Assembly (NCBI RefSeq): GCF_027595985.1
Contig: NC_073305.1
Coordinates: 106,637,535-106,701,534, forward strand
Reading direction: 5' to 3'
DNA from: Sorex araneus
Lineage: Eukaryota > Chordata > Mammalia > Eulipotyphla > Soricidae
DNA length: 64,000 bases
A program made the position numbers and the translations under genes. The notes below the pieces were generated by a model. That model worked only from the letters and a program-made list of their open reading frames with translations. It did no database searches and was not told the DNA's origin. Of the stretch, positions 1 to 64,000 are shown one piece after another (position 1 is the stretch's first letter; every line of letters begins with the position of its first letter).

Positions 1-160
1 AAAACTCAATGAAATGAATGCCTCACCAAGAATACTTTACCCGGATAAACTCTCAATTAAACTTGAAGGAACTATACACTATTTCACGGAGAAACAATAG
101 CTCAGGAACTTCATAGACTCAAGACCAAATTTAAAAGAAGGACTCAAAGGGCTACTATAA
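1..160 (+). pseudogene. L1 ORF1 C-terminal end (broken)
   Basis: Frame 2 reads the end of an L1 ORF1 protein (RNA-binding nucleic acid chaperone), including NASPRILYPDKLS and EGTIHYFTEK, and finishes at TAA 158-160. An in-frame TAG at 98-100 replaces a codon after EKQ, so the protein is interrupted. The upstream part of ORF1 lies outside the window. A 43 bp spacer separates it from ORF2, the usual bicistronic L1 layout. The same residues can be read in the antisense L1 at 46.4-46.9 kb. Confidence 0.85.
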
Positions 161-203
161 GACAAGGAAAAAGACCTATAAGAACAACAAACCCTACAGA
201 AAA

Positions 204-1341
204 ATGGCACAAAATCCTATGACAATAATTTCTCTTAATGTTAACCGTCTAAATGCACCAATCAAGAGGCACAGAGTGGCAAAATGGATTCGGAAACTAA
301 ACCCAACTTTCTGCTGCCTACAAGAAACACATCTGAATAGTCAAAACAAACACAGACTCAAAATCAAAGGATGGAAAACAATCCTGCAAGCAAACAGCTC
401 CCTCAAAAAAGCTGGGGTGGCCATACTAGTATCCGACAACATAGATTTCAGGCTGAAAAAGATTAGAAGAGACAGCAAATGTCATTTTATATTCATCAAG
501 GGATATGTACAACAGGAAGAAATCACACTATTAAACGTATACGCAGCTAATGAACGACCAGCTAAATACTTAAAAGAACACCTAACAGAATTTAAGGAAG
601 ACATAACTAGCACCATGATAGTAGTAGGAGACTTCAACACTGCTTTATCACCTCTGGATAGATCGACAAGAACAACACTCAGCAAGGAAACAATGGCTCT
701 GAAGGAAGAAAGGGAAGAGACAGGCCTAATTAATAGACCTATACAGGGCTATACACCCCAAAAAGAAAGAATACACATTCTTTTCCAGTGCACACGGAAC
801 ATTTTCAAAACTAGACCATGTTCTGGGTCACAAATTATACCTTAATAGAATGGGGAAGATAGAAATTGTATCAACTATCTTCTCAGACCATGATGCACTG
901 AAGATGGAAGTTAAACACACACAGACGCGGAGAACCAAATCAAACACTTGGAAATTAAACAACTCACTATTGAACAATGAGTGGATCACGAAAGAAATCA
1001 AGGAAGAAATCAAGAGATACCTCGAAACAAATGAGAATGAAGACACAAGCTACCAGAACCTATAGGACGCAGCTAAAGCTGTGTTAAGGGGAAAATTTAT
1101 AGCTCTGCAAGCATTCCACAGAAAGGAAGAAAGGGCCTATATGGATAGCTTGACTTCGCAGCTCAAGATCTTAGAAGAGGACCAGCAAAAGGAACCCAAA
1201 CCAGATCGAAGGAAAGAAATAGTAAAACTTAGAGCAGAAATTAATGATATGGAAACCAGAAAAACAATCCAAAAGATTAATGAAACAAAGAGCTGGTTCT
1301 TCGAGAAAATAAATAAGATTGATAAACCGCTAGCAAGACTC

Positions 1342-1374
<33 letters not shown>

Positions 1375-4019
1375 AAACCCCAATAAACCGAATCAGAAAT
1401 GAAAAGGGGGACATCACAACAGAAACCAAGGAGATTCAAAAGATCATCAGAGACTACTTTGAAAGTCTGTATGCCACAAAACAAGAGAACCTAAAAGAAA
1501 TGGACGAATTCCTTGATTCCTACAATCTCCCAAGACTGAGCCAAGAAGACTTGAAATACCTGAATATGTTCATAAATATCAAGGAAATCGATACTGTAAT
1601 CAACAGTCTCCCCAAAAACAAAAGCCCAGGTCCAGACAGATTCACTGGCAAATTCTTCCAAACATTTAAAGAAGACTTGTTGCCAGTTCTCCTCAAGCTT
1701 TTCCAGGAAATTGAAAAGACAGGAACCCTCCCGAACAGTTTCTATGAGGCACATATCTCCCTAATACCAATAGCAAACAAAGACACCACTAACAAAGAAA
1801 ACTATAGACCAATATCTCCGATGAACACCGATGAAAAGATCCTCAACAAAATACTAGCAAGTAGGATCCAACAACTCATCAAAAAGATCATACACCATGA
1901 CCAAGTGGGATTCATCCCAGGGACACAAGGATGGTTTAACATTCGAAAATCAATCAACATAATCCATCATATCAACAAAAGTAAAGATAAAAACCATATT
2001 ATCATATCAATAGATGCAGAGAAAGCATTTGACAAGATCCAGCACCCGTTTATGATGAAAACTCTTGACAAAATGGGTATAGAAGGGACTTTCCTCAAGA
2101 TAGTCAAAGCCATCTACCACGAAACTATGGCAAGCATTATCATCAATGGGGAAAAACTGTGGGCCTTTCCTCTAAGATCGGGGACAAGACAAGGATGCCC
2201 ACTCTCACCACTTCCCCTCAATATAGTACTGGATGTACTAGCAATAGCCATTAGGTAAGAAAAAGATATTAAGGGCATTCACACAGGAAAGGAAAAAATC
2301 AAACTCTCACTATTCGCAGACGATATGATACTATATCTAAAGAAGCCTAAAATTTCTACTAAGAAACTCTTAGAAACAATTGACCTATATAGTGAGTTCT
2401 CAGACTACAAAATAAATACCCAAAAAACCATGGCCTTCCTATATGCAAACAATGAGACAGAGGAAAGGGACATGAAAAAAGTAATCCTGTTCACAATCGT
2501 GCCCCCAGAAAATCAAATACCTTGGAATAAGCTTAACTAAAGAAGTAAAGGACCTCTACAAAGAAAACTATAAAACACTACTCCATGAAATAAAAGAGGA
2601 CATGAGGAAATGGAAACATATCCCCTGCTCATGGATAGGGAGAATCAACATTGCCAAATTGGCAATACTCCCCAAAACATTATACAGATTCAACGTGATC
2701 CCTATAAGGATACCCATGACATTCTTCAAAGAAATGGATCAAGCAATCCTAAAATTCATATGGAACAATAAATGCCCACGGATAGCTAAAACGATTCTGG
2801 GGGAAAAGATGATGGGAAGTATCACCCTCCCCAACCTTAAACTTTACTACAAAGTGTGTAGTAAAACAGCATGGTACTGGAACAAAGACAGAGCCTTAGA
2901 CAATGGAACAGAGTGGAATATCCCAACACACAACCCCAAATGTATGATCATCTAATCTTTGATAAGGGGGCAGGAAAAGTGAAGTGGAACAAAGAAAGCC
3001 TCTTCAACAAATGGTGCTGGCATAACTGGACAACCACATGCAAAAGAATGGGCTTAGACCTCGACTTGACACCATGCACAAAAATCAGATCAAAATGGAT
3101 TAAAGACCTCAACATCAGACCACAATCCATAAGGTACATCGAAGATGAGGTCGGCAAAACCCTTCACGATATTGAAGCTAAAGGTATCTTCAAAGATGAC
3201 ACGGAACTAAGCAATCAAGTAAAAACAGAGATAAAAAATGGGACTACATTAAACTAAGTTTCTGCACCGCAAAAGACACAGGGACCAGAATACAAAGGCA
3301 ATCTACAGAGTGGGAATGGATATTCACCCAATATGCATCCGATAAAGGATTGATATCAAGGGTATACAAAGCACTAGTTGAACTCTACAAGAAGAAAACA
3401 TCCAACCCCATCAGAAAATGGGCTGAAGAAATGAACGGAAATTTTTCCAAGAAAGAGATACGAATGGCTAAAAGGTACATGAAAAAATGCTCTGCATCAC
3501 TAATCATCAGGGAGATGCAGATCAAAACAACTATGAGATACCACCTCACACCACAGAGAATGGCACACATCCAAAAGAACAAAAGCAACCGCTGTTGGAA
3601 AGGATGTGGAGAGAAAGGGACCCTTCTACACTGCTGGTGGGAATGCCGACTGGTCCAGCCCCTTTGGAAAACAATATAGACACTTCTCAAAAAATTTGAA
3701 ATTGAGATTCCATTTGATCCAGCAATACCATTTCTGGGAATATATCCTGGAGAAGCAAAATAGCACAGTCGAAATGACATCTGCACTTATATGTTCATTG
3801 TGGCACTGTTTACAATAGCCAGAATCTGGGAAAAATACAAGTGCCCAAGAACAGATGACTGGTTAAAGAAACGTTGGTACATCTATACAATGGAATACTA
3901 TGCAGCTGTTATAAAAAATGAAGTCATGACCTTTGCATATAAGTGGATCAACATGGAGTGAAATGAGCCAGAAAGAGAGGGACAGACATAGAAAGATTGC
4001 ACTCATCCGTGGAATATGA
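204..4019 (+). pseudogene. L1 ORF2 (endonuclease-reverse transcriptase), broken
   Basis: Full span of an L1 ORF2, about 1272 codons, encoding an AP-type endonuclease and a target-primed reverse transcriptase. The start ATG 204 opens MAQNPMTIISLNV. Endonuclease motifs visible: CLQETHL, VGDFNTALSPLDRS, and [10 protein letters not shown] after a frameshift near 845. The RT domain shows [13 protein letters not shown] and the catalytic FADDMILYL (about 2313-2340). The C-terminal cysteine-rich segment ([18 protein letters not shown]) is near 3590-3650. Breaks include shifts near 845, 1380, 2540, 2950, 3257 and 3680, an in-frame stop at 2256-2258 and a small deletion near 3957. The ORF would end at TGA 4017-4019. 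It cannot make protein. Confidence 0.93.
1344..1374 (+). repeat. (GA)n inside L1 ORF2 coding region
   Basis: A run of about 14 GA units lies in the linker between endonuclease and RT. It reads as alternating Arg-Glu and moves ORF2 out of frame just downstream. Shorter CT runs sit at the equivalent place in the antisense L1 copies near 11605 and 45250, so the tract is part of this L1 family and varies in length. Confidence 0.85.
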
Positions 4020-4504
4020 AATGGCAGAGTAGGAAACTAATACCTAAGAATAGTAGTATATAATACCAGGAGGTTGGCTCCATGGCTTGGAAGCTAGCCT
4101 CACATTCTGGGGGAAAGTCATCCCAGATAGAGAAGGGAACACCAAGTAAAATGTGATTGGAAATCCCGAGTGGGGAGGGATATGCACGCTGAAAGTAGAC
4201 TAGAGACTGTACATGATGGCCGTTCAATACCCCTATTGCAAACCACAACACCCAAAAGGAGCGAGAGAGAACAAATTGGAATGCTCTGCCACAGAGGTTG
4301 AGTGGGGTGTTGGGGATGGGACAGGGGGTGGGAGAGATACTGGGTTCATAAGTGGTGGAGAATGGACACTGGTGGAGGGATGGGCTCTCGAACATTGCAT
4401 GAGGGAAAAACAAGCATGAAAATATGTGAATCTGTAACTGTACCCTCACTGCGACTCATTAATTAAAAAATCAATAAATTATTTTAAAAAATAAAAAAAT
4501 AAAG
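4020..4504 (+). mobile_element. L1 3' UTR and A-rich tail
   Basis: Follows ORF2 directly and ends in an A-rich tail at about 4465-4504. It contains landmarks shared with other 3' UTR copies here: a G-rich block (4305-4340), the block GGTGGAGAATGGACACTGG and the end motif GACTCATTAATTAAAAA. The antisense copies at 6850, 32868, 42135 and 55828 carry the reverse complement. Confidence 0.9.
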
Positions 4505-5440
4505 TTTATTAAAAACTACTACAATCAGAAATGACAGAAATGAAGAACATTTCTTCATTTGATATTAAAAAATGTCAGTAGAAGCTCTGAATAACAGAAT
4601 AATAGAAGCTGAGCAAAAGACTGACAAGCTTCAAGATGAGAAGAAGAAAGCACTAGAAACTACAAGGGAAAAGGTGGAAAATAGCCTGAAAAAAATGAAA
4701 GATTACCAGAGAACTATAGGATGAATTCAAGAGGAACAACATAAGAATCACTGGACACCCTAAAGAACACGAAGGTAAATGTGATGAAGAAACATTAGTA
4801 ATAGAAATTATAGAGCTATAGTACAGTGGATAGAGTATTTGCCTTCCATGCAGCCAACAGGGTTCAATACCTCACATCCCTTATGGTCCCCTAAGCCAAC
4901 CAAAAGTGATCCCTGAGTAAAGAGCCAGGAGTAAGCCCTGAGCACTTCCAGGTATGGTCCAAAACCCAACATCTTCATAAAAAATAATAATAAATTGATA
5001 AGAACTTCCCAGAGTTGAGCATTACAGACACTGATATCCAAGAAGCTGAAAGAGTTTCAGTGAAAACAGACCCAAATAAGAAAATTCCAAAACATATTAT
5101 TCTCAAATGACAAAAGTCAAAGACAGAGAAAGAATTTTGAATGCAATAAGACCAAAAAAGGAACTGATATGAAAGAAAAGTCCATCAGATGTATAGTATA
5201 TCTTCAAGTGAGACTCTGTGAGCCAGGATATGGAAAGTTATAGTAGAAAAACTCAATGAAATGAAAACTTCAACAAGAATACTCTATCCAGATAGATAAC
5301 CATTCAGATTAGAATGAACTGAATAGAGCTTCATAGACAGGCAACAGCCTAGGGAATTAATAGCCTTGAAACCAGTTTTGCAGGAAGCAATAAAAGAGCT
5401 TCTTTAAAGAAGAGAAACTTCCCAGCATGTGGTATTGAAT
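4505..5440 (+). mobile_element. Older L1 ORF1 remnant
   Basis: Diverged sense L1 sequence. ORF1-like stretches include a coiled-coil-like Lys/Glu-rich segment (4540-4700) and the block starting CTCAATGAAATGAAAACTTC near 5250, parallel to bases 5-24 of the window. No open frame survives. A SINE interrupts it at 4812-4995. The end near 5440 is approximate. Confidence 0.7.
4812..4995 (+). mobile_element. SOR-type SINE, A-tailed, divergent
   Basis: The tRNA-like head (ATAGTACAGTGGATAGAG, then GGTTCAATACC) is followed by the shared body CCTTATGGTCCCC and AGAGCCAGGAGTAAG, with an A-rich tail. It sits inside the old L1 remnant. Divergence suggests an old copy. Confidence 0.85.
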
Positions 5441-5530
5441 ATGGTACTCACTAATGTTGCATAGTGTTGTCTTCTACTAGATTAAGAAAGGTTAAAAATG
5501 TATAGCAGTTCATCATCACAAATTTAATTT

Positions 5531-5800
5531 TATTGATTTATTTTCTGATTACTGTGTTTACCATTAATTTAAGCTTTATTGAACCAAGACATATGAAATA
5601 AATTTGTTATATGCCTACAGGATAGGCTAGGAGGTGGGAGATAACCTGGGATGGTGATGGAGGCAAGGGGACATGGTAATGGGTTGATGTTGGAATGTTG
5701 TATCTCTGAAACAACTCTCTTATAAACAGCTTCATAAATCACAGTGTCTCAATTCCTGGAAAATAAATAGCATTATTCCCAATATTACAATAAGACAAGC
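5531..5800 (+). mobile_element. Diverged LINE 3' end fragment
   Basis: Contains GGTTGATGTTGGAATGTTGTATC followed by an A-rich end, resembling in reverse complement the stretch at 12325-12365. Probably an old L1-type 3' UTR; boundaries are uncertain. Confidence 0.45.
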
Positions 5801-6455
5801 AGCTTATTAAAATCAAGACTGCACACTCAGAGTGTGGGCAAATTTAGAGCAGCACCTTTCCTACACAAATTTCTCATATATCTATGTAAAGAACAGAGTA
5901 AATTAATAAGGAGTGGAATATTTATGACATTTCAGAGAAGTAGGGCTTTGGGGTGCTAATTTCCCAGAGTATTGGTGACATCCACATTCTATTTCTATTC
6001 AGTCACTTTCTCACGGCATTGTAAGCTGCTTTGGTGCAGGTGGGCATAGTTTTTACTGTGCAAATGTATAACAAATGTATATAATAAAGCTTTACATCAC
6101 CTATTAGTCAGTTAATCCTCCACTTTGAAATTTCTTGGATTCAATTTATTTTCTGCTACAATGAATCTTGAACCTTACAGTTCTCACCTTTTGGGGTGCT
6201 CAGCATCTGTAAGACATAAACTCCTCTGGCTAACACATATTAAGCTTCCCAGAAACTGTATATAGTTATGTAAAAGACATGATCAAAGACAGGAACTGAT
6301 CAAAGATGGAAATTGATGTGATCTTAAATGTTAAAGGAGAGGGCGAACTAGATACTAGTCCTTGAATAATCACAAACAGTTTTGCCTTAAAGAAATAACA
6401 GGAAGTTGCACTGTAAAATTGTCTGCACAAAAGAATATTTTTTCATATAAAGCAA
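5801..6455. other. Unique DNA, no feature seen
   Basis: AT-rich sequence without open frames of note or recognisable repeat landmarks. Confidence 0.5.
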
Positions 6456-6849
6456 AGCTCTTTGATTTCTTTGCCATCTATATCAGATGTATGCCACACT
6501 TTAGCTGAATATTCTATCTTATTACTATACACACTCATCATCAAAGTGCAAATGCCCCTTCTTTTTCACTTCCCCCACCACTTCCTTTATTTTGTTCTTT
6601 TATATATCATATATGCATGTGACCATCCAGCATTTGTCTTTCTCCTTCTGACACATTCTTCTAGAATGACCCCGTTCACCATCCATGTTGTAGAAGATGG
6701 CAGGATTTCATCTATTCTTATAGTCAGATAATATTCCATTAGGCATATATATGCACATATATATATAACAATCTCTTTAATCATTTATCTGTTGTTTCAT
6801 TTATCTGTTGATCCAGTTATCCTTGGAACTTGAATTATTTCCAGATCTT
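6456..6849 (-). mobile_element. Old L1 3' region (left half, host of nested L1)
   Basis: Antisense ancient mammalian L1 3' sequence: TCCATGTTGTAGAAGATGGCAGG, ATAATATTCCATTAGG and TTATCTGTTGATCC are typical landmarks. It runs to CAGATCTT at 6842-6849 and resumes after the younger L1 at 11933, so the two halves were once continuous. Confidence 0.75.
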
Positions 6850-8132
6850 AATCGTTTTTTAAAAAATTTTTATTAGTGAATCACTATGAGGTTTAGTTAA
6901 AGACTTACAAACTTTCTTATTTGTGTTTCAGTCATATAATTGTCGAGTAACCATCCTTCCACAACACCCATTTTCCACTAACAATGGTCCCAGCATCCCT
7001 CCCACCACTCCCACCCCATCCCTTCCACCCCATCCCACCTCTATGGCAAGGCATTGCCATTTGCTTTCTCTCTCGTTTTTGGTGTTGTGGTTTGCAATAG
7101 AGGTATTAAGTGGCCTTCATATTTGGTTTATACTCTACTTTCAGTATGCATCTCCCGTCACGAGCGGGCCATCCTAGCACCCTTTACTTGATGCTTCCTT
7201 CCCTATCTGAGCTGCGTTTTGCTCCAGCTTGTGAGGCCAGTTTCTAAGCTGTGGAGTAATCCTGCTGGTACTTATCTCTACTATTCTTAGATTTTAGTCT
7301 CCCATTCTGTTATTCCACAGATGAGTGTAATCTTTCAATCGCTGTTCCTCTCTTTCTGATTCATTTCACTTAACATGATACTTTCCATGTTAGTACACCT
7401 ATATACAAATTTCATCACTTCAGCTTTTCAAATAGCTGAATAGTATTCCATTGTGTAGATGTACCAAAGTTTCTTTAACCAGTCATCTGTTCTCGGATAC
7501 TCGGTGTATTACAGATTCTGGCTATTTTAAACAGTGCTGCAATGAACATATAAGTTCAGATGTCATTTCTACTATACTTTTTTGCATCTCTGGGATATAT
7601 TCCCAGAATTGATATTGCTGGGTCAAATGGGAGCTCATTTTCTAATTTGTTGAGAAGCGTCCATACTGTTTTCTAAAAGGACTGAGCCAGTTGGCATTCC
7701 TACCAGCAGTGAAGTAGGAATCCTACCACATCTGCACCAACACCGGTTGCTTTTGATCTTTTGGATGTGGGCCAGTCTCTTTGGTGTGAGATGATACCTC
7801 ATTGGTGTTTTGATCTGCATCTCCCTGATGATTAGTGATGAAGAGCATTTTCTCATGTACCTTTTTGCCTTTCGGATTTCTTCTTTGAGAAAGTTTCTGC
7901 TCATTTAATTTTCTGATGGGGTTGGAGGTTTTCTTTTTGTAGAGTTCAACCAGTGCCTTGTAAATCGTTGATATCAACCCCTTATCTGATGGGTATTGGG
8001 TGAATATACTTTCCCAATCTGTAGATTGTGTTTGTATTTTGGTCACTGTGTCTTTGGAGGCTCCTCAGTTTCAGGTAGTCCTATTTGCTTATCTCTGTTT
8101 CCACTTGCTTGGCCAGTAGAGTGTCACCTTTA

Positions 8133-8319
8133 TTTTTTATTTTTTTTATTTTTTTGGTTTTTGAGTCACACCTGGCGATGCACAGGGGTTAATCCTGGCT
8201 CTGCACTCAGGAATTACTCCTGGCATTGCTCAGGGGACCATATGGGATGCTGGGATTTGAACCCGGGTCGGCCGCGTGCAAGGCAAACGCCCTACCCGCT
8301 ATGCTATCACTCCAGCCCC
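8133..8319 (-). mobile_element. SOR-type SINE, A-tailed, in L1
   Basis: Full-length antisense copy: T-rich start, CACACCTGGCGATGC, CCATATGGGATGCTGGG, then the tRNA-like head to CTCCAGCCCC. Flanked by a 16 bp identical TSD, TAGAGTGTCACCTTTA, at 8117-8132 and 8320-8335. The perfect TSD indicates insertion after the host L1 settled. Confidence 0.95.
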
Positions 8320-10326
8320 TAGAGTGTCACCTTTAAAGATACCTTTACCTTCAATGTCATGGAGAGTTTTGCCAACCTTGTCTTCAATGTACCTGATGGA
8401 TTGTGGTCTGATGTTGTGGTCTTTAATTCATTTTGATCTAATTTTTTTTGCATGTAGCTATCCAGTTTTGCCAGCACCATTTGTTAAAAATTTTTTCCTT
8501 GCTCCACTTCACATTTCTTGCTCCCTTATCAAAGATCAGATGATCATATATATGAGGTTGTGGGTAAGGATATTTCACCCTGTTCCATTGGTCTACGGCT
8601 CTGCCTTTGTTCCAGTATCATGCTGTTTTAACTATTACCGCTTTGTAGTAGAATTTGAGGTTTGGGAAGATGATGCCTCACATCTTCTTTTTTCCCCAGA
8701 ATTGCTTTAGCTATTCATGGGAGTTTATTATTCCATATGAATTTCAGAACTGTTTGATCCATTTCTTTGAAGAATTTCATGGGCATTATTATAGGGATCA
8801 CATTAAATCTGTATAATGCTTTGGGGAATATTGCCATTTTAACAGTGTTAATTCTCCCAATCCATGAGCAGGGGATATCTTTCCATTTCTTCATGTCCTC
8901 TTTTATTTTGCAGAGTAGTGTTTTGTAGTTTTCTTTATACAGGTCCTTTACCTTCTTAGTTAAGTAGATTTTCTGAAGTACTTGATTTTCTGAGGCATGA
9001 TTGTCAGTGGGATTGCTTTTTTCATGTCACTTTCTTCTCTCTCATTATTTGCATATAGTAAAGCCATGGACTTTGGGTATTGATTTTATAGTCTGTACTT
9101 TACTTTATAAGTCTATTGTTTCTAGGTGTTTCTTTAGGGTTTTCTAAATATAGAATCATATCATCAACTGCGAATAGTGAAAGTTTGATTTCTTCCTTTC
9201 CTATCTGGATGCCCTTAATATCTTTTTCTTGACTAATCACTATTGCAAGTACTTCCAGTACAGAAGTACTTCCAGAGCAGAAGTAATGAGAGTGGGCATC
9301 CTTATCTTATTCCTGATATTAGAGGGAAGGCTCTTAGTTTTTCCGCATTGAGGATAATGCTTGCCATAGGTTTGTGGTAGATAGCTTTGACTATCTTGAG
9401 GAAAGTGCCTTCAAAACCCATTTTGGTGAGAGTTTTCATTATAAATGAGTGCTGAATCTTGTCAAATGCTTTCTCTGCATCTATTGATATTATTATATTT
9501 TTTTATCTTTTCTTTTGTTGATATGGTGGATTATGTTGATTGATTTCTGAATGTTAAACTATCCTTGCATTCCTGGGATGAATCCTACTTGGTCGTGTGT
9601 AGGATAACATTGGGTTTGTTCTTTTAGCCTTGCCACAGGGAACTTAGTTTACCTTAAAGCAATGGCCTTTCTGTATGGACACAGGAAGACAGTTAATATT
9701 ATGCTTTGTAACTTGGAAGCTGATTTACTCCAATAATATTTACTCTTGGGCATCTACTTTCTCAACTCAGTTGCCCTTCGTTCCTAGCACCCCAAGAGAG
9801 GGTCCCGATGAGGGAAAGAATGACCCAGGGCAAGCTGTGAGCTACCCTGCCATCGAAATGGGCCAGGCCAAAGCGCCACAATACTCAGCTCTAATTTGAG
9901 AGCATGATCATAGACAAATGCTGTCATGATCCAAAAGTAACAACGAGACTAGGACCTTGCTGGGGTTAGGAAGACTAAACTAATCTGAGATCTGTGGGCT
10001 GGAATATATAGTGAATGTCCTCAGGAAGAACAAAACTTTAAGTCTGATATATCTCTTACTGTGCTCATACAGAATGACATTGCTAGAAATATTAGAAGTT
10101 GATTTACTACAATTAATTAAGTGGATTGATTACTAGCTGAGGAAAGAAGAAAGTGACACTCCCTGGATGGGATCCCACCCTTAAGCAGATCTCCTAGTAA
10201 TCCAGAGTAATCTCTTTAGATGAGATTTTGACCTTGAGAAAATTTCCTGTAGGAGTCATATTATCCCTCTTTGTTAATTTGTTAATGTTCAACCCACCTT
10301 TGTGTCACCACCCTATGTGATTGCTA

Positions 10327-10332
10327 TATAAA
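10327..10332 (+). promoter_or_regulatory. TATA box of LTR copy 1
   Basis: TATAAA within GCTATATAAACTAAGAC, conserved at the matching place in LTR copy 4 (61248-61253). Probably the pol II core promoter at the U3/R boundary; activity is unknown. Confidence 0.6.
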
Positions 10333-10339
10333 CTAAGAC

Positions 10340-10510
10340 TGTAAGGGAGGACAGAAGACACAGAAGCAAAAGAGAAGACACAGAAGTGAGAGAGAAGACA
10401 CAGAAACAGGAGAGAAGACACAGAGACAGAGAGAAGTTGGAAGATACCAGAGGAGAGACTACAGAGACAGAGACAGAGATAGAGATAGAGAAACAAATAG
10501 AAGAGAGCAC
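10340..10510 (+). repeat. Purine-rich imperfect repeat in LTR copy 1
   Basis: Repeated AGAAGACACAGAAG-like units and GAGACA runs. The same tract is longer in LTR copy 4 (61270-61510), which accounts for much of the length difference between the two LTRs. Confidence 0.75.
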
Positions 10511-10936
10511 AGTGGCACACACAGAAGCAGACCACAAAGGAGGAGCCATCGCGATCTTGTCCATACACAGCAGCTCCGCACCACCGAACATGAGTGGTGA
10601 GAGAGAGAGAGTGCGCCACCTTGAGAACCCACAAACACAACACACACATATCACACCCTTCTGCGCGCACACATTTGTATTTTTTACAGTCATGGTGTAT
10701 GGTCTTTTTGATGAGTTGTTGGATTCTATTTGTTAATATTTTGTTGAGGATGTTTGCATTCGTGTTCATCAGAAATATTGGCCTGTAGTTTTCTTTTTTC
10801 GTGGTTTCTTTGTTTGCTTTTGGTATTAGGGAAATATGTGCCTCATAGAAACTGTTTGGGAGAGTTTCTGATTTTTCAATTTCCTGGAAAAGCTTGAGAA
10901 GAACTGGCAATAAGTGCTTTTTAAATGTTTGAGAGA

Positions 10937-11317
10937 GAGAAGGGAACAGCAAGTAAAATGTGGTTGTTGGTCATGTGGGGGAAAGATGATGCGGGCCAAA
11001 TATAGACTAGAGACTGAACGCAATGGCCACTCAACACCTTTATTGCAAACCACAACACCTAATCAGAGAGAGAGAACAAAAGGGAATACCCTGCCATAGT
11101 GGCAGTGTGGGGTGGGGGGAGACGGGACTGGGAAGGGGGGGTGGGATGTTGGGTTTACTGGTGGTGGAGAATGGGCACTGGTGAAGGGATGGGTTATCAA
11201 ACTTTGTAAGGGAGAAACATGAGCACAAAAATGTATAAATCTGTAACTGTACCCTCACGTTGACTCACTAATTAAAAATAAACTATAAAAAAATAAAAAA
11301 TAAATAAATAAATAAAT
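10937..11317 (+). mobile_element. 5'-truncated L1 (3' UTR only) nested in antisense L1
   Basis: 381 bp of sense L1 3' UTR ending in an A/AAAT-rich tail. A 14 bp identical TSD, AAATGTTTGAGAGA, lies at 10923-10936 and 11318-11331. The body closely matches the copy at 24489-25167, pointing to one recent subfamily. Confidence 0.95.
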
Positions 11318-11940
11318 AAATGTTTGAGAGACTTTGTTAGTGAATTCATCTGGACCTGGGCTTTTGTTTTGGGGAAGACTTTTGATTACAGTTTCAATTT
11401 CTTTGATATTAATAGGTCTATTCAGGTATTCCAACTCTTCTTGGGTCAACTTTGGGAGATTTTAGGAATCCAGGAATTTATCCATTTCTTTTAGGTTCTC
11501 TTGTATCCTTGCATACAGACTTTCAAAGTAGTTATTGATGATCTTTTGAATTTCTTTGGTTTCTGTTGTGATGTCCCCTTTTCATTTCTTATTCAGTTTA
11601 TTAGGATTCTCTCTCTCTGTGTCTCTTTCTTTGTGAGTCTTGCTAGTGGTTTATCAATCTTGTTTATTTTATTGAATTACAAGATCTTGGGTTCATTGAT
11701 CTTTTGGATTGTTTTTATGGGTTTCCATGTCATGAATTTCAGCTTAAATTTTTATTGTTTCTTTCCTTCTGCCTGGTTTGGGCTCCTTTTTGTTGGTCCT
11801 TTTCTAAGATCTTGAGCTGTGAAGTCAAATTATCTGTGTCAGTCCTTTTTTTCCTTCCTGAAGAATGCTTGCAGAGCTATAAAATTTCCCCTTAACACAG
11901 CTTTAGCTGCATCCCACAGGTTCAGATCTTGGCCATTTTT

Positions 11941-12230
11941 AATAGTGCCACAATAAACATAGCTGTACATATATATTTTTTGAATAAGTACTTTTATGCT
12001 CTTGGGATAGATACCAGGCAGCATAATTGCTGGATCACAAGGTTTCTCTATCTTTGATTTTTTTACAAGCCCCCATATTGTTTTTTATAGAGGTTTGAAC
12101 CAGTTTATGTACCCACCAACAGTGAGTATGAGTTCTTCATTCTATCCTTCTTCACTGCTCTTATTTGCATTTCATTTATATCAATGATTTTAACCACTTT
12201 TGTTGTGCTTGTTGGCCATATGTATATTTC
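11941..12230 (-). mobile_element. Old L1 3' region (right half)
   Basis: Continues the ancient L1 interrupted at 6849: GGCCATTTTTAATAGTGCC, TTGCTGGATCACAAGG and CCCACCAACAGTGAG are landmarks of antisense mammalian L1 ORF2/3' sequence. Confidence 0.75.
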
Positions 12231-12585
12231 CTTTTCTCCCTTTTTTCTTGTGTGGAAATATACTTTATTTTTTAAATTTATGTTTGTAAAAACACCATTA
12301 TTTATAAGTTATCCATAATACAGTTGTTTGAGGCATGCAACATTCCAACATCAATCCCGCCACCAGTGTGATCCACCCTTCACCAATGTCCCCAGTTTCC
12401 CTCCCCTCTCCCCAGTCTATCCCTTTAATAGGCATATAAATTTATTCCAGAAGAGAGGGAAATCCATTTACCCCTGCCAGGAGATCAGTCTACCTGGAAT
12501 GATGTGGCAGGGTGCAGAGTTCAGAAGTTACGGAGCTGGGCTCCCTGCTATGGCAGGGTTTCGATCTGTATATTTTCTTTAGAGA
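12231..12585 (-). mobile_element. L1 3' UTR-like fragment, diverged
   Basis: CCACCAGTGTGATCCACCCTT and CCACCAATGTCCCCAG resemble in antisense the 3' UTR blocks of other copies. The right part (12480-12585) is not matched to anything I recognise. Confidence 0.5.
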
Positions 12586-13606
12586 TATGTGTGTTTAGCA
12601 ATTCTGTACATTTTCATGAACTTATTTTATTGCTGTGGAGCATTATGACTGCTACATCTACCTCAGATAGCATTCCTTTGTCCAATGTATATTATATGAA
12701 TATTTTATCCCATTTTTAGGAAGTCTCTTTGAGTACTAAAACTTTTTTCAAACGAATGAGTGAACAAATAAATTGACGAAAAGGGCAGTATGTGCAAAAG
12801 CCACTTACAAACAGTCCCACCACCCAGGATATAAATAGTCTATAAGGGAACTTAACATTTACTATACTAGTTTAATGACACACATTCCTGCAAGTGAAAT
12901 GTGCTGAGGTTCATGCACTTCCTAATAAGGGGCAAAATTGGAATTAAACCCAGTTCTGACTTTCTTCCTAACCCAGGCTCTTATAAATCTAAGGTACTTC
13001 TATGATTTCCCAGTAGTTAAGCCTGATTTAATACTGATCTTGGGACTTTATTTCCTCCCTGATACAAGATTCCAAGGAGTTATGTTATAAGCAATAAAAG
13101 TGTGAGAATCCCCAGAGAAGGTGTGTGACTGGCATCTAAAAGATACTCCATTCAAAAAATTAAACCATTTCTGTCTGATTGATATTATTAGTTTTGTCTT
13201 ATGATGCCACCATTGTTTATAAGTAGGTGACTTTATTAAAAGTAAATTAAAAAGTTTCATGTACTCACATAAAGTATTTCAAGGGTAGTTGTTAGAGGTG
13301 GGAAATGGAAATTCAGACAGAAATAGGATTTCTCTGAGGTCCTTCTGAGACCCACATAGATTGGAGTGTCTAATCGTATTGATTCTTCACCTTTGATTAT
13401 TTTCTCCTGGCCTATTTACAGCTAGAAAAAAACATAATCAAGGTTACTAAGGTTTCTTTCCCCTATACTTGTACCTGCAGAATGCTGAGTCGTAACTGCA
13501 CTCCTGTATTTGGTGAAATACATGTAGAATTAATTTTACTTAATAAATAAATTATCTGTGATAGATAAAATATATTAGACAGTTAAAACAGAATAATTTT
13601 ATTTAA
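12586..13606. other. Unique DNA, no feature seen
   Basis: No coding frame or repeat landmark recognised over about 1 kb. Confidence 0.5.
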
Positions 13607-13769
13607 GGGGATGGAGGGATAATACAGTGCTGGAATGGGACTTGTCTTGCACATGGCCAACCCAGGTTCAATCCCCAGAACCTCATCTGACCCCGGAGCT
13701 CTGCCAGGAATGATTCTTGAGCAGAAAGCTAGTAGTAATTCATGAGCATAGTCAGATATGGCAAAAAAA
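13607..13769 (+). mobile_element. SOR-type SINE, divergent
   Basis: Head AGGGATAATACAGTGCTGG and B-box-like GGTTCAATCCCC, then a diverged body. Old copy with a poor A-tail. Confidence 0.75.
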
Positions 13770-14006
13770 TGCACTGAAACAACTTATCCCTGATTCCACA
13801 TGTAGTATCCTAATGATGGAAATGGGTAAAAATGTTAAAAGGGTTGACACAGAAAGAAGAATCAAAAGAGCTGCATACAAAGAACAAAGACAATTTTAAA
13901 AACATCTCCTTGTTTCTCCAAATTTGAAATTGATAGTTTCTTTTCATAATAATAAATGCTAAAGCAAACAAAGTTAACAGAATGTAAAAAAATAGGGTGT
14001 ATTATT

Positions 14007-14275
14007 GGCTGGAGCGATAACACAGCAAGTAAAGCATTTGCCTTAAACTCAGCCAACTTGGGTTCGATTCATCCGCCCCTCTTGGAGAGCCCAGCAAGCT
14101 ACTGAGAGTATACCGCCCACATGGCAGAGCCTGGCAAGCTAGCTGTGGCTGGCGTATTCAATAGCCAACAGTAACAACACAGTAGCAACACAGTAACAAC
14201 AAGTCTCACAATGGAGACGTTACTGGAGCCCACTGGAGAAAATCAAGGAAAAACAGGATGACAGTGATACATTGC
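14007..14275 (+). mobile_element. RTE-tailed SINE, full length
   Basis: The tRNA-like head (GGCTGGAGCGATAACACAGC, B box GGTTCGATTC) continues into the second-type body: GCCCCTCTTGGAGAGCCC, GCAAGCTACTGAGAGTAT, then AGTAACAACAAGTCTCACA. The 3' end GGAGACGTTACTGGAGCCC and GGATGACAGTGATAC corresponds to the last codons and tail of the RTE element at 30.4 kb. No A-tail. Confidence 0.88.
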
Positions 14276-14279
14276 TACA

Positions 14280-14985
14280 TGATGCCACCAACAGGTCAAC
14301 CTGTACCTGCTGGGTGAGTGCATCAGCAGCCTGAAGGTTCTTTCAGGCTTTCTGACACCCCAAAATTGCCACTGTGCCTTCAGCCAGACCCCAACAACTT
14401 GGGACCAAGTTTACCAAGAAATTACACGGCCAAAATTTAGGTATGTGGGAACCACACCCACAAACCACCTCCAGCTCAGCTATACAAGCTCATTTATTGG
14501 CCATATTTCAGAGACCCCTAGATAAATCTCGAAAGAGACCAAAAGCCACAGTTCAACTCGAACCCACACATGGCTGAACAAACTGTGAAAATTGGAGAGG
14601 GCAGGTTGTCCTTTGCCTGCCCAAGCAGAGCTCCCGCAACTGCTTGTTTCCACAATCCAAAATGGCCGCTACACCCCCTGGCCTGATTCCACCATCTCAG
14701 GACAGACCTCATCAAGATATAATCTGCTGACACTCCTGGTATGTGGGTTTTGTGATTGAAATCTTCAGGCTTTAACAGAATTGGGGTGGGCTACCTTTCC
14801 CACTTCCCAATACACATGGAAGCACTGGCAATCACACCCACAGACCAACTCCACCACCACTTTGTAAAATCTATTACTGGCTTTGCTTCAGAGACCCATA
14901 AATAAATCTTGAAAGAGATCAAAAGCCAGAGACACAGCAGGGAGTACTGGAAGACACCACAGAGCCAGAAACCTCTCTGGGCCCC
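14280..14985 (+). mobile_element. Composite retroposon module A
   Basis: Contains a unit present twice: CACACCCACAAACCACCTCC...AGAGACCCCTAGATAAATC (14453-14545) and CACACCCACAGACCAACTCC...AGAGACCCATAAATAAATC (14836-14917). Related sequence is inverted at 38401-38472 and 38788-38850. It ends with ACCTCTCTGGGCCCCAT, a phrase repeated near 16492 and 16792 in the downstream modules. No protein is recognised. Boundaries are approximate. Confidence 0.6.
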
Positions 14986-14990
14986 ATCAT

Positions 14991-15236
14991 TGTATCACTG
15001 TCATCCCATTATTTGTAGATTTGCTCAGGCGGGTGCCAGTAATGTCACCATTCATTCCTGTTGCATGCTAGTGTAGCCCGATGGTATATTGGGGGCTCTT
15101 TCAGGATCAGGGGAATGAGGACTGTTGTTGTTACTATTTTTGGCATATCGAGTATGCCACAGGTAGCTTGCCAGGCTCTACTGTGCAGGCGGGATACTCT
15201 CAGTAGCTTGTCAGGCTCTCTAAGAGGGACAGAGAC
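14991..15236 (-). mobile_element. Long RTE-tailed composite, 3' part
   Basis: Read on the minus strand it has the SINE-type block (GGTAGCTTGCCAGGCTCT in plus orientation), an extra segment seen also at 38.55 and 49.35 kb (GGCTCTTTCAGGATCAGGGG), and the RTE tail next to TGTATCACTGTCATCCC. The tRNA head is missing. On the minus strand it lies directly downstream of the VAV3-like exon. Confidence 0.78.
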
Positions 15237-15925
15237 TTTTGGGGTAGCCTCTAATTTCCTTTATAGGTGTTCCCAACTACCAAATGTAAGCTTTTGGTAG
15301 ACTGGCATGTTGTAATGATCTGCACACTGACAAACACACACCTGCCTGCATCTCTGGGCAGCACCTGGGACATCTATGGCCTCAGGTTGATCTCAAGGTT
15401 GATGGAGTGTGCCCAGAAGTTGTTGAGCAGCTAGAAGAGCAGGACCCTATCTCGGAGAGTCTGTGCTAGATCGAACACCTGCACTGAGTCCCAGGTCACC
15501 CGGTGGTTGGCAGACAGCACCCCACAGTGGATGAGCCACTGTATGCACTGCCTCCATGTCTCTATGTCTGACGGGAGTACGACTCAACCCGACCAGGGCA
15601 GGCAGCGATGCAGCAGCTGCCACGGCGGTTTCTTGGTGCCCTGCCGATGACTTTCTGTCTGAATCTTGCAAAACAGCTGGCGATGTCCATCAGGAATCAC
15701 CTTCAGAGTTCCAACAGGGATCACGCATAGAGTTCCATGACTGGTGTGCTAAGCTCTGCATTGTCTGAGGCGACATAGTGAGCCGGGTTAGGGAGAGCGC
15801 AAGGGATTTGGGTGGTGGCAGTGCCATCAAACGTCCAATCAAATATGGTGTAGTAATTATGGAAAATAAGTAGGGAATGTCTTATGATGTATTGTGAAGC
15901 CATGAAAGCAACCACGCAGTTTAGG
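15237..15925 (-). other. Sequence flanking the VAV3-like exon
   Basis: 15237-15364 would be the start of intron 1 and 15558-15925 the 5' UTR/upstream side, if the block was copied as one genomic or pre-mRNA piece. It is more GC-rich than neighbouring unique DNA. No repeat landmarks are recognised. Assignment to the VAV3 locus is inference from position only. Confidence 0.4.
15365..15557 (-). pseudogene. VAV3: VAV3 first-exon copy (captured, broken)
   Basis: On the minus strand from ATG 15557, with small shifts, it reads [37 protein letters not shown] and INLRP-MSQ. This is the N-terminal calponin-homology start of VAV-family Rho guanine exchange factors and fits VAV3 best ([18 protein letters not shown]). 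The copy is 193 bp against about 204 bp expected. It has a small deletion just after ATG, stop codons where Cys and Gln codons are expected, and other indels. The exon-like segment ends CAG followed by GTGCTG, where a splice donor would fall, so it looks like a genomic or unspliced copy. It is not functional. Confidence 0.8.
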
Positions 15926-17421
15926 AATATGTTCATTCATGAAGCTTGGCCAGAGCATGTGGAAAGCATACTGGAGCATGGCAGTGGTTGGGTTGTGGAG
16001 ATCATCTGCAAGGGCTGGGTCCCTTGGGGTGGGGAGGGCTCTCACCAGCCCCCCTCTGGTGAGTGAAAATAGACTAGCGCAGAGTCCGGTGGCATGGTTA
16101 TGGGGGCCTCATTTTATGCTCCCTCTGGGAGAAGCAGCCGTGAGTTCTGGCCAATGAAAAGATTATCTGATGCCGACAGGAGGTGGCTTATGGGTGTGAC
16201 CCCTAGGCCGCCAGAGACTGGGGGAAGCAGGCAGAGGATCTCTACTCCTGGGTTCCATTGAGCCCAGAGTCCAAGGTCACAAAGTTCCCCATTACTTGGG
16301 TTCCGTGGAACTTCACTCATGAGTGAGGCTCAACCTGAGCATGTGGAAAACAGCCTGGAGCATGGTGGTAGTTGGGTTGTGGAGGTTGGCTGCCAGGTCT
16401 GGTTCCCTTGGGGCGGGGAGAGCTCTCACCCGTCCCCCTCCGGGGTGCCCCTAGTGAAAACAGCCTGGCATGGAGTCTCTGTATCTGGGCCCCATATCAA
16501 ACCAATTTCACCAGAGCATCCCAGATGGAGCAGGTGCAGTCTCTCCTCCCCTCCTACTCCAGACGAAACCCTGGCATCCAAGAGCTTCCACAAGCAAGGC
16601 CCAGGTCTGCAGGTTTCAGGACTAAATCTCTATACCGCATGGTGGCAGAGGTGTGAGCTATTCCTCCCTGGCTCCCTGTCAGCCTGGCTGTCAGCCGAAA
16701 TTTGCCTCCAGGCACCATCTTAACACACCAACAGCCCTAGTTCAGAGACACAGCAATGAGTCTTGGAAGACACCACAGAGCTGGAGATCTCTCTGGGCCC
16801 CATACCGAGCCAGTTTCACCGAGCCCCCCCAGATGGACCAGTTGCAGTCTCCCCTCCTACTCCAGATGGAATCCTGGCAACCAAGAGTTTCCACAAGCAA
16901 AACCCAGGTTTGCGTGTTTTAGGACTAAATCTCCATGCCACATGGTGGCAGAAGCACCGGGGTGTTCCCCCCCAGCTCCCCGCCTGCTCATCAACCTAGC
17001 TGTCACCCCCACAATCTGCCACTGGGCCCCATCTTAGCACACCAAAAGCCCTGGTCCAATTTACTCCCTAAATGGATTAGTGCCCTACAGAGATGTCTCT
17101 GGAACCCAACTATCTACAACCTAGGATTCCAGAAGTGTGTGGCCACAGCACCTAAGATTTTCAAAATGAGTGGACAATAAATGATCAGGCTTGAATGGTG
17201 GTTGGAAAATTCAAGCAAAATATAATGCTCAAAAGTAGAGAGAGTATTGGGGAAATTGCCTGCCATGGAGGCAGGGTGAGGACTGGTATGGGAGGGTGAA
17301 TACTGGGGACACTGGTGATAGAAATTGTGTACTGGTGGAGGGATGGGTGTTCAATCATTGTACGGCTGAATCTTGAGCATGAAAGCTTTGTAAATGTCTC
17401 ATGGTGATTCAATTAAAAAAA
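15926..17421 (+). mobile_element. Composite retroposon with repeated modules and L1-like 3' tail
   Basis: Module B (GAGCATGTGGAAAGCATACT, then GGTTGGGTTGTGGAG) occurs near 15950 and again at 16335, about 385 bp apart, and in related form near 38970. Module C (GGGCCCCATA...CAGTTTCACC) occurs near 16490 and 16795. The 3' part (17180-17421) matches L1-type 3' UTR: CTGCCATGGAGGCAGGGTG, TGGTGGAGGGATGGGTGTTC and CATGGTGATTCAATTAAAAAA. No ORF2 lies between the modules and the tail, so this looks like a non-autonomous element using an L1 3' end. Confidence 0.65.
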
Positions 17422-17645
17422 CTGTCTGTCACTGTCATCCCATTGCTCATCGATTTGCCCGAGCGGGCACCAGTAATATCTCCAGTGTGAGACTTGTTAC
17501 TGTTTTTGGCATATCGAATATGCCACGGGTAGCTTGCCAGGCTCTGCTGTGTGGGCAGGATACTCTTGGTAGCTTGTCCGGCTCTCCAAGAGGGGCGGAG
17601 GAATTGAACCCAGGTCAGCTTCATGCAAGGCAAATGCCCTACCTC
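17422..17645 (-). mobile_element. RTE-tailed SINE
   Basis: Antisense: tail GTCACTGTCATCCCATTGC, body ACGGGTAGCTTGCCAGG, head end GAATTGAACCCAGGTC. Flanks CAATTAAAAAAA (17410) and CAATTGAAAAAAA (17646) suggest a TSD at the 3' end of the preceding composite. Confidence 0.88.
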
Positions 17646-17788
17646 CAATTGAAAAAAAGAGAGAGAAAAAGGAAAAAGGAAGAGTAATGTGGAGTTCATG
17701 CCCAATTGAATCAACTTAATCAATGGCTGAATAAATAGAGTACTCCTACATTTAAAAAAAAGAAGAAGAAGAAAAATTTTAACAGTAC

Positions 17789-18422
17789 TGTTGGATAACG
17801 TTGGTTTGTCCTTGCTCCTTCCGCAGGGAGCTTTGTTTTACTGAGTTACTCCCACAACAGTGTTCCTGAGGCATACCCAATTCCATCAAGCACAATAATC
17901 CTATATTGCTTTTCTCTTTCCTTTATGTCATTTGCATGGTTTAGCAATGTCCTTTTTGTATAGACACAGGAAGACAGTTGATGCTATGCTTTTGTAACAT
18001 GGGAGTTAATTTACTCCGAATAATATTTACTCCTAGGCATCTGTCATATTTACCTGACTTAAGTCTCAGTTGCCCTTACTTCCTAATATCCCCAAAAGGA
18101 GGGTCTCAGCAAGAGGCAAGGATGGACCAAGGGAAAGTTATAAGCTACCTTGTCATCAAAACGGGACAAGCTACGTTCCAAAAGAAGTATAAGTTAAGAA
18201 CACGTTCATGGAACAAACTTTGTCATGACCCAAAAAGAAGTAACTAAATAAGTAACTAAATAAGGACCTAGCTGGGGTTAGGAAAGATTAACCTGGCCTG
18301 AGAACTATAGTCTGGAATATATAGTGAGATGTCCACAGGAAGAGCCAACCTTTAAGTTTAATGTATATCTTAGTGTGTTCAAACAAAATGACTAAAAATA
18401 TTAGTAAGAACTAAATTTATTA
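17789..18422 (+). mobile_element. ERV LTR copy 3, left part
   Basis: Begins TGTTGGATAACG and continues with the family landmarks AGACACAGGAAGACAGTTGATG, TCCCCAAAAGGAGGGTC and GGTTAGGAAAGATTAACC, all with counterparts in copies 1, 2 and 4. It is interrupted at 18422 by a 1.84 kb insertion and resumes at 20277. No clear 6 bp TSD was found for the LTR itself. Confidence 0.82.
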
Positions 18423-18432
18423 CTTCCAAGTG

Positions 18433-18859
18433 ATTTACTTCCAAGATTTGAAAATGGAACCAAAGCAGGGCTGGGTGGGCGCAACAGGCACAGCAGCCCT
18501 TGCATGGACACAGCTGCGTTCTCTCTCCTCTGCCCAGCGCAGTAGCTGATTCACTTCCTGTGTCCCCTCCCAGGGCCCTGTGAGAGGGAACTGTGAAGGA
18601 GAGGCTGGATCTTTCAGGCACACGAGTCACTAACTGGAAGAGCTGAGTGTGGGCCCTACAAACACCTGCCTCCCCTGTCCCCACCAACTTATGTAACCCC
18701 AGGGCCAGAGACAACAAATGGCCTTGGCTTTCTGCAAGAGACCAGAGGGCCCAGAGTCTGCCTTTCCCACCCCCTGCCCTTGATGCTTCCCCAGCCATGT
18801 TCTTTGTCTGCATGGATCAGTGCAGGACTGGCTAGAGAAACTAACTCTTGGAAGTAAAT
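18433..18859. repeat. GC-rich segment with 13 bp terminal inverted repeat
   Basis: ATTTACTTCCAAG at 18433-18445 and CTTGGAAGTAAAT at 18847-18859 are perfect reverse complements enclosing about 400 bp of GC-rich DNA. Open frames across it (for example the minus frame 18379-18813) show no recognisable domain. It could be a captured exon-like piece, an old transposon or coincidence. Confidence 0.45.
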
Positions 18860-19099
18860 TACTGTCTGGGGGTGAGAGGCTGTAAGGTTTGGGGTGGTGT
18901 GAGTGCCCAGGCACTAGGATGTGCATCCTCACAGTCCTCCTGGGTGGAGTGTGGACACCCCGTGTCTGTGATAGGAGCAAGAAGGTAGTAGTGAGAGGGA
19001 CACAGTCCCTGACCACAGAAACCTGCTGTCTTCTTTCAGCCCACAGCTGCTGACCTCCAGGTATGTGCCTGAATGTTGTCCCATGTCCTGGAGCCGTGG

Positions 19100-20075
19100 A
19101 CGCACAGCGCAGATTTACTCCATCTGTGCCATGTGTCCATGGCTTCATCTGTGTGCTGATCACATTGGAATTTCCTTCCCTTGGGGAGCTGAATCATTCT
19201 CTTATAGGTACTAACCACCATTTGCCCATTCATTGATGAACTGGGTTACTTGCGCCCTTGGGGTATTATTTGTAAAGCTGCTATGAAGGTGGGTGGACAG
19301 TTTTGAAAGTCTGCTTTCAGCTCTATGGGGTATATACCCCAATACAGAATTGCTGGGTCACTGAAAAATTCTATGCTTATGTTTTTGAGGGCCTGCCATG
19401 GTGTTGAGAAAACATCTTTGATTTGCGTTTGAAGGATGAATGTAGGGATGGTGGAGGGGGAAGCCACAAATTTTAAGGGAACATTTAGTGTGCAGAGGGC
19501 TTCATGGAAAGAGTTGAATTTTAGTCCCCCCTTTCCCTTTTTAATGCAACAATATATATCACATGAAATGAATCTTAACTGCTTTTAAGTTTCCAATGCA
19601 CTGTCATTAATTACATCTCCATTGTTTACCAACCCTCACCACCTACTACCAACTCCAAAACTTTACAAAGCTGAAATTCTGTGTCTAGTCTACTTTAGCT
19701 CCCTGTTGCCTCCCCTGTAGTCCCCAGACACCACCTGTTTCCTTTCTGTCCCCATGAATTGACCATTCTAGGCTTCCTGTAGAAGTAGATGCATACAGCT
19801 TGCAACCTGTTGGCATCTGGCTTCTGTCCCTCTGCACCAGGTTTGAAGCATCATCTAGGTGCCAGTTGTGCCTGCTGAGTTTCCTTCCTTTTGGGGACTG
19901 AACCATATTCACGTGTAGGGATTGACCACACTGGTCCATTTATTGATGGAACTTGGCTACTTACATTTTGGGGGTATTGTCCATGAAGGTGGATGGACAA
20001 TGTCAGCTTCGAATGTCAGCTTTCATCTCTGCTTCTGTACCCCAAAACAGAATTGCTGGGTCACAGGGAACTTTT
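19100..20075 (-). mobile_element. Old L1 3' sequence, present as two related units
   Basis: Unit 1 (19100-19365) and unit 2 (19690-20075) both contain GATTTCCTTCC-type, CATTTATTGATGGAACT-type and AATTGCTGGGTCA landmarks of ancient antisense L1. They lie about 0.6-0.7 kb apart with 19500-19690 between. Confidence 0.6.
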
Positions 20076-20095
20076 CTGCTTATGAGCCCCTCTCA

Positions 20096-20266
20096 GAGAG
20101 CCCAACAAGCTACTGAGAGTATCTCGCCTGCATGGCAGAGCCTGGCAAGTTACCCATGGTGTAATCAGTATGCCAAAAACAGTAACAACAAGTCTCAGGA
20201 TGGAGACATTACTGGTGCCCACTCGAGCAAATTGATGAGCAAAGGGATGACAGTGATACGTGACAG
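20096..20266 (+). mobile_element. RTE-tailed SINE, head missing
   Basis: Starts in the body at GCCCCTCTCAGAGAGCCC, without the tRNA head, and runs through AGTAACAACAAGTCTCAGG and GGAGACATTACTGG to GGATGACAGTGATACGTGAC. It forms the right end of the 1.84 kb insertion. Confidence 0.88.
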
Positions 20267-20276
20267 AAATTTATTA

Positions 20277-20785
20277 TGATTTTTTAAATGGAATACAAGT
20301 TAAGAAGAAAGCAATAACCCTAGATGGGATCCCACACTTGAGTGGATCTCCTAGTAATCCAGAGTACTGAACCCTCAGATGAGATTTTGTCTCTAAATTA
20401 ATCTCCTAGAACTTTCCCTGAAGAAGTGGCTTTCATTTGTTTGTTGTTATGATAATGTTCAACCCCCACCTATGTGTAACCACACCCTTCATGATTTCTC
20501 TATAACTATGCTGTAAGGAGGGAGGGGAAGGAAAGGGAAGAAGAAAAACAATGACACTGTAAAGGGAAAGACTTCCAACTATGCTGTGGGAGAAATAACT
20601 ACTCTGTAGGGGGAGAGAGATTTAACAAAGCTAGGGAAGAAATAATTATGCCGTAAGAAAGAAGGAAGAGAATGAACCTGTAAGAGAGGAGAAGGAGAAG
20701 AGAGAGATAAATGGTCCCTGATTACCAACCAGCCTGCGGAGGTGGTTCTTGGCCAGGCACACAACTCACACATCCACGCTTTTTG
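20277..20785 (+). mobile_element. ERV LTR copy 3, right part
   Basis: Resumes with TAGATGGGATCCCAC, GGATCTCCTAGTAATCCAGAG and GATAATGTTCAACCCCCACC, matching 10150-10300 of copy 1. A purine-rich tract follows (20515-20710). The end near 20785 is approximate. Confidence 0.75.
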
Positions 20786-21105
20786 AACTCACAAATGCTA
20801 TTTAATGGAAAAAGATATGCACATGGTTCAGGACCCAGGATTTCCAACCACTATTTTACCAATACTAAAACTTTCAGGTTTCACCCTCAAGGACAAAAGT
20901 CATAGATAGAGAGTTGTTGCCAAGGCGGCTGATGCTCCTATATAAATTGGAGTAGAGTGAGTTTCAGTATCAAATCCACATCAGAAAAATAACATTCTAC
21001 TAGCACTTGCCATGTGATCTCAGATAGTAAATTAACAATCTCAATATTCCAATTCCATGCACATATAATAGGAATACTTGCACAGGGTCATAGTATTTGG
21101 TGAAC
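20786..21105. other. Unique DNA, no feature seen
   Basis: No recognised repeat or coding signal. Confidence 0.4.
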
Positions 21106-21347
21106 TTAAAAATATAAAATGTTCTGATGACCTCTCAGTGTCTGTATTGCAAGCCATAATGCCCAAAAGTAAAGAGAAAGTATAGGGAATACTGTCTGCC
21201 ATAGAGGCAGGGGGAGGGTGGGAAAGGGTGGATATACCGGGAGATTGGTGGTGGAGAATGTGCACTGTTGGAGGGATGGGTGTTTGGTCATTGTGGGATC
21301 GTGGCCCAAACATGAAAGCTTGTAACTATCTCATGGTGATTCAATAA
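21106..21347 (+). mobile_element. L1-like 3' UTR fragment
   Basis: CTGCCATAGAGGCAGGGGG, GGTGGTGGAGAATGTGCAC and CATGGTGATTCAATAAAAA match the 3' ends at 17180-17421 and, reversed, 58932-59100. A 5'-truncated copy. Confidence 0.8.
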
Positions 21348-22061
21348 AAATTTTTAAATGGTAAAATAAAAATATATATATATGAAATATTCTGCAATTT
21401 TTCTCATACTGGTATTCCTGCAGAGAGGAATATTGAACTAAAACTATTCTAAACATTTAAGGTTATTAAGCTATACTGCGCTTTCATGCATCTGTTGACA
21501 TTTTGCCATGCAAAATTATAAGCCAGATATGGAAGAACACTTATAAAACAAACTATAGTGCTATGAATAGAAAACAAGTATTTTCTGGCTGGTAAATTCT
21601 GAGAAAAATTAATTCCATAGTTTATAAATATGATGGGTTATGTATGTATCATTCATGCAGTTTCTGGGAGGGTCAGGATGTTACTATCCCATACTTTTAA
21701 TTTATTGAATTGCCTTTACTAATTTCCTTTAAATTTACATTTCCTTCCCAGCTAACATGTCTACCAAAGAAAATAAAGTAAATCAATTTTCTTTGCTGAC
21801 TGTTGCCTTCAAAATCCTTGTACTAGATCACCAGTGTAGTTCTGGTGATCTTGGAGCAGTTCTGGGTATGGTCATGCAAGCCACCAAGACCATGGATGTA
21901 GCCCTGGTGGGCCTGAGCAGCCCTAGCATTAAACTGCTGCCCCAGTTAGTCAAGAGTCTGTGGAAGTGGCCCGTAGGTCTCTAAGCACCACTGAAGAGAC
22001 ACAAAAGAAAAAGAAAAACCTTTGCCAGCAATTTCTGTAGTTGCCTAAGTTCCACTAAGTT
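21348..22061. other. Unique DNA with one unrecognised open frame
   Basis: Contains a plus-strand frame at 21757-21984 (75 codons) and an Ala/Gly/Leu-rich stretch near 21850-21980 that is more GC-rich than its surroundings. No family recognised; it could be an old retroposon body. Confidence 0.4.
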
Positions 22062-22075
22062 CCATTGAAGTCATT

Positions 22076-22320
22076 GTCACTGTCACTGTCATCCCGTTGC
22101 TCATTGATTTGTTCGAGCAGGCACCAGTAACGTCTCTCATTGTGAGACTTATTGTTACTGTTTTTGGCATATTGAATACACTACGGGTAGCTTGCCAGGC
22201 TTTGCCGTGCAGGCAAGATACTCTCGGTAGCTTGCGGGGCTCTCCAAGAGGGGCGGAGGAATCCACCACAGGTCGGCTGCGTGAAAATTGAACGGCCTAC
22301 CACTGTGCTATTGCTCCAAC
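22076..22320 (-). mobile_element. RTE-tailed SINE, full length
   Basis: Antisense copy with tail GTCACTGTCACTGTCATCC, shared body and head ending GCTATTGCTCCAACC. TSD CCATTGAAGTCATT (22062-22075) and CCATTGAAGTCACT (22321-22334), 13 of 14 identical. Confidence 0.93.
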
Positions 22321-22403
22321 CCATTGAAGTCACTAAGAGTTAAATGAAGGGGTACAAAAGGCTAGAAGGCCAAAAAAAAATGTATTTTGATCAGAATGAC
22401 AAA

Positions 22404-22496
22404 GACAGGGATGACGAATGGAGACGTTACTGGCACCTGCTCTAACAAATCGATGAACAACAGGATGACAAGTGATACAAGTGATACAAGTGATAG
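22404..22496 (+). mobile_element. RTE 3' stub (severely 5'-truncated)
   Basis: 93 bp between the direct repeats GAATGACAAA at 22394-22403 and 22497-22506. It reads the last RTE codons (DEWRRYW in GACGAATGGAGACGTTACTGG) and ends in repeated GATACAAGTGATACAAGT. Upstream bases GACAGGGATGACGAATGG match the RTE coding sequence (30380-30396), not the SINE body, so it is an RTE copy rather than a SINE. Confidence 0.82.
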
Positions 22497-22506
22497 GAAT
22501 GACAAA

Positions 22507-24465
22507 CTCATGAAAGGCTGAAAGTGTATTTGCCAACTCAATAAACTGTGTATATTAATCATTGTTTTTATTGCAGAGATACAAATCTGCAACATTTTAT
22601 TTTTTTCCTATTTTAATATGAAATTAGACTTGTTCTTGATTTCCTTTAATAATTTCTAAACATAACTTTTTAGGCTTCAATCATTAGCATACTAAAAAGT
22701 CTGAAGGTTACGTTCATTGTTTGTCCAAATTAGTTATCCTTAGTTCTTACCAGATTGTGTAAGTGGAGAAGTATCATTTTTACATACCCCACTTCCCAAA
22801 AAGAGGCTATAGCAGAAGAATGGAAAAATTAAGCTAGTTCTGTCATAAGAAACTACAATAAACTTGAAAACTGCCTTTAAAAAGACTTCTTGGCCAATGT
22901 AAAGGAAAAGAAAAATTCACCTGTGTAAACTATCATTGAGGATTCATTAGTATTATCCCAATTTTGCAGATTTTAGCCTTTAGGAAAATTCCATTGCACT
23001 TCACTATTATTGAAATTATCTTTTTTTAATATAAGCTGCTAGTAGCTATTTCTAATTAGTGAAAATGGGGCTCTCCTATGCTATATTAGTACAGATGCTC
23101 AGAAAATTTCAGAATAAAGCAACACCAGCAGCATTTCTTGGACTGCTTGCTCCTCCATGAGGTTTAGAAAAGACTTTCTACATTTACAATTTTAGTCTTA
23201 AAGAAAAGGTCTTATTATATAGAATATAAGCATAAAAGTTGTTTTTCTTACAATTGATAAAAGCTGATGCCTTACTTATAAAGTCTAAATGTAGTAGTAA
23301 TAATTTTTCTAATCTTCTAGGATGTGATTTTAGTCAGTCTCACATTGTGTAGATGAAAAGAGAAGTGATAGCTTCAGTTTAAATTCTGGAGAGAGTAGGT
23401 GAGAAGGTAAGTTTTAAGCAGGTTAGCAGTGAGGGAACAAAATAAGTAAAAATGGAGTGAAACTTCTCTGCATTTTCCCAAGCAAGCAAATAATACCATA
23501 TTTTAAACAAGACCAATTATTTCTCTTCACAAAGTTGATAAATCTAGATGAACCAAAGCATGAAGCCACATAAAATAAAAAGCATTTGATGATGTTCATA
23601 CTTTTAATTTCTCTTGTACAATTTCAAATTCCCTAGATAAGACTGTGACTTGAATACTATTATGTAAAGCTAAAGGTATTTCAAAATGTATCTGTAGATT
23701 TTTCTTTAGATTAACACAGAAGATAAATCTAAAGTCCTGAGCTATTGGGAAAAAGCAGTCATCCAAAAAGACTAATTCAAAAAGATATTAGCATTATGGA
23801 TGTGTCTAGTGGCCATTTAATAAAGAGAACTTTGGAGGGGGGTGGCAAATAATTCATCCAGTTATAAAGGTTCACCAAAATACAATATATTGTGAACTCA
23901 TTCTCCCTGAAGCAGTGACAGTTGGCCAAATTTTTTTCCTTCTATGAGAATACTATTGAACAAATGGAGACAGCATAATCTGTTAAAAATAAAGCACTTT
24001 CAAGTTTTATATATACATATATTTTATATATACATATTATATACATGCAAATACACATATATACAAATTGTAAATATATAATGATTAAAAAATAGAATCT
24101 ATAACCAGTCTTCCCTTCCCACACAATGAAGTTGAACGATCTCAGAAACATATCAAACTGGCTTCAAAGTGTACTTGACATTTTACATGTTAAAGGTATT
24201 GAGAGGTAGAGTCCCAGAAGGCCAAAAATCTATAGAATGTGATCTTAAGACACTAAGAAAGGCTACTTTCACACAATTTAGCTCTAAAGTTATCCTAGCA
24301 TAGAAGCTAAAAAAACTTCTTACAATCACTTAGTATTCAAATGAAATATTAATGTATTTCTTGAAAGAAAATTATAATTGTACAAATAACACCTATTGAG
24401 AGAAAACTTCGATGGATTGACCTCTAGAAACAATGTAGTGGGGAGAAGGTATTTGAAGGGTTAAG
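22507..24465. other. Unique AT-rich DNA
   Basis: About 2 kb without recognised repeats, coding exons or RNA genes. An AT-rich alternating tract (TATATACATATAT type) lies at 24005-24085. Confidence 0.5.
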
Positions 24466-24480
24466 AATCATAGCCAAAAA

Positions 24481-25328
24481 GGCTGGAGCACTGTTTACAA
24501 TAGCCAGAATCTGAAAAAAACCCGAGTGCCCTAGAACAGATGACTGGTTGAAGAAACTGTGGTACATGTATACAATGAAATACTACGCAGCTGTTAGAAA
24601 AAATGAGGTCATGACGTTTGCATATAAGTTGATCAGCATGGAAAGTATCATGCTAAGTGAAATGAGTCAGAAAGAGAGAGACAGACATAGAAAGATTGCA
24701 CTCATCTGTGGAATATAGAATAATAGACTAGGAGTCTAACACCCAAGAATAGTAGATATAAGTACCAGGAGGTTGACTCCATGGCTTGGAGGCCAGTCTC
24801 TCATTCTGGGCAACTCAGAGAAGGGAACACCAAGTAAAATGTGGTCGGAGGTCATGCGGGGGAAGGGTGATGTGTGCCGAATATAAACTAGAAACTGAAC
24901 ACAATGGCCACTCAACACCTTTATTGCAAACCACAAAACCTAATCAGAGAAAGAGATCAAAAGGGAATACCCTGCCATAGTGGCAGTGTGGGGTGGGGGA
25001 AGATGGGACTGGGGAGGGTGGGAGAGATGCTGGGTTTACTGGTGGTAGAGAATGGGCACTGGATGGGTTCTCGAACTTTGTATGGGGGAAACATGAGCAC
25101 AAAAATGTATAAATCTGTAACTGTACCCTCACGTTGATTCACTAATTAAAAATAAATAATCTTTTTTAAAAAGGCTGGAGTGATAGTACAGTGGGTAGTT
25201 TGTTTACCTTGCACAAGGCCAACCCGGGTTCGATTCCCAGCATCCCATATGGTCCACTGAGCACCGCCGGGAGTAATTCCTGAGTGCATCGCTGAATGTA
25301 ACCCAAAAAGCAAAAAAAAAAAAAAAAA
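24481..25328 (+). mobile_element. SOR-type SINE split by an L1 insertion
   Basis: The SINE head starts GGCTGGAG at 24481-24488 and continues after the L1 at 25181 (TGATAGTACAGTGGG) to its A-tail at 25328. The SINE's own TSD is AATCATAGCCAAAAA (24466-24480) and AATCATAGCCCAAAA (25327-25341). Confidence 0.93.
24489..25167 (+). mobile_element. 5'-truncated L1 inserted in the SINE head
   Basis: 679 bp: the last ORF2 codons (GTTTACAATAGCCAGAATC...; MESIMLSEMSQKERDRHRK can be read) ending at a TAG near 24717, then the 3' UTR. TSD AAAAAGGCTGGAG at 24476-24488 and 25168-25180, identical over 13 bp, made from SINE sequence. Confidence 0.95.
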
Positions 25329-25366
25329 TCATAGCCCAAAACTGTGATGAGAGGATATCGGGACAG

Positions 25367-25513
25367 AAGGGAGCATCAGGGGTAATTCCTGACTCTGCAT
25401 TTAGGAATTACTCTTGGCGGAGCTCCGGGATCCATATGGGATGCCAGGGATCAAACCTATATCAGCTTCATGCAAGATAGACATCCTCCTCACTGTAATA
25501 TCACTTTGGCCCC
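25367..25513 (-). mobile_element. SOR-type SINE, truncated
   Basis: CAGGGGTAATTCCTGACTCTGC, CCATATGGGATGCCAGGG and the head end CACTTTGGCCCC. The A-tail end is missing. Confidence 0.8.
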
Positions 25514-26084
25514 CTGTCGAGGATATTTTACAAGTCATAAATTTCCTGAGAAGATTAACAAGAGAAAGCACCAAAAAATGTATTTAATCAATGACTTTCT
25601 CTTTATCAACTTCATATTTTCTCTTAGGGCTATCCTTCAGAATAATCCATAGTTCACCTACATAACAAATCAGGTTCATTGTAGACAGCATACTCTTTAT
25701 TTATTGAGCTGCTTGCTTTATCTTAATTCTTGAGTTAAAAATCAGAAGACTGTCAACTTCACCCTTTGGTGACAATATGTGCTACTCTCAAGTGCTCTCA
25801 CTCTGAGGAGACAAAATTTGAAATCATCTTAACCATTTTCCATCCTCATAAAACTTAATTGACTCACTTTTTGTGTCCAGAGTTTACATTAGAATATGAA
25901 ATTAGATTTCAGAATATCTATAACAAGAAAATTTCAATGAGTTCCAAAAGTCTAGTACTTAGCACAGATTTGGTATAAGGTATAAGATAGCTATTTTGGT
26001 GGTAAATACAAGAATCAAAGAACATCACATTTTTATAACTAAAAAAATATGTTAACATTCTTTGTGATACAATTGTGTTTAAAA
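25514..26084. other. Unique DNA, no feature seen
   Basis: No recognised repeat or coding signal. Confidence 0.45.
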
Positions 26085-26190
26085 CAAACTATTCTTATAC
26101 AATTCTACTAGTGTCTTGTATATCCTGGATATTAATCCCTTATCAGATGGGTATTGGGTAAATATTCTTTCCCATTCTGTGGGCTCTTAT
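26085..26190 (-). mobile_element. Short old L1 ORF2 fragment
   Basis: CCTGGATATTAATCCCTTATC and GTAAATATTCTTTCCCATTC are typical antisense L1 ORF2 3' sequence, with parallels at 7970-8010 and 43280-43325. Confidence 0.7.
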
Positions 26191-26444
26191 TAAGAGGGTT
26201 TTACTGATGTTAGTTGAAGATAATTTAGTCAAATTAGGGACTTAAATGATTGTTCTCAACAGCCAGGGCTTTCTTTCAATTCACTCAGACCATTCCTTCC
26301 TTGAGTAAAGGCCTCAGTTTCTCTTGTCCTTATGTATGTTGATTGCATAGAGGTTTCTCTCATTTTGCATTCATAGAAGACTTGAAATAAATATATAATA
26401 TGATGACTAATTCTCCTGGCAGATATCAGCTTTTAACACACATG

Positions 26445-26691
26445 CAATATAGCACTGTCCTCCCGTTGTTCATTGATTTGCTCAAGCGGGCACCAGTAAC
26501 GTCTCCATTGCGAGACTTGTGGTTACTGTTTTGGACATATCAAGTACGCCACGGGTAGCTTGCCAGGATCTCTCATTCGGGCAGGATACTCTCGGTAGCT
26601 TGCTGGGCTCTCTGAGAGGGACGGAGGATTCAAACCTGGGTCGGCTGCATGCAAGGCAAATGCCTTAGCCTCTGTGCTATCGCTCTAGTCC
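26445..26691 (-). mobile_element. RTE-tailed SINE, full length
   Basis: Antisense copy with all blocks. TSD AACACACATG at 26435-26444 and 26692-26701, identical over 10 bp. Confidence 0.93.
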
Positions 26692-26866
26692 AACACACAT
26701 GAGATATTCAAAGTATTATTTGCCTAAAACTCATAAAAGGGAGAAAAGAAAATATATTTCTTAGGGGTAAATTTAGTATATGTTCTCATGCTGTCAATAT
26801 CATTATACTATGTTGGATTCAAGGTATAAGCAATTGCAATATATTTTATTATGGATAAATAGTAGC

Positions 26867-26950
26867 ACTGTAGCACTGTTATCCTGTTGTTCATCAATTT
26901 GCTCGTGTGGGCATCAGTAACGTCTCCATTGTAAGACTTGTTACTGTTTT
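26867..26950 (-). mobile_element. RTE-tailed SINE, tail portion only
   Basis: 84 bp: tail GTAGCACTGTTATCCTG, GTAACGTCTCCATTG and ACTTGTTACTGTTTT, then stops. Body and head are absent, a 5' truncation typical of LINE-mediated retroposition. Confidence 0.8.
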
Positions 26951-27301
26951 AAAAGGAAAAAATAGATCACTATTTAACCACTATGTTTCAGCAAACATCA
27001 AGGTAGAATGACTTACAGAAAATCAGCAGTATCTTTTGATAAGATTCAATGGCTTAAACAACTAGATATTGGATTGGTAGATTCAGTTTGGACATTGGAC
27101 ACTTAGTATATACTAAGGTTTTAACTATAGCATTTTTATTGCTGATCTAAGCACCTGTGACCAATACGGAAGAACTTCTCACTATTCTTCACCTTCTACA
27201 AAGGTAAATTACAGTCATTGCTTATGTTCATTGGTTGCCTCATTAATTACTAACAACAAATCCAAGCTATTTGTTTTCTATATAAACCAACTTAACCTAA
27301 C
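26951..27301. other. Unique DNA, no feature seen
   Basis: No recognised repeat or coding signal. Confidence 0.4.
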
Positions 27302-27310
27302 AGGAAGCAC

Positions 27311-27564
27311 TGTAGCACTGTCACTGTAGTCACTGTAGTTCATCGATTTGCTCAAGTGGGCACCAATAACATTTCTATTGTTAGATTTGTTGTTACTAGT
27401 TTTGGCATATTGAATACGCCACAGGTAGCTTGCCAGGCTCTGCCATTCAGGCAGGATATTCTCGATAGCTTGCCAGGCTCTTCGAGAGGGACAGAGGAAT
27501 CGAACCGAGGTCGGTGGCATGCAAGGCAAACGCCCTACCCATTGTGCTATCGCTCCAGTCCAAA
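27311..27564 (-). mobile_element. RTE-tailed SINE, full length
   Basis: Tail with repeated GTCACTGTAGTCACTGTAG, body and head complete to GCTCCAGTCC. TSD AGGAAGCAC and AGGAGGCAC (27302-27310, 27565-27573), one mismatch. Confidence 0.9.
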
Positions 27565-27788
27565 AGGAGGCACACTTCAGCTATTAGCAAGAAAAGCAGA
27601 AGAGAACAGTATTTCCAATCTGAATGACTTAGTTTACCAAATAAAATACAAAATTATTTTTTTAAAAAGAGGAGATAATGATGACAAAGTATAACTCAAG
27701 ACTCGCCAAAAATCCGGTAATGATAAATAACTAAAATAACCTCTACTATAGCATAATGGTCCACTTCACAAGGAGAATACTTTCTCAG

Positions 27789-27941
27789 TTTTTTTTTAAA
27801 TTTCTTTTTGCTTTTTGGTTCACACCCAGTGATTCACAGGTGTTATTCCTGGCTCTGCACTCAGGAATTACCCCTGCCAGTGCTCAGGGGACCATATGGT
27901 ATGCTGGGAATCAAACCTGGGTCAGCCTGTAGCTCCAGCCC
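27789..27941 (-). mobile_element. SOR-type SINE
   Basis: T-rich start, TTGGTTCACACCCAGTG, CCATATGGTATGCTGGG, then a head shortened by about 20 bp before CTCCAGCCC. Confidence 0.88.
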
Positions 27942-28011
27942 TTACTTTGTCGGTTTTACAAAAAAAAAATTCTATTTTTTTACTCTGCTTATAAAAATGA
28001 GAAATCTCAGA

Positions 28012-28111
28012 ATTCCATATGGTCCCCCAAGCACCGCCAGGGTAATTTCTGAGCACAGGGCCTGGAATAATCTTGACCAACTCTGGGTGTGCCCTAAAAA
28101 ATAAAAAATAA
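28012..28111 (+). mobile_element. SOR-type SINE body fragment
   Basis: CCATATGGTCCCCCAAGCACC through GGGTGTGCCCTAAAAAATAA. The tRNA head is absent. Confidence 0.75.
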
Positions 28112-28603
28112 AATCAACCTGAATATTAAGTTGAAGCATAGAACCTCTCCACTCATCTAGAGAAAATGAGATTCATTCTCTCTAGATGAGCAGCAGTTCA
28201 CATCTTTATAAAGAACTACCTGTGCCCTCTCATTCCAAAATAGTTCTCATCCTACACTGAGAGACGGTTAAAGGGAAGTCATAGAGGGCAGTCATATATT
28301 TGATATCCAGATAGAAGTTGTGAACTCTTCCAAACACTGTACTATTTTCATTGCAGTCACTTATTGCTGACAAAAGTGCATGAACCAGATAAATCAACAC
28401 AAACCTAGTAACTTCAAAAAAACAAATTATGAAGCTAGATCAGAGAGTTTGTAATCAGCATATATACTATTTCTGCATAGCAATGAAAATTTCATCACTC
28501 TATTTGGTGAAAAACAATAGGTATTCCTCAGACTGAAAAGGGAAAAATAGTTTTGCTTAAGGAAGGAAATAATGATTTCCACTAATATAACCCTACTCTA
28601 ATA
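28112..28603. other. Unique DNA, no feature seen
   Basis: No recognised repeat. It is the left flank of the TIMM44-RTE chimera. Confidence 0.4.
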
Positions 28604-28614
28604 ATAAACTAAAA

Positions 28615-29506
28615 CTCCACCACCTCGCCTTTGGGGTTCTTGATCACCATCACCAGCTGCGCCTGGAAGGTGATGACCAGCACCGGGCCCTGCTCCATCA
28701 TCTTGCCCATGGCCAGGTCCACATTGTCAATGCCCAGAATGTGGGAGTGGAACTGCAGGCCGAGGGCCTTGGTCTGCTGGATGGGTATAGCGAGCTGGCT
28801 GTAGGTAGCTTCAAAGCACCAGTCTTTGAGGATCTCAAGCTCTCCAAAACTCATGGCCTCCAGCATGTTGGGGATGATTTCTTCTCGCACTGCTGCAGAA
28901 AGTGGTCCTTGTCGAAGGCCGGGTTCACACACAGGATTTCCGTCAGCACCTCCGACATCTCAGTTTTGGAGAACAGGCCCCCCCAGTGGGTCTGTGTCCT
29001 TGTCCGTCAGTGCCCATGATGCCTGGATGAAAGCATTGTCGCTCTCGTTGTACTTCATCTTCATCTCAAAAAAACACGTGAACACTACATTGTTGTCCTT
29101 GAAATCTTTCCACTGCTGGTACCACTTGGAGTCCTTGTGCAGGACGACGCCCAGGACCTCCTCGTTGGACTCAAACACTTTCTCTCTTGAGCTTCTCATC
29201 AGTGAACTCCTTCCACTTTTGTTGCTGAGTGCGCCACAGGTAGGGCAAGGTCTGGCCCAGCACGCTCTCGTTGATCTCCTTCTTCACCAACTCCATGCCC
29301 TGGGACAGGGCTTTGAAAGTGGCTTTGCGGCCCAGCTTCTCCCCGCCCTTGGACACCAACTCTGATGACTGCTTCGCCATCTTGGAGGCCCCCTCCATGC
29401 CCTCCTTGATCTTCCGGCCCAGGTCGCTCTTACTGATTTCATCAAGACTGTATCACCTTGCCTGTGCATACCATCTCCAACTCGATGGTTTTGTATTTCC
29501 TCTGGG
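28615..29506 (-). pseudogene. TIMM44: TIMM44 processed pseudogene fragment
   Basis: Minus-strand frames read the middle to C-terminal part of TIMM44, the matrix-side subunit that tethers mtHsp70 to the TIM23 protein import channel. Recognisable stretches: SKGGEKLGRKATFKALSQG, VLHKDSKWYQQWKDFKDNNV, FFEMKMKYNESDNAF, EATYSQLA-PIQQTKALGLQF and IDNVDLAMGKMMEQGPVL, ending at KGEVVE. About 300 codons lie without introns, so it came from spliced mRNA. Both ends are missing (the last ~40 residues and the N-terminal part), and there are stops and shifts (near 28945, 29170 and 29440). There is no poly(A). It directly abuts an RTE 3' end. Confidence 0.9.
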
Positions 29507-29743
29507 CTGGAGCGCATCTGACTCCTCCGGCTTCCAAGAGATGCTCATGAAAAACGAACTAGTCCCTGAAGCTCCCCACTTTCTCTCAATGGCACGAACA
29601 TCTCCGAATGCAGCAGCTATGTGTACCTGGGTCGAGAAATCAACATGAGGAACAACTTGGCTCCAGAACTGCGCAGGAGGAATAGAGCAGCGTGGAATGC
29701 CTTCAAGAACATCGAAAAAGTGGTTAAGAGGACAAAGAACCTT

Positions 29744-29930
29744 GGGGCTGGAGCAATAGCACAGCGGGTAGGGTGTTGACCTTGCACGCGACAGACCCGG
29801 GTTCGATTCCCAGCATCCCATATGGTCCCCTGAGCACCGCCAGGGGTGATTCCTGAGTGCAGAGCCAGGAGTAACCTCTGTGCATTGCCGGGTGTGACCC
29901 AAAAAGCAAAAAAAAAAAAAAAAAAAAAAA
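29744..29930 (+). mobile_element. SOR-type SINE, full length, near consensus
   Basis: GGGGCTGGAGCAATAGCACAGC to a long pure A-tail. TSD AAGAGGACAAAGAACCT (29726-29742) and AAGAGGACGAAGAACCT (29929-29945), one mismatch, made from RTE coding sequence. It therefore inserted after the RTE copy. Confidence 0.95.
29800..29810 (+). promoter_or_regulatory. Pol III B box of SINE
   Basis: GGTTCGATTCC matches the B-box consensus GGTTCGANNCC exactly. Together with the A-box region TAGCACAGCGGGTAGGG upstream, it would be the internal pol III promoter of the tRNA-derived head. Confidence 0.75.
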
Positions 29931-30464
29931 GAGGACGAAGAACCTCCGACTCCGGGCACATCTTTTGGATTCCACCTTTTTCCTTCACTAACATATGCCT
30001 CAGAGACCTGGGCCCTACGCAAACAGGATGAGAATGCTATTCAGGTATCTCAAAAAGGAATTGAAAGAGCTATGCTAGGAGTGTCACATCTCACTTAAGT
30101 GAGAGAAGGAATCTGGAGTTCTGACCTCCATCGACAGTCAAGAATCAGGGACGCTGTCTCGTTTGCCAAGGCATCAAAAATCAGATGGGCCGGTCATGTA
30201 ATGCGATTCAGAGAAGACCGTTGGACTAGAGCTATACCAGCTGGAGTCCACGGGACGTCAGAAGACTGCATGGCCACCCACCAACTAGATGGTCAGATTT
30301 CTTTGTCAAATCCCTGAGTAAATGATTTGAGGCTCTTCCTGTCCCTAGAGCAAGCAAATATCATTGGGCTGCACTAGCACGTGACAGGGACAAATGGCGA
30401 CATTACTGGTACCCGCTCGAGCAAATGGAAGATCAACGGGACGACAAGTGATACAAGTGAATTT

Positions 30465-31327
30465 ATAAATAAAACTGAAAATTCATTGCTATATTACTTT
30501 TAAAATTTGACCCTTTGAAATTACACTTTAAACTACTGCTTGTTTTAGTCTAAAAATTCCTTAGCTCCTACTTTTCTCTGAAAACTGTGCTATAAACAAA
30601 ATTTGTACCTAAAGTTCTTAAGAACATGCTGTTGTCCCTTTTTAATTTTGAACTATCCACTCCCCCTACACACACCTGAAAGCAGAATTTGAAATTCTAT
30701 AAGTAGGAGCTTTGAAATTAAATAACTATTGACTGTCCTGTTCATCAGTTAATGAAAATGCAGGGTATTTTCTGAATGCTTTTGCTTGTGGAAGATCACT
30801 TATGATGAACTGTTTTTTTTTTTCTGGTGTCAGTATTTTTTGATAACTAAACAGACATTTAAAATCTGTCCACAGGCATTTCTCAGTGTGAGAGGCCACC
30901 AAAAAAAAAAAATAGCAAATTTGTTTACTCCATTGAAAATATTTCTGCTCGTGATTTCAAGCCTATTTCAAGTTAGGTGTCTCAGAATCGATTTGTTTGA
31001 CCTGCTTACTTGTGTGCTGAGTTAGTTTGACTTTGATCATCTTGCCACCAAACCCAAACCTAGGTCAACTAAAGGCCACTTACAACGTCAAAGTTCTTTC
31101 CCAGGCTTTGAGATTAGAGCACAGATTCTAAAGTCCTGGCTTCATTCCTCTTTAGATGTACATCTTTGGGTGAGATTCCTTAAGTCCCTCACTTAATTTC
31201 CCCATTATGCCACTAAAAGTTCCTATTTCACCTTAAAGAGTACTAGGTACAGAGGAGAGACTTAAAAGTATAACTAACTCACTTTAAATGAAATCACAGT
31301 GTTCAAATGGCAGTGAATTTGTGAATT
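30465..31327. other. Unique DNA, no feature seen
   Basis: Starts with the right copy of the chimera's target duplication (30465-30476). Otherwise no recognised element. Confidence 0.45.
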
Positions 31328-31507
31328 CTTTTTTTTTTGAGATGGGGGGCAGGGCATACCTGAAAATGCTCAGGGATTATTCCTGGCTCTGCACTCAGGA
31401 ATCACTCCTGGTAATGCTCAAGGAACCATATGGGATGCCTGGGATCAAATCCAAGTCGGCCACATGAAAGGCAGGCGCCTTACCTGCTATACTATTGCTC
31501 CAGCCCC
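31328..31507 (-). mobile_element. SOR-type SINE
   Basis: T-run, GAAAATGCTCAGGG, CCATATGGGATGCCTGGG and head to TTGCTCCAGCCCC. Confidence 0.9.
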
Positions 31508-31731
31508 AAATCCTAAAAACTCATTTTTATATTTCTCTTGGAAATACTAATCACTCTTTAAAAATAACTCCTTTATAATTGTATGGTAAAAAATTCAATG
31601 AGTATGAAAATGTTCCAGAGAAACTCTGGCTGTTGTTTCCCTTTACATGACACAAGTTCTATTCAAGAAGTGAGTGACCAGCTTAATGAAGCTATGAATC
31701 CTTGAGAGCTTGGTACAAAAGATTCAATTTC

Positions 31732-31905
31732 TGGTACTGGAAAGACATTACAGAAGATAGGATGCTTTCCTTGCATTTGGTTGACCAGGCTTGATCCCTG
31801 GCACCACATATGGTCCTCTGAGCCCTGACAGAAGTGATCCCTGAGCCGAGAGTCAGGGGTAAAACTTCAGCATAGACAAGTGCCCAAAAACAAACAAAAA
31901 CTTCA
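31732..31905 (+). mobile_element. SOR-type SINE, divergent
   Basis: GGTACTGGAAAGACATTACAG head, CATATGGTCCTCTGAGCCCTG body, A-rich tail. Old copy. Confidence 0.75.
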
Positions 31906-31976
31906 GTTTCTTAAACTGCCCATAGAAAGAAATCTTAAATCAGAAATCATTCAAATGAGCAATTATCTCACATTAA

Positions 31977-32112
31977 CTGTCACTGTCACTGTCATCCCGT
32001 TGCTCATCGATTTGTTTGAGCGGGCACCAGTAACGTCTCTCATTGTGAGACTTATTGTTACTGTTTTGAGCATACCCAATACTCCATGGGTAACTTGCCC
32101 AAGAAGAGGAAT
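31977..32112 (-). mobile_element. RTE-tailed SINE, 5'-truncated
   Basis: Tail GTCACTGTCACTGTCATCCC, CACCAGTAACGTCTC and TTACTGTTTTGAGCATACCC. Ends before the head. Confidence 0.85.
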
Positions 32113-32858
32113 TTTTCAGCAGTTATATTTGCTGAATTGTTTCATGTTCCCACCTACTATACATGCATTGCTAAATAATCTTATCTACAAATTCAACTTC
32201 TGATTAAACTAAAACATGCAAACCTATATTGATGCTTTTTAGTAAGCAGGCACATAGTACTAAATATTTTCTTACTACCATATTAGATTGTAATCTACAT
32301 TAGAATCCTGCTCTACTGTATGAAACTATGAATAAATTGCTTACCCTCTCAACCTCACATCTCACATATGAAAAATGGGAATAATAATTACTACTCTGAT
32401 CTATTTACTTTGGGAATTCAAGATAAAATATTGAAAGTTCCCAAATACAGTTCATAACAAAAAATAGATTTTAATCACATGATTTTTACTTTAATTTTTA
32501 TAATCTTACAGATAAAAGTATGGCATAGAAGTTAACTTTACCCGTAAGTAAGAATCAGAGGTATATTTTCTTAGGCTTGAGTATAGATGAAGGAAACATA
32601 AAAGAAAGTGATCACAGTAAAAATTGGGAGAAGTATTAGTTCAAAGGACAGGTTTAATTAGTTTGTCTTTATGTAGTTTTATATAAGAGGATATTCCTTC
32701 TGTGAATCTAGCAATACCTAAGAATGTTCTGCCTCCCAAAAGAATATCAATATGAATACATAAAATCTTATGACTCCGAAAAGCACAGGATATAAATGAA
32801 GTATTTCCAATAATGCACTATAATCAACCCACTATGGATAAAAAAATTTAACCAGTTT
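32113..32858. other. Unique DNA, no feature seen
   Basis: AT-rich, no recognised element. Confidence 0.45.
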
Positions 32859-32867
32859 AAATGGCTT

Positions 32868-33246
32868 TTTTATTTTAATTTTTATTAGTGAATCACTGTG
32901 AGGTACAGTTACAAACTTATGAACTTTCATGCTTGCATTTCGTTTACATCCCTCCACCAGTGCCCATTCTCCTCCACCAATGTTCCCAGTATCCCTCCCA
33001 CTACCCCCACCCCCACCCCCACCACCCCAGTCTGCCTCTGCAACAGGGCATTCCCTTTTGTTCTCTCTCCTGTTGGATGTTGTAGTTTGCAATAGAGGTA
33101 TTGAGTGGCCTTCATGTTCGGTCTATGGCCTCACATGCTGGGGGAAAAGGCAGCTGAGATAGAGAAGGGAACACCTAGTAGAGAATGTTGGGAGAACCCA
33201 CTCGGGTTGAAAGCTGCGTGCCAAAAGTAGACTATAGACTGAACAC
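32868..33246 (-). mobile_element. 5'-truncated L1 (3' UTR), antisense
   Basis: Begins TTTTATTTTAATTTTTATTAGTGAATCACTG and covers the 3' UTR only. TSD AAATGGCTT at 32859-32867 and 33247-33255. Confidence 0.93.
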
Positions 33247-33449
33247 AAATGGCTTATTTTAAAGAAATATATAACATACTTATGTCTATAGAAAATAAGA
33301 AAATGATGATACATAATAGTATTTCATAAAACCTTTGTTTCAGGCATGTATGTGTGTGAATGTCTGTGATAGGGAGTTCATAAGTATACTAGTATACTAC
33401 AAGGTAAAATACTTTTTCCCCATAATTTATCATTTAAAACAACGTTTTC

Positions 33450-33615
33450 GGGGCCAGAGCGATAGTATAGCAGGTAGGACACATGCCGTGCTGGGTTCAA
33501 TCTTTTGGGATGCCATATGGTCCCAAGAGCCAGGAGTATTTCCTGAGTGCAGAGCCAGGAGTAACTCCTGAACATCACTGGTGTGACCAAAAAAGCCCCT
33601 CCCCCCAAAAAAAAA
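33450..33615 (+). mobile_element. SOR-type SINE
   Basis: GGGGCCAGAGCGATAGTATAGC, a shortened head, GCCATATGGTCCC and an A-tail. Confidence 0.88.
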
Positions 33616-34261
33616 CGCTATATGTGGTTTAGCTAGTCTTATCAATACAATATTTAGCTCCAACACAGATTTAGCTGAGGACACCACTACTCATTTGAAC
33701 TCATACAAACTACTTAAACTTATATAAACTCATATAATCTACTTGAGAAATATCCAAATTTTCTTCTCATTTCTCAGATACAATAAGAATATGAACTCAA
33801 ACATAATCCCCATGATTAAATTGTAGATATGTTACGCTAAAAAATGCAGTATTCTTTTCATGAATAATATGAGATATAAGTTTTGATGCCTGATGGTGTC
33901 AAAATTCTTATTTTTAAAAATCCAAAAGAGGTTCCAAGGGAATCCAAAAGAGGTTCCAAAATAACACATTGCTATTTCTATTAAAGTTAAATCATAAGAT
34001 GTAACATATTTTCCCATGCTTTATGTGAAGAGGAAACAAGTAAGCACATAAGTAATCAAAAACATTACCAATTGTGGAGAGGAGGAGAAATAAAGAGAGA
34101 GTGAAAGAGAGGAAAACTCTTTTCAAATATATCTATGAAATATGAAGCCACTCTAGCAAGGAAAGTCTCTCATTTATATGAAAATTAAGAACAACCAGGC
34201 AGAGACAGAACACTTTTCAAGTATATAAATCCACAAAGCAGAAAGACTACATGTTAAAAAT
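33616..34261. other. Unique DNA, no feature seen
   Basis: A near-tandem CCAAAAGAGGTTCCAA duplication sits at 33922-33959; otherwise nothing recognised. Confidence 0.45.
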
Positions 34262-34270
34262 GGCTATCAT

Positions 34271-35338
34271 CTCAAAAGAAACAATGACTGACTAAGATAT
34301 AAAAACAGCCCAAGGAATGGGAAAAATGATTTACCCAATATTCATCTGATAAAGGGTTAATATCAAAGTTATGTAAGACACTGGTAGAACTTTACAAGAA
34401 AAAATCATCTAACCCAATCAAAGAATTGGGAAGAAGAAATGAACAGAAACTTCCACAAAGAAGAAATTCAAGTGGCTAAAGGCTCTATATCACTAATCAT
34501 CAGGAGACGCTAATCAAAACTACAATGAGATATCATCTCATACCACAGAGATTGGAACACATTAAAAAAAAAGTAACAGTACTGGCATGGATGCGGGAAG
34601 AAAGGAACTCTCCTTCATTGTTGGTGGGAATGCAGAATGCTGACAGGTGCAGCCTTTTTGGAAAACAATATGGAAAATCCTCAACAACCTAGAAATTGAG
34701 TTCCCATTTGACCTAGTAATACCACTTCTGGAACTATACCCGGGGGCCCCAAAAACACACAGCAGAAATGAGAAATGCTGTCTGCATTTCTGTGTTCATT
34801 GCAGCACTACTCACGGTAGCCAGAATCTGGAAACACCCTGAGGGTTCAAGAACAGATGACTGGTTAAAGAAGCTATGGTATGTCAAAAGAATGGAAAGCC
34901 ATGCAATTGTTAAGAAAAATGTAGTTATGAAAGTTTCTTATAAATGGATGGACATGGAGAGTATTATACTGAGTGAAATGAGTCAGAAGGAGAGGAACAG
35001 ATATAGAATGACTGCATTCATTTGTGGGACATAATATACATATGTATAGTGGTTATAATATACATACATATGTATATATATACATATATATATATAGTGA
35101 GACTAATATCCAAGGACAGAGAAAACAGGGTACAGAAGGCCTGGTCATGGTTGGAAGCTTGCCACAAGAGTATGTGTCTAGGGGGTGAAGGGTAGTTAAG
35201 ATAGAGAAGGGATCACTATAAAAATAATAGTTGAAAATGATCATTTTGGACAGGAACTGAGTTGAAAGTGCGTAAAGGGATATACCTGATAACCTTTCAG
35301 TATTTTTATTGCAAACCATAAGGCCCAAAGAGAGAGAA

Positions 35339-35392
<54 letters not shown>

Positions 35393-35575
35393 AGAGAGAG
35401 AGAGAAGTAATGTGCCTGCCATAGAGCCAGACAGGTATCAGTGGGAAGGAAATTGGGGATATTGAAGGTGGAAAATATACACTGGTGAAGGAAAGACTGT
35501 TAGAACATTACATGACTGAAACCCAATCATGAACAACTTTGTAACTGTGTTTCTCACATTTTATAAAAAGAAACC
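34271..35575 (+). mobile_element. 5'-truncated L1 (ORF2 end and 3' UTR), older subfamily
   Basis: ORF2 C-terminal sequence (ISLIIR-type block near 34490, then GTTCATTGCAGCACTACTC and the ESIILSEMSQKERNRYRMTA frame near 34960-35020) followed by a 3' UTR with a GA tract. TSD GGCTATCAT at 34262-34270 and 35576-35584. Confidence 0.88.
35326..35405 (+). repeat. (GA)n microsatellite in L1 3' UTR
   Basis: About 80 bp of GAGA/GAAAGA. An equivalent GA tract occurs in the 3' UTR at 53976-54034. Confidence 0.9.
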
Positions 35576-35584
35576 GGCTATCAT

Positions 35585-36215
35585 TCATACGAAAAACAAT
35601 TCCATAACAAATTTTCCTGCCTTTTTCTTATTCCCTAGATCTTCAAGAGAATCTCACCCATGTTCTTTTTTCACTATCACCTGAAACTTCTCACACTGTT
35701 ATCCTAATCAGAAATCCTCACCTTTAAGATATATACCACAGAAATGTGCAGCCAAAACATTGTGGGATAGGAAGTGAGGGTTAGTCTCAAGTTTAAATAT
35801 GTGTTTCAATGTTGTTAGGAAATATACAATGAAATATATATTCCCTCAGAATTCTCTAATAGTCCCGCAATTGTGTATCATGGCTAATTTTTTAGATAAC
35901 AGACATTGTAGAAAACTGGTCAAACTCTTTTGAGTTTTACCATCAAAAACCATGAGATACACAGGAAAATGCAGAAGAGGAAAGAACATAGCACTTTGTA
36001 GAGCATCTGGAGAGAAGGATCCCAAGGTGACAGCAATTTTATCTCAAGAAACATATTCTGATAGGGCTTATTTTCCCAAATAAGCAGGCAGCAGACTTGC
36101 TCATACTTATAAATATCTATATCAATATTTTCCCCATATGGCCAATAGTGAAGAAAACTTTTAGACTTTTTAAGAATTTTAGAGAATGTAAAGGATAGTT
36201 TTTACTCTTTACTTT
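35585..36215. other. Unique DNA, no feature seen
   Basis: No recognised element. Confidence 0.45.
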
Positions 36216-36378
36216 TTGTTGTTTAGGTTTTTGAGCCACAAGCAGTGTGGCTCAGGATTTACTCCTGGCTCTGCACTCCGGTGGGCTGAGGGTACTATAT
36301 GAGTGCCATGGATCAAACCAGGGTGGGCCACAGGCAAGGCAAGCACCCTACCTGCACCCTACCCTACTATTGTTCTGG
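36216..36378 (-). mobile_element. SOR-type SINE, divergent
   Basis: GTTTTTGAGCCACAAGC, ACTCCTGGCTCTGCACTC, then a diverged head with a duplicated CACCCTACC. Confidence 0.78.
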
Positions 36379-37043
36379 TTTTTGTTTCAAACTCTTTAAT
36401 GTGAAGTCTTTTTTATTACTTCACTTGCATCAGCAATTGATATGAACCTCTCAACCTAGTGAAAAAGAGAAAAATAAATTATCATTTCTTGCTTTCTACA
36501 TAGGAACATGATGTCAAGTTTTATCCAAGGTCACACTGTGAGTGATTGGAAAAAGATTAGAACTAATTCTTTTTATGGTCTCGTGGTCATTTAAAACAGC
36601 TCACAATCCCTCCAAAATACATTTATTGGTCAATAATACCAGAAATGTCAATTCTTTAGTTTGATCTTCTAGAAACATAGATAGTTACACAGTACTGGTC
36701 AAATCCAATAAATGCTCTAGTAACATTCTATGTCACTTTTTAAGAATTCTTTAGGTAATCTAGAGTTTTCTATGTTTTACTGAATACTTAGAAAAATGAA
36801 ATTATAAGAATATCCTTTAAATACTAAACAGTACTTGTAAAAACACAAAGAAATAGGAAAGAACAGAGCTTTTAAATTTACCACTTAAATTCAATAGTCT
36901 CTCTCATCCTCGTTTAGAATCTCTAGATTTAGCAGGGATTTTTTTCTATAAAGATGTGAAATATTAGCAATGAAAAAAGATGTTTGGAAACAGACAACCA
37001 GGTTTCTATCCAAAATTGACTATGCACTAGCTAAAAACTTTAG
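36379..37043. other. Unique DNA, no feature seen
   Basis: No recognised element. Confidence 0.45.
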
Positions 37044-37058
37044 AAAGTCTCTTCTATG

Positions 37059-37228
37059 GGGCTGGAGCGATAGCACAGCAGGTAGGGCATTTGCCTTGCA
37101 CACGGCCGACCCGGGTTCAATTCCCAGCATCCCAAATGGTCCCTGAGCACCTCCAGGAGTAATTCCCGAGTGCATGAGCCAGGAGTAAGCCCTGGGCATC
37201 ATTGGGTGTGACCCAAAAAGCAAAAAAA
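37059..37228 (+). mobile_element. SOR-type SINE, near consensus
   Basis: GGGCTGGAGCGATAGCACAGC to the A-tail. TSD AAAGTCTCTTCTATG at 37044-37058 and 37229-37243, identical over 15 bp: a young copy. Confidence 0.95.
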
Positions 37229-37243
37229 AAAGTCTCTTCTATG

Positions 37244-38215
37244 CCTCGATATCTTTTACATTATCAGGATAAAGACAATTAGTATGACAACTGTGAAGAT
37301 AGAATAAAAATGTTCTATAAAGGGGCTGTTGTATTTACTATTTTGTGAATATTCAGCATCCTCTGAAAAACTTTTAAAAGTTTGGAGAATTTTCAGTCAT
37401 ATGGCACTGCTTCTTGAAAGTGGAGGCTAATATTAAAAAAAAAACTTCTTTATTCACAAGTTGCAGATGCATTAACCAGGCTTCCTCCACTTCCACCCAA
37501 TATTCATACCCAGTCTCATTGCATGGTCTGTACTAAGACTATCAATATGATCTTCCTTAAATAATCCAATAATGGCTTTCCAGCAAATATTACTTCATGA
37601 ACCAAATTTATGTTATTACTTAAACCATAAACCAATATTTATTTTATTATATTTAAGTTATTACTTTATAAACCAATAACTATTGGTTTGTGGTTAAAAA
37701 TTAATAACAAAAATTCAATAAATCATTTTAAAATATTGAAAAATAATTTTTATTAGCAACAAAGAAATCCTTTTGAAGAACACATATTCAAGAAAGTGAA
37801 AAGTTAATTTATCCAACAAGTTATAACTCCACATTATCCCTGTTAGGTTATTATATTAAAGACAAAACATAGTTAACTTTTCTTGAATATATATTGAGTT
37901 CAGTTTAAAGACGGGAAAATGGAGTTATCATAGCAATTCAAAGGGATAGGCAGTGGTAGGACTAGATCGGCTATCATCAGCACAAATAAAAGCATATTAA
38001 ATAGGTAAGATAACTGATGTCAGAGGGCTAAAATAACATCTCAAGTTCACAGAACTCAAAAGCAGAGCACCCAGAAAATCCATTCAAGTAGTGCTATGTT
38101 TTCTATTTTCTTCTATTTTCCAATCATATAAAACAGGGGTTTTATTTTTTAACATCATCAACTAATTACAAGAACAAATTAGATTTTAGTTTTCATAAGA
38201 ATTATATTTCATTTG
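37244..38215. other. Unique DNA, no feature seen
   Basis: AT-rich with no recognised element. A local ATTATTTTAT-rich patch lies near 37630-37750. Confidence 0.45.
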
Positions 38216-38390
38216 GGGGCAGAACAAAATTACAGCAGGTAAGGTGTTTGCGTTGCAGTCAGTCAACCCAGGTTCAATCCCTGGCATCCCATATGGTCCC
38301 CCAAGAACTTCCAGGAGTAATTCCTGAGTGCAGACCCACGAGTAATGCCTGAGCATTTCTAGGTGTGATCCAAAATTTTTTTTAAAAATT
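38216..38390 (+). mobile_element. SOR-type SINE, divergent
   Basis: GGGGGCAGAACAAAATTACAGC head, CATCCCATATGGTCCCCC and a diverged T/A tail. Confidence 0.82.
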
Positions 38391-38472
38391 TAAAAATTCA
38401 CTTGGCAGTGACAGTCACACCCACAAACTGCCCCCTCGAGGCACCATGTAATCTCATCAACAGTCAAGATCC

Positions 38473-39150
38473 ACTGTATCACTGTATCACTGTCATCCCA
38501 TTGATCATCGATTTTCTTGAGCGAGCACCAGTAATGTCTCCATTCATTCTAGCCCTGAGATTTTAGCAGCCTCTCTTTACTCATTCTTCCCAGCGGTGCC
38601 ACATTTGAGGTTCTTTCAGGGTAAGGGGAATGAGACCCATCATTGTTACTGTATTTAGCATATCGAATACACCACAGAGAGCTTGCCAAGGTTTTCCTTG
38701 CAGGCAGGATGCTCTTGGTACCTTGCCAGGTTCTCTGAGTGGGAAAACTAGGCTATAAGAGGTCCAGGAGTGTTGTTTTATAGTCTCTGGATCTTGGTTG
38801 TTGATAGGATTACATGCGCTGGAGGCAGTTTGTGGGTGTGGCTGCCAAGCTACTGGAAAATGGGGGGTCTGAGTGGAGGAGGCCCAATCCCGATCCAAGC
38901 AGGCTTGGAGATCTCAGCCAGGTCCCACACACCTGGATTCCTCTGCCGGTTCCTTCATGTGTGAGGCTCGTCTGAATGTGTGGAGAGGAGCCTTGAGCAT
39001 GGCTGTGGCTGGGTTCCGGAGGTCTTCGGCTGCCAGGTATCTGCTCTGGACGGGGAGGGAAACAACCCACCTCACTACAAGGGGCTCTGGAGAAGACAGC
39101 CAGATACGGGGCCAAGAGACTCTGCCGTTCGAGATTCAGAGACTATAAAA
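38473..39150 (-). mobile_element. Long RTE-tailed composite retroposon
   Basis: On the minus strand: module B (reverse of 38957-39090, related to 15.95 and 16.33 kb), module A (reverse of 38788-38850), the SINE-type GCAAGCTCTCTGTGG block, an extra ~100 bp segment (reverse of CCCTGAGATTTTAGCAGCC), then the RTE tail (reverse of GTATCACTGTATCACTGTC). The tRNA head is replaced by AACTAGGCTATAAGA-type sequence. A related copy is at 49.2-49.7 kb. No open frame was recognised. The 5' limit is approximate. Confidence 0.72.
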
Positions 39151-39811
39151 TAAAGCTCCCAGAAGAGAGCAACAAAGAAGGTTGTGGAGCATGCAGCTGT
39201 GACCTCTTACATTCTAGCCCACTGATATACCAGAAGTAGCACACATTTGTTTGGGTTTAACATGTATGCTTGTAATCTCTTATACAAGTACTTAAATGGC
39301 TCCAGGATAAAATTCAATAGTCTTCGCACACTTTGCTCTTATGGTGGTGGGAAGGTGCAGGATTGGTGTTTTAATATTAACTGTAATGAACTACTGTAAA
39401 CAACTTAAAAAAAATAAAATAAAAAATAATTCTCTTTCATGTCTTTCAGTAAACTTTTTTAAATCTCATACAATTTGCTATAAAAGTAATCTCTTATTTT
39501 AATCTTCAAGTTATTTTTCAAAATCAGTTCATGCTAGCAAATAATTCTCTAATGAAGAGTAGGAAATAAAGTAATTATTTCTTGATCTATTCAGAAGCCT
39601 TGACTATTATCTTCTGTTTTAAAATTACAGACTACATTGTAGACTCAATAAATCTCCTAAGGTTCATTCTAGTTATAGATTCTAGATATCAGTGCCTGAT
39701 TGTGGTACTTTTGTTGGTTCACTGACTGGAAAGATAGCACCAATTATGTGAAAGGAGCAATATATACAAAAGTCCCTCTACTACCAAGAGTTGTGATTCT
39801 CTGTAATTATA
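39151..39811. other. Unique DNA, no feature seen
   Basis: An A-rich run (39408-39430) preceded by AACTACTGTAAACAAC might be the A-tail of an unrecognised retroposon. Otherwise nothing. Confidence 0.4.
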
Positions 39812-39823
39812 TGCTAACCATAC

Positions 39824-40065
39824 TGCACTGTACTGTCCCATTGTTCATCGATTTGCTCTAGCGGGTACCAGTAACGTTTCCATTGTAAGACTTCTTGTTA
39901 CTCTTTTTGGCATATCAAATACACCACAGGTAGCTTGCCAGGCTCTGCTGTGAGGGCGGGATACTCTTGGTAGCTTGCTGGGCTCTCCGAGAGGGATGGA
40001 GGAATCGAACCCCGGTCGGCCGCGTGCAGGGCAAATGCCCTACCTGCTGTGCTATCGCTCCAGTC
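39824..40065 (-). mobile_element. RTE-tailed SINE, full length
   Basis: Complete copy. TSD TGCTAACCATAC (39812-39823) and TGCTAACCACAC (40066-40077), one mismatch. Confidence 0.93.
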
Positions 40066-40077
40066 TGCTAACCACAC

Positions 40078-40738
40078 AAAAAACAATAATATGGTTTCAG
40101 TATTTAGGATACTGAGCTGGTTGCTGCTGCTATTACAACAAAATAGTCTGTAATAAGAAGTAGACAACCAGTATCTACTGATTTTTTGAAATACTTATGA
40201 TATCTATCTGTATATTAGAGATTTTGTACTATATATATATTATTTTATAGCCAGAACATTTTTCAAACAAGGGTGACAAAATTTCAGCTCTTTACATCCA
40301 AAATTAGGTGGGGAAGTAGGATTTCAAAACACTATCATCGATTTCTTCTGTTTGTATTTGCCTCATTCCTAGAAATTCAACCGGAAATAAAATAATAAAA
40401 ACCACAGAAGCCAAAAACTCCTGGGCTTTAGATTAGAAATTAGAACTATTTGAAAATTGGAAACTGCATTAGAAACTGGAAACCATAAACAGAAAATTAT
40501 GTCTGCAGTCTCATTACATAGTCATTTGAGACATCAGATTTCTCTTGACACTTCAATTTATGAGTGACACAGATGCGCATGACACACCAACTCCACAATT
40601 ACAAAAGTAAAAAGCTAAGCAATTGCAATGTTTGGGAAAAGGTTAGATCCATTTTTTAGTAAACCAATTTGCTCACTTAAGATTAATTTTTTAATAATCT
40701 ATTTGATGTCTTGTTTGACATCACTGATTTGTGAGTTG
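40078..40738. other. Unique DNA, no feature seen
   Basis: No recognised element. Confidence 0.45.
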
Positions 40739-40746
40739 CTGTCGTT

Positions 40747-40932
40747 TTTTTTTTTTTGTTTTTTTTTTTGCTTTTTGGGTCACACCCAGCGATGCTCAGG
40801 GGTTACTCCTGGCTTTGCACTCAGGAATTACTCCTGGCGGTGCTTGGAGGACCATATGGGATGCCGGGGATCGAACCCGGGTCGGCCGCGTGAAAGGCAA
40901 ACGCCCTACCCGCTGTGCTATCACTCCAGCCC
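40747..40932 (-). mobile_element. SOR-type SINE, near consensus
   Basis: Long T tract, CTTTTTGGGTCACACCCAGC, GGATCGAACCCGGGTCGGCC and CTATCACTCCAGCCCC. Short TSD CTGTCGTT (40739-40746, 40933-40940). Confidence 0.93.
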
Positions 40933-40967
40933 CTGTCGTTGCTGTTGTTGTTGCTAAAGAATAAAAG

Positions 40968-41075
40968 GAAGAGCCTGAGAGATGGCTCAAAAGGTTGGAG
41001 CACATGTTTCATATGCAAGAGCCCCAGGTTCATTCATTGGCATTGTATAGTGCCCTGAGCAACAATAAGTGTGCC
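40968..41075 (+). mobile_element. Other tRNA-derived SINE-like fragment
   Basis: GAGAGATGGCTCAAAAGG...GGTTGGAGCACATG...GCAAGAGCCCCAGGTTCATTC has the layout of a tRNA-derived head with A- and B-box-like parts, but it differs from the SOR head. Confidence 0.5.
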
Positions 41076-42118
41076 CCAACACTAAATATGAATACAATGA
41101 AGCACCAAAAATGTATGCCTTTTCATAGGCATATGAGGAAATGTAAAGATAAATACACAACTGAAACTGTCAAATCAGGTGAAAGGGCAGCATACTTAAA
41201 AGTGAGAGACTACAAAGAGGCTAAGTATCTTAAAGACAGCACAGCTTGAGGCTGACTGCCACCTGACCTAAAACAGCAGTGTTTGATCTTTGACATTTGA
41301 GGCTTGTACACAACTGGATAATGCTATAAAGATGCCTGATACTAAAGAGAGACATAATAGACATGTAACAATGCTGAAACATGGCGAAGGCTCTTTGGAA
41401 GAAAAAATATATAGAAGTTGCACTAAAATGCCAACAAAAGTGTAGGGAATTTGTTTTCATTGGATACTTGTAAATAAATATCCTCAGCATATTATGCTTA
41501 ACACCAAAGATCTAACATCTTCCATGCAGATCTGTAAGAATGATGTCTGAAATACACTAATGAGATACCTGTAAAGCTGATAACTTTCAAAGAGGGACAT
41601 ATGTAAATTCTGAGAACATCAGCATGAGAGAAAATATTTATACCTAAGAAATCTGTTCTTATGTATAGTTGTTCCAATAGAAGAGCCATCAAAAGTAAAC
41701 TGAAAGTTAAATGGTAACCTGACAGGGCATGTTATATGAAAAACTAAACAACCAGAATATAGGTAAAATGTATGAGCTCCCCAAAGTCAACCATAGCTTG
41801 ATTTTTAAAAAATATTTTAATGTTCTGCTTACCTTCATTCTTCATAATTATTAACCAAAACTTTCAATTATCAAATTGAATTTTTCTTTTGATTATTTTC
41901 ATATTAAACAGTAAGTAATATACTTAAAATTTTCAAGTAGAATTTCTCCCTAATATTAACTGATGTCAACTCAAACTCTTTATCTTCTTAAAAACTGGCA
42001 TTTCAGAGAGAACTTTTGCCAGAAAACCTAAAACTATATTTTAGAAATAATTAGAAGTAATAAGCATAAACCTTACTGTAATTAATGGATTAAATTTGCA
42101 TTATAAATTCTATCTTGT
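41076..42118. other. Unique DNA, no feature seen
   Basis: AT-rich, no recognised element. Confidence 0.45.
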
Positions 42119-42600
42119 GCTAATTAATATTTTCATTTTTAATTTATTATTTTTGTATTAGTGAATCACTATTAGGGTAGTTATAGATTTACATATTTTC
42201 GTGTTAGTGTTTTAGTGTTTTAGTCATACATGGCTCAAGTACCCATCCCTCCACCAGTGCCCATTCTACACCACCGATGATCCCAGTATCCCTCCCACCC
42301 GCCCCAAGCCATAACCCCCATCCCACCCCACCTCTGTGGCAGGACATTCCCTTTTGTTCTCTCCTTTTGGGTGCTGTGGTTTGCAATAAAGGTATTGAGT
42401 GGCCATCCTGTTCAATCTATAGCATAATTTCAGCATCTCCCATCTTTGAACAGGTCCTCCAACCACCCTTTACTTGGTGTTCCCTTCTCTATCTGAGCTG
42501 CCTTTTCCCTCAGCATATGAGGCCGGCTTCCAAGCCATGGAGAAAACCTCCTGGTACTTATTTCCACTATTGTTTGGGTTTAGTCTCCCATTCTGTTATT

Positions 42601-45600
42601 TTATATTACACAGATGAATGCAATCTTTCTATGTCAGTCTCTCTCTCTTTCTGACTCATTTCACCTAGCATGATACTTTCCATGTTGATCCACTTGTATG
42701 CAAAGTTCATGACTTCATCTTTTCTAACAGCTGCATAGTAATTCATTGTATAGGTGTACTAAAGTTTCTTTAACCAGTCATCTGTTCTCAGGTACTCAGG
42801 TTTTTTCCAGATTTTCGCTATTATAAACAGTGCTAAGATGAACATACAAGTGCATATGTCATTTGGACAATACATTTTGCCTCTCCAGGATATATTCCCA
42901 GAAGAGATATTTCTGGGTCAAATGGGAGGTCAATTTCTAATTTTTTGAGAATCGTCCATATTGTTTTCCAAAAGGACTGAACCAGTCGGCATTCCCACCA
43001 GCAGTGTAGCAGGGTCCCTTTCTCCCCACATCCACTCCAACACCGGTTGCTTTTGTTCTTTTGGATGTGTGCCAGTCTTTGTGGTGTGAGGTGGTATCTC
43101 ATAGTTGTTTTGATCTGCATCTCCCTGATGATTAGTGATAAAGAGCATTTTTTCATGTGCCTTTTGGCCATTCATATTTCTTCCTTGAGAAAGTTTCTGT
43201 TCATTTATTTGCCCCACTTTCTGATGGGGTTGGATGTTTTCTTCTTGTAGAGTTCAACCAGTGCTTTATATACCATTGATATCAACCCCTTATCTGATAG
43301 GTATTATGTAAATATCCTTTCCCATTCTGTAGATTGTCTTTGTATTCTGGTCACTGTATCTTTTGCGGTGCAGAAGCTTTTTAGTTTAATGTAGTCCCAT
43401 TTGTTGATCTCTGTTTTCACTTGGTTGGTCAGTTGCATGTCATCTTTGAAGATACCTTTATCTTCAATATCGTGGAGGGTTTTGCCGACCTTGTCTTCAA
43501 TGTACCTTATGGTTTGTGGTCTGATATTGAAGTCTTTAATCCATTTTGATCTGACTTTTGAGCATGGTGTAAGGTCGAGGTCTAAGCCCATTTTTTTGCA
43601 TGTGATTGTCCAGTTATGCCAGCACAATTTGTTAAAGAGGCTTTCCTTGCTCCACTTCACATCTCTTGCTCCCTTATCAAAGATTAGATGATCATACATT
43701 TGGGGTTGTGTGTAGGGATATTACACCCTGTTGCATTGGTCTGCAGCTCTGCTTTTGTTCCAGTACCATGCTGCTTTAATTGTTACTGGTTTATAGTAGA
43801 GTTTAAGTTTGGGGAGGGAGATGTCTCCCATCGTCTTTTCCCAAGAATTGTTTTAGCTATTCGTGGGGTGTTGTTGTTCCATATGAATTTCAGGATGGCT
43901 TGATCCATTTTCTTTGGTAAATTTCATGGGTATCCTTAGAGGGATAACATTGAATCTGTATAATGCTTTGGGGAGTATTGCCATTTTTACAATGTTGATT
44001 CTCCCTATCCGTGAGCAGGGGATATGTTTCCATTTCCTCAGGTCCTCTTTTATTTCATGAAGTAGCATTTTATAGTTTTCTTTGTAGAGGTCCTTTACTT
44101 CCTTAGTTAAGCTGACTTGAGGTACTTGATTTTCTGGGGCACGATTGTGAATGGGATTGCTTTTTTCATGTTGCTTTCCTCTGTCCCATTATTTGTGTAT
44201 AGAAAGGCCATGGACTTTTGGATATTGATTTTATAGCCTGCCACTTTACTGTACAAGTCTATTGTTTCTAAGAGTTTCTTGGTAGAGGCTTGAGAATTCT
44301 CTAGATATAGTATCATATTATCTGCCAATAGTGAGAGTTTGATTTCTCCCTTTCTTATCTGGATGCCCTTAATATCTTTTTCTTGTCGGACCACTATTGC
44401 AAGAATTTCCAGTACTATATTGAACAGAAGTGGTGAGAGTGGGCATCTTTGTCTTGTTCCTGATCTTAGAGAAAAGGCCCTTACATTTTCCCCCATTGAG
44501 GATAATGCTGCCATGGGTTTGTGGTAGATGGCTTTGATTATCTTAAGGAAAGTTCCTTCAAAACCCATTTTGGTGAGATTTTTCATCATAAACAGGTGTT
44601 GGATCTTGTCAAATGCTTTCTCTGCATCTATTGATATGATTATATGATTTTTATTGTTACTCTTGTTGATATGATGGATTATGTTGATTGATTTCCAAAT
44701 ATTAAACCATTTTTGAATCTCTGCGATGAATTCCACTTGGTCATGGTGTATGATCTTTTTGATGAGTTGTTGGATTCTATTTGCTAATATTTTGTTGAGA
44801 ATCTTCGCATCGGTGTTCATCAGGGATATTGGTCTATAGTTTTCTTTGTTAGTGGTGTCTTTGTTTGATTTTGTATTAGGGAAATATGTGCCTCATAGAA
44901 ACTGGGGTTGTTCCTGTTTCTTCAATTTTGGAAAAGCTTAAGAATAACTGGCAACAGGTCCTCTTTAAACGTTTGGAAGAATTCATCAGTGAATCCATCT
45001 GGACCTGAGCTTTTGTTTTGGGAAGACTTTTGATTACAGTTTCAATTTCCTTGATATAATGAGCCTATTCAGGTATTCCAAGTCTTCCTGGTTCAGTCTT
45101 TGGAGATTATAGGAATCAAGGAATTTATCCATTTCTTTTAGATTCTCTTGTGGCATACAAGACTTTCAAAGTAGTCTCTGATGATCTTTTGAATTTCTTT
45201 GATTTCTGTTGTGATGTCCCCCTTTTCATTTCTGATTTGGTTTACTGGGGTTCTCTCTCTCTCTTTGTGAATCTTGCTAGTAGCTTATCAATCTTGGTTA
45301 TTTTCTCAAAGAACCAGCTCTTGGTTTCATTGACCTTTTGGATTGTTTATTGGGTTTCCATGTCATTGATTTCTGCTCTAATTTTTATTATTTCTTTCTT
45401 TAGGTGTGGTTTAGGTTCCTTTTCTGGTCTTTTTCTAAGATCTTTAGCTGTGAAGTCAAGCTATCTATGTAGGCCCTTTCTTCCTTCCTGAGGAATACTT
45501 GCAGAGCTATTAATTTTCCCCTTAACACAGCTTTAGCTGAGTCCCATAAGTTTTGGTATCTCATGTCTTCATTCTAGTTTGCTTCGAAGTATCTTTTGAT

Positions 45601-46402
45601 TTCTTCCTTGATCCTCTTACTAACCCAGTCATTGTTCAATATTGAGTTGTTTAATTTCCAGGTGTTTGATTTAGTTCTCCAGGTCTGTGTGTGATTAGCT
45701 TCTATCTTCAGTGCATCATGGTCTGAAAAGATAGTTGATGCAATTTCTATCTTTCCAAATCTGTTTAGGAATGTTTTATGACATAGAATGTGGTCTATTT
45801 TGGAAAATGTTCTGTGTGCACTGGAAAAAGAATGTGTATTCTTTATTTTGGGGGTGTAAAGTCCTGTATAGGTCTATTAGCCCTCTTCCTTCCATTTCTT
45901 CCTTCAGAGCCAGTATTTCCTTGTTGAGTTTTGTTCCTGTTGATCTATCCAGAGGTGATAAGGCGGTGTTGAAATCTCCGACTACTACTGTGTTGCTAGC
46001 GATGTCCTCCTTAATATCTGTTAGCAGTTGTTTTAAGTATCTAGCTGGTCCCTCATTAGGTGCATTTACGTTTAAGAGTGTGATTTCCTCCTGTTTTACA
46101 TATCCCTTGATAAATAGAAAATGACCTTCACTGTCCCTTCTAATCTTTTTCAACCTGAAGTCTATGTTGTCGGATACTAAAATGGCCAGCCCAGCTTTTC
46201 TGAGGGAGTTGTTTGCTTGCAGGATTGTTTTCCATCCTTTGACTTTGAGTCTGTGTTTGCTCTGACTATTCAGGTGTTTTTCTTGCAGGCAGCAGAATGT
46301 TGTGTTTAGTTTCTCAATCCATTTTGCCACTCTGTGTCTCTTGATTGGTGCATTTAGAGCACTGACATTGAGAGAGATTATTGTCATCGGATTTTGTGCC
46401 AT
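42601..46402 (-). pseudogene. L1 ORF2, broken
   Basis: Start ATG at 46402 opens MAQNPMTIISLNV; a TAA at 42603-42601 would end it. The endonuclease reads to about 45776, with VGDFNTALSPLDRS and CLQEKHL where the + copy has CLQETHL. The RT domain reads [13 protein letters not shown], then [10 protein letters not shown]: the catalytic FADD is changed to LADN, losing the second aspartate. The cysteine-rich end [18 protein letters not shown] is near 43000-43060. Several frameshifts and stops. Confidence 0.93.
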
Positions 46403-46444
46403 CTTTCTGTAGGGTTTGTTGTTCTTGTAGGGTTTTTTCTTGTC

Positions 46445-47395
46445 TTACAGTAGCCCCTTTAGTCCTTCTTTTAAGTTTGGTTTTGAGTTTATGAAGTTCC
46501 TGAGCTGTTGTTTATCCATTAAATAGTGTATGGTTCCTTCGAGTTTGAGTGACAGTTTAGCCGGATAAAGTATTCTTGGTGAGATGTTCATTTCATTGAG
46601 TTTTTTTTCCTGCTATATCCCACCATTGTCTTTGGGCTTGGAGGCTTTCCTCTGATAGGTCTGCTGTAAATCTAAGGGGTGTTACTCTGTATGTGATTTC
46701 CTTATTTGACCTTGCTGCTTGCAGTATTGTGTCTCTATCCATGGCATCCATCAGTCTGACTGGTATGCCTTGGAGTCTTTTTATTAGGATCTCTTTTAGC
46801 TGGCACTCTTTGGGCTCCTTGGATCTGGATGCCTGCATTCTCCAGTTTTGAGAATTTCTTAGCAATGATGTCTTTAACTCTGGTTTTTTCATTGGGATTA
46901 CTTCCCTATCCTTCTGGTACTCCAATGATTCTTATGTTGTTCCTCTTGAGGTCATCTCCTAGGACTCTGATTTGTCCTGAGCTATTTTTAGGTCTTTTGC
47001 CATTATTTGTTGTTGCCAGTAAGCTTTCTGCAGCTCATCTTCAAGCTCACTGATTCTGTCTTTGGCTGCAGCCATTCTACTGTTGAGGATACCTGCTGAG
47101 TTTTTTATTTCACCTACCTATTCCTTTATTTGTGTCACTTCTGTTTGTAGCTTTGAAATTTCTGCTCTCATTTCTTCCTGTATTTTCTTGGTGGACCATT
47201 CTATTATTTCTTTCATATCCTCCACTAATTTATTGGCTGTCTGTTCCATGGTTACTTTGAGTTCGTTGAAATCTTCAACATTTTATCTCTGAATTCTTGA
47301 TCTGAGAGATCGTATTTGTGGGTAACCCCTGTTGGGGCTTCTGGAATTTTTTCTTCATCCTTTCTTTGTGATCAGGATTTTCGCTGTTTCTTCAT
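46445..47395 (-). pseudogene. L1 ORF1, broken
   Basis: ATG at 47395 opens MKKQRKS, followed at once by a stop; a TAA at 46447-46445 ends it, giving about 316 codons in the usual L1 ORF1 range. The RNA-binding and C-terminal domains are readable at 46593-46925 (DRDTILQAARSNKEITYR, PLRFTADLSEESLQAQRQWW), and an extra T near 46600-46608 shifts the frame. The coiled-coil part lies near 46950-47280. Confidence 0.88.
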
Positions 47396-47501
47396 ATTGT
47401 TATGGAGCTATAGAGGTGGAACCTTCCAGTTTTCTATCCCTATTCTCTCTTGCTGCAAGAGTGGATTCTGAATGAGCTAAGTTGAGCTAATTAATATTTT
47501 C

Positions 47502-47831
47502 TAAATAAAATTCTTTATAAAATTCTACCAATAATTACAAAAAAGTATAAAACTTATTTAAAAATAAAAAGTTATGTTATTTTGGCATTTTTAATTCTTT
47601 CAATCAATCTATTTCTTTCAAAAGTGACTTATGATTTTATAAGTATTTTACCTCCTTTGTAAAAATATGATATTATTTTAAATAAATTCTTTTCATAATT
47701 TCATTCTCTGATAGTTAACTTATGTAGAAATTTGACCAATTTTTTTTCTTTCCTGATTAAGTCTTTTTTAGTACCTCAGGCTTATTAACAATAATTTCTC
47801 AACAATATTTTTTACTAAAAATAATTATAAT
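47502..47831. other. Unique DNA, no feature seen
   Basis: AT-rich, no recognised element. Confidence 0.4.
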
Positions 47832-48007
47832 AGAACCAGAGTGATAGTACAAGAGTTAAAGAACTTGATTTGCACACAACCAACCCTGGTTCAATCCCTG
47901 AGATCCCATCTGGTCCCTGAAACCCTGCCAGGAAAGAACCCTAAGCACAGAGCCAGGAGTAAGCTGTAAGCACTGCCAATTTTGCCTCCCTCCAAAAAGA
48001 AACAAAA
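47832..48007 (+). mobile_element. SOR-type SINE, divergent
   Basis: AGAACCAGAGTGATAGTAC head, GGTTCAATCCCTGAGATCCC and AGAGCCAGGAGTAAGC. Confidence 0.82.
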
Positions 48008-48058
48008 TACACATTGGTATTAATATACACATCACTGCACTTTTTTTTGCTTAAAATG

Positions 48059-48299
48059 TATAGCGCAGCAGGTAGGGCGTTCACCCTGCACGTGGCTGAC
48101 CCAGGTTCGATTCCTCTGGGCCTCTTGAAGAGCCCAGCAAGCTACCGAGAGTATCTTGCCCCCACAGCAAAGACTGGCAAGCTACCCGTGGCATATTCAA
48201 TATGCCAAAAGCAGTAACAACAAGTCTCACAGTGGAGATGTTACTGGTGCCTGCGCGAGCAAATTCATGAGCAATAGGATGATAGTGACAGTAACAGTA
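48059..48299 (+). mobile_element. RTE-tailed SINE, full length
   Basis: Head GCGCAGCAGGTAGGGCG and B box GGTTCGATTCC, body GAGCCCAGCAAGCTACCG, tail GGAGATGTTACTGGTGCC and GATAGTGACAGTAACAGTAA. Confidence 0.9.
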
Positions 48300-48559
48300 A
48301 AAAATGGTCCCATTTAGTTACATATTTTACCCTTCAATTTTGTTTCAGATAGTTAAGTCTCACAATTTGATGACAAAATATCATTAGTAGCAAAAGGTTG
48401 TTTCTTAGTTTGGGGTTTGTAAATAATTTGGGTCATTAATAATTTAGATAATTATACATTCACACCTCTACTTTTTAAATATAAATTCCTACTGTGAGAT
48501 TTTTCTTTCAAATAAGTACAATTCTATATATACACATAGACAAATTGTCTTCTAGAAAA
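48300..48559. other. Unique DNA, no feature seen
   Basis: No recognised element. Confidence 0.35.
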
Positions 48560-49205
48560 AAAATTTACACTCAGTACAATAGCTAAGCTTTGGAATCAAA
48601 CTAGACATCCAACAAGAGATCAACTGATAATAGTGATATGGCTTATATGCACAATGTGATACTGCACAACTGTAAGGAATGAAGAAATCACACAATTGCC
48701 GCAACATGGATGGAACTGAAAGGTATCATGTTAAATGACCTAACGAAAAGAATAAGGACAAATACAGGATGGTATCACTTATATGTGATATTTAGAGTAA
48801 CTGGATTAGAAAATGCAATGGTTAAATTGGAGGATGCCTATATCACCCTTGGTCCACAGTATAGGGAGGAGAAGGAAAGAAATAGAGTAAAGGGAAGGAA
48901 AAAGAGCTAGATGAGAAGCAAGAGGGGCCGGGGTCAATAAGATTCAAATAAATCGGTGGTGTTAAGGAATGGCAGGGCTCAATATCCAAACCACAGGGTC
49001 AAAACCACTGAAATCATGAGACCAAAACTTTAATAACCAAACTTAAAAGATGCCTCTCAAGATAGCAGACTGAGGCTGGGGCTGGAGGATAGGAAAGGGA
49101 ACCTGAAAACACCAGTGGAGGGAAGCTGACACTGATGGTGGGATTGGTAATGGAATATTGTATGCCAAAAACCCAACTATGAACAACTTTGTAACTCATG
49201 ATGCT
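48560..49205 (+). mobile_element. Old L1 3' end, sense
   Basis: CAACATGGATGGAACTGAAAGG, ATCATGTTAAATGA and ACAGGATGGTATCACTTATATG are L1 ORF2 3'-end landmarks. The final part, CAACTATGAACAACTTTGTAACTC, is a 3' UTR end shared with 35530. Confidence 0.78.
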
Positions 49206-49249
<44 letters not shown>

Positions 49250-49270
49250 TATCATCATCATCATCATCCC
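49206..49270 (+). repeat. (CAT)n microsatellite
   Basis: About 20 CAT/ATC units. On the minus strand it is (GAT)n and continues directly from the tail of the RTE-tailed composite. Confidence 0.95.
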
Positions 49271-49716
49271 GTTGATCGTCAAATTTCTCGAGCGGTCTCA
49301 GTAACATCTCCACTTGTCCTAGCCCTGAGATTTTAGAGGCCTCTCTTTACATGTCCTTTCCAATTGTGCCGCATTGGAGGCTCTTTAAGGGTCAGGGGAA
49401 TGAGACCCATCATTGCTACTGGTTTTGGCATATGAATATGACATGGGTAATTTGCGAGGTTCACCCATGTGGGCAGTAAACTCTCGGTAGCTTACCAAGA
49501 GGGAGAACTAGGCTATAAGATGTCAAATAAGGCCACACGCTTCCGGGAGCTTGGTTTTTATAGTCTCTGGATGTTGGTCTGGGTGTGACTGCCTAGCTAC
49601 TGGAAAATGGGGGATCTGAGTGGAAGAGGCCCAGTCCTGATCCGAGCAGCTTTGGAGATCTCAGCCCCAGGTCCCACACACCTGAAGCAGATTCCTTCAT
49701 GTGTGAGGCTTTTCTA
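49271..49716 (-). mobile_element. Long RTE-tailed composite retroposon, second copy
   Basis: Same order as the 38.5 kb copy: RTE tail next to the microsatellite (CCCGTTGATCGTC), extra segment (CCCTGAGATTTTAGAGGCC), SINE-type block (CTCTCGGTAGCTTACC), AACTAGGCTATAAGA, then GCTACTGGAAAATGGGGG and GTCCCACACACCTG. 5'-truncated relative to the 38.5 kb copy. Confidence 0.75.
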
Positions 49717-50934
49717 AAATTAAATTTAGGGGAAAAAATACTTGAATTAAAAATAGATTTATTTCCTATTTGCACCTTGGGTTACTAGAAAATTTACTTA
49801 ACAATTTCATTGTTAATTAGCTTTATTTGACATATTAACTTTATTTCATTTGCTAATCATAATGAACATTGTTTTAGTAATTTTGAGAATTATTCTTACT
49901 CTTTAGTCACAGAATTTCCCATGGCACTGGTAGTATATTAAGCTATACACTGCAATGGCTTGGAGATTTCAGATTATTTATGCTTGAACACATGTGCTGT
50001 GTAACTGTAATGAAAAGGCCATTTATTCAATACCATCTCATCATCTTTTCTTCCTAAGTAGGCATCACTAATGTGCATGAATATAGTTTCCACAAATGCA
50101 TGAAGAAAGCAGAAGAGACCAGTTGACAGATAATGGAAGTGGAACAAGAATGATAACTTTTAAACAAATCAGAATTAATACATCTAATCAACAAATATTT
50201 AATGTTTTTTTTCTTTTTCATATTCCCATTAGGGAAATTTCTCTCAATGGCATTGTTAAACTCTAATATGTCTGTAAGTGTTGTCTTGAGACTCACTGCT
50301 GATTAGCATAACTCACACAAAATTATATAAACCCCTGCTCAATAGAGAAACAAAAATTTTTCTGCCAAGCATTTTTATATGACCACAATAGCAGTTGCTA
50401 CCAAATCTATTTCTAATATAACAACCAGAAAGAATATGTTAAGTATCTTTCAGTATATAGAGAGCCTGTTTAAATGAATTTTATTTTTATTCTATTTTTA
50501 AGTATAAGATGCAGAAAAGCATTATAAACAGAAGACAAAGATTTAACCAAAAGAATTATAGAATGACAATACTATCTCTCTGTATTTAAAATTTTATTTT
50601 TAATTATAAAATCACAAACATTGTGAAAGCAGCATTGTATAGCTACATCAGATAATCTGAGTTCCAATCCTCATTCACCACTGGTAGATGTTTGGATTTA
50701 TCATACTTCCTAATAAGCATGTGCTTCACCTTTCTTGTATGTAAAATAAAGATAATATTAAATATTTCATGGGTGGTTTCAAGGACTATACAGATTCATA
50801 CATGTGAAATCTAGTAGGGCCTGGCACATATTATAAAAAATGTATTATTATTATAAAATTAACTATTCAAGAGTGCAAATATTTATTCAAGGAATCCAAA
50901 CTCTAAGCAAATATAAAAATAATCCAGCATAAGT
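49717..50934. other. Unique DNA, no feature seen
   Basis: AT-rich, no recognised element. Confidence 0.45.
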
Positions 50935-51187
50935 GAGAGGGAACTGAGGTGGGACACAGGAGGTCAGCTGGCCAGCAGTCAATAGGACATCAGAGCAGGC
51001 ATAAAGACCCTTGGGGAGCTATTCGTCTCTAACAGGTACCCCCTAACCTGGAGCCAGCCACAAAGAGCTGGTTTCTTTGTTTCTTCACCACACTGTGACT
51101 CATCCTACACATACAAAAACATCCTAACTTAGGCTCCTAACCACACAAAAACATACAAGAAACAACCTTACGCTGCAAATGTCACAA

Positions 51188-52080
51188 TGATAAAGCAACG
51201 CAGAAACCCACCAGGCTTGTGAGTGAAGAAGCTAGCCCAGGTAATCCAATGAGTAATAAAGAGCTATAGAATCTCTGATAAGGAGTTTAGAATGGAATTT
51301 TTAAGAATACATAAGGAGCTCAAAGAAACAATGGAACACATGCCAATAAAATATAGAAGGATATGAGAGCAGAAATGAGGAAAATGAAAGTGAAAATACA
51401 AGCAGAAATGACAGATATGAAAAACCTGCTAAGTGGAATGAAAAACTCACTGGAAGGTTTAAGCAGTAGAGCAACAGCCGCTGAGGTCAGAATCAGTGAG
51501 CTCCAAGATGAGATGCAGAGAATCTCCAGAGTACAGCAGAAGATGGAAAAGACACAAAATAAACCAACAGATGATGAGAGAAAATTAGGATGAAGCCAAG
51601 AGGAACAGCATAAGAATCATCAGAGTACCAGAGGGGCAGGAATATGACCCTGATGAAAAAACAACCATCAAAGCTATAATTGTTGCTGAAACGTTCCTGA
51701 AGATGAAGAGTGCATTACCCAAATCCAGGAGGCACAAAGGATACCAGCTAAAAGAAATCCAAATAAAATTGCCCAAGACAATCCTAATCAAAATGACAAA
51801 AACCATAGAGAGAAAGATAGAATACTGAAAGCAGCAAGAACAAAGAAGGAAATTGCTTATAAAGGAGCATCCCTAAAATTCACAGCAGACTTATCAGATG
51901 AAACCCTCCAGACCCAAAGACATTGGTGGGATATAGTGAAAAACGCAATGGAAGGAATGCCTCACCAAGAATACATTAGTCAGCCAGATTCATTAAGATT
52001 TGAACAAACAATACACAACTTCACAGATAAAGAACAAATCAGGAACCTCATAGACAGAAATCATTGTTACAAGAACAACT
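51188..52080 (+). pseudogene. L1 ORF1, broken
   Basis: Opens MIKQRRNPPGL, then a stop. A Lys/Glu-rich coiled-coil region lies at 51363-51593 (LSSRATAAEVRISELQDEMQ). The RNA-binding part is near 51620-51930 and the C-terminal SPRIH-like block is GCCTCACCAAGAATAC at 51959-51974. Several stops and shifts. Confidence 0.8.
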
Positions 52081-52138
52081 AAGTGGACTACTTTAAGAAA
52101 AGATAAGCCCCACAAGTACCCCAAACTCTTACATAAAG

Positions 52139-53690
52139 ATGGCACAAATCCCCATCACAATAATCTCTCTCAATGTCAATGGGCACCAATGACCAATCAA
52201 GAGACATAGAGTGTCAGGGTAGATTAAAAATTTTAACTCAATTTTCTGCTGCCTATAAGAAGCACATCTGAACAATCAGAGCAAACACAGGCTTAAAATC
52301 AAAGGCTAGACAACATTTCTATAAGCAAACAACCCCCTCAAAAAAAGCTGGGGTGGCCATACTAGTATCAGACCACATAGACTTCAGACTGAAGGTTACA
52401 GGAGACAGTGAAGGTCATTTCTTAATGATCAAGAGATAAGTACATTAGGAAAAACTCACACTCCTATATGTATATGCACCTAATAAGGGACCAGCAAAAT
52501 ACTTGGAACAATGCTAATAGACTTGAAGAAAGATATTAATAGCAACACAATAGTAGTTGGAGACTTCAGCACTGCTCTGTCACCTTTCCATAGATCAACC
52601 AGACTGAATATCAGAAAGGAAATACTTTATTTGAGAGAAGAAATTGAAGGGAAGAGATTAGTAGATATATACAGGAATTTGATGGACACAGATGCAAAGA
52701 TCCTCAGTAAAATACTAGCAAATGGAATCCAATGACTCATCAAAAAGATCATATACCATGACCAAGTATGATTCATCACAGGGATGCAAGGATGGCTTAG
52801 CATTTGCAATTAAATCAACATAATACAGCATATAAATAAAAGATGAAACCATATGAGCATATCAATAGATACAGAAAAAACATTTGACAGGATCCGGCAC
52901 CTGTTCATGATAAAAAAAAAAAACTTCTCAACAAAATGGAAATAGACGGAACTTTCCTCAATATGGTCAAAGCCATTTACCACAAGCCCACAGCAAGCAT
53001 TATCCTCAGTAGGGAAAAACTAAAACCTTTCCCTATAAGATCAGGCACAGGACACTTCTATTCATATAGTACTGGAGGTACTTGCCATACTAGTTTGGCA
53101 AGATAAAGATATCAAAGGCATCCAGATAGGAAAAGAAGAAGTCAAGCTCTCACTATTTGCAGATGACATAATTCTATATTTAGAGAATCCTAAAGACTCC
53201 ACAAAAAATCTCCTAGAAACAATAGATTTGTTATATTATAAAATCAATACCCAGAAGTCCATAGCTTTTCTATATATATAAATAATGAAAGAGAAGAGAG
53301 ACATGCTAGAAAACAATACCATTTACAATCATGCCTCAGAAAATTAAGTACCTTGGAATGAGTTTAACTAAAGAGGTAAAGGACCTACACAAAGAAAACT
53401 GAAAAACACTATTTCAAGAAATAAAAGAAAACACAAGAAAAAAGGGAAACACATCCCCTGCTCATGGATTGGGGTGATAAACATCCAAAATGGCAATATT
53501 CCTCAAAGCATTATACAGATTCAATGCAGCCTCTGTAGGAATACCCATGACATTTTTCAAAGAAATAGATCAAGCACTCTTGAAATTCATATGGAACAAC
53601 AACCCCTTAAAATAGCTAAAGCAATCCCTGGGAAAAATAAGATGGGAGGCATCACTTTTCCCACCTTCAAACTTTACTATGAGACCAATA
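52139..53690 (+). pseudogene. L1 ORF2 with endonuclease joined to RT by deletion
   Basis: Endonuclease blocks are visible to IVVGDFSTALSPFHRST (near 52550) and RLVDIYRNL (52660-52680). The next codons are MDTDAKILSKILANGIQ, which in intact copies lie about 1.1 kb further on. The frame is kept across the join. The RT catalytic FADDIILYL is readable near 53155-53181. The protein end is missing because of the second deletion. Many stops. Confidence 0.82.
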
Positions 53691-53975
53691 CCCAAGAACA
53701 ATAGAAACAAGGGTCAGGAGGATTGGTCCACAGTTGGAAACCTACCTCAAATGCTGGGGCAGAAGGCAGCTGGGAATAGAGAAGAGCCCAGAATAATTGG
53801 AAGTAATTGACATGACAAAGATAATTGGAAATGATCATTCCCACTAAGATCTGCTTCCTGAAAACAAGTAAAGGAACAACTATAACCTCTCAGTACCTGT
53901 CTTGAAAACCATATGCCCCAAAGCGGAGAGGGAGAGACAGACAAACACATATACACACATACAAACACACAGAGA

Positions 53976-53979
53976 TATT

Positions 53980-54034
<55 letters not shown>
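53976..54034 (+). repeat. (GA)n microsatellite in L1 3' UTR
   Basis: About 28 GA units within the 3' UTR, equivalent in position to 35326-35405. Confidence 0.92.
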
Positions 54035-54036
<2 letters not shown>

Positions 54037-54236
54037 AAATTTCCTGCCATAGACAGGCTTCGAGAAGGGTGGAGGAGGGAAAATGGGGATCTTGATGGTG
54101 GAAAATGTGCACTGATGGAGAGATGGGTGTTGGAACACTGTATGACTGAGCCCTGAGCATGATCAGCTTTGTAACTCTGTATCTCACGGTGATGAAAAAA
54201 AATAATAATTACATAAAAATTAAATAAATAAATAAA

Positions 54237-54925
54237 GTTAGTGGAAAAGATTTGCAAAAAAATCTAGAGATTAGTTAATAATTGTTGCAGTAATAATCAA
54301 TAATTTGTAGTGATATCCTCTTGGGTAGAAACATTGAGATAAAAATAGTAATGGAATAACTAGGGGACTGAGTAGTTCGGAGACTGATTAAAGTGGACAG
54401 TGTAATTAAAGAAAGTCAAATGTGTGCCCAAGCTTCTAATTCAATCAACTGGTAGACTGAGGTATTTTCTTAAAGTGGTTCTGGGAGTTATGTTCTGCCA
54501 AGATAATTTTCAAACCCATCTGCCAAATATCAGAATATTGCTCCTCAGTCCACTAGGATCCAAGAGCTGCACCAACAGGAAAAAAAAGAAGACAGCAATA
54601 TTTTGATGTAATTGTAAGAATAATATTCAATAAGAAAAACATGAAAATAATTTCAAAAGAAAAGACATTTTGATTATTTTGTGCTTTATATTTTTGATCT
54701 CTCTTGCTTTTTAAGCTTTCCTTTATATTCTGGATTTGTCCTTATGTCAACCTAACATATTCTAAGCATTTATGGTTGAATGAAGAGCTATTGCATGCAT
54801 ATTTTAAACAAAACTGACTTCTTTGACTTCATAAGCCTTTTCTTTAGACATTTATTCTCAGTAGCATTCTTTGAGTCACTATGATCTGCAAAAATATACA
54901 AGCGGTATCACCTAATTCATCTACC
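54237..54925. other. Unique DNA, no feature seen
   Basis: No recognised element. Confidence 0.45.
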
Positions 54926-54926
54926 A

Positions 54927-55102
54927 GGGGACCAGAGAGATAGTACAGTAAGTAGGACACTTGTATTGCATGAGGTCAACTCAGGTTTAGCTCTGACACC
55001 TCATATGATACATCAAGCCCTGCCAGTAGTCATCCCTAAATATAGACCCAAAAGTAAACCCTGAATAATGAGGCCAAAAAAATAAAATAAAATAAAATAA
55101 AA
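54927..55102 (+). mobile_element. SOR-type SINE, divergent, (AAAAT)n tail
   Basis: GGGGACCAGAGAGATAGTACAG head, CTCATATGATACATC body and a tail of AAAAT units at 55077-55102. Confidence 0.82.
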
Positions 55103-55827
55103 TGTACCTGTGTTAAGACCATCAGTCCTCAAGAGAATGCTGCTGTTAGCATTTGAATACTTTCCTAAAGTAAAACAAGTATCACAGGATATGTAAGTAC
55201 TTATGTTATGAAACTATCCATCACACTTAATGGTTTCTTGAGAAGTTAGCAATCTATAAACTCATCAAAAATGTCCCTAGACACCCTACCCTGAGTTCCA
55301 TTCAGCCCTATCTAAAGAATTCTTAATCTTATCTTTCTCCTATCATGACTATCATCTTAACTACGATGCCCTTTTAAGATATGATCATCTGTAAGATTAT
55401 TTTAAAATAAATAAGATATTTTTTAAAATTATATTTCAGTTTTTAAATCTTAGATAATGAACTTATATCATTTATTTCTCAAGAGTTTTTGTTGTTTTGC
55501 ATCAATGATGCAGGAGCAGTATGGCAGGTCTCTCTGTTTGTCTATGGTTCCCAGGACAGTCAATATTTTCAAGAATAGAACTGTTGAATAATAAAGATGC
55601 TCAGAATCCTAGTTAGAAAGATGAAAAAGATTAGTGTGGAAAAAAAGAGGAAGAAAATTCCTAGCTGGGAGGAACTTAGAATAGAAGTAGATTAAGTATG
55701 GCTCCTTTGTGCGGGTTTTACAGGAAAACTGGGTCTTTGTGTTAGTTACCAACTAACAATGTTGTTACAAAGAATAGGAAGATTCCCACTTGGTTAACAA
55801 GTCGTCTGGTTTGGTTGTTTATTTATG
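55103..55827. other. Unique DNA, no feature seen
   Basis: No recognised element. Confidence 0.45.
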
Positions 55828-56065
55828 TTTTTTATTGAATCACTGAGATACAGTTATAAGTTTTCATGATTGTTTCAGCCATACAATGATCCAGCACCCA
55901 TCCCTCTAACAATGCGCATTTTCCACCACCAATGTTCCCAGTATCCCTTCATCAACTACCCCTACCCCATCCCACTCTCTGCATCTGTGGCAGGTACATT
56001 CCTTCTTATTCTCTCTATACTTTTGGGCAGTATGGTTTGCAATACAGATACTTAGAGGGTCTGGC
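55828..56065 (-). mobile_element. L1 3' UTR fragment, antisense
   Basis: TTTTTTATTGAATCACTGAG, CCACCACCAATGTTCCCAG and GGCAGTATGGTTTGCAATAC. 5'-truncated copy. Confidence 0.82.
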
Positions 56066-56575
56066 TTGTTTAGGGCACTTAGGTTATCCATTTGACCATT
56101 ATTTACCTGGCTATTATTATCGTTTCATCCCCTGTGAGCCCAAGGTCTAGCAGAATTTATGGTTTTGGAAAATTTATTATAAACTTTTCATTCTAAGAAA
56201 GAGCACAAAAATTTTCAGTAATATTTAAAATGTAGGTGAAATTTAGGATAGGGACAGCTAAAATAGAGGGGCTGGCAAAGGGGAACAAAGGGAAACTGAG
56301 GCTTCTTCATCCATTATTGTTGAACTAAGCATCAGTGATGCCAGGCATAGGGCAGTGGCCTATATTAAACCTGCAGTGCCAGAAATTAATTTTTTTTGTT
56401 TGGTGACTACTCCTAGCTGTGCTCAGGACTTACTCTTCGTTCTGTGCTCAGGGATCACTCCTGATGGTACTCAAAGGACTAGATACAGTGCTGGGGAGAT
56501 AACCTCTATGGTCCACTTAATTATGGGAATTGACACCAGAGACCTATATGTGCTTTACTAAGCCACATTTTACAG
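56066..56575. other. Unique DNA with a possible SINE remnant
   Basis: 56388-56470 (GTGCTCAGGACTTACTC, TGTGCTCAGGGATCACTCC) looks like a heavily diverged antisense SOR-type body. The rest is unrecognised. Confidence 0.4.
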
Positions 56576-56896
56576 CACTCATCTTTTTTTTTAATTTATT
56601 TTATTTTATCACCGTGTGGAAAGTTACAAAGTTCTCAGACTTCTGTCTCAGTTATACAATGCTCAAACACCCGTCCTTTTACCAGTGCCCTTATTCCACC
56701 ACCAAAAAAAAAAACCAGTATACATCCCACCCCCCCACCCCCAACCACACCCCCTGCATAACTGATAAATTTCACTTCCTTTTCTCTTTACCTTGATTAC
56801 ATTCCATATTTCAACACAAAACTCACTATTGTTGTTGGAGTTTCAACACAGAACTCACTATTCTTATTGGAATTTATCCCCCAAGAATACGGCCCT

Positions 56897-57077
56897 GGGG
56901 CTGGAGCGATAGCACAGCGGATAGGGAGTTTGCCTTGCACACGGCCGACCCGGGTTCTAATCCCAGCATCCCATATGGTCCCCTGAGCACCGCCAGGGGT
57001 AATTCCTGAGTGAAGAGCCAGGAGTAACCCCTGTGCATCGCCTGGTGTGACCCAAAAAAAAAAAAAAAAACAAAAAA
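56897..57077 (+). mobile_element. SOR-type SINE, near consensus, nested
   Basis: GGGGCTGGAGCGATAGCACAGC to an A-tail. TSD AAGAATACGGCCCT at 56883-56896 and 57078-57091, identical over 14 bp. The B box GGTTCTAATCC (56953-56963) carries one change from consensus. Confidence 0.96.
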
Positions 57078-57240
57078 AAGAATACGGCCCTATTGACAGG
57101 GAAATATTTGATAATTAGTTTTCCACTGATGAGAATGAAGAATAAATGGCCGCGCGGTTTAGGATTTCTGTACTTTAGTAATTAAGTCCAGGGAGATTTA
57201 AGTTGGAAATTTAATCATTTCCCTTCCTGGAGCAGAATGG

Positions 57241-57754
57241 GGCAAAAGCTTGGTTCACAGTCTGGATCCATGGCTGCAAGCAGTCGCTGGAACCCCAAAT
57301 CATATAGCTGGCTCTGGATCCTGCTCGTTCAGCAGCCAAGCGGCTGTGCAAAGGCATGGCCACCCGGGTCGAATCTTGGTGGAGCTGCAGCCAGCACCGG
57401 CCCCAGCCCAAGACTGCCCAGGCGTCCGGCTGTTTCAAGTTCAAAGCACATTTTTTTTTCCCGCACCACCAAGTTCATACCTGCTTAAAAGTCCCGTAAA
57501 ATGGCGGACACCACACCTCCTCCTCCCAGAGGGAAGAAAAACCAAAAAAGAAGGATATTTCGTCCGTTAGCCGGCGTGGGGCAAAAGCTTAATTCACAGT
57601 CTGGGTCCATGGCTGCAAGCACTCGCTGGAACCCCAAGTCATATAGCTGGCTCTGGATCCTGCTCGTTCAGCAGCCAAGCGGCTGTGCAAAGGCATGGCC
57701 ACCCAGGTCGAATCTCGGTGGAGCTGGAGCTGGCATTGGCCCCGGCCCGAGACT
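57241..57754 (-). repeat. 339-bp tandem monomers
   Basis: 57241-57579 and 57580-57754 share long near-identical stretches (CACAGTCTGG, TCATATAGCTGGCTCTGG, CAGCAAGCGGCTGTGC-type). The second unit, 5' in element orientation, is partial. Confidence 0.88.
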
Positions 57755-57770
57755 CACTCATCTTTTTTTT

Positions 57771-58379
57771 GTATGCAAAAAAAGACAGAAACTCCCAAGT
57801 GGCACCAAGTAAGCCCAGAGTACTGGCTACTCTCTTGACCAACTTGCTTGGAGATTCAATACAAATACCCAAGGATGCTGAGTTGCTCAAGTTGTAAGGA
57901 GCCAGGGATTGCCTTGACCAGTCCCACGGTATGCAGGGATCTCAAAAGACACACCTGTAGATGCCACTAATGTGGCACCAGGTATCAAAACACAGTCAGT
58001 CACACACAAAGAATGTACCTTAATCTCTGTACTATCTCTGTCCCACCCCCATAATTTTATTTTCTTGAAATAACATTGTTTTACAAGACCAATTCCATGC
58101 TTTAAGGAAACAATCTCATAGATATTAAAAAATGGATGTTCATAGACCACATCCACCACAAAAATACCAATACCTCTCCACCACAGTCTACTGGAACCCC
58201 TTCATACTTATAAACAACTTCATCCCACTTCTGTAGTACTTTTAGTTCTACATTCAGTCTAAAGGGGTTTTTTCATTGGTGTTCATCTATCCCTTGCTTT
58301 GTTTTCTTAACATGGCATGCATTAGTGAGAGCATTCATATTTGTCTTTATTCATCTAATTATTTTTCTTGAATAATATC
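57771..58379. other. Unique DNA, no feature seen
   Basis: No recognised element. Confidence 0.4.
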
Positions 58380-58651
58380 CCTTCAATCTATTCATCATGG
58401 CACAAAAAAGAAACATTTTTATTTACATATTTATTTACAGCTGTAAGTATTCAACCTGTATATCTACCATATCTTCTGTAGTCACTCATCTGCAATTGGG
58501 TACTTAATTTCCTTTCTTTTTTTGGCTATACAGTAAACCTAAGTAAATGCTCTCTTCCAGTGTTCTTGTGTTTTCACATAGACACCAAAGAGTAAACTGC
58601 TGGATCATGTGTTAGATCTATTTTTACTATCTGGAGAAATATCCAACTGTG

Positions 58652-58817
58652 TTTTGTTTGATTGGGGGCCACATCCAGCAGTACTCAGATATTTACTTCT
58701 TGCTCTGCACTCAGGAGTTACTTCTGGTGGTGCTCAGGGGACCATAAGGGGTACCAGAAATAGAAACAGGTTGGCCACATTCAAGGCAAGAACCTTCCCA
58801 TTGTATTATTACTCCAA
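58652..58817 (-). mobile_element. SOR-type SINE, divergent
   Basis: GGGGGCCACATCCAGCAG, CTCTGCACTCAGGAG, ACCATAAGGGGTACC and ATTATTACTCC. Confidence 0.82.
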
Positions 58818-58931
58818 ATGTTATTCATCAGAGGCAGGATTGATTTATGTCCCCACCAATAGTACACAAGGGTTCTTTTTTCAAATATCCTTCAGCACTT
58901 GTATTTGTTTTGTTGCTTATGGGAGTGGATT

Positions 58932-59519
58932 ATTTTTTTATTTTATTTTATTGAATCACCATGTGGAAAATTACAATGCTTTCAGGCTTAAGTCTTAGTC
59001 ATACAATGCTGAAACAACCATCCCTTCACCAGTGCCCATATCCCACCACCGAAGACAAAAAAAAAAAAAACAGTTAACCTCCCATCCCTCCCACCCCCGC
59101 ACCCCCCACCTTGTAACTGATAAATTTCAATTTACTTTCTATTTAATTTGGTTACATTCAATATTTCAACACAAACCTCACCATTATTATTAGGAGCACC
59201 CCACTAGAGTCAGACCTGTTGTGAAGGGAAATGAGGTCTTTTTGTATTTCTGTACTTTAACAACTAAGTCCAGGGAAATTTCTTCCGGATATTCAATCAC
59301 TGCAAGCTTGTAAACCCCATCTGTGGTTGTCATAATATGGCGGTCCCCACGCCCTTCATCCCCGGGAAGGGACAGGCGAGAGAGAGAAATACCTTTCCCC
59401 TCCTGGACAGGCATGGGGCCGTGGCTTAGTTCTCTGGCTGGAGACAATCTGCAAGAAGCTGCCCATGTTGAAGTTGGTCCAGCTGGGTCTGGATTCACGC
59501 TCGTGCAGCTAAGGAGGAC
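58932..59519 (-). mobile_element. L1-tailed non-autonomous retroposon
   Basis: Probable 11 bp TSD GGGAGTGGATT and GGGAGTGGCTT (58921-58931, 59520-59530). The 3' end matches the 56.6 kb element (CACCATGTGGAAAATTACAA), followed by the CTGTACTTTAACAACTAAGTCC linker. The GC-rich 5' part (59330-59519) differs from the 57 kb monomers, so the family has exchangeable 5' ends. Confidence 0.75.
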
Positions 59520-61247
59520 GGGAGTGGCTTTTTAAAATAAACTATTCTCACAAGTATGAGGTGACATCTTATTGTAATTTTGATTTACATTTATTTGATA
59601 AACAGTTATGATAAGCAGGTTTCATGCCTGTTATTTATCTGTGTCTTCTTTTGTGAAGTTTGTACTCAGCACATCTATGTATTTTTGATGGAACTGTTTC
59701 AATTTTTGTTACTTAGTTCAGTGAGTTGTTTCTCTATCTTACACATTTTTTTGCCAAATATGTTTTCTCCCATTAAGTAGTGAGTCTTCAAGAGAGTCTC
59801 TTCTGCTATGCAGAAGCTCTTCAGTTTGAGATAATTCCATTTGGTTTTGTTTCCCTTACCCTTGAATCTCCAGGGATATAATTAAGTCAATATCATGAAT
59901 TGTTTTGTCCAAGTTTCTTTGTAGTTTCAGGTCTAATATCACATTATCTATTTATTTATTTCAATTCAGATTTTATGGCTTGCAGTACTATTAATGTTGA
60001 GATTCTGTGAGTTACAATACTATTAATGATGGTTTCTCATGAATATAATTCCAACATCGCACCTATCACTAGTGTATTCTCCTCCTTATCCCAAAGACCC
60101 AAAGATGCTTTCCTTGCAGGTCCCCTAACTCAATTGTGTAGATCAGTTCCCCTATTATATTGCCTTTGGACCTTTGTTGCTACCTTACTGTATCTTTCAT
60201 CCCCCATATCTGAGAGAGATAATTCTGTATCTACCCTCTTCTTTCTGACTAACTTCACTCAGCATGATATCTTTTAGTTCTATCCATGTTTCTGCAAATT
60301 GCTTGATTTTGTTCATTCTTAATATTCATAATATTCTTGCAGGATATACTATTATGTATATATACCACAACTTCATTCATTCATTGGCATTTAGGTTGTT
60401 TCTAATCTTGGCTATGTACTAGGCATTAGAGATGAACATAGGTGTGCATAGATCCCTTCAAATTAATGTTTTTTGTGATAAGGGATAGCTGTCAAGAAGT
60501 AATATCGCTGGGCTATATGGTAGGATATATGTAGGATAACATTGGGTTTGTCTTTTTAGCCTTGCCACAGGGAATTTGGTTTGCCTTAAAGCAATGTCCT
60601 TTCTGTATGGACACAGGAAGTCAGTTACTATTATGCTTTGTAATTTGGGAGCTTATTGACTCCAATAATATTTACTCCTGGTCATCTGCTTTCCCAACTC
60701 AGTTGCCCTAGTTCCTAGCTCCCCAAAAACAGGGTCCTGATGAGGGACAGGATGGACACAGGGCAAGCTTTGAGCTACCCTGGCATCAAAATGGGCCAGG
60801 CCAAAGCACCACAATACTCAAATATAAGTTGAGAACATGGTCATAGACAAATGCTGTCATGATCCAAAAGTAACAATGAGACTAGGACCCTGCTGGGGTT
60901 AGGAAGACTAACCTCACCTAAGAACTGTGGCCTGGAATATATAGTGAATGTCCTCAGGAAGAACCAAATATTAAGTCTGATATACCTCTTACTGTGCTCA
61001 TACAGAATGACATTGCTAGAAATATTTGAAGTAGATTTACTACAACTATTTAAGTGGATTACTAGCTGAGGAAGGAAGAAAGCAACACACCCTTGTTTGG
61101 ATTCCACCTTTGAGCAGATCTCCTAGTAATCTGGAGTAATCTCCTTAGATGAGATTTTGTTAGTATCCTGGAGAAGTGGTCTTATCCCTCTTTGTTGATT
61201 TGTTAATGTTCAACCCACCTTTGTGTTACCGCCCTATGTGATTGCTA

Positions 61248-61253
61248 TATAAA
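61248..61253 (+). promoter_or_regulatory. TATA box of LTR copy 4
   Basis: TATAAA in the same context (GCTATATAAACTAAGAC) as copy 1. Confidence 0.6.
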
Positions 61254-61269
61254 CTAAGACAGTAACAGC

Positions 61270-61510
61270 AGTAGGTAGAAAACATAGAAGTGAGGGAGAA
61301 GAGACAGAGGCAAGACAAAAGAGAGAAAGACTCAGAAGAAGAACACAGAAGCAGAAGAGAAGACACAGAAGCAGGGAAGAAGACACAGAAGCAAGAGAGA
61401 AGACACAGAAGGAAGAGAGAAGACACAGAAGCAGAGACAGCGAGAGGTCAGAAGAGACCAGAGGAGACACTACAGAGACAGAGACAGAGACAGAGACAGA
61501 GAGACAGAAA
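61270..61510 (+). repeat. Purine-rich AGAAGACACAGAAG repeats in LTR
   Basis: Multiple imperfect units of about 14-18 bp, then GAGACA repeats (61470-61505). They create long but meaningless open frames on both strands. Confidence 0.85.
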
Positions 61511-61644
61511 GAATAGAACACAGCGGCACACACAGAAGCAGACCACAAAGGAGGAGCCATCCCAATCCGGTCCATACATAGCAGCTGAGAGCACCAAATG
61601 CAAGTGGCAAGAGAGAGAGAGCGCTGCCTCGATATCCCGAGGAC

Positions 61645-61646
<2 letters not shown>

Positions 61647-61688
<42 letters not shown>
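61647..61688 (+). repeat. (CA)n microsatellite in LTR
   Basis: About 20 CA units close to the 3' end of the LTR. Copy 1 has only a short CACACACA here (10639-10647). Confidence 0.95.
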
Positions 61689-61689
<1 letters not shown>

Positions 61690-61788
61690 CATTGCACCCT
61701 CCCTCATGCATGCCTTTGTATTTTTTACAAGTTCTATTCCTATTTTTTAATATTCAATTTTTTGGGGGGGAGATAACCAAGTTTTTCT

Positions 61789-61997
61789 TTTTTTATTGAA
61801 TCACCATGTGGAAAGTTACAAAGCTTTCAGTCTTAAGTCTCAGTTATACAATGCTCAAACACCCATCCCTTCACCAGTGCACATATTCCACCACCAAGAA
61901 CCACAGTAAACCTCCCCCCTACTCCCCCACGCCCCCAGGCTCCCACCCCGCCTGTATAGCTGATAAATATCACTTTATTTTCTCTTTACTTTGATTA
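61789..61997 (-). mobile_element. L1-tailed non-autonomous retroposon, left part
   Basis: TATTGAATCACCATGTGGAA and CCACCACCAAGAACC match 56.6 and 58.95 kb. It is interrupted by the LTR at 61998 and resumes at 63051 (TGATTACATTCATAATATTTG). Confidence 0.8.
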
Positions 61998-63050
61998 TGT
62001 AAAAACACAAAAGGGGCGGCGAGGCAGGTGAAGGAAGGAACGGAGCCAAGATGGTTGGTCTCACCGCAGTTTATTCCAAACTTCTTTCTAAACACTCCCG
62101 TCTCTCTCTCTCTGCTCCTCTGGAACTTCCCCCCAGCCCCCTCATACAGCTACCTTAAATCCCCCACATCCACTCCGGATGCGTTGGGCCGGGGCTTATG
62201 TGTAGGTGTGGTTACAATGCATAGGGGGTAAAGTTCTATCCCTTAGGGCATACTTTCACTAGGACAGAATCTCTCTTGGCAGGACATCCGCCCAAGAGCA
62301 GAATCCCATGGGTGTGTTTCTCCTCTCTTTGTCCGACTAACATATAAGTATTCATATTATAAATCATTTTGTATGGACATAGCAAGAGACACATTAAGCT
62401 TATAGAATTGCTCTCCGGGGGTCACCTCGATCTCAGACTACAGTGCTCAGGCCAGATTAGTCTTTCCTAGCCCTAGCAGGGCCCTAGTCTCGTCGTTGTT
62501 TTTGGATCATGACATGACATGCCCATGACCAAGCTCTTAACATATAGTTAAGCATTAGGCGCTTTGGCCAGGCCCATCTCGATGCCAGGGTAGCACATAA
62601 CTCACCACTTGCCCTGGGTCCATCCCGTCCCTCGTCAGGACCCTGCTTTTGGGGTTGCTAGGAAGAAAAAGCAGCTGAGGCTTAAGTCGAGAAAGTAGAT
62701 GCCCAGGAATGAATAATATTTGAAGCCAATTAAATCCCATGTTACCAAAGCATATTAATAAATGTCTTTCTTTGTCCATACAAAAACGATATTGTTTTAA
62801 AGTAAACTATTCAAAAGACATAAGAGAGAAGAAAGACAATATTAGCTTACAATACAAGTACACTTGTCCTAGCAAGGTCTGACCTTACAAATTAACAGAG
62901 TTTGATTAGAGGAAGAGTAGATAAACTGGTAGAAGTGGTTACAGATAAACAAAGGAATGGGAGTGACTCGGGAGCACTTTGATGGGCGTGACTGATAAAC
63001 CTATGCTCCTTGTGGCAAGGGGAGCAGGACAAACCAATGATATCCAACAC
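61998..63050 (-). mobile_element. Solo ERV LTR (copy 2), antisense
   Basis: Minus strand runs from TGTTGGATATCATTGG (63049) to TTTGTGTTTTTACA (61998). The 6 bp repeat TGATTA lies immediately left (61992-61997) and at 63051-63056 on the right, with one extra C at 63050. The interrupted retroposon continues across it, which supports the target site. GC-rich R/U5-like end with AATAAA at 62075-62070. No internal viral genes. Confidence 0.85.
62070..62075 (-). terminator. Polyadenylation signal AATAAA of LTR copy 2
   Basis: AATAAA on the minus strand, about 72 bp before the LTR end, placed as expected for an R-region poly(A) signal. Confidence 0.65.
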
Positions 63051-63080
63051 TGATTACATTCATAATATTTGATTTCTAAT
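63051..63080 (-). mobile_element. L1-tailed retroposon, remainder
   Basis: Short continuation of the element split by LTR copy 2. The end is approximate. Confidence 0.5.
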
Positions 63081-64000
63081 GCATTATTTTTTACCTTTTT
63101 CCTATGGTGTGAGAGCAGGATCTAAGTTCATTCTTTTGCATGTGTAAATGGTAAGGAATCTCCAGTATCTCATGTCTCAAAGTCAATCAATATGAACACA
63201 GCTTTTGAAAAAAAACACAGATTATTGGCTACAGCAAATAGAGGGAAGGAAAACAGCAAGATCTCAAAATCAAAGCCTTCCCACACTCCCTATTCAAATT
63301 TTTTTTTGAAATATATAAAATATACAAGAATGCTGACATATTATTGATCAGTTCATTGACTGGACTTGGGAGTCATGAGTCATGGTTTCATCAGATTTCC
63401 TTTGTGGTTTTTTGAAAATATCAAGTATACATTCTCACATTCTCCTCTGATTGGTTCAAGGACCACCACAGCTGTTTATTAAGAAAGAATTCAGAAAGTG
63501 AAAGAAAGCACTTCGTTACTATTATATGTTTTTCATATTTTAACAGGATTAGATCACAGTAAGCTACAGGGAAGCATGCATATTGACAAGTTTTTATCCA
63601 AATGTTGAGGATGCAGGATAAGAGAAACTTTGGCGACTTAGGTTTCTAACATGTGGCTATTCCGTTTTCCAACTTCATTTATTAAAGAGATTTCCTTTTC
63701 TCCACTATGCTTTTGACTCCTTTATTGTAAATTAATTGTCATACATGGGAGTATTTATTTCTAATAACTGAATTCCTTTTCAGTTATCTATTTATTTACT
63801 TTTGTTCCAGCACAATATTATTTTAATTACTATAGCTTTGTAGTATGATTTAAAGTCAGGGAAAGTAACAGCAACATTATTTTCTTTATTCCTTTCTTTT
63901 TTTATAGGATTGCTTTGGCTATTCAGATTGATGCCATTCAAATTTCAATAATATAAATTCTACTTATTTGAATAATGTCATTGGAATTTTTTAAGAAATT
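63081..64000 (-). mobile_element. Old L1 ORF2 sequence, antisense
   Basis: ATGGTGTGAGAGCAGGATCT, TTCATTCTTTTGCATGTG, CATTTATTAAAGAGATTTCC and GCTTTGTAGTATGATTTAAAG are landmarks of antisense ancient L1. The part 63180-63600 is less clear and may be unique DNA. It runs off the window. Confidence 0.6.

Follow-up and report, generated by a model that had tools for sequence, protein, structure and literature searches.

The window, by which we mean the whole 64-kb stretch of Sorex araneus DNA analysed here, carries a broken copy of an RTE-type LINE, bipartite elements made of an RTE 5' UTR and an RTE 3' end, and copies of two SINE families, Sor and a second one that we call SINE2 (Table 1). The nine SINE positions named in the original prediction all fall into this one family by nhmmer (9/9). 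The tRNA head is partly kept in seven of the nine copies, those at 20086 and 31969 having lost their 5' portions. The window also contains a broken Tim44 pseudogene fragment on the minus strand (28600-29440; PF04280, E 7.5e-20 for 28612-28959), which is oriented opposite to the RTE copy and lies close to its 5' edge. Furthermore, two LINE pieces that encode endonuclease and reverse transcriptase domains, at 135-2255 (+) and 44110-44892 (-), are probably L1, the likely helper of Sor.

Table 1. Transposable elements of the window that are discussed in the text.
Position	Strand	Feature	Details
13994..14277	+	SINE2, internal (ACAGTAACAAC)n expansion	No clear target-site duplication (TSD)
14988..15245	-	Bipartite element with longer RTE 3' coding piece (111 nt, 77%)	5'-truncated
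17411..17648	-	SINE2, part of head lost	TSD 12 nt, 1 mismatch
20086..20269	+	SINE2, headless by 5' truncation	Tail encodes WRHYWCPLEQIDEQRDD
22063..22323	-	SINE2, full length	TSD TGACTTCAATGG
22398..22484	+	Very short RTE copy, last ~85 nt	About three ACAAGTGAT repeats; TSD
26434..26693	-	SINE2, full length	TSD CATGTGTGTT
26861..26950	-	SINE2 fragment, 5'-truncated, bearing tail	Beyond the nine named; nhmmer
27308..27562	-	SINE2	No clear TSD
29645..30460	+	RTE copy, broken and 5'-truncated, C-terminal ORF part	tblastn with nematode proteins; RTE 3' HMM
29741..29930	+	Sor SINE with 23-A tail, splits RTE copy	Sequence
30380..30464	+	RTE 3' end	Last ORF codons overlapping two terminal repeats; SINE2 HMM match 30393-30462
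31969..32099	-	SINE2, 5'-truncated	nhmmer
38474..39122	-	Headless bipartite element, ~649 nt, RTE 5' UTR + 3' end	Nested in plus-strand copy of its own 5' region
39825..40066	-	SINE2, full length	TSD GTGTGGTTAGCA, 1 mismatch
48018..48299	+	SINE2, intact A and B boxes	No clear TSD
49264..49718	-	Second headless bipartite element	(GAT)n expansion at the 3' end

The RTE 3' HMM matches the window copy in two pieces (29645-29743 and 29929-30472), and coding similarity to nematode proteins in tblastn starts further upstream, at about 29500. The copy is interrupted by frame changes and stops. Since a Sor SINE sits inside it, this RTE copy predates that Sor insertion. The TGA that ends the open reading frame (30449-30451) falls within a terminal repeat, namely the first of the pair ACAAGTGAT/ACAAGTGA (30444-30460). 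The LINE therefore has no 3' UTR beyond these repeats, and the SINE2 tail described below is coding sequence.

We then used the C-terminal piece of the window RTE in protein searches, in which 204 of 273 candidates were matches; no Pfam family matched this piece. Among the 120 matches listed, 113 are named, and every named one comes from a strongylid nematode. The best match, at 65%, is to Nippostrongylus brasiliensis. When the N. brasiliensis protein (P0001) was in turn searched against the host genome, 71-78% identity was found at the 150 loci that were scored from 132,972 first-look candidates. In a tree of 34 rows, containing 33 of the 120 listed proteins, the window RTE pairs with two unnamed sequences (94/93) and adjoins H. 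polygyrus and N. brasiliensis (91/94, a support below the tree tool's starred level). The protein matches, the identity at host loci and the tree position together bear out the original prediction that this RTE is nematode-like, with its closest named relatives in parasitic roundworms.

By its clade, the element would be RTE1_Sar, an autonomous LINE, unlike SINE2, for which a sister relationship to elements of H. polygyrus and N. brasiliensis is likewise described (PMC6542046); this name follows from tree position. RTE1_Sar is reported in Sorex araneus and nine nematodes and as absent from other mammals, and Dunemann and Wasmuth (2019) infer its exchange with strongylid nematodes (PMC6542046). 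A horizontal transfer of the window RTE, with its direction and date, would follow from that literature (PMC6542046). If the RTE had instead been inherited vertically by host and nematodes, SINE2 and RTE would be an ordinary LINE-SINE pair without an imported LINE. While it is true that the transfer claim rests on one paper (PMC6542046), the strongylid origin of all 113 named proteins among the 120 matches listed makes vertical inheritance quite unlikely.

The tail of SINE2 corresponds to the end of this LINE. An HMM built from six SINE2 copies, with the RTE outside the seed, matches the RTE 3' end at E=1.8e-12 (Table 1). The SINE2 consensus reaches a Smith-Waterman (SW) score of 43 against the RTE piece 29931-30460, compared with 12.5±1.8 and a maximum of 24 in 1000 dinucleotide shuffles, and elsewhere in the window, in unmasked plus-strand pieces, the SINE2 tail alone does not exceed a score of 14. 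The tail is about 55 nt long, and its translated consensus, WRRYWCPLEQIDEQRDD, represents the last codons of the RTE gene. In line with this, strongylid nematode RTE proteins match SINE2 tails directly in tblastn (best E 1e-4 to 1e-3): P0001 agrees with the tail at 20201-20251 in 14/17 residues (E 1.1e-4) and finds two further tails, at 26510-26457 and 39885-39835. The tail also aligns at the 3' end of 30/30 best-scoring host RTE loci, at 81-93%, and in 20/20 longer RTE regions, 6 of which overlap those 30 loci; both sets were picked by their C-terminus match, so that the presence of a 3' end is built in and the alignment of the tail is the tested point. Both tails do end in short tandem repeats, as a likeness by chance or low complexity would have it, but the similarity lies in codons and not just in repeats, and the shuffle test (43 against a maximum of 24) refutes this reading, to which we attach a negligible probability. 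The identity between SINE consensus and RTE 3' end thus stands far above chance, and the claim that the SINE tail is the RTE 3' end and C-terminus is confirmed by SW score, HMM and host loci alike. A conserved RNA fold was not supported in the four tails tried (z -1.29, 0.42, 1.39 and 0.15), and the consensus fold of the tail was equalled by 10 of 200 column shuffles.

The relationship goes beyond what had been noted earlier, in that the SINE2 body is RTE-derived as well and the host's Sor SINE has the same head. Twenty regions of ~6.8 kb were taken around RTE loci, mainly for long open frames, and the body was located at the RTE in three of these (L034, L037 and L040) and not found there in the other 17. 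SINE2 positions 65-175 (111 nt) align there without gaps to the RTE 5' UTR, at 87%, 89% and 93%, with the RTE 3' end lying ~3 kb downstream. In all three, the ATG of a frame opening MIVCTFNA.. lies 122 nt after the last body base, and the RTE 3' end follows 2.8-2.9 kb past this predicted ATG. The frame has a weak endonuclease score (Pfam E 0.0014 and 0.0011 in L037, on either side of a shared stop, both under the curated cut-offs). The three RTE copies are alike further upstream too, which leaves the 5' end of the RTE unfixed. When proteins were searched on the assumption that the body encodes an N-terminus, not one of the 17 candidates reached E<=10, as is consistent with the body being RTE 5' UTR.

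The head of SINE2 equals the Sor head consensus at 64/66 positions when copies from other loci are included; for window copies only, the agreement of their majority consensus with the Sor head is 58/67, and 60/67 after CpG restoration. BLAST of the SINE2 against the Sor consensus gave the head as the sole alignment beyond chance. Thus SINE2 and Sor have a 66-nt Pol III head in common and differ in what follows, Sor having another body and an A-rich tail where SINE2 has the RTE body and tail. The head of SINE2 meets the RTE part at CCTCC, a motif that also occurs in the RTE 5' UTR. The consensus contains an A box (TAGCACAGCAGG) and a B box (GGTTCGATTCC) with 0 mismatches and no TTTT, and ARAGORN finds a tRNA-Ala in it; the B box is kept with at most one mismatch in 6/7 headed window copies. 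The A and B boxes and the Sor-type head agree with the prediction of a tRNA-headed element. The Sor SINE of shrews is itself named in PMC11240701, PMC8466645 and PMC7279448, with primers in PMC8608897, and one of these primers, SorexSINE-164F (PMC8608897), has an exact match in the Sor copy near 29.8 kb.

The ends of the copies bear on the question of which LINE copies SINE2. If the RTE-derived parts were passengers, SINE2 would be copied by L1 like Sor, as might be expected from the head common to both families and from the probable L1 pieces in the window. A run of 8 A lies near the end of 8/17 window Sor copies, but of none of the 19 SINE2 copies with both ends. Instead, SINE2 copies terminate in repeats, ACAGTGAC or ACAGTGCT for example, whose AGTG type resembles the ACAAGTGAT ends of RTE copies, and the 3' end that SINE2 has retained is the LINE's own. 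From these ends without 8-A runs, we judge mobilisation by L1 to be very unlikely. When 200 random window positions served as the comparison, 7/19 SINE2 copies with both ends had target-site duplications at p<=0.02, the longest being 18 nt with one mismatch; one of the seven, L009, has its second repeat situated far outside the element's end, and by the same test the other 12 had no clear duplication. Several clear duplications (22063-22323, 26434-26693 and 38474-39122) start with TG or come directly after the tail's ..AGTG, a hint that priming may involve pairing between the RNA tail and the target.

We conclude that SINE2 is very probably a composite of a 66-nt Sor head, a 111-nt piece of RTE 5' UTR and the last RTE codons with their terminal repeats, predicted to have spread by RTE reverse transcriptase. 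The enzyme would likely be that of RTE1_Sar.

Two further kinds of element in the window carry RTE sequence. The very short RTE copy at 22398-22484 has a duplication of 10 nt (exact) or 16 nt (2 mismatches), which is consistent with a short 3' end being enough to start copying, and carries the residues IDEQ as SINE2 does. The headless bipartite elements combine RTE 5' UTR and 3' end. For the one at 38474-39122, the joined flanks restore an empty site with a duplication of 7-9 nt. Relatives of it occur in L033, L037 and L042, and the L037 and L042 copies begin at the same base, preceded by unrelated sequence. Its first ~378 nt (38745-39122; L037 1628-1827; L042 6074-6272) have no match in three RTE 5' UTRs, and we propose that they come either from another RTE subfamily or from captured sequence. 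The second such element, at 49264-49718, shares 73% identity with the first across an alignment of 493 columns. At its 3' end lies a (GAT)n microsatellite (49207-49268) that was apparently seeded by the RTE tail.

These elements raise the possibility that the bipartite RTE part arrived ready-made from the nematode and that the host added the head alone. Copies without a recognisable head do exist, and both headless elements of the window have the nematode-like D-D-Q in their tails. On the other hand, IDEQ is common to SINE2 and two host RTE tails and occurs in 0/12 nematode or unnamed C-termini, which have IDDQ, LDDQ, FEDQ and the like; this distribution indicates capture in the host. In addition, the two headless elements are 23.3% apart, close to the SINE2 mean of 24.6% (21 pairs). 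We therefore regard a ready-made arrival as unlikely. With pairwise divergence so similar, the idea that the headless elements are older than SINE2 was also dropped.

We examined the abundance and age of both partners in the host assembly (2.406 Gb, 65 contigs). The exact 52-nt SINE2 tail occurs 299 times (154+145), its reversed control 0 times; a DNA search with the 66-nt tail, by a method that skips very common words, returned no match. Five arbitrary 10-kb host samples contained 5 full-length SINE2 copies, in 2/5 samples, which suggests a copy number of order 10^5, with wide error. The original prediction had raised the dating of SINE against RTE copies, and the two proved to be of broadly similar age: 22 long SINE2 copies, 7 of them from the window, have a mean non-CpG K2P divergence of 9.6% (5.2-16.5), compared with 7.6% for the window RTE copy and a mean of 7.1% (5.4-10.4) for the 29 best-scoring RTE loci, a set biased to the least decayed and from which L008, a near copy of L007, was left out. 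For the short RTE copy at 22.4 kb, the divergence from the best-scoring loci's consensus is 29.8%, measured on 94 positions that include flanking bases. As SINE2 contains RTE sequence, it cannot predate RTE in this lineage. Window Sor copies diverge by 5.9 to 40%, and Sor was therefore likely active both before and after SINE2 and RTE. The 17 Sor copies (window 4805-58822) fall into a young set (5.9-7.5%) and a much older one (14-40%), suggesting at least two bursts. Two of the RTE loci, G000:C1:446702872-446703468 and 446780443-446781039, are likely an inverted segmental duplication, as they are oppositely oriented, are separated by 77 kb, score identically and have a SINE2 neighbour that matches.

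The tails also give an indication of the donor. Among 48 tails classed as RTE, 29 have IEDQ, 2 have IDEQ (window 22417 and L037) and 13 were unparsed, in a classing by simple context in which at least two rows filed as RTE (L053 and L055) resemble bipartite elements. The 34 SINE2 tails comprise 16 with IDEQ, 1 other and 17 unparsed. With the IDEQ of SINE2 in just 2/48 RTE tails, the exact donor subfamily is rare in this sample, which hints that the SINE2 tail was captured from a rarer host RTE subfamily.

A possible course of events can be proposed on this basis. An RTE akin to those of strongylid nematodes, an affinity that is observed, would have entered the host lineage, as the transfer described in PMC6542046 implies. 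Internally deleted bipartite copies, joining 5' UTR to 3' end, would then have arisen and moved; their movement is suggested by one nested insertion with an empty site and by the common 5' end. A Sor-type Pol III head would next have been fused upstream of the 5' UTR piece, perhaps by template switch or insertion, at the junction that is now seen. RNA polymerase III is predicted to transcribe SINE2 from its A and B boxes, and the RTE enzyme may bind the coding 3' end, mistaking SINE2 RNA for the LINE's own. The product would be a copy at a new site, with the target-site duplications and the (ACAGTGAY)n or (ACAGTGCT)n ends that are observed. In its widest form, this proposal holds that the host's Sor promoter was lent to a worm-exchanged RTE, founding a second SINE family of ~10^5 copies, and that the stolen signal is coding sequence, the last codons doubling as protein C-terminus and enzyme recognition site and the tail (~55 nt plus repeats) being a minimal substrate. 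We consider the chances of this wider proposal to be about even.

The comparison with Bov-tA and BovB drawn in the original prediction holds, and is closer than was claimed, since it extends to a tRNA-type head, a LINE 5' piece and a LINE 3' end; Bov-tA too carries a piece of the BovB 5' end. In Table 1 of PMC3747384 (Ohshima 2013), Bov-tA of ruminants is listed with a tRNA-type head, as in SINE2, and a BovB tail, and its headless sibling Bov-A2 is given with the 5'-end of BovB (PMC3747384). Whereas the head of Bov-tA is tRNA-Glu and its partner BovB (PMC3747384), SINE2 has the head of a co-resident SINE family and the tail of a strongylid-type LINE. Ped-2 of the springhare, with a 'tRNA (ID SINE)' head on a BovB_Pca tail, likewise places an existing SINE head on an RTE-clade tail, but differs from SINE2 in partner LINE and host; the origin of its body is not given there (PMC3747384). 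AfroSINEs are another example of this known design (PMC3747384 Table 1). Hagfish SINE1-1_EBu and SINE2-1_EBu, like shrew SINE2, carry bipartite RTE-derived sequences, although with 7SL or tRNA heads, hagfish RTEs and no nematode link mentioned in that account (PMC7245038). In ManaSINE1 and other AviRTE SINEs of birds, the bipartite tail derives from an RTE that nematodes also possess (PMC4844689), and these SINEs would be the closest precedent for a host SINE using a worm-exchanged LINE. In that case, the hosts are birds, the LINE is shared with filarial nematodes and its 3' UTR is ~40 bp long (PMC4844689), whereas the RTE of SINE2 resides in a mammal and has a coding tail followed by repeats only.

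The design of SINE2 is thus already known, and the point of interest is a nematode-type helper in a mammal. No report of the SINE2/RTE pair was found in the literature searched, although Repbase, Dfam or SINEBase may list it. The terms 'SINE' and 'non-autonomous' are absent from PMC6542046, as is the word 'shrew' from PMC3747384. If our reading is true, SINE2 would be a mammalian counterpart of the bird AviRTE SINEs, in which a probably worm-exchanged LINE is exploited by a host SINE. Dating of the transfer within shrews would be aided by comparing which orthologous sites carry SINE2 and which lack it. A genome in which two SINE families have one head in common but probably depend on different helper LINEs would amount to a natural experiment on helper choice, and the short coding tail offers a small RNA that is testable for recognition by RTE reverse transcriptase.

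Finally, we looked for the family in other sequence collections. Viral contigs scanned for SINE2 and Sor patterns contained none. In a translated SINE2 search, 10 of 52 candidate proteins reached E<=1; they all come from short unnamed ENA contigs and are therefore uninformative as to which species carry SINE2. One predicted protein on an unnamed ENA contig, P0128, seems to be an antisense reading of a bipartite SINE2-type element and is likely host DNA in a metagenome.
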